IMG/VR virus record: IMGVR_UViG_3300032309_000509
Span: 1 to 25,843 of that record
Strand: one strand, 5' to 3'
Source of the DNA: a virus
Length of the DNA stretch: 25,843 nucleotides
Position numbers and translations under genes: made by a program. Under the pieces are notes generated by a model that was not told the origin of the DNA, searched no databases, and was given only the letters and a program-made list of their open reading frames with translations. The first letter of the stretch is position 1. Each line of letters opens with the position of its first letter. This document shows positions 1 to 25,843 of this stretch, one piece after another.

Positions 1-1
1 A

Positions 2-109
2 TCTGCAAAGAGAGATGAAGCGACAATGTTCGAAGTATCATTCCGTCTTCTTCCAAATGATTCTGCGTCATACGGTAAGATCGTAGACCGCACTATCCCA
101 GCAGCATAA
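2..109 (+). CDS. Major tail (tube) protein, C-terminal end only
   Basis: Only the last 35 codons are in the window, in the frame that stops at TAA 107-109; the start lies upstream. The visible peptide contains FEVSFRLLPND, then YGKIVDR and TIPAA at the end, a short beta-rich tail. I call it the major tail protein mainly by position: in siphoviruses the tube gene sits directly before the tail-assembly chaperones and the tape measure, as here. A strong hairpin terminator follows within 20 bases, which suits a highly expressed structural gene whose transcript must be kept separate from the low-abundance chaperones. With so little sequence another structural protein cannot be excluded. Confidence 0.6.
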   Translation, partial: SAKRDEATMFEVSFRLLPNDSASYGKIVDRTIPAA

Positions 110-125
110 TACAACTTAATATACG

Positions 126-161
126 AGAGGCTCAATCCTTCGGGGTTGGGCCTTTCTGTTT
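126..161 (+). terminator. Rho-independent-type terminator after the tail tube gene
   Basis: AGGCTCAATCC (128-138) pairs with GGGTTGGGCCT (143-153) through an 11-bp stem with two G-T wobbles, closed by a TTCG tetraloop (139-142). The stem can extend outward by A126-T155 and a G127-T154 wobble. A T-rich tail (TTCTGTTT) follows. UUCG-capped GC-rich stems with a T tract are classical intrinsic terminators. The site lies between the tail tube gene and the chaperones, so it probably ends or strongly reduces the tube transcript. The tail is interrupted by C and G, so termination may be partial. Confidence 0.8.
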
Positions 162-169
162 GGTATACT
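161..169 (+). promoter_or_regulatory. Extended -10 promoter, probably leaderless
   Basis: TGG-TATACT fits the extended -10 pattern TGN-TATAAT with one mismatch. Six bases separate its last T (169) from the ATG at 176, so a standard +1, seven bases after that T, would be the A of the start codon. No ribosome binding site precedes this ATG, because the terminator hairpin occupies the space. Leaderless messages are common in actinobacteria and their phages. No good -35 box is visible, which extended -10 promoters can do without. The same layout recurs at 20907-20915. Confidence 0.6.
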
Positions 170-175
170 TATATA

Positions 176-880
176 ATGCCTACAGAAATATACAAAACCT
201 CAACCATAGAACTCTTTGATGGCACAGAAATTTATATTACTCCATTAAAGGTAAAATATTTAAAATTATTCTTAGATGAATTTGAAAATGTAAAAACATC
301 AAAAAATGATGAAGAGGCAATGTACTATCTTTCTAAGTGTGCAACAATTACAATGAGGCAGTACTACCCAAGTATAAAGACTCAAGAGCAATTAGAAGAC
401 AATATCGATATGCCAACAATATATAAGTTGTTGGATTTTTCAGCAGGCATAAAGATAAATGAAAAATCTGAAGAGCCAGTAAAGTCTCAAGCAGCAGAAA
501 GTGGATCTACTTGGGATGACTTAGATTTAGCAGAGATAGAAGCAGAGGTGTTTTTGCTTGGGATATGGAAAGATTATGATGAACTAGAATCATCTATGTC
601 AATGCCAGAAATAATGGCAACTCTCAAAGTAAAAAGAGAACTTGACTATTCTCAAAAGAAGTTTCTTGCTGCAATGCAAGGTGTTGATTTAGACAAAGCA
701 AGCAACAAGGGAAATGCATGGGAAGAGATGAAAGCCAGGGTATTTAGTGGTGGTCAAGCAGCAGACTCTAAAGATATTGTTGCTCTTCAGGGATACAATG
801 CACAAAAAGCAGGGTTTGGAATTGGTATGGGTTTAACCTATGAAAAATTAGACGAATCTGCACCGTCCAGCGTGGTATAA
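176..880 (+). CDS. Tail assembly chaperone, long form (GT-like)
   Basis: This 234-residue protein probably helps load the tape measure protein and tail tube subunits during tail assembly, as lambda gpG/gpGT do. Residues 1-100 are homologous to the next gene: DGTEI is at residues 15-19 in both, PLK at 23-25 in both, and a CA pair and a PT-hydrophobic-Y motif are nearly in register. Residues about 115-234 form a separate C-terminal domain (acidic WDDLDLAEIEAE, then FLLGIWKDYDEL, later ALQGYNAQKAGFGIG) of the kind found on the T part of actinophage chaperones. I chose ATG 176 rather than the upstream TTG at 146: the TTG lies inside the terminator hairpin, and ATG 176 puts DGTEI at the same residue number as in the paralogue. 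Here the long form is one uninterrupted gene that needs no frameshift. Confidence 0.8.
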   Translation: MPTEIYKTSTIELFDGTEIYITPLKVKYLKLFLDEFENVKTSKNDEEAMYYLSKCATITMRQYYPSIKTQEQLEDNIDMPTIYKLLDFSAGIKINEKSEEPVKSQAAESGSTWDDLDLAEIEAEVFLLGIWKDYDELESSMSMPEIMATLKVKRELDYSQKKFLAAMQGVDLDKASNKGNAWEEMKARVFSGGQAADSKDIVALQGYNAQKAGFGIGMGLTYEKLDESAPSSVV

Positions 881-881
881 T
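873..881 (+). promoter_or_regulatory. Extended -10 promoter overlapping the stop codon
   Basis: TGG-TATAAT is a perfect extended -10 element, and the upstream gene's stop TAA (878-880) lies inside it. The expected start of transcription is near 888, giving a leader of about 22 bases with a strong Shine-Dalgarno AAGGAGG (897-903) six bases before ATG 910. The ten-base word GTGGTATAAT at 872-881 is identical at 20906-20915. Its role would be to raise expression of the short chaperone above the long one. No convincing -35 box is seen. Confidence 0.5.
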
Positions 882-909
882 TAATTGTTAACCTACAAGG
901 AGGAAAACT

Positions 910-1236
910 ATGGCTGATAAGCCTTTAAACAAGAAAACTGTAACATTAATTGATGGAACAGAAATCTCAGTAAGACCACTTAAGTTATCACTACTTAGAC
1001 CATTTATGTCTAAGTTTGCATTGCTTTCTTCTGTATCTGAAGATAATGATAAGTCAATGGATATCCTTATTGAGTGTGCACAGATTGCAATGAAGCAATT
1101 CAAGCCAGAGTTGGCAGAAGACAAGGCAGCACTAGAAGAACTTCTAGATCTTCCTACAGTTTACGAAATTATTGATGCAGCATCGGGTGTTCAAAACAAC
1201 GAAGCAAGCGCAGTACTAACTTCGTTGACTAAATAA
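910..1236 (+). CDS. Tail assembly chaperone, short form (G-like)
   Basis: This 108-residue protein matches the N-terminal domain of the preceding gene almost without gaps (DGTEI 15-19, PLK 23-25, CA 56-57, PTVY 82-85) and lacks the T-like extension. By analogy with lambda gpG it would coat the tape measure protein during assembly and be the more abundant partner. A near-perfect AAGGAGG six bases before the ATG, plus a promoter-like element across the previous stop codon, fit higher expression. The gap to the tape measure gene is 27 bases. I see no slippery heptamer leading into a T-like frame at its end, which supports gene duplication as the route to short and long forms. Confidence 0.75.
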   Translation: MADKPLNKKTVTLIDGTEISVRPLKLSLLRPFMSKFALLSSVSEDNDKSMDILIECAQIAMKQFKPELAEDKAALEELLDLPTVYEIIDAASGVQNNEASAVLTSLTK

Positions 1237-1263
1237 AATAAAATAAAAGAGGTGTCTTGAGAA

Positions 1264-4200
1264 TTGGCAGATGTAAATTCTAATATAAATATTAATTTTG
1301 ATACAACTGCCGCTCTCGCACAACTTCGTTCTTTACAGGCAGGCCTCAGCAGGTTTCATCAAACACTTGCTGAGGGCAACCTGGCTGCAGCAAATGCCCA
1401 AAAGGGTTTAAATGCACAACTTATACAGTCTGTTGGTGCTACAGGAAAATTCTCTGCAAGCCAAGTAAAAGTTGCAGGAAGTACTTTAGCCTTTACTTCA
1501 GCATTAGAAAAAAATAAACTATCACTACGTGAGTATTATAGATATACAATGGCAGCAGCAACTGCCAACACTCGCATTCTTGGCAAAGCCTTTGAGCAAG
1601 AAAGAGAGATCATTAACCGTGCTCGTAGAGATAGAGTAAAAGCACTTCAAGCACAATATGTTCAAATGAATAAATCCAATGCTGGGTTTATGGATGCAAT
1701 TAGAATTATGCCAAAAAGCCTTGAAATGGCTAGTGGAAAATTTACAGAACTTGGAGCAAGAATTCAGTATGCTGCTCAAAGACAGCAGTTCCTCAATCAA
1801 CTACTAAAGCAAGGTTCTACACAACTTTTAAACTTTGGTAAAAACACACAGTGGGCTGGTCGCCAGTTAATGGTTGGTCTCACAATGCCTCTTGCTTTAT
1901 TTGGTGCTGCAGCAGCAAAGGCATTTAGAGAACTAGACGCTGAGATTATAAAGTTCCGTCGTGTATATGGAGATGCATTTACAAATGATGCAGAAGTTAA
2001 TGCAGCAGTAGAAAATGTTAGAACATTGGCAAGCGAGTACACCAAGTATGGTGTTGCCGTAACTAAGACAATGGAGATGGCTGGAACTGCAGCAGCAGCA
2101 GGTTTTGCAGGCAGCGCATTAACGGCACAAGTTGAAACAGCAACAAAGTTAGCAGTGCTTGGACAGATAGAACAGCAGCAAGCACTTGAAACAACAATGT
2201 CTCTACAAAATGCTTTTGGTTTATCTAGCGAAGAACTTGCCAAAAAGATTGACTTTCTTAACGCAGTAGAAAACCAAACTGTTCTGTCTATCGAAGATTT
2301 AACTATAGCAATTCCAAAAGCAGCACCAGTTATAAAGCAACTTGGTGGATCTGTAGAAGATCTTGCATTCTTCCTTACAGCAATGAAGGAAGGTGGAATT
2401 AACGCATCAGAAGGTGCTAACGCACTTAAGTCTGGTCTTGCTTCTATGATTAATCCTTCTAAGAAGGCAGCAGGATTCCTTGCAGATCTTGGTATCAACA
2501 TAAAGGGTATTGTTAATGCCAATGCTGGAAACCTAAAAAATACTGTTATTGGTTTTGCACAAGCACTCGATACTCTTGACCCACTTAACCGTGCAAGAGC
2601 AATTGAGCAAATGTTTGGTAAGTTCCAGTTTGCTCGTCTATCAACACTTTTTCAAAACGTAACAAAGGATGGATCACAGGCATCAAGAGCACTTGGATTA
2701 GCAGGTGCCTCAGTTGAAGAACTAGCAATCTTATCTGAGCGAGAAATGAAAAAGATTGAAGACTCAGTAGGCGTTAAGTTTCAGGCAGCAATAGAACAAT
2801 TTAAACAAGATATTATGCCTTTAGGAAAAATATTTCTTGAAGCATTAACTCCAATAGTTAAATTCTTTGGTGGGCTTTTTGAAAAATTTAATGGGCTAAG
2901 CGATCAAACTAAAAAGGTTGTTGCTATTATTGTTGGAGCAGTCGCAGGCATCGGCCCAATTCTACTTATGACTTTTGGTTTGCTTGCTAACGGTGTTGCA
3001 AATGTTATTAAATTCTTTGCAATGCTTCGTGGCGGAATTGCTAAATTAAATGGTAAAACAAATATATTGGGTGCAGGATTTAATTATATGACCCAAGAGC
3101 AGATAGAAAATGCTGCCTCATCTCAACAACTTCATCAAACACACACAAGATTAATTGAAGTTTTTAATGTTGAAAAAGCATCTGTAAATGCTCTTGCTTC
3201 ATCATACAATTCATTAAGCACACAGATGAGAACTATGGCAACACAAAACCCAGCATTGTTTGCAGGCGGAGTTCGTGGGGCCAAGAAAGCAGCAAGTGGA
3301 TTACCACCAGTTAAAAAGTATAGAGAGGGAGTTTTAAGCGTACCAGGTCCGAAGGGTGCAGGAGATGTTGTTCCAGCAATGCTTTCTCCAGGAGAAGCCG
3401 TTATCCCTACAGAAACAACTAATAAGTATAGAGGTTTAATTTCTGCAATGTTCCAAGACAAGGTTCCAGGATTTATGGCTGGAAGACTTCCTGGAGGACC
3501 AGGAAAAGGAATACCATTATCTGATGGTCCAGCAGCAGTTAGAAAAGCACAACAAGCAAAGTATAGAAGAAGAGATGATGCACGTCAGGGATATAATGAG
3601 CCACACCCAGAAGCACCAGTAGGTCCAGTATTTATTGGCATGCCAAAAACTGCAAAAGAAGCATCACAGTCTAGACAAATCCTAGACAAGATATCTGAGC
3701 AGGTAAGTCTTGGAAGATTTGGCACCATGCCACCTTCAAACTTTGGAACAAAACTTCAAGGCTTTAAAGGATACAGTTTCCCTGAACGTGGAATTGGCGG
3801 GGTATACAGAAAGCCTAACGGAAAGATAGTAGTAGTAAAGCCAACAATAGATGAAAAGACTGCATTAGCAGAAGTACGTATGACTCAGATTGAGGCTGCT
3901 AGAGGAATGATTGTTCCAAAGCAAGTAATAAGAACAATGGTAGATCCGACAGATATTACAGGGCAAAGAAAGTTTATTGTTATTGAGTCACCATATGATC
4001 CAAGAATTGCAGCAATGGATGGCAAGTTTACACAAGGTGATATGGTTAAGCAATTGGTTGGGTCGACTTTAAGAGGAGACAAGGATTTACAGCAGGCAAA
4101 CGTATCTGGAAGAATAGTAGCGGACGTTGGAAATGCTGGAGCATTTGATAGAGCATCTGGTTTTAGAGATTACGCTAATGTAATGCCAAGTATGGAAGAG

Positions 4201-7200
4201 CAAGCAATGATTAATCTTCTTGGTATTAAGGGCGGAGCAAAGAAATTCTTTGCACAGGAAACAGCATCAATTGCAGGCAAGATGACTCCACAGCAGTACG
4301 AAAATGCAATTAAGCAAGAAATCAATCAATCTATTCCTAGAGTAGAAAAACTTATTAAGTCTTGGGATCTTGAGCCAGATGAGCAAATTGTTTATGACAA
4401 TCTTCTTAAAAGACTTAAGGCTGGAGCAAAAGTAGATTGGGCTAAGTTCCAACCAATTCATGCTAGTGCTGCTAATGGTGTTATAAAAGCAGAAACAGGA
4501 ATTGGTTCGGGTGCACGACCTCAAGAAATATTAGAACAACTCAGCAAGTATGAAATTGCATCTGTAGAAGCCAGCCAATCAAAGAGTGCTGATTTAAGAA
4601 GAAGCGCAGAAGCCGCATTTAGAACAACACTAGAATCACTAGACTCAGTAGACCCAGTTAGATCAAAAATAGTAAAGGCAGCCTGGCAAGGTGGAGTAGT
4701 ACCTCTTCCTCCTTCTGGCAAAGATAAGAGTTTTTCTCCAAGACAGACAGCATTTATTAACGAACTAAGCAGAATGACTCCAATCGATGTTGATGGGGTA
4801 ACAAAGTATCTTCATCCAGACGACTTAGAATCATTTAAGGCAGACCCTGACGGTAGAGCAAAATATGCAAGAACAAAAGAACAGGTAATCAATAACGTTC
4901 TTTATAGAATGGGTGCTATTCCAAATGATAAGGGCATTTTTGTTGATAAGGGAGGGTTTGAAGGAAGTAGGTTTGCTAGTGTATCGGCACTTAAAACAGA
5001 TCTAAGATCATCCAATAAGGGCGCAGGTGGTGGTCAAGGAGTACTTTCAAGTATTGTTAGACCTGAAGCAATGAAACTTTTAGATGAATATAGAGCAAGA
5101 ATGGGAGATCCTTTAAAGTCTAAAGCAGCAATAGATATGAGAGCACTAGGACTTACCGATGCTCAAATTATTCAAAAATTAAAACCAGAGTTATCTCATA
5201 TAAGTGCAACTGGAAATGCTGGTATTGGTGGAAGAGATGCTGTAAAATTTAAGACTGGAACAGCACAGTATGATACTTTTGCTCTCAATAGATATATCGG
5301 AACTGGTTCTTCAAGATTTCAAGATATTCTAAAGTGGAATAATGGTGGCAACTTAAATCCTCTTAAGTTAAACCCAGCACTTTTAAATGAATATCAAAGA
5401 GCAGCAGACTTTATGGCAACTGGACTACATCCAGAAACACCAGAACAAAGATCACTTGTAGCAAGAGCAGCAGAACTAGAATCATTGGCAGCAGATCATA
5501 AAGCAAATGGTGGAAAGATTCCTAAAGTAAAACTGCCTAGAAATGCTGGAGTAAACGCTAGGGCATTACTTGCTATACTTAGAGATCCAGCAATACAGCC
5601 ATCAAGAATAATTAACTTGGCAGCAACCTCAGCAGACGAAGTATTCGTTGGTGCAAAAAAGGGAGAAAGCGTTGCAAATGTTCCAGCAAGAACTGTAAAG
5701 AAAATAGGAAATAAAAACAGTGTTCCTATTCCAGAAAACGTTGTTCCTGTAGGAAAAAATGGTAAGCGTACTTCAGATAATGTTCTTGTAAGAAAGAATC
5801 AGTCAGAAACAATAACAACTCCATCCCAGACAAGACAACTTGTACGTGTACGTGGTTTTGACAAGGGAGATGGAAGTGTAGTAAGAAATACAGGCGGAAT
5901 AACTAACCCTACAGTAAAACAAGGAGAACTTGCTTTACAGATGAGAGCCAAAGGTTACAGTCAGTCTGAGATTGACAGAGCACTTAGAAGGTTTGCAGAA
6001 AACGAATTAAAGATTAAAGAGTCTCAGGTTAACGCTGCTGCAAGAGCAGCAAGAGAAGAAAAAGGAAGACAACAAGAACAAGCAAGAAATCAAAAAGAAC
6101 AATCAAGAATTCAAAAAGAGCAAACTGCTGCTGCAAGAACAAGATTTTTAGAAAATGAAAGAAGAGCACAACTTAATAGACAGATGGCTCTTAATTTTGA
6201 TGCTGCTGAAGCAGAGGATAAGAGAAGAACATTAAATAACCAAAGACAAACTCAAAAGGAAAATGCTAAACAATTAAGAAATCTACGTCAAGAAAAGATT
6301 GGTAGATTTTCAGGTGGCGCAGCAATGGCACTTGGTACTGCTGGCACTGGACTACTAATGTCTGGTAATGAAACTGGCGGAATGGCAATGATGGGTGCAT
6401 CTGCTGTAGCGGGAATGGCCCCAATGCTTGCAAACCCAGTTGGTGCTGTTGCTGTAGGACTTCTTACACTTGCAGGCACAGTATATGCATTTAATGCTGC
6501 TTTGAAAAAAGCCAGGGAAGAAGGTATTGCATTAAGTAGTGCAATGTCTATGACTAAGACAAAACTAATTGCTTTGTCAGAAATAACTAAAACTGTTTCA
6601 GCAAGTGAGGAAGCAGATAAAACCAGAGCGGATAGACTTGTTGGAGCAACAGAAAAGCAACGCAAAGTTGGACAGACAATACTTGAGTCAGACTTTGGTA
6701 AATCATTACTTGCAGATATAGAAACACAAGTAAAAGCAGGGCTATCAAGTTCTGAAATTGGTAAGAATCTAGGATCTCAACTATCTAGCGCAATGCTTAG
6801 TGGAGTTATAGACTCAAACCAAGCAAGAAGTTTGGCAATGGCTATTGGAAATGAGTTACAGGATTATCCTCTATCTGCAAATATTTCTGGAGAAATAATT
6901 CGAATCACTGGGCCTAATGGAGAAAATATTAAAAAGGACCCAATAAAGGTTGCTTTAGATATTGATAAGAATACATTTAAAACTGCTAAAAAAATGTTTG
7001 ACTATGCAGCAAAACAAAATTTTGACTTATTAGGAGCCTATAATCCACTAAATTTTGGTGGCCGCTTTGCAGGTACAGGTGGAGGAGAAACTTACGCAGG
7101 CAAGAGCGGAACCATGGCAAATGCACAGTCAGCCTTAAGAGGAGAAAAGGGACTTCGCCATCAAGTAATGGCAAATATAAGTCCTCAAATTTATCAAGAC

Positions 7201-10200
7201 TTCTTTGATCCAAAAAAGAGTGGTTTAGATAAAGCATTATCTATTATTACAATGGGTGCAACATCAAACTTCTTCCAACTAAGAGATGCAGCAGCACAAT
7301 CAACTAAGATTCAGACTGCAGGTGCACAGTTAATGATTCAGGAGTTGGCAAACAATCAACAACTAATAGACTCATTAAATAAGCAGTATGACATTAAATT
7401 AAAGACTGCTAAAACTGAAAAAGAAATTGCGGGGATTGAAAAAGATCGAAAGAAAGCGCTAGATGATTTAAACAAACAAAACGAAGACCAACTTAATACT
7501 ATCGTAGCCTCTAAAGACTTAATTGGAGATACTAATTTTAATGCTGCTATCAAAGCGTCAGCCGATGCACTATATACAAAAGGTCCAATGAAAGCACTTA
7601 AAGATGCAGCCATTACTCAATTAGAGGCATTAGAAAATAGTTCATTTAAAACAGAGATGCAGTTAGAGTTTGCAAGTGGACTCGTTGATCCAATGACCTT
7701 GATTGAAATGCTAGGAAATGAAGAATTCCAAAAAGAATATAATATCTTAGTTGACACCACTTTTAGTGGTAATGCTGCAGAAGCAAATGTTGTTTCAAGG
7801 TTGCTATCAAAGGCTGGACTAAAAACAGAATCAAAAACTATTATTATTAAACTGTTAAATAATGATAAGGATGATTACACTAATGGAGAATTAACAGAGG
7901 CAGTTCAAATATTGTCTGAGATACAAGACACATATGGAATTGTCTTAGATGTTAATGTTAACAGTGAAGACAAAGTTACAAGAATTGCAGATATGATCAA
8001 GTTCTTGGGTAACAAAAAATTTGTAACTAAAGCAGAATTAAAGGCTAAAGCAATAGAAGATCCTAGGTATCAGCACATTGTTGATAACTGGGAGCAACTA
8101 GTTGGAGACGGAAAAACAATTTCAAGAACAATGTTGCTTAACATTGAAACACTTGTATCTGATGCAAATGTTCTTCAAGCATACCTTCAGGCAAGAGGAG
8201 CATCAGACTCCGATGCTGCTGCATATGCTGGAGTTCAGTCAGGTCAATATCCAGAAATTGTTCTTACAGGTAAAAAATCTGTTGGACAAATGATGGAGGC
8301 TGGAGCAAGATATTTTGCTGAAGACCCTAAGAGATATGCAAAAATTTTAAATGAGATGCTTGGCATAGAAGATGGAGATGGTCTAACAAAGACAGATCCA
8401 TTTATAGAGATACTTGCAAAATTAAAGAATGTTAGAAATGCTGCAATAAATGCAGCAGGAGGAATTGAAGAATTAAGAAAGGCGCTTGCAAAAACTGGTT
8501 CTAAGGCTGTGGGAGATAAGTTCTTAGGAATAGATCAACAACTGGTTGCCCAAGGACGTAACAAGCAGTTTATTGATTGGGCCATGGCTCTTGACCCAGC
8601 AGAACAAGCAAAGTATATTACTACAGCAGGTCCTAAACTTAAATCTGGAAAAAATAAAGGAAAAATAAAAGACCCATATAACAAGGGCAAGTTCTTACCA
8701 GAGACAACCAAGCCTGGAGATGTGGTTTTATCTCAAGATGGAAAACTATTAAACGAGTATTTTAATGCAAAGGTAATCGGAGATTTTAACGCTGCTCAGG
8801 GTAGGTCTCTTTCATTACTGAGAGAGCAAGAGCAAGCAAGAATTAAACTAGTCGCTGCTGGATATGATTCTGCAACAATAGAAGGTCTATTAACAGATGA
8901 ATATACTACACAGTTAATTGCTTCAGGTAAAATAACAGAAAATCAATTAAAGCAAAATGTTGAAATTACTAAAGAACTTGAGAATAGAAAAAAAATTAAT
9001 AGCATGCTTTCCAGAGGTACATCAGAACTTCAAAGACAAGCAGACATGTCAAGAGCAGCAGATGCTGCAAAATTCTTACGTAGTCAAGGTGTTTCAGAAG
9101 ATGGTGTAAGGGCTGCTATTGGAGATGCAGGTTCACTGTCAGAAGCAATCGCTGCAATGGATCAATATAATTCTTCTGCTGGTATGGCTGCAGACACACT
9201 TAAAAGAATTGTTGATGGACTTAATGCTATAAAGGAAAACTCAAAGATAGATATTGTTTTAAATTTTATAAAAGCAGATATTGCAGGGCAGGTTGAGCAA
9301 GGCGCAGCAGCAGCAAGAAAGATAATGGACTCAAAGAGAACTGTTTATAATAACCTAACTGCTGATAAACTTACTTCAGCGGTATCAAATTATAGAGATT
9401 CAAGTAAGGCACCTCAAGAAGTTGGTAAAATTGCAACTGCAAATGTTGCAGCAAGATACGCAAAAGCAGGAGTTAAGATACCAACCGTTGCAGCAGGTGC
9501 AACAATAAACAGTATTGCAAAGGAAAGAGCAGCACTTGGCAAGACAATAAATGTTGCATCATCACAACTTCAGGGTCTTGCAAATCAAAGAAATACAATT
9601 CAAAACCAAATTGCAAACTCTGAAAGCAGTTTGAGGGCAGCCCTTGACAGTGTGAATAGTTCATTTGACAAGACGATTAAGTCAATTCAAGATGGAATTA
9701 AGAAATATGAAAACCAAATAAAGTCAATAGAAAAAAACATAAAGGCAAAAGAAGATGAGATAAAGAAGAGGTTTACAGATAAGATAGAGGCATTTAATAA
9801 AGAAAATCAAATGCTAAGCAATGACCTTGCCATAATGGATAAGGCTGCAGAAGATATTAATGAGAAATATGATAAGCAAGTAGAAGCCTTGCAAGAAGTA
9901 AACAAGTTAAACCAAGAAATTATTGACGCACAAGGACAACAGTTAGATCTTGCTGATGCTCTTTCTCAAGGTGATATAGCAGCAGCAGCAAGAGTTGCAA
10001 ATGAGATGTCAGCATCTTACGCAAATAATCAAGCAGATACAATAATGCAGGGTGTTGAACTTGCTAGAACCAATGATCTTTCAGCGCTAACTGGTGCAGA
10101 AAGCGGAATGACTAGAGAGGCTATTTCAGAAAGACAGTTTGTAATAAGTCAAGAAATTTATAAACTAGAAACAGACCCTGCTAGATTAGAAATAGAAAAA

Positions 10201-13200
10201 CAAATAGAAGCGCTAAGTCAAAGCATTTTAGATATACAAGAAAAAATTGTTTTAGAACAAGAAAAAATTGAGGCACAAGAAGCATTAAGAGCAGCAGCAC
10301 TACAAGCAGCAGAAGATGCACACAATGCTGCAATTGCAGCATTAGTTGCACAAGAAAAACTTCTTATAGAGCAAGAAAAGCAATTGCAGGCAAACTTAGA
10401 CAAACTAGTAGAACAAGACGATATCTTGAAGTCTCAAGAAGAATATCTTACAGCAATAGCAGAAGAGGCAGTTGCTATTGACGATACTACAGGAATGACT
10501 CTTGAAAAATGGGATGAGACTTTAGATAAAGTAACAGCAGTTAAAGATTTAGCAGAGGCATATGCCGTTGCAACACAGGCAGCAGAAGCAGCGGTTACCG
10601 CTGGTGCAAAGTCTTGGAATGATATTTTAAATGCTATTAATGATATTCCTGATTCAGTTAAAACAGATCAGATAATTAATGAGATTAGAAACATAACTGA
10701 GAACGTTACAAGATATGTTAAGAGCGTAGATGACGGAAGCGCAGCAGCAGCAGCATCATCTGCAGCCGCTGCAACAGCAGCAGCAGAAGCAAAAGCCAAG
10801 GCAATTGCTGCAGCACTAAGAAAGTTAACATCTGGAGAAACATTGACAGCAGAAGAAAAGGCTCTGCTAGGAATGACTGGTCCATCAGATGGAGACTCCG
10901 CAAATAAAGCAGTTAAGGATGCAGCAGAAGCAAAGGCTAAAGCAATTGCAGATGCTCTAAGAAAATTAAACAGTGGTCAACTATTGACAGGAGAAGAAAG
11001 ATCATTGCTTGGTATGTCACAAGATGCAGAGACTACTGATCCGACCAACTCAAATCACAAAGGATCTTTTGAGGCAGGTTGGGCATTAAATCCATGGCTT
11101 CATGGAATGGGAGAAGCAAGCGCAAGACCTATTTTAGAGAGTATGGGATATTGGGCAGATGGCGGAGTTGTATATAGAAAGGGCGGAAGTACTGACCCAG
11201 AGTTTAAGCCAAAGGGAACAGACACAGTTCCTGCAATGCTTACACCTGGAGAATTTGTAGTTAAAAAGTCTGCGGTAAAGAAATATGGACCAAAATTCTT
11301 TAAAACACTTAATGACAAAAAGTATCCAAAAAAGACTTCAGCAGTAACTCCAACAGAAGTACTTGACATAATCAGAAACCTTGGTTCTTCAGTACCAGTT
11401 AAACCAAGTTCTGCTTATGATTCTAACAACCAGCCTACTGGAAGCCCAACTGGAAGATACTGGGGAGAGTTAGAAAGACTATACGAAGGATCTCCAATCG
11501 GGTTTGATGGCAAAGGAAAGCCAATATTCAATACTACAGGTAAAGATCCATGGGGCGGAACTGAAATTCCAGGACTTCCATTTAGTGGCAAGGTACCAAA
11601 CTTCTCAGACTACTTCCATCAGTTAGCAGAGCAACCAAAAGATTACAGCAGTCCAGGAATGGGTATAGACAAACCTGTAGACCGCTATGCAGGCTCTGGC
11701 GCATCTATGGGTGGTATTGGTAACGGAGTATATGGTGTAACTGGCCTACAGATGCTTTCAGAAGGTGGCATTGCTGGAAACAAAAAGGGTAATTGGTTTA
11801 GTAGGTTTAACCCAGTAAATGCATTCTCTTCAATGCTAAGCGGTATGTTTAATGTTGGTGCATCAAAGACTTTTAATACAAGCACTAATATTAAATCTAA
11901 AATAACTCAGCAAGAAAAAGACTACATGGCTTTGCAAACTGGTCAAATGTTGTCTGGCTATACCTCAGCATTTAATTTAAAAAACAATACAAGCCCAGAA
12001 ATATTTGGAAGCAAAAAACTTGGAACTGCAGCAGACGTACTTGGAGTATTGCCAGGAATTAGTCTTGGAGTTCGTGGATTAAGCAAGGCTAGTTCTGGTG
12101 CTAAATCATTAGTAGCAAAAAAACCAAGTTTAGTAGAAGAATACGTAGCGCCTCCTGGACAGTACCAGTTTATGTCATCGTCATCAGGATCAAAAGATCT
12201 ATGGGATATAGATACTCCATGGGACCCAATTCCACCTACACCTACTGAGAAGTTTCTTTCTTCTGTTGCCAGCAAAGGAAGAATAGGATTAGAAGTATCT
12301 GATTTACTTCATAAAACAATCTGGGCAGCAAAAGGTTTTGGGAAAGGGTTTTCTAGAACAGCAGGATCGGCATGGAATAGTGCAGACCCAACTGAGCGCC
12401 TTACTTCTACACTTTCAAGAACGTTAGGATCACTTACTGCTGCACCATTTACAAAGCCTCTTGCCAAACTAGGAAAAGAATTTAATCCTAAAGCACTCAG
12501 ACAAACTGATCCTTCTGAGATGTCCTATATTCAAAAATCTATGTTTGATGAAACAAAAGAATATAGAAAAGCATCATATGCCAACATGTTTAAAAACATT
12601 ACTTCAGATGTTATGACTCCAGTTAAGAAAAAATTAACTGACACAAAAGATTCAATATTAGAGCCACTTGCAAAAATGTTTGCAAACACAAACTTTGGAA
12701 GAAATATGAGCATGGCAAGACAAGCGGGAGATGATATAGCATTAAAAAATCACTACATCACTCAAGCAATAACAGATTCAATTCCAGGTGGTCCAGGAGC
12801 ATTAATTCAAATAGCAAGAGGTGTTCACAGAGCCAGAGCAGAGATTACAGATCTTCCATCTCCTTTAGAAAGATATATATTATCACAAACTTCGCCAAAC
12901 AATATTCCAATGAATGCATTTGGTCCAGGCCTGTATAGTGCAACCGACTCGTTAATGTCTGAACGTGTTTTTAGACATTTTGGAGAATTTCAATACGGCG
13001 TACATTTAACGCCAAAAGCAATACTTAAGATATTAATGGGTAAGGGATTTATAGATCCACCAAAAATGGAAAAATTTATACAAGACTATATTAAAAAAAC
13101 TGGTACACATCCACAAGGTATGAGTAGCGTAAATGCTAATATAAATGCTCCAATTATGCAAGAACTTCTTAAGGCTGGATATCTTGGATATAGGCATGGA

Positions 13201-13818
13201 GATGCCTTTACTAATTGGGGCATGGGAAATATTCCTGGAATGTCAATGAAGATTAAAACAATGCCAGAAACTGTACCTAGATATATTGATGGAGAAATGC
13301 AGATCATATCAACAGAAAATTTTGCTAAAATTACTAAGCCAAATTTAAATCAAACTTCAGAGATCGGAAACAGTAAGTCCGCTATTGCAACAATTATTGG
13401 TGGCATAGTTGGATCTGGAAGCCTTGCTGGTCTTTCTTTATACAATGCAGTAAATGCTAACGCAGATGCTTCTGGCTTAGAAACGCTTGACTTTAACAGG
13501 TCTAACGATAGACGTGGTGGCATAGGTGGAAGATTTGACCTGCAAGCATTTGCATCAGGTGGACTTGCAAGAGGTACTGACACTGTACCAGCAATGCTAA
13601 CTCCAGGAGAATTTGTAATGAGCAAGTACGCTGTTGATGCACATGGTGCAGAAACTATGAAGGCAATTAATAATGGATCTTCTGTTGGTGACTCAGTGTA
13701 TAATTATAGTATCAATGTAAATGTACAGTCTGATTCAAACCCAGACGAAATTGCAAGAGCAGTAATGACTCAAATAAAGAGCATTGATTCACAAAAGATT
13801 AGAGGAGTTAGAGTATAA
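1264..13818 (+). CDS. Giant tail tape measure protein (4184 aa)
   Basis: The tape measure protein sets tail length and is expelled with DNA at infection. At roughly 0.15 nm per residue, 4184 residues would span about 0.6 micrometre if all were tape, which is near the upper end of the family. Residues 215-480 match the TP901-type tape measure core (LDAEI, MEMAGTAAAAGF, LTAMKEGGINASEGANALKS). Hydrophobic segments lie near 552-585, 1685-1743 and 4040-4059. Coiled coils lie near 1580-1678 and 2780-3080. VPAML(T/S)PGE motifs occur at 700-715, 3318-3332 and 4104-4118. A kinase-like region (790-1030) and an ADP-ribosyltransferase-like region (3850-4026) are described separately; 1060-1560 is unrecognised. 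The start is TTG 1264: a TGA lies in frame two codons upstream, and GAGG (1249-1252) provides a ribosome site. It overlaps the next gene by one base. Confidence 0.92.
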   Translation: MADVNSNININFDTTAALAQLRSLQAGLSRFHQTLAEGNLAAANAQKGLNAQLIQSVGATGKFSASQVKVAGSTLAFTSALEKNKLSLREYYRYTMAAATANTRILGKAFEQEREIINRARRDRVKALQAQYVQMNKSNAGFMDAIRIMPKSLEMASGKFTELGARIQYAAQRQQFLNQLLKQGSTQLLNFGKNTQWAGRQLMVGLTMPLALFGAAAAKAFRELDAEIIKFRRVYGDAFTNDAEVNAAVENVRTLASEYTKYGVAVTKTMEMAGTAAAAGFAGSALTAQVETATKLAVLGQIEQQQALETTMSLQNAFGLSSEELAKKIDFLNAVENQTVLSIEDLTIAIPKAAPVIKQLGGSVEDLAFFLTAMKEGGINASEGANALKSGLASMINPSKKAAGFLADLGINIKGIVNANAGNLKNTVIGFAQALDTLDPLNRARAIEQMFGKFQFARLSTLFQNVTKDGSQASRALGLAGASVEELAILSEREMKKIEDSVGVKFQAAIEQFKQDIMPLGKIFLEALTPIVKFFGGLFEKFNGLSDQTKKVVAIIVGAVAGIGPILLMTFGLLANGVANVIKFFAMLRGGIAKLNGKTNILGAGFNYMTQEQIENAASSQQLHQTHTRLIEVFNVEKASVNALASSYNSLSTQMRTMATQNPALFAGGVRGAKKAASGLPPVKKYREGVLSVPGPKGAGDVVPAMLSPGEAVIPTETTNKYRGLISAMFQDKVPGFMAGRLPGGPGKGIPLSDGPAAVRKAQQAKYRRRDDARQGYNEPHPEAPVGPVFIGMPKTAKEASQSRQILDKISEQVSLGRFGTMPPSNFGTKLQGFKGYSFPERGIGGVYRKPNGKIVVVKPTIDEKTALAEVRMTQIEAARGMIVPKQVIRTMVDPTDITGQRKFIVIESPYDPRIAAMDGKFTQGDMVKQLVGSTLRGDKDLQQANVSGRIVADVGNAGAFDRASGFRDYANVMPSMEEQAMINLLGIKGGAKKFFAQETASIAGKMTPQQYENAIKQEINQSIPRVEKLIKSWDLEPDEQIVYDNLLKRLKAGAKVDWAKFQPIHASAANGVIKAETGIGSGARPQEILEQLSKYEIASVEASQSKSADLRRSAEAAFRTTLESLDSVDPVRSKIVKAAWQGGVVPLPPSGKDKSFSPRQTAFINELSRMTPIDVDGVTKYLHPDDLESFKADPDGRAKYARTKEQVINNVLYRMGAIPNDKGIFVDKGGFEGSRFASVSALKTDLRSSNKGAGGGQGVLSSIVRPEAMKLLDEYRARMGDPLKSKAAIDMRALGLTDAQIIQKLKPELSHISATGNAGIGGRDAVKFKTGTAQYDTFALNRYIGTGSSRFQDILKWNNGGNLNPLKLNPALLNEYQRAADFMATGLHPETPEQRSLVARAAELESLAADHKANGGKIPKVKLPRNAGVNARALLAILRDPAIQPSRIINLAATSADEVFVGAKKGESVANVPARTVKKIGNKNSVPIPENVVPVGKNGKRTSDNVLVRKNQSETITTPSQTRQLVRVRGFDKGDGSVVRNTGGITNPTVKQGELALQMRAKGYSQSEIDRALRRFAENELKIKESQVNAAARAAREEKGRQQEQARNQKEQSRIQKEQTAAARTRFLENERRAQLNRQMALNFDAAEAEDKRRTLNNQRQTQKENAKQLRNLRQEKIGRFSGGAAMALGTAGTGLLMSGNETGGMAMMGASAVAGMAPMLANPVGAVAVGLLTLAGTVYAFNAALKKAREEGIALSSAMSMTKTKLIALSEITKTVSASEEADKTRADRLVGATEKQRKVGQTILESDFGKSLLADIETQVKAGLSSSEIGKNLGSQLSSAMLSGVIDSNQARSLAMAIGNELQDYPLSANISGEIIRITGPNGENIKKDPIKVALDIDKNTFKTAKKMFDYAAKQNFDLLGAYNPLNFGGRFAGTGGGETYAGKSGTMANAQSALRGEKGLRHQVMANISPQIYQDFFDPKKSGLDKALSIITMGATSNFFQLRDAAAQSTKIQTAGAQLMIQELANNQQLIDSLNKQYDIKLKTAKTEKEIAGIEKDRKKALDDLNKQNEDQLNTIVASKDLIGDTNFNAAIKASADALYTKGPMKALKDAAITQLEALENSSFKTEMQLEFASGLVDPMTLIEMLGNEEFQKEYNILVDTTFSGNAAEANVVSRLLSKAGLKTESKTIIIKLLNNDKDDYTNGELTEAVQILSEIQDTYGIVLDVNVNSEDKVTRIADMIKFLGNKKFVTKAELKAKAIEDPRYQHIVDNWEQLVGDGKTISRTMLLNIETLVSDANVLQAYLQARGASDSDAAAYAGVQSGQYPEIVLTGKKSVGQMMEAGARYFAEDPKRYAKILNEMLGIEDGDGLTKTDPFIEILAKLKNVRNAAINAAGGIEELRKALAKTGSKAVGDKFLGIDQQLVAQGRNKQFIDWAMALDPAEQAKYITTAGPKLKSGKNKGKIKDPYNKGKFLPETTKPGDVVLSQDGKLLNEYFNAKVIGDFNAAQGRSLSLLREQEQARIKLVAAGYDSATIEGLLTDEYTTQLIASGKITENQLKQNVEITKELENRKKINSMLSRGTSELQRQADMSRAADAAKFLRSQGVSEDGVRAAIGDAGSLSEAIAAMDQYNSSAGMAADTLKRIVDGLNAIKENSKIDIVLNFIKADIAGQVEQGAAAARKIMDSKRTVYNNLTADKLTSAVSNYRDSSKAPQEVGKIATANVAARYAKAGVKIPTVAAGATINSIAKERAALGKTINVASSQLQGLANQRNTIQNQIANSESSLRAALDSVNSSFDKTIKSIQDGIKKYENQIKSIEKNIKAKEDEIKKRFTDKIEAFNKENQMLSNDLAIMDKAAEDINEKYDKQVEALQEVNKLNQEIIDAQGQQLDLADALSQGDIAAAARVANEMSASYANNQADTIMQGVELARTNDLSALTGAESGMTREAISERQFVISQEIYKLETDPARLEIEKQIEALSQSILDIQEKIVLEQEKIEAQEALRAAALQAAEDAHNAAIAALVAQEKLLIEQEKQLQANLDKLVEQDDILKSQEEYLTAIAEEAVAIDDTTGMTLEKWDETLDKVTAVKDLAEAYAVATQAAEAAVTAGAKSWNDILNAINDIPDSVKTDQIINEIRNITENVTRYVKSVDDGSAAAAASSAAAATAAAEAKAKAIAAALRKLTSGETLTAEEKALLGMTGPSDGDSANKAVKDAAEAKAKAIADALRKLNSGQLLTGEERSLLGMSQDAETTDPTNSNHKGSFEAGWALNPWLHGMGEASARPILESMGYWADGGVVYRKGGSTDPEFKPKGTDTVPAMLTPGEFVVKKSAVKKYGPKFFKTLNDKKYPKKTSAVTPTEVLDIIRNLGSSVPVKPSSAYDSNNQPTGSPTGRYWGELERLYEGSPIGFDGKGKPIFNTTGKDPWGGTEIPGLPFSGKVPNFSDYFHQLAEQPKDYSSPGMGIDKPVDRYAGSGASMGGIGNGVYGVTGLQMLSEGGIAGNKKGNWFSRFNPVNAFSSMLSGMFNVGASKTFNTSTNIKSKITQQEKDYMALQTGQMLSGYTSAFNLKNNTSPEIFGSKKLGTAADVLGVLPGISLGVRGLSKASSGAKSLVAKKPSLVEEYVAPPGQYQFMSSSSGSKDLWDIDTPWDPIPPTPTEKFLSSVASKGRIGLEVSDLLHKTIWAAKGFGKGFSRTAGSAWNSADPTERLTSTLSRTLGSLTAAPFTKPLAKLGKEFNPKALRQTDPSEMSYIQKSMFDETKEYRKASYANMFKNITSDVMTPVKKKLTDTKDSILEPLAKMFANTNFGRNMSMARQAGDDIALKNHYITQAITDSIPGGPGALIQIARGVHRARAEITDLPSPLERYILSQTSPNNIPMNAFGPGLYSATDSLMSERVFRHFGEFQYGVHLTPKAILKILMGKGFIDPPKMEKFIQDYIKKTGTHPQGMSSVNANINAPIMQELLKAGYLGYRHGDAFTNWGMGNIPGMSMKIKTMPETVPRYIDGEMQIISTENFAKITKPNLNQTSEIGNSKSAIATIIGGIVGSGSLAGLSLYNAVNANADASGLETLDFNRSNDRRGGIGGRFDLQAFASGGLARGTDTVPAMLTPGEFVMSKYAVDAHGAETMKAINNGSSVGDSVYNYSINVNVQSDSNPDEIARAVMTQIKSIDSQKIRGVRV
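3361..3408 (+). repeat. VPAMLSPGE motif, copy 1 in the tape measure
   Basis: Residues 700-715 read GDVVPAMLSPGEAVIP and follow a PGPKGAG linker. It is the most diverged of three copies in this protein. The pattern (T/D)xVPAML(T/S)PGE(F/A)V recurs in many phage tape measure proteins, mostly near the C-terminus; its function is not settled. This copy sits immediately before the kinase-like region, so the three copies appear to border distinct segments. Confidence 0.75.
3631..4353 (+). other. Protein-kinase-like region inside the tape measure (residues about 790-1030)
   Basis: Landmarks in order: a glycine-rich turn GIGGVY (843-848), then IVVVKP with K859 where the kinase beta-3 lysine would be. 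E870 falls in a following helix (ALAEVRM), in the alpha-C glutamate position. A hinge-like strand KFIVIESPY follows (from about 903). Then DLQQAN (D941 to N946) resembles the catalytic-loop pattern DLKxxN, and VADVGNAG (D954, G956) resembles DFG. The order and general spacing are those of a kinase fold, but the 13-residue gap from D941 to D954 is shorter than usual and the HRD histidine is absent, so it may be a pseudokinase or a chance likeness. The region lies just after the first VPAML motif and separates the core from the coiled coils. Confidence 0.4.
10780..11016 (+). repeat. Tandem 31-residue repeat, two copies, period 48 residues
   Basis: Residues 3173-3203 and 3221-3251 of the tape measure protein are near copies. 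Each starts AEAKAKAIA, continues ALRKL, then SG, then LT, EE and a final LLGM. The 17-residue spacer between them differs. Third codon positions differ in many places, so the duplication is old or kept by selection at protein level. Just upstream is an alanine tract coded mostly by GCA (from 10741). The unit looks like a helix followed by a short LTxEExxLLG helix; a flexible spacer or a small binding module is possible. Confidence 0.85.
11215..11259 (+). repeat. GTDTVPAMLTPGEFV motif, copy 2 in the tape measure
   Basis: Residues 3318-3332 carry the full consensus GTDTVPAMLTPGEFV, followed by KKSAVKKYGPKFF. A glycine-rich lead-in (DGGVVYRKGG) precedes it. The same 15 residues occur at 4104-4118 with different synonymous codons. 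The copy marks the boundary between the coiled-coil and repeat zone and the C-terminal region of the protein. Confidence 0.9.
12811..13341 (+). other. ADP-ribosyltransferase-like region near the tape measure C-terminus (residues about 3850-4026)
   Basis: The region contains ARGVH (R3852 with G and H), then FGPGLYSATDS (3886-3896), then a stretch running to ELLKAGYLGYRHGDAFTNW (3967-3985). This resembles ADP-ribosyltransferase-like domains of phage and polyvalent proteins, where a basic-plus-glycine motif is followed by a GxGxYxA turn and a late GYDG-type strand. The three motifs are in the expected order. I cannot see an unambiguous catalytic glutamate, so activity is uncertain. It lies between the second and third VPAML motifs. 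The fold assignment is inference from motif order only; an unrelated phage structural domain is possible. Confidence 0.35.
13573..13617 (+). repeat. GTDTVPAMLTPGEFV motif, copy 3 in the tape measure
   Basis: Residues 4104-4118 are identical in protein sequence to copy 2 but use other codons (for instance ACT for ACA, CCA for CCT). The motif is preceded by FASGGLAR and followed by MSKYAVDAHG, about 65 residues before the end of the protein. A C-terminal position is the common one for this motif in tape measure proteins. Confidence 0.9.
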
Positions 13819-14474
13819 TGGCAACCAATCTATACATGGCAGGTCGTAAGAAATATCAAAGACCACAGGCAATGCTTTTTGCAGATAACCAGGGAATCAA
13901 GGTAGACGGATTTTATATTCCAGAAGGAAACGAGATAGGGTCATTAGCAGCCTCTGCAGAGGGATCTGGGGAGTTTTTAATACTCTCTGATGATAATAGG
14001 TCACCAATAGAATTTAGTACCAACAGAATTGAAAAAAGGGAGAGAATGATTAATGGCCGTATGAGGTCATACCATATTGCAGATAAACTACAAATTAATG
14101 TTTCCTGGGATATGTTACCATCAAGAGCATACGATACACATGCTGGGTTTGATTCCAATGGTAATCCAGATCTTGCAAAGACAGTAACAAGACAAAGCCC
14201 ATTAGAATTTACAACAGATGGAGGAGCAGGAGGAGTAGAAATTCTTGATTGGTATAAAAACCATAAAGGATCTTTTTGGGTTTACCTTGCTTATGATAAA
14301 TATACTAATTTTAATAATGATCCTCAAACTGCAAAGGATGATAGATTTAATAATACAAACAAATACAATGAAGTTATAGAGGTTTTTTTCTCAGACTTTA
14401 ATTACTCAGTAGTAAAAAGAAGTGGCTTAAACTTTGATTTCTGGAATGTGTCTTTAACACTGGAAGAGGCATAA
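13818..14474 (+). CDS. Minor tail protein, distal-tail-like
   Basis: This 218-residue protein is the first gene after the tape measure, the place of the distal tail protein (Dit) in many siphoviruses, which joins the tail tube to the tip. It starts at an ATG overlapping the tape measure stop (TAATG) and ends the same way into the next gene, so translation is probably coupled. It has no signal peptide or membrane segment. It is rich in aromatic and beta-forming residues (DKLQINVSWDML, ILDWYKNHKGSFWVYLAYD, VIEVFFSDFNYSVVKRSG), and ends with WNVSLTLEEA, a strand-rich tube-like finish. The family cannot be named from the sequence alone; the role is inferred from position and composition. Confidence 0.65.
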   Translation: MATNLYMAGRKKYQRPQAMLFADNQGIKVDGFYIPEGNEIGSLAASAEGSGEFLILSDDNRSPIEFSTNRIEKRERMINGRMRSYHIADKLQINVSWDMLPSRAYDTHAGFDSNGNPDLAKTVTRQSPLEFTTDGGAGGVEILDWYKNHKGSFWVYLAYDKYTNFNNDPQTAKDDRFNNTNKYNEVIEVFFSDFNYSVVKRSGLNFDFWNVSLTLEEA

Positions 14475-17400
14475 TGTTTCAAGATAAAGATCTGCTAAAC
14501 CATATAGAAACAACTTCATCTATTAGCACAAAGTCTTTGGTTGCTCTTGAGTGGAATATGAATATTGCTACAAACATATTGGAACTCGGAAACTATAGAT
14601 ATCGTCCAAACAATGCCGAGTCTATATACCGAACCATTCCTAATACTTTTGTTAAAGAAACTAAAACATCTTCTCCCGCATTTTATTATGGAGCAACAGA
14701 TGCAGATGTTCTTGTTGATGGAGGATTTGAAGACAATGATACTCCAGTATTTCTTTCTGCTAATAAAGATAAACTAAAAATGTTGTACTCATTGGAAGAT
14801 TGTTTAAAATCTTTTAGACCAAGATCTGGAATTAACAAAGCAACCTTTCTTAATGGTAAGTTTTTGCACAGTCCAAATATAAATATGGCAAGAAGACCAA
14901 GATATTATATGGCAGATAAAAAAGATCCATTTAAATATTGGACATCTTTTAGAACAGAGTCTGGAATAGAGTATGGTGTTTCTAATAAAACTATAAATGG
15001 AAAGCATGCAATTGAAGACACTGCTCCATTTGTTGTTTATAAAGAAAATGTTCCAGCAAATAGAATTGTTGTAAAGATGCAAACTAACGTTGGAGATCTT
15101 AATTCTGGTACATATGCAAATAATAGCGAGTCTTTCTCAGACCCATATTTTGGAGAATCAAACCAGACTACTCCAGAAAAATGGAAAATCCAAGTTTTAA
15201 AAAATAATAGTTGGTTAGATGCAATATCTTTTTCTGGTCAAGAAAAAAGAAAAGATGGAAGTTCTATCATAGGATCAGACGGATATGTCGAATTATCTTA
15301 TGGTTTAATTGTTCCAAATATATACTCAGACATCTTTAATGATTGCGGAGAACTTTCTTCATCAAGCCTAATACCAGAGTTTGGAAATAAAGAAGGTGAT
15401 GCTTTTTTAATTATTGAAAATTCTGAACAGGCTGGATCATATCATATATGGTATAAAGAAGAATGGAAAACATTTATTCCAAACTACTCATGGCAACTTA
15501 AAGAATCAGAGGCTGATAGTTCTGCAAGTTTTGTTACTGAGTTAAGCAATCCAAAATCATACATATATAACGGAACAAAAAAATATAAAGAGTTTGAATA
15601 TATTTCTGGAATAAGAATTGTCATTGACACTATGAAAAAATTTGATTCTACTTTTGACTTAATAGAATTTTCTCCAAGACTTGCTGCAGATCTTTCTGAT
15701 ATGGTTGAGTCATTTTCTATAAACAAAAGCGCATCAGATCTTGGGGTTAGCGGAATGCCAGTTGGACAATTGCTTGCATCTACAGGAGATCTTTCACTTT
15801 TTGATTTTGAGGACTCATTTAATCCTTTAAACAAAAATAGTATTATCTCTAAATATGTTTTAAACAATATTCAGGTAAAGATATACGAAATATTAAAAGA
15901 TAGTTTAAACGCAAACTACTATGTTCCAATTAAGACAATGTATTCAGATGGCTTTCCTAAAGTAGACAATCAGTCTAAAAGAATTGGCTTGACGCTAAGA
16001 GATTTATACTTGTATTTTGAATCACAAACAGCACCAGAAATTTTGATGTCTAACGTATCTCTAAGTGTTGCAGTTTCAATACTGCTAGACTCAATTGGTT
16101 TTTCTAATTATATTTTTAAGAGGGTAGATGGGGAATCTGAAATTGTTATTCCATACTTCTTCATTCCTCCAGACAAGAGCGTTGCCCAGATACTAGAAGA
16201 TCTGGCCCTATCTACACAGACTGCAATGTTCTTTGATGAATATAATAACTTTGTTATGATGAGCAAAGACTATATGATGCCTACAAAAACTCAAAGACCT
16301 ACAGACCTAACTCTTTACGGATCTTCAGACTCTGAAAATTTTGAGGTAATTAAAAATAAAAACACAAAAGATAAACTATCAAACATAATAGAAGTTAATT
16401 CACAAGACAATCAAGTATATAATGATGGAAAAATATCCTATACAACAAGAAGCATGCAAAGAAGCGTGGGAACAATAAGAGAGGCATCACTTGTTGATAA
16501 TGAAAAGTCTTGGATATATAAGCCAGTTCTTCTTTGGGAAGTTCAGGGTACAGAAAATACAAAGTCAATTAACTCAGAAGTTAATGATATGTCAAGTTAT
16601 GCACTTGCAGCAATTCCACTAAACTCTAATTTATCTTCTAACCCTCCAAGCGTATCTGGTGGTAAGGTAATTGACAACATAATAGATCTTGGAGAGGCAG
16701 TCTATTGGGTAACAAGATACAATGGATACTTTTACTCTAATGGAGAAATAATAAAATATGATGCTGTTGAGTATAACGTAGCAGGGTCTAACGATGTTTG
16801 GATAAACAGCGTTCAAGAGTATGACAAGTATTTTTCATCACTACCATTCAATGGAAAAATTTATCCGACTGGAAGAGTAAGAATTTATTCTGAGCCAAAC
16901 TATGAAGATATTGGTGGTCTTAGCAAATTAAAAAATGGAGCGGTAGCAAAACATGGAAGAGGTCAGTTTGGAACTCCTATTGTTAGTCACTCAGCAGGAA
17001 TAGATCCTTATTGGTCAAACAATGACAATCTTCGTGGCTGTAATATGGAATCTAAGTATTTATTTAAAAAAGATCAAACACTACCAACAACATCTGTTGG
17101 TCCTGCTGGAATTAATATTACAGATACTTTATCATCAAATGTGTTTGCTCAAAAATCATCACGAAATGGAATTATAAAAAACATGCTTTCATCAAAATAT
17201 ATTTCAGAGTCTGATATTAATAGCATGACAACTACAAAAGTAGGAGCAGTTCAGTCTTCTGCCTTAGTTATAAATGGTCCAGGATTTAAAACAACAGAGC
17301 CAGCAGCCGATTTTATTTCTTATGTCTATAAGCCATTGCTAAATAGTTTTAAGCATTTTGGTACAAGGATTAGAATTGTAGGAAAAATTGATAACAACCC

Positions 17401-18778
17401 TCAGCGTGGTCAAACTGCAGTAGGAGCAACAGATCTTTTTGTTGTGCCAGGAACCACAGCAGACAAAGATATAAAAATATCTGGTGGTTCTGGTGGGCTT
17501 GGTGTGCTGGTTAATCCAGAAACAAATAACGGATACTACTTTGAAATCATTGCTCTGGGCGCAACAAGTTTAAATACAAAAGAAAGAGAAAATGTTAACA
17601 ACGTTATTTTTTATAAGATAGAGCAAGGGCCATCAAATTCTACAGCAGTTCCAATTACTTTGTATCAAGGACTTGCTAACGTTATTGTAGATGATGGAAA
17701 ATTCACTGGCAAGTATAGACTATCAGCAGAACAAAACCCAACAGTCTATGACCTTTCTGTAGAGTATCAAGATATTGGGTCTAGAAGAAAATTCTTTTTA
17801 TATATAAATGGAAATCTAATTGCTACTGTTTTTGATGAAAAACCACTTCCAGCATATAACAATCTTGCACTTTTTGTAAGAGGATCTTCCAGAGTTATGT
17901 TTGAAAATGTTTATGCTTTAGCAAATAACTATTCAGAAAATACATCCTTTAAACTAAATACACCAATATCAAATGCATTTGGTGATGGTGAAATAAATGC
18001 AAACGAATCACTAAGAAAATATGCAATGAGCGGAGCAGTACAATCATCATATTTATCAGGAATAAGTTCTTCGGAGCCAACTAAGTTTAGTATGTATTTT
18101 GATGAATTTGGAACAATAATGAGAGAGGCTGCATCATTTGATTTTAAATATGACATTGCTTATCCAGCACTCTATGCAACAATTGCACCAACTTTTAATA
18201 GCATAAGAGGATATGTTATTTCTGGATTTAAAGCAGGAGCATACGGGGCAGAGTTCCTAGTATTTAATGCTACTGATAGAATTCTTAACTTAGATGAAAC
18301 TAGCGGAAATTATTTAAGAATACAGGGTGTAACATTTACTCAGCAATCAGCAAACACATATAGTGTAGATGATTATTTCTTAAAGAACAGTAATCTTTCA
18401 GATCCACAGTTTGAAGAAACGGGACTGATAACTTCTGTAAACAAGGTAACAAGAAATTATCAAGACATAAAAACAAGTAGAATGCTTTATGGAAAGAAAG
18501 ATTTTTCTTTGGATGTCCCATACATTCAATCGCAGGATGATGCAGAAAACTTAATGTCTTGGCTAGTAAATAAAATAACAAAACCAAGGAAGTCCGTAGG
18601 TCTTAAAATATTTGCAAACCCAATGATTCAACTAGGAGATATCGTATCTGTAGACTATATTGAAAATGGTATTGACAAGGTTGCAACCAAAGACTCCAGA
18701 TTTGTTGTGTATAATATAGAGTATGCTAAAACAGTTAGCGGTCCAGAAATGTCAATATTTTTAAGTGAGGTTGTATAA
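14474..18778 (+). CDS. Large tail hub / minor tail protein with lectin-like insert
   Basis: This 1434-residue protein probably forms the tail-tip hub through which the tape measure and DNA leave. Residues about 445-620 (NIQVKIYEIL, SLSVAVSILLDSIG, SVAQILEDLALSTQTAMFFDEYNNFVMM) resemble the tail hub fold. The last 75 residues (LMSWLVNKI, VGLKIFANPMIQLGDIVSVDY) resemble its closing domain. Between them, about residues 940-1155 look like a laminin-G or concanavalin-type beta sandwich: GYYFEII, FFLYINGNLIATVFD, YNNLALFVRGSSRVMFENVYAL. Such modules often bind carbohydrate, so it may contact the host surface. The N-terminal 440 residues are unassigned. The gene overlaps both neighbours by TAATG junctions. 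Confidence 0.75.
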   Translation: MFQDKDLLNHIETTSSISTKSLVALEWNMNIATNILELGNYRYRPNNAESIYRTIPNTFVKETKTSSPAFYYGATDADVLVDGGFEDNDTPVFLSANKDKLKMLYSLEDCLKSFRPRSGINKATFLNGKFLHSPNINMARRPRYYMADKKDPFKYWTSFRTESGIEYGVSNKTINGKHAIEDTAPFVVYKENVPANRIVVKMQTNVGDLNSGTYANNSESFSDPYFGESNQTTPEKWKIQVLKNNSWLDAISFSGQEKRKDGSSIIGSDGYVELSYGLIVPNIYSDIFNDCGELSSSSLIPEFGNKEGDAFLIIENSEQAGSYHIWYKEEWKTFIPNYSWQLKESEADSSASFVTELSNPKSYIYNGTKKYKEFEYISGIRIVIDTMKKFDSTFDLIEFSPRLAADLSDMVESFSINKSASDLGVSGMPVGQLLASTGDLSLFDFEDSFNPLNKNSIISKYVLNNIQVKIYEILKDSLNANYYVPIKTMYSDGFPKVDNQSKRIGLTLRDLYLYFESQTAPEILMSNVSLSVAVSILLDSIGFSNYIFKRVDGESEIVIPYFFIPPDKSVAQILEDLALSTQTAMFFDEYNNFVMMSKDYMMPTKTQRPTDLTLYGSSDSENFEVIKNKNTKDKLSNIIEVNSQDNQVYNDGKISYTTRSMQRSVGTIREASLVDNEKSWIYKPVLLWEVQGTENTKSINSEVNDMSSYALAAIPLNSNLSSNPPSVSGGKVIDNIIDLGEAVYWVTRYNGYFYSNGEIIKYDAVEYNVAGSNDVWINSVQEYDKYFSSLPFNGKIYPTGRVRIYSEPNYEDIGGLSKLKNGAVAKHGRGQFGTPIVSHSAGIDPYWSNNDNLRGCNMESKYLFKKDQTLPTTSVGPAGINITDTLSSNVFAQKSSRNGIIKNMLSSKYISESDINSMTTTKVGAVQSSALVINGPGFKTTEPAADFISYVYKPLLNSFKHFGTRIRIVGKIDNNPQRGQTAVGATDLFVVPGTTADKDIKISGGSGGLGVLVNPETNNGYYFEIIALGATSLNTKERENVNNVIFYKIEQGPSNSTAVPITLYQGLANVIVDDGKFTGKYRLSAEQNPTVYDLSVEYQDIGSRRKFFLYINGNLIATVFDEKPLPAYNNLALFVRGSSRVMFENVYALANNYSENTSFKLNTPISNAFGDGEINANESLRKYAMSGAVQSSYLSGISSSEPTKFSMYFDEFGTIMREAASFDFKYDIAYPALYATIAPTFNSIRGYVISGFKAGAYGAEFLVFNATDRILNLDETSGNYLRIQGVTFTQQSANTYSVDDYFLKNSNLSDPQFEETGLITSVNKVTRNYQDIKTSRMLYGKKDFSLDVPYIQSQDDAENLMSWLVNKITKPRKSVGLKIFANPMIQLGDIVSVDYIENGIDKVATKDSRFVVYNIEYAKTVSGPEMSIFLSEVV

Positions 18779-19275
18779 TGGCCGTTGATGCAACAGCAAA
18801 CCAGGCTACAGCAAATAAGCCAGTAGATCCAAAAGAAGCAATAAAGGTTGCATCACCATCCTTGATTCAGTTAAGTAATCCCAAGTTGTCAGATGAGGCA
18901 ATGGTTGAGATTGGTTTTCAGGATATTGGAGGACATGAATTAATAAATATATCAAGATCTGATGCAATCAATGGTCAAGATATTATTTATAGCATTGTAA
19001 AAAATTTAAACAATGTATTGCTTGAATATAACTCTAATAATATTATTAAACTTCAGGGAACATCAGACAACTATTTTAAAAATTTTCCAATAAGGCTTGA
19101 GCAAAAGTTGCCAAAAGATGGCACAGGACCAAACAAAGAAATAATCTATATTGAAGAATCAACAGGAAACCTTGTAATAAACCTAGTAAACCTTGAAAAA
19201 GGGGAGCAGGTTGATATAGAAATAATCAACCAGGGGGAGACTTTTGATGATACAATTAGGGTTAGTGAGGTGTAG
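18778..19275 (+). CDS. Small conserved tail protein, function unknown
   Basis: This 165-residue protein lies between the hub and a fibre-like protein and is translationally coupled to the hub (TAATG overlap). The first 30 residues are rich in alanine, lysine and proline and look disordered. The rest is acidic and probably beta-rich (LINISRSDAING, IIYSIVKNLNNVLLEY, LVINLVNLEKGEQVDIEI, DDTIRVSEV). No signal peptide, membrane segment or catalytic motif is visible. I do not recognise a named family. Position and gene packing make a virion or tail-tip component likely. Confidence 0.65.
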   Translation: MAVDATANQATANKPVDPKEAIKVASPSLIQLSNPKLSDEAMVEIGFQDIGGHELINISRSDAINGQDIIYSIVKNLNNVLLEYNSNNIIKLQGTSDNYFKNFPIRLEQKLPKDGTGPNKEIIYIEESTGNLVINLVNLEKGEQVDIEIINQGETFDDTIRVSEV

Positions 19276-19277
19276 AT

Positions 19278-20432
19278 ATGATAACAAGTGACGGACAAAA
19301 AATTTTAGCAAAGTATCTTGTGGGGCAGGCCCCTGCTTATGCTTCATACATTGCTATTGGCTGCGGAGCAAAGCCTGTTCCTTCAGACCATGTTTTTTCT
19401 ACTGAGGAAAATAACTCTATAAAAAATAAAACTAATTTAGATTTTGAAATGTTTCGTGTACCAATAACATCAAGAGGGTATGTTAATGAAAACAATATTA
19501 ATAAGATTGTTTTTACAGCAGAACTTCCAACATCAGAAAGATATGAAATAACAGAGGTAGGTCTTTGGTCGGCAGGGTCAAACCCAACAGCAGGATCAAA
19601 TGATAGCCGAACAATTTTTTCATTTAGCGATGCTGAAAACTGGCAATATCATGGAGAGGGTCAGCCAGCGTCTATCCCATCTTACGAAGAAGAGTTACAC
19701 TCAGGGAATAACGTTATAAGTAAAACAGAGATTGCTTTTCAAACAAATGCAGACAACCCAATCTTTACTACTGAAAAACGTGAGGCAAGGGGAGAGAGAT
19801 GTAGATTTTTAAATAATATGGTTGCTATACGTGGAGACATGTCAACGATTAATGTGTCTAACGGAAAACTTGAAATTGACCCAGCGTCTAAGCATATACA
19901 TCTAACAGGAGCATCGTTAGATTTTGATAAGGCATCGCCTAAAGATGAGTTAAGACTAGCATTTTCTTTAATAAATAAAGATGGCCAGTCTGATGTCCAG
20001 CCAGATGAAATAAGAATAATGTTAGAGTTTGCTCAAGGAGATGTTCATAACACTGGCCTTGATGCAACTAACACTAGCCAGTATGCAAGATTTGAAACAG
20101 TTATAAAAGATTCTGATTTAGATGTAGACTTTGCTACAGGAAGATATTTTGTTTCTGTTAAAAAATTTGAAGAGTTAATTAAGAGTGATGGATTTACTTG
20201 GAATGTTGTTGATGTAGTAAAATTTTATGTATCAGTAATAAAAGATGAAGTAGTCTCTGACGACTATTATGTTTGTCTTGATGCCTTGAGATTAGAAAAT
20301 ACAACATCTTCAAACCCTCTTTATGGACTAACTGGGTACTCAGTTATTAAAAACACAAACTCAAAACCAATTCTAAAGGCTCCAAATAGCACAAACCACA
20401 TTGAGTTTAGATTTGGTCTGGATGTTTTGTAA
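19278..20432 (+). CDS. Tail fibre-like protein with C-terminal jelly-roll-like domain
   Basis: This 384-residue protein has an N-terminus (ITSDGQKILAKYLVG, YIAIGCGAKP, TAELPTSERYEITEVGLWSA) typical of the region that anchors phage tail fibres and collar proteins to the tip. Residues about 180-360 are beta-rich and resemble a carbohydrate-binding-module-type jelly roll (DELRLAFSLINKDG, IRIMLEFAQGD, VVKFYVSVIKD, YYVCLDALRLEN). The likely role is host surface recognition. ATG 19278 follows the preceding stop closely, with GAGG (19267-19270) inside the end of the upstream gene as ribosome site. It overlaps the next gene by one base. The jelly-roll call is by pattern only. Confidence 0.7.
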   Translation: MITSDGQKILAKYLVGQAPAYASYIAIGCGAKPVPSDHVFSTEENNSIKNKTNLDFEMFRVPITSRGYVNENNINKIVFTAELPTSERYEITEVGLWSAGSNPTAGSNDSRTIFSFSDAENWQYHGEGQPASIPSYEEELHSGNNVISKTEIAFQTNADNPIFTTEKREARGERCRFLNNMVAIRGDMSTINVSNGKLEIDPASKHIHLTGASLDFDKASPKDELRLAFSLINKDGQSDVQPDEIRIMLEFAQGDVHNTGLDATNTSQYARFETVIKDSDLDVDFATGRYFVSVKKFEELIKSDGFTWNVVDVVKFYVSVIKDEVVSDDYYVCLDALRLENTTSSNPLYGLTGYSVIKNTNSKPILKAPNSTNHIEFRFGLDVL

Positions 20433-20914
20433 TGGCTGACCAGGGAATCAAAAAGGCTATAATTAAAAAAGAAGATTTTCCACCATTGAACGGAGAATCA
20501 CAAAACTATTTAGTTAGATATCGTGTGGTATCAGAAGACAAAAATAGAACATCTCATTGGTCTCAATACTACGAGGTTAATGTTGTTCCTGAGATAGATA
20601 GAGAAAGAATTGTGGATGGAGCACCATCGCCAGAGCCCTGGATTTCACACTCTTTAGTATTAAGTGAAAATAAACAAATTATTAATGTTGTTTGGACTCC
20701 TCCTGCAAACTTAAAATCTGATTTTGATTTATATGTTAAATGGGGATCAGATGCTTTTAAATATGTTGCATCCATCCAGACATCTTCATATACTATTCAG
20801 ACTTTATCGGGATATACCACAGTTGAGTTTGCTCTTCAAGTTCCAACATTTCCAAAAAAGAGATTTACCAAGGCTACGCTTTTTGAGTCTGACGCATTGA
20901 GCCTAGTGGTATAA
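20432..20914 (+). CDS. Minor tail protein, fibronectin-III-like
   Basis: This 160-residue protein has strand patterns of fibronectin type III domains: YLVRYRVVSEDKNRTSHWS near the N-terminus and VVWTPP followed by FDLYVKWG and a YTIQTLSG turn later. Such domains are common in tail-tip and fibre proteins of phages that infect Gram-positive hosts, where they act as spacers or weak carbohydrate binders. It begins at a TAATG overlap with the fibre-like gene and ends V-V-stop, coded GTGGTATAA, which doubles as part of a promoter-like sequence for the next gene. It has no signal peptide or membrane segment. Confidence 0.65.
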   Translation: MADQGIKKAIIKKEDFPPLNGESQNYLVRYRVVSEDKNRTSHWSQYYEVNVVPEIDRERIVDGAPSPEPWISHSLVLSENKQIINVVWTPPANLKSDFDLYVKWGSDAFKYVASIQTSSYTIQTLSGYTTVEFALQVPTFPKKRFTKATLFESDALSLVV

Positions 20915-20915
20915 T
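20907..20915 (+). promoter_or_regulatory. Extended -10 promoter, probably leaderless
   Basis: TGG-TATAAT is a perfect extended -10 element. Its last T (20915) is six bases before ATG 20922, so the expected +1 is the start codon itself, the same arrangement as at 161-169. No Shine-Dalgarno sequence lies before ATG 20922. The element overlaps the stop codon of the upstream gene, and the ten-base word GTGGTATAAT is identical to 872-881. A good -35 box at normal spacing is not visible. Confidence 0.6.
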
Positions 20916-20921
20916 AGTATT

Positions 20922-21365
20922 ATGGCACAAATTCCTCTACCTGAGCGTGGTCAACCACTAGATGTAGCATACATTTCTAGGCTGGCTCAAGAAATAAATA
21001 ATTTATCAAGAGATGCTTCAACAGCAAGATATGACTATATAACTATTGATACAAAAGATTCTGGTCCACAAAATAAAAAAATGTCTGAGGTTAGAGTTTT
21101 AGGAGTTATTAAAAAGTTACCAGCAGGTAAAACAGTTACTGCTGCAGAAGAAATTGGATTTACTCATTCATTTAATGGTGAGTTTAAGTTTGCACCAATT
21201 GTAACTGCTACAGCAATAAATGTAGGAGGAGGTTCTGCTGGAGGAAATGTTACTGTAATATTAAAAGACCCAACAACTTCTGGAATTGAAGGAACTGTAA
21301 GATTTAATGAATCTGGAACTGCTACAGTAAATGTTAACCTTATTATTATTGGCGTACCTAACTAA
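20922..21365 (+). CDS. Last tail-tip / minor tail protein
   Basis: This 147-residue protein starts QIPLPERGQPLDVAYISRLAQEIN, an amphipathic helical anchor seen at the start of small tail-tip proteins. A beta-rich C-terminal half follows (EEIGFTHSFNGEFKFAPIVTATAINVGGG, GNVTVILKD, GTATVNVNLIIIGVPN), similar in style to the receptor-facing tips that end tail modules. It is the last structural gene before the regulatory and replication genes and seems to have its own leaderless promoter rather than being coupled to its neighbour. It overlaps the next start by one base (TAATG). The exact family is unknown to me. Confidence 0.65.
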   Translation: MAQIPLPERGQPLDVAYISRLAQEINNLSRDASTARYDYITIDTKDSGPQNKKMSEVRVLGVIKKLPAGKTVTAAEEIGFTHSFNGEFKFAPIVTATAINVGGGSAGGNVTVILKDPTTSGIEGTVRFNESGTATVNVNLIIIGVPN

Positions 21366-21556
21366 TGCTGAAGTGTAAAAAGTGTAATGGAAGAATGTTT
21401 CTTGATAGACAATACAGTACCGTCGGGCACCTTGAAACATACTGTATGTCTTGCGGATCAAGAGATTTTTTTAATCCACCAACAAGTTCTGCGGAGGGTT
21501 TATGGCTATTAAAAAGGGAAGTATCGAGAGCGAAGGCTACAATGTCCTCCCTGTAA
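21365..21556 (+). CDS. Zinc-ribbon miniprotein
   Basis: This 63-residue protein has two CxxC knuckles (C4-C7 and C27-C30) separated by 19 residues, the layout of a single treble-clef or zinc-ribbon fold. The rest is short and polar (GSRDFFNPPT, then a basic C-terminal helix). It is translationally coupled to the last tail gene and its 3' end overlaps the helix-turn-helix gene by 55 bases. Zinc ribbons of this size in phages are often DNA- or RNA-polymerase-binding adaptors, so a regulatory role next to the DNA-binding protein is plausible, but no specific function can be read from the sequence. Confidence 0.65.
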   Translation: MLKCKKCNGRMFLDRQYSTVGHLETYCMSCGSRDFFNPPTSSAEGLWLLKREVSRAKATMSSL

Positions 21557-22044
21557 TACCAGGGAATAAAAAAGTTTGGTTTTTAAATGGAGACCTTGTA
21601 AGAATTCATCATCTTAATAAGTCTAATGGAATAATGTCTGTTTATAATATAACAAAAGATCAAATTGAAAGTTGTTTAATTAGTGACTTTAAAAAGAAAC
21701 GTGAGCGAGCATACACTGTTAGAGAGACTGCTGATTTAGTTAATCGTCATAAAAAGTATATGCCATCATTAATGAGACGAGGAGTCATTCCTTTTCCAAC
21801 GGGATCTCAAAAGGGTGGAGCAAGAGGATTTCAAGTAAGATCATATTACTCAGAATCACAAGTAAGAGAGATACGTGATATACTTGCTACGTACCATATT
21901 GGTAGACCAAGAAAAGATAATTTAATAACAAACGATATCACCCCAAGCAAGCAAGAGTTGACACGAAGAATGGGCGATGGTATACTTACATATACGAGAA
22001 CTGAAGATGGTCGATTCATTCCAATCTGGTCTGAATCTATTTAA
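21502..22044 (+). CDS. Helix-turn-helix DNA-binding protein with AT-hook-like motif
   Basis: The N-terminal 65 residues of this 180-residue protein look like a small beta domain (VWFLNGDLVRIHHL). Residues 70-100 (AYTVRETADLVNRHKKYMPS, then LMRRGVIPFP) and 113-126 (RSYYSESQVREIRD) resemble a MerR or excisionase-type winged helix-turn-helix. GRPRK at 134-138 fits an AT-hook core that would bind the minor groove of AT-rich DNA. It probably regulates transcription, placed between structural and replication genes. The start ATG 21502 has GGAGG (21493-21497) only four bases upstream, within the zinc-ribbon gene. An excisionase-like role is less likely because no integrase is seen. Confidence 0.65.
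   Translation: MAIKKGSIESEGYNVLPVIPGNKKVWFLNGDLVRIHHLNKSNGIMSVYNITKDQIESCLISDFKKKRERAYTVRETADLVNRHKKYMPSLMRRGVIPFPTGSQKGGARGFQVRSYYSESQVREIRDILATYHIGRPRKDNLITNDITPSKQELTRRMGDGILTYTRTEDGRFIPIWSESI
21978..21986 (+). promoter_or_regulatory. Possible extended -10 promoter inside the helix-turn-helix gene
   Basis: TGG-TATACT matches the extended -10 pattern. The 14 bases at 21978-21991 equal those at 161-174 except for one C/T change. Transcription would begin near 21993 and give a leader of about 65 bases to ATG 22058, the first gene of the replication block. It lies in coding sequence (codons for G-I-L-T-Y), so chance is a real alternative. Confidence 0.3.
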
Positions 22045-22057
22045 CGAAGGGTATGAA

Positions 22058-22264
22058 ATGGAAAACGAAGACACAAAAGTATCTGTTACACTTGGATACA
22101 CACTTAACCTTGGAAACTTCCAATCACTAAGGCTTGATCTTGGTATTGTTGATTCACGCAAAAATGGAGAGAATATAAATCAAGCATTTGAGCGTGTGTA
22201 TAAGTTTGTAGAAGATAAGTTAACTGAAAAGATTAACGAAGCAAAGTCTGAAATTAACGAGTAA
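22058..22264 (+). CDS. Small conserved phage protein, function unknown
   Basis: This 68-residue protein has a beta-rich first half (KVSVTLGYTLNLGNFQSLRLDLGI) and a helical second half (INQAFERVYKFVEDKLTEKINEA). I have chosen ATG 22058, which has AAGGG (22047-22051) six bases upstream; the in-frame ATG at 21977 lies far inside the preceding gene and is unlikely. Similar small proteins occur beside replication genes in tailed phages, but I do not know a function. It is coupled to the next gene by a TAATG overlap. No membrane segment or metal-binding motif is visible. Confidence 0.65.
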   Translation: MENEDTKVSVTLGYTLNLGNFQSLRLDLGIVDSRKNGENINQAFERVYKFVEDKLTEKINEAKSEINE

Positions 22265-22572
22265 TGGCAGAACGCAAAGACCGTATGGCTTTGCTTTCAA
22301 GATACAGCAAGTATCATACCGCAAGGTACGAATCAAAGCCATCTCTGAATCTAAACGTAGAGCAGTGGGCCTCTGATGGCCTTGTAGAGTCATACGGACT
22401 CTCTGGTTGCTACGATATACTTGAGTATTACTTTAAGGTTTCAGAGAATCCATCGTGGAACTACTTTGCATACAATGCAGAAAAAATATTGCAGGCACAA
22501 AAAGATAAAAAGAAAGACGACGAAGAGAGAGCAGAGCGTAGAAGAATGGCAAAGGAGTGGCTAAGTGAATAA
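22264..22572 (+). CDS. Unknown replication-region protein, possibly helicase accessory
   Basis: This 102-residue, very charged, mainly helical protein has an aromatic middle (YDILEYYFKVSENPSWNYFAYN) and a lysine and arginine-rich end (QKDKKKDDEERAERRRMAKEW). It overlaps the replicative helicase gene by 8 bases, and the helicase's ribosome site AAAGGAG (22551-22557) lies inside its end, so the two are probably made together. Small helical proteins just before a phage helicase are often helicase loaders or accessory factors, but nothing in the sequence proves this. It is a real gene by packing and composition, with function unresolved. Confidence 0.6.
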   Translation: MAERKDRMALLSRYSKYHTARYESKPSLNLNVEQWASDGLVESYGLSGCYDILEYYFKVSENPSWNYFAYNAEKILQAQKDKKKDDEERAERRRMAKEWLSE

Positions 22573-23785
22573 TACAGAGTCCAAACTAATTACTGCAGTT
22601 CTTCAAGACAAGCAGATCCACGTACTTTTACAGGCAAATGTTGACAATATTCTAAGAACCCATGGAGATATCTGGAACTTTATTAGGCTGTACTTTGAGA
22701 ACAACAAGTCTTTGCCACCTGCAGAACTTGTTACTGAAAAGTTTAGAGACTTCTCTCCAATACCAAACGTTGGAGCAACCAAGCATCACCTTGAAGAGTT
22801 ACAGGGTGAATACTTAAACGATAGCCTAAAAGATATATTAAGGTCTGCTGCAACTAATGTTCAGAACAATCAGGGCAATGTTGCATTAAATGATCTAATT
22901 ACACAGACATCAGAGTTAAAGAAAAACACTTCAGCAATCCGTGACATCGATGTAACAGATCTTGAGTCAGCAATTGCTTATTTTGAAAATCTTAAAGTTC
23001 AGCAGGCAGCAGGTCATGTTGGAATTAAAACCAACCTACCAGGGTTTGATAACTATCTTCCTTCTGGAATTATGCCAGGGCAGTTAGGAGTCTTCTTAGC
23101 ATACCCAGGTATCGGAAAGTCATGGATGGCTCTATACTTCGCTGTACAGGCCTGGAAGCAGGGTAAGACACCCCTTGTAATTTCCCTTGAGATGAGCGAG
23201 ACAGAAGTTCGTAACCGTGTATTTACAATTATGGGAGAAGGTCTTTGGTCACACAGAAAACTATCTAACGGAGATGTTGAGTTAGATACTCTTAAGGCTT
23301 GGCATGAAAGACATCTAAAGGGTAAGCCAGAGTTTCATATAATTTCAAATGACCAGGGTGGAGAAATCAATCCATCAGTTCTTCGTGGAAAGATTGATCA
23401 GTATAAGCCAGACTTTGTAATCGTTGACTACCTTCAGTTGATGGCTCCTAATCAGAAGTCAGACAATGAAACGGTACGAATGAAGAACCTTTCAAGAGAA
23501 CTTAAACTAATGGCTATTGGTGAAGAAGTTCCTATCATTGCTATCTCTTCTGCCACACCAGACGATGTAAACGACTTAAGCGGTGTTCCAACTCTTGGAC
23601 AGACTGCTTGGTCAAGACAGATTGCCTACGATGCTGACTGGGTTATTGCTTTGGGAAGAGCCTCAAATAGCGATATTATTGAGTGCGCCTTTAGAAAGAA
23701 TCGTAATGGATTTATGGGAGACTTCCTTGTGCAGGTTGACTTTGACAAGGGATACTACAGATACAAAGATTATGAAGATAAGTAG
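22565..23785 (+). CDS. DnaB-family replicative DNA helicase
   Basis: This 406-residue protein unwinds DNA at the phage replication fork using ATP. Residues 1-130 form a helical N-terminal region like the DnaB primase-binding part. The C-terminal RecA-type motor shows the Walker A motif AYPGIGKS (179-186, K185 and S186) and Walker B VIVDYLQLM (285-293, D288). DnaB-like motifs between and after them include LEMSETEVRNR and CAFRKNRNG. Length is close to the family norm of 400 to 470. I chose the GTG at 22565 because it has AAAGGAG seven bases upstream. It is part of a helicase, primase, SSB and polymerase block. Confidence 0.9.
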   Translation: MNNTESKLITAVLQDKQIHVLLQANVDNILRTHGDIWNFIRLYFENNKSLPPAELVTEKFRDFSPIPNVGATKHHLEELQGEYLNDSLKDILRSAATNVQNNQGNVALNDLITQTSELKKNTSAIRDIDVTDLESAIAYFENLKVQQAAGHVGIKTNLPGFDNYLPSGIMPGQLGVFLAYPGIGKSWMALYFAVQAWKQGKTPLVISLEMSETEVRNRVFTIMGEGLWSHRKLSNGDVELDTLKAWHERHLKGKPEFHIISNDQGGEINPSVLRGKIDQYKPDFVIVDYLQLMAPNQKSDNETVRMKNLSRELKLMAIGEEVPIIAISSATPDDVNDLSGVPTLGQTAWSRQIAYDADWVIALGRASNSDIIECAFRKNRNGFMGDFLVQVDFDKGYYRYKDYEDK

Positions 23786-23786
23786 T

Positions 23787-23792
23787 TATAAT
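23787..23792 (+). promoter_or_regulatory. Possible -10 element before the unknown gene at 23798
   Basis: TATAAT lies five bases before ATG 23798, in the 12-base gap after the helicase. The spacing is one base shorter than in the two leaderless candidates at 161-169 and 20907-20915, and the extended TGN is missing. No Shine-Dalgarno sequence is evident for this ATG, so a leaderless start is possible but weaker than the others. Confidence 0.3.
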
Positions 23793-23797
23793 ATGGT

Positions 23798-24151
23798 ATG
23801 TCTAAAAGTAAGGAAAATATTCCTCCTACCTTCTATCATCATAAGCCTATCAAAAAGTTCTACCTTGATGGGGTTATACATGATGAGTCAGCACTTGGTA
23901 GGCTTAAGGCAGAGTATGTTAGACTACTTGAATCAGAGATGCGACTATCAGGCTACGTACCAAGAATTGACATATTGCCAGACTTTACATTAGACTATAA
24001 CCACAAGAAAAAATATTTTGAATTTCAATTAACAGTACACGGAACATATACGGGGAGAAAACAAAGCGAATGGATAGCAGGAATAGACGGAAGCACAGCA
24101 ATCTATACACAAAAGAGCAAATCAAAAGAGTTCTCACAGGAACAGGTGTAA
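23798..24151 (+). CDS. Unknown protein between helicase and primase
   Basis: This 117-residue protein contains YHHKPIKKFYLDG, a helical stretch (LGRLKAEYVRLLESEMRLSG), then IDILPDFTLDYNHKKKYFEFQLTVHG with alternating strand patterns. No catalytic, zinc or membrane motif is seen. The gene begins 12 bases after the helicase stop and its end overlaps the primase by 82 bases, unusually much for this window. Position suggests a replication accessory protein. The ORF is distinct from the helicase and its residue composition is normal, so I accept it, but I recognise no family. Confidence 0.6.
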   Translation: MSKSKENIPPTFYHHKPIKKFYLDGVIHDESALGRLKAEYVRLLESEMRLSGYVPRIDILPDFTLDYNHKKKYFEFQLTVHGTYTGRKQSEWIAGIDGSTAIYTQKSKSKEFSQEQV

Positions 24152-25014
24152 CGATTGAGTCTGAGGTTGACTCAGACTATATTATTTTCTGTCCATATCA
24201 CAACAACAACAGAACCCCAGCAGGAGAAATAGATAAGAACAATGGAACTTTCTTTTGTTTTGCATGTCACCACGTAACTGGATTTATAGAATTTGTTATG
24301 CACATGTCAAACAGGACATACTTTGAGGCTGCAAGATTTATAAAGAGCAAAGAGACAGAGACAAGTATTGAAACAGACATTGACAGGGCCCTATATAAAA
24401 AGCCAGAGTTTGTAATATTTGATGAGTTAGTTCTTAAGCGTTTACATAATAATCTTCTAGCATCTGACAGAGCAAAAGATTATTTTAATTATAGGAAAAT
24501 AACAAAAGACTCTGCTTTTAAATTTTCTTTAGGGTATTCAGATAAACAGGATATGGTAACTGTTCCAGTTCACAGTCCAGATGGATTACCAATTGGCTTT
24601 GTTGGCAGATCAATTGAAGGCAAAGAGTTTAAGAATACTCCAGGACTTCCAAAATCTAAAACATTATTTAATTTACACAGAGTAAAAAGTTCTGGAACGG
24701 TATACGTTGTAGAATCATCATTTGATGCCATTAGGCTTGATCAAGTAGGACTTCCTGCAATTGCCACTCTTGGATCAAATGTTTCTAATATACAAATAGA
24801 GTTGCTTCAAAAGTACTTCAATGATATAATTGTTATTGCGGATAATGATGAAGCAGGTGGAAACATGAAAACTAAGATAGTTGAAAAACTTGGCTCTCGT
24901 GTATCCGTAATACAACTAAACAAACAATATAAAGATATAGGCGACATGGACGATAAGTCAATTCAAGAACTAGATTTTCAGTTTGACAAATCAATACAGT
25001 CTATGCTAAACTAA
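24070..25014 (+). CDS. DnaG-type DNA primase
   Basis: This 314-residue protein makes RNA primers for replication. The N-terminal zinc motif is C41-x2-H44, then C63-x2-C66. A Toprim domain follows, with VYVVESSFDAI (E215) and IADNDEAG (D258, D260), the conserved glutamate and Asp-x-Asp that bind metal. The domain order zinc finger, helical linker, Toprim is that of DnaG. It has no helicase domain; the separate DnaB-like gene supplies that. ATG 24070 overlaps the upstream gene by 82 bases with only a weak GGGGAG upstream, and no later start leaves the zinc finger whole, so I keep it. Confidence 0.9.
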   Translation: MDSRNRRKHSNLYTKEQIKRVLTGTGVTIESEVDSDYIIFCPYHNNNRTPAGEIDKNNGTFFCFACHHVTGFIEFVMHMSNRTYFEAARFIKSKETETSIETDIDRALYKKPEFVIFDELVLKRLHNNLLASDRAKDYFNYRKITKDSAFKFSLGYSDKQDMVTVPVHSPDGLPIGFVGRSIEGKEFKNTPGLPKSKTLFNLHRVKSSGTVYVVESSFDAIRLDQVGLPAIATLGSNVSNIQIELLQKYFNDIIVIADNDEAGGNMKTKIVEKLGSRVSVIQLNKQYKDIGDMDDKSIQELDFQFDKSIQSMLN

Positions 25015-25038
25015 CATAACAACAAAAAGGAGAAACAC

Positions 25039-25692
25039 ATGGCAATACTAAGAGGAATAAAAGAAATGGGTCCAGTGCTAGATGGCCCAAAGAGTGGCGA
25101 CGGTCCAAAGGTTAAGTGGCTAAAACTTGCAGATGGACAGTCAGTAAAGATTAGATTCTTAGAAGAACTTGATGAAGATTCAGCAAACTATAACGCAGAG
25201 CGTGGATTAGCAATTGTTGTATCAGAACACACAAACCCAAAGGACTACAAGCGCAAGGCTGTAGATACAATGGACACAGAAGGTCGTGACTGGGCAGAAG
25301 AAATGCACCGCAAGGATCCAAAGGCTGGCTGGAGAGCACGTCTTCGTTTCTATTGCAACGTTCTAGTTGACGACGGCATTGAAGCACCATATGTTGCAAT
25401 CTGGTCAATGGGTATCAGTAAGCAATCATCATTCAATACAATTCGTGAGTATGCACTTGAAACAGGAAGCATCTCAAACGTACAGTGGAAGTTAAAGCGT
25501 AATGGACAGGGAACTGAAACCAATTACACACTAATTCCATCTGCACCAGATAAGGAGCCATTCAACTGGGGAGACATTAAGCCTTACCCACTAGAGTCTG
25601 CACTACGCAAGGTTCCTTACGCAGAACAAGAAGCGTTCTATTTGGGCTTTGATGGCCCATCTGCCACTTCAGCAACTAACGCTGATTGGTAA
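25039..25692 (+). CDS. Single-stranded DNA-binding protein, T4 gp32-like
   Basis: This 217-residue protein likely coats single-stranded DNA at the fork. Typical stretches are WLKLADGQSVKIRFL, VVSEHTNPKDYKRKA, MHRKDPKAGWRARLRFYCNV and SGIS-like WSMGISKQSSF, as in the SSB proteins of actinophages and related to T4 gp32. It contains a single cysteine, so it cannot carry the three-cysteine zinc finger of T4 gp32. The last residues, ending NADW, may act as a partner-binding tail. An AAGGAG ribosome site precedes the ATG, and the polymerase gene starts one base after its stop. Confidence 0.7.
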   Translation: MAILRGIKEMGPVLDGPKSGDGPKVKWLKLADGQSVKIRFLEELDEDSANYNAERGLAIVVSEHTNPKDYKRKAVDTMDTEGRDWAEEMHRKDPKAGWRARLRFYCNVLVDDGIEAPYVAIWSMGISKQSSFNTIREYALETGSISNVQWKLKRNGQGTETNYTLIPSAPDKEPFNWGDIKPYPLESALRKVPYAEQEAFYLGFDGPSATSATNADW

Positions 25693-25693
25693 T

Positions 25694-25843
25694 ATGAACT
25701 ACGTCGGCTTACATGTCCATACCCATTTTAGTTTATTTGATGGGATTGCTACTCCAGAAGAATACGTTGACCGTGCAGTTGAGTTAGGGATGCCAGCAAT
25801 TGCCATCACTGACCACGGTACTTTATCTGGGCATAGGGAACTG
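25694..25843 (+). CDS. dnaE: DNA polymerase III alpha subunit (C-family), N-terminal part only
   Basis: The first 50 codons are in the window and run off its end. They start a PHP domain: LHVHTHFSLFDG with the HxH pair H7 and H9, and AIAITDHGTLSG with D40 and H41. This is the signature of the bacterial replicative polymerase alpha subunit (DnaE, a C-family polymerase), whose PHP domain often proofreads or stabilises the enzyme when those residues are intact, as they are here. The start is one base after the SSB stop. Together with helicase, primase and SSB it completes the replication block. Later domains lie outside the window. Confidence 0.85.
   Translation, partial: MNYVGLHVHTHFSLFDGIATPEEYVDRAVELGMPAIAITDHGTLSGHREL

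Follow-up and report, generated by a model that had tools for sequence, protein, structure and literature searches.

Tandem tail assembly chaperone genes in a siphophage clade and the putative replacement of the G/GT frameshift by nested promoters

The chaperone locus

The window (the whole stretch of DNA analysed here, 25,843 nt of the viral record IMGVR_UViG_3300032309_000509) has a GC content of 37%, and searches of these 25.8 kb for tRNAs and Rfam families gave no matches. Near its left end, a pair of putative tail assembly chaperone genes sits between a major-tail-like gene, upstream, and the tape measure gene, downstream, which is the position characteristic of G and GT. The features of this region are as follows.

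End at about 109: major-tail-protein-like gene, conserved in relatives, directly upstream of the terminator and the long gene
125..160, + strand: predicted intrinsic terminator (14-pair stem, 4-base loop, T tail), which would close the upstream transcript
161..169, + strand: P1, putative extended -10 element TGGTATACT, directly behind the terminator; the predicted transcription start is the A of the ATG at 176
176..880, + strand: long tail assembly chaperone, GT type, 234 aa; G/T homology to Streptomyces phages; matches phrog_10504 and phrog_10474
873..881, + strand: P2, putative extended -10 element TGGTATAAT, lying across the long gene's stop codon
897..903, + strand: Shine–Dalgarno sequence AAGGAGG of the short gene, identified from sequence
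910..1236, + strand: short tail assembly chaperone, G type, a separate paralogue, 108 aa; 36% identity to the N-terminal domain of the long protein
1264..13818, + strand: tape measure protein, 4184 aa, an ORF whose product is the expected client of both chaperones

A TTG at position 146 also opens the frame of the long gene, but it lies inside the terminator and is missing in several relatives, and was rejected as the true start. An additional frameshift that would lead out of the short gene into a different ORF was also rejected; the tape measure start lies 27 nt further on in the same frame, with a stop codon between. The tape measure protein itself is very large, and internal segments (at approximately residues 850–1000 and near the C-terminus) resemble, by eye, inserted non-tape domains. 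At the other end of the window, genes for a DnaB-like helicase and a primase precede an ORF at 25692–25843, within which the record ends and which starts, by eye, like a PHP-domain DNA polymerase III alpha subunit.

Homology of the two proteins

An earlier note on this DNA described an uninterrupted long form followed by a separate short form, the N-terminal domain of the first aligning with the whole of the second almost without gaps. This description holds in each of its parts. The long gene is one open frame from 176 to 880, and the short ORF, from 910 to 1236, comes after it. In BLASTP the two proteins align over 91 residues with 36% identity, 70% positives and two single gaps (E 9e-21), and the alignment scores 171 against a mean of 31 and a maximum of 58 in 2000 shuffles (z 25.7), so that their homology is clear. 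The motifs DGTEI and PLK do fall, as the note had it, at the same residue numbers in both proteins (15–19 and 23–25).

In profile searches, both N-terminal domains match phrog_10504 (G; 1.1e-18 and 1.8e-15), and the C-terminal domain of the long protein matches phrog_10474 (T; 7.8e-15). Within the long gene, the G domain extends over about 176–469 and is followed by a linker and by the T domain at about 512–877. The products are two proteins with a common N-terminal domain, the longer one with an extra T domain, as is typical of G and GT. As read from these matches, the long gene is G plus T in a single frame and the short gene is G alone. Both genes are under purifying selection, with dN/dS values of 0.04–0.10 for the long gene and 0.11–0.19 for the short one.

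Comparison of the G family with Pfam, NCBIfam and PDB sequences gave no credible match, and G and T match only unnamed PHROG families. The assignment to the tail assembly chaperones therefore rests on synteny, on the frameshift found in relatives and on the annotation of those relatives. Amongst annotated phages, the chaperone genes of Streptomyces phages are the only good relatives; a T-domain match in a Rhodococcus phage is weak.

Relatives with and without a frameshift

In nearly all long-tailed phages, one gene yields both a long and a short tail chaperone through ribosomal frameshifting. This is amongst the most widely conserved recoding events, and is retained where sequence similarity is lost.

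Distant relatives of the locus were gathered from viral contigs and phage records via the T domain, with the best 80 matches taken per scan. Amongst the matches listed, a fused GT followed by a separate G is present at 345 loci (187 distinct sequences), and a G followed by a T in the -1 frame at 60 (56 distinct, including two that have an additional partial domain hit). Complete loci of mixed type, either fused without a second G or frameshifted with one, were absent amongst these matches. The apparent exceptions, L043, L048 and L381 (no second G) and L091 (no first G), are cut by contig ends, according to the contig coordinates. In one genome, a single base change would be enough to produce a false fusion of G and T through an indel in sequencing or assembly, but the fusion is common to 187 distinct loci, which refutes this explanation and reduces its probability practically to nil.

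The frameshift-type loci belong to Streptomyces phages and to dozens of environmental relatives, and encode the same G and T domains in two overlapping ORFs; the joined GT product is annotated in Yaboi and TunaTartare. An in-frame CCCAAAN or GGGAAAN is present in the G/T overlap of 38 of the 48 distinct frameshifters, and most of those that lack both have CCCGGAA at the same place. In L003, L004, L168 and other Boydwoodruffvirinae-type loci, the reading is C CCG GAA, which is non-canonical for an XXXYYYZ heptamer, where the others have CCCAAAN. When the frames of five sister phages are joined at the heptamer, the modelled products are 230–236 aa (GT) and 111–113 aa (G), compared with 234 and 108 aa in the window. 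The search for a frameshifted ancestor that the earlier note proposed has thus been answered by frameshifting relatives in both Streptomyces phages and environmental sequences, most of them with a canonical heptamer.

None of the fused long genes has kept a CCCAAAN. An in-frame XXXYYYZ is found in the linker of 19 of 147 distinct fused long genes, in scattered positions and nearly always as an A-run, and synonymous change in the linker (0.34–0.38) is slightly low against about 0.44, the value typical of the gene. These observations could be read as traces of cryptic frameshifting or other recoding in the long gene, by which a short product would still be made and to which the separate gene would be a supplement. 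We consider this very unlikely. The heptamers are not conserved, those of the ancestral type are gone, and the linker of the window's long gene has no in-frame heptamer; there is no marked dip in synonymous change at the junction, and its minimum within the long gene lies elsewhere, at codons 33–44, outside the linker. In programmed-frameshift chaperone loci, the G and T ORFs overlap and a slippery site links their frames. Since the long gene of the window is one open frame and has no ancestral or conserved heptamer, its locus is not classed amongst them. A slippery heptamer with a frameshift product was what the earlier note named as evidence against its reading; as regards the sequence part of this, no conserved heptamer is left in the fused gene. 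The note's other refuting condition was a lack of significant structural similarity between the two proteins, and at the level of sequence they are clearly homologous.

Signals upstream of the long gene

A terminator-like hairpin of varying sequence precedes the long gene in 167 of 183 relatives, and the median folding energy of this stretch is -23.8, compared with -10.2 after shuffling. The end of the P1 -10 element is exactly 6 nt from the long start codon in 145 of 183 distinct relatives, with no Shine–Dalgarno sequence; in the other 38 the spacing differs and is mostly 8–9 nt. The P1 hexamers are TATACT (102), TATAAT (39), TAGAAT (21) and others, and the start codon of the long gene is ATG or GTG only. 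Over 1.18 Mb, 139 copies of the pattern TGNTATAMT-N5-7-RTG lie at the long start; elsewhere there are 12 on the same strand and none on the opposite one.

With the usual geometry of sigma-70-type promoters, which may not be that of the host, the first transcribed base would be the first base of the start codon, giving a leaderless mRNA. A leaderless mRNA is accordingly the predicted form for the long gene, and both the spacing and the absent Shine–Dalgarno sequence fit it. The earlier note had assigned a promoter-like element to the short gene, which stands, but had missed the long gene's own P1 behind the terminator. Elsewhere in the window, at 20907–20922, a second TGGTATAAT lies exactly 6 nt before the ATG of the gene at 20922–21365, where a leaderless start is again predicted.

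In mycobacteria, mRNAs without a leader are commonly translated from ATG or GTG, as robustly as those with one, and either codon at the 5' end of the mRNA suffices (PMC4633059). A leaderless start alone does not, therefore, prove a low output of GT, and a weaker promoter and the nesting of the two units are better candidates for this than the leaderless start itself.

Signals upstream of the short gene

Across the fused clade, the short gene is preceded by a near-invariant TGNTATAAT and a strong Shine–Dalgarno sequence. All 187 distinct relatives have a perfect TGNTATAMT 23–42 nt upstream of the short start; its hexamer is TATAAT in 184 of the 187, whereas P1 departs from the consensus hexamer more often. 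The Shine–Dalgarno sequence matches the anti-Shine–Dalgarno complement over at least 5 bases in 172/187. P2 is also retained in relatives whose long gene ends earlier. Terminator-like hairpins are rare between the two genes (4/187) and do not occur after the short gene (0/187), and there is no TGNTATAMT, and hence no separate -10 element of this kind, between the short gene and the tape measure gene in 172 relatives (0/172).

In one relative, L156, an insertion of 1.2 kb (1738–2961) carrying two ORFs, with open frames of 155 and 211 codons, separates the long and short genes; the second ORF is, by eye, perhaps 2-oxoglutarate-dependent-oxygenase-like. Despite this insertion, the promoter and the Shine–Dalgarno sequence stay with the short gene. 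The ribosome site and promoter-like element that the earlier note gave to the short gene are those at 897–903 (AAGGAGG) and 873–881 (TGGTATAAT), and its proposal of control by promoters and ribosome sites is strongly supported as conserved sequence anatomy.

The G gene of the frameshifting relatives has a leader with a Shine–Dalgarno sequence, which suggests that only the fused gene has lost its leader. Between T and the tape measure gene, a TGNTATAMT is present in seven of eight sister loci (L271, L311, L332, L333, L342, L357, L366 and L336), with L311, L332, L333, L342 and L366 amongst those that have it, and in 0 of 46 other frameshifters. As the element is already present in the sister loci, P2 may predate the fusion.

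Evolutionary history

A tree built on the N-terminal part of the tape measure protein unites the fused phages in a single clade (84/80), with seven frameshifters as its sister group (96/93) and the other frameshifters outside. The T-domain tree also has the fused clade (96/93). A single change of state suffices on both trees, so the change was most likely from frameshift to fusion, and took place once; that is, the fused state most likely arose once inside a frameshifting background. The fusion and the second G would then be one evolutionary event, and their perfect association counts as a single data point.

The history of the two G domains is less clear. In the best G tree, the short gene clusters with the sister phages' single G (95/84), and the G domain of the long gene lies outside this group. 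The short gene thus looks like a conventional G, and the G of the fused copy appears either to have diverged more or to come from another source. Such a topology would suit the acquisition of a fused GT from another phage lineage, beside a resident G, in place of duplication at the locus. This is possible but doubtful: a tree in which both copies (G1 and G2) form one clade is not rejected (p-AU 0.154), the long G1 branch makes its placement unsure, and a quick tree puts the fused clade's T domain closest to that of the sister frameshifters. Duplication in place is likely. The earlier note's claim that gene duplication replaced the frameshift can be upheld, then, for the loss of the frameshift and for the paralogy of the two genes, with duplication in place as the likely route.

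The divergence of the copies bears on a further explanation, in which the short paralogue became a different chaperone, for another part of the tape measure protein or another client, with no role in setting a ratio. The two G domains are just 36% identical and selection maintains both, as subfunctionalisation of this type would predict. It is nevertheless an unlikely account, as the short protein clusters with the frameshifting sisters' one G, the two products have the lengths expected of G and GT, and, amongst the matches listed, no complete fused locus is without the short gene.

Proposed mechanism and its context

Comparison of the sequences establishes a fused GT, a second G gene and relatives in which a frameshift-type locus encodes the same two products. 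The tandem paralogues of the earlier note, an uninterrupted long form and then a separate short one, are confirmed, and its interpretation is supported in that the frameshifting relatives are of the right kind and the fused and separate genes mark a single derived clade. The pair probably encodes, and this with some confidence, GT (the long protein) and G (the short one) in a siphophage that has given up frameshifting, with nested promoters giving an excess of G.

In the proposed mechanism, the terminator would isolate the pair from upstream transcription. From the weak extended -10 element P1, an mRNA would begin at the long gene's start codon, for leaderless translation of GT, and the near-consensus P2, located where the long gene ends and followed by the strong Shine–Dalgarno sequence, would drive the short gene. 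Since the genes usually have no terminator between them, P1 transcripts should carry the short gene too. G would then be made from both transcripts and GT from one, so G should exceed GT without recoding, as tail assembly requires. By analogy with their families, G would coat the tape measure protein and the T domain of GT would recruit the major tail protein. On balance we favour the broader proposal that, in a widespread freshwater phage clade, the G/GT frameshift has been permanently replaced by nested units that set the ratio, a leaderless GT unit with a weak promoter and an internal G unit with a strong promoter and a strong Shine–Dalgarno sequence.

The host is likely to be an actinobacterium, as judged from the relatives, and the low GC content, together with published freshwater actinophages, suggests a freshwater habitat. 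A scan of genome contigs gave one match, in a contig binned as a cyanobacterium, which is probably a stray phage contig and does not name the host.

A search of the open-access literature gave no account of GT fusion alongside a separate or duplicated G, and no report of a conserved pair of leaderless and leadered promoters replacing the frameshift. A clade without the frameshift, its frameshifting sisters and the replacement signals together constitute a natural experiment on what selection maintains, the ratio of the products or the act of frameshifting, which ties the two together in a fixed way. There is also a consequence for annotation, in that two such chaperone genes look like an ordinary pair of hypothetical-protein genes.

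Comparison with known systems

The Streptomyces phages of the Stanwilliamsviridae (for example BillNye, TunaTartare, Coruscant and Yaboi) have the same G and T domains in the same place, between the genes for the major tail protein and the tape measure protein, and have a terminator and a TGNTATAAT-like promoter upstream of the chaperone locus. They differ in that a -1 frameshift, at CCCAAAT or CCCGGAA, links the G and T frames, in having one G only, and in having a leader with a Shine–Dalgarno sequence after the promoter. The sister phages L271, L311, L332, L333, L342, L357 and L366, which are the closest tape measure relatives amongst the matches listed, have a G of 101–113 aa; they differ in their frameshift at GGGAAAC, their single G and a TGNTATAMT element directly before the tape measure gene.

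In their architecture, phage lambda gpG and gpGT likewise comprise a short and a long chaperone with a common N-terminal domain. Their ratio is set by a -1 frameshift within one gene. It has to be a fixed one, with about 30 G per GT, G binding the tape measure protein and T the tube protein (PMC5009743). In Microbacterium cluster EA phages, the chaperones are encoded by two separate ORFs in which no frameshift is evident (PMC7302621). There is thus precedent for losing the frameshift, although that account describes no GT fusion accompanied by a duplicated G. The fusion itself has a parallel in a laboratory mutant of TP901-1, gpGfsT, in which G and T are also in one frame but no separate G is present. 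With G permanently fused to T, this mutant makes morphologically normal, non-infectious particles (PMC4493119), and a fusion such as that in the window is therefore expected to need a separate G.
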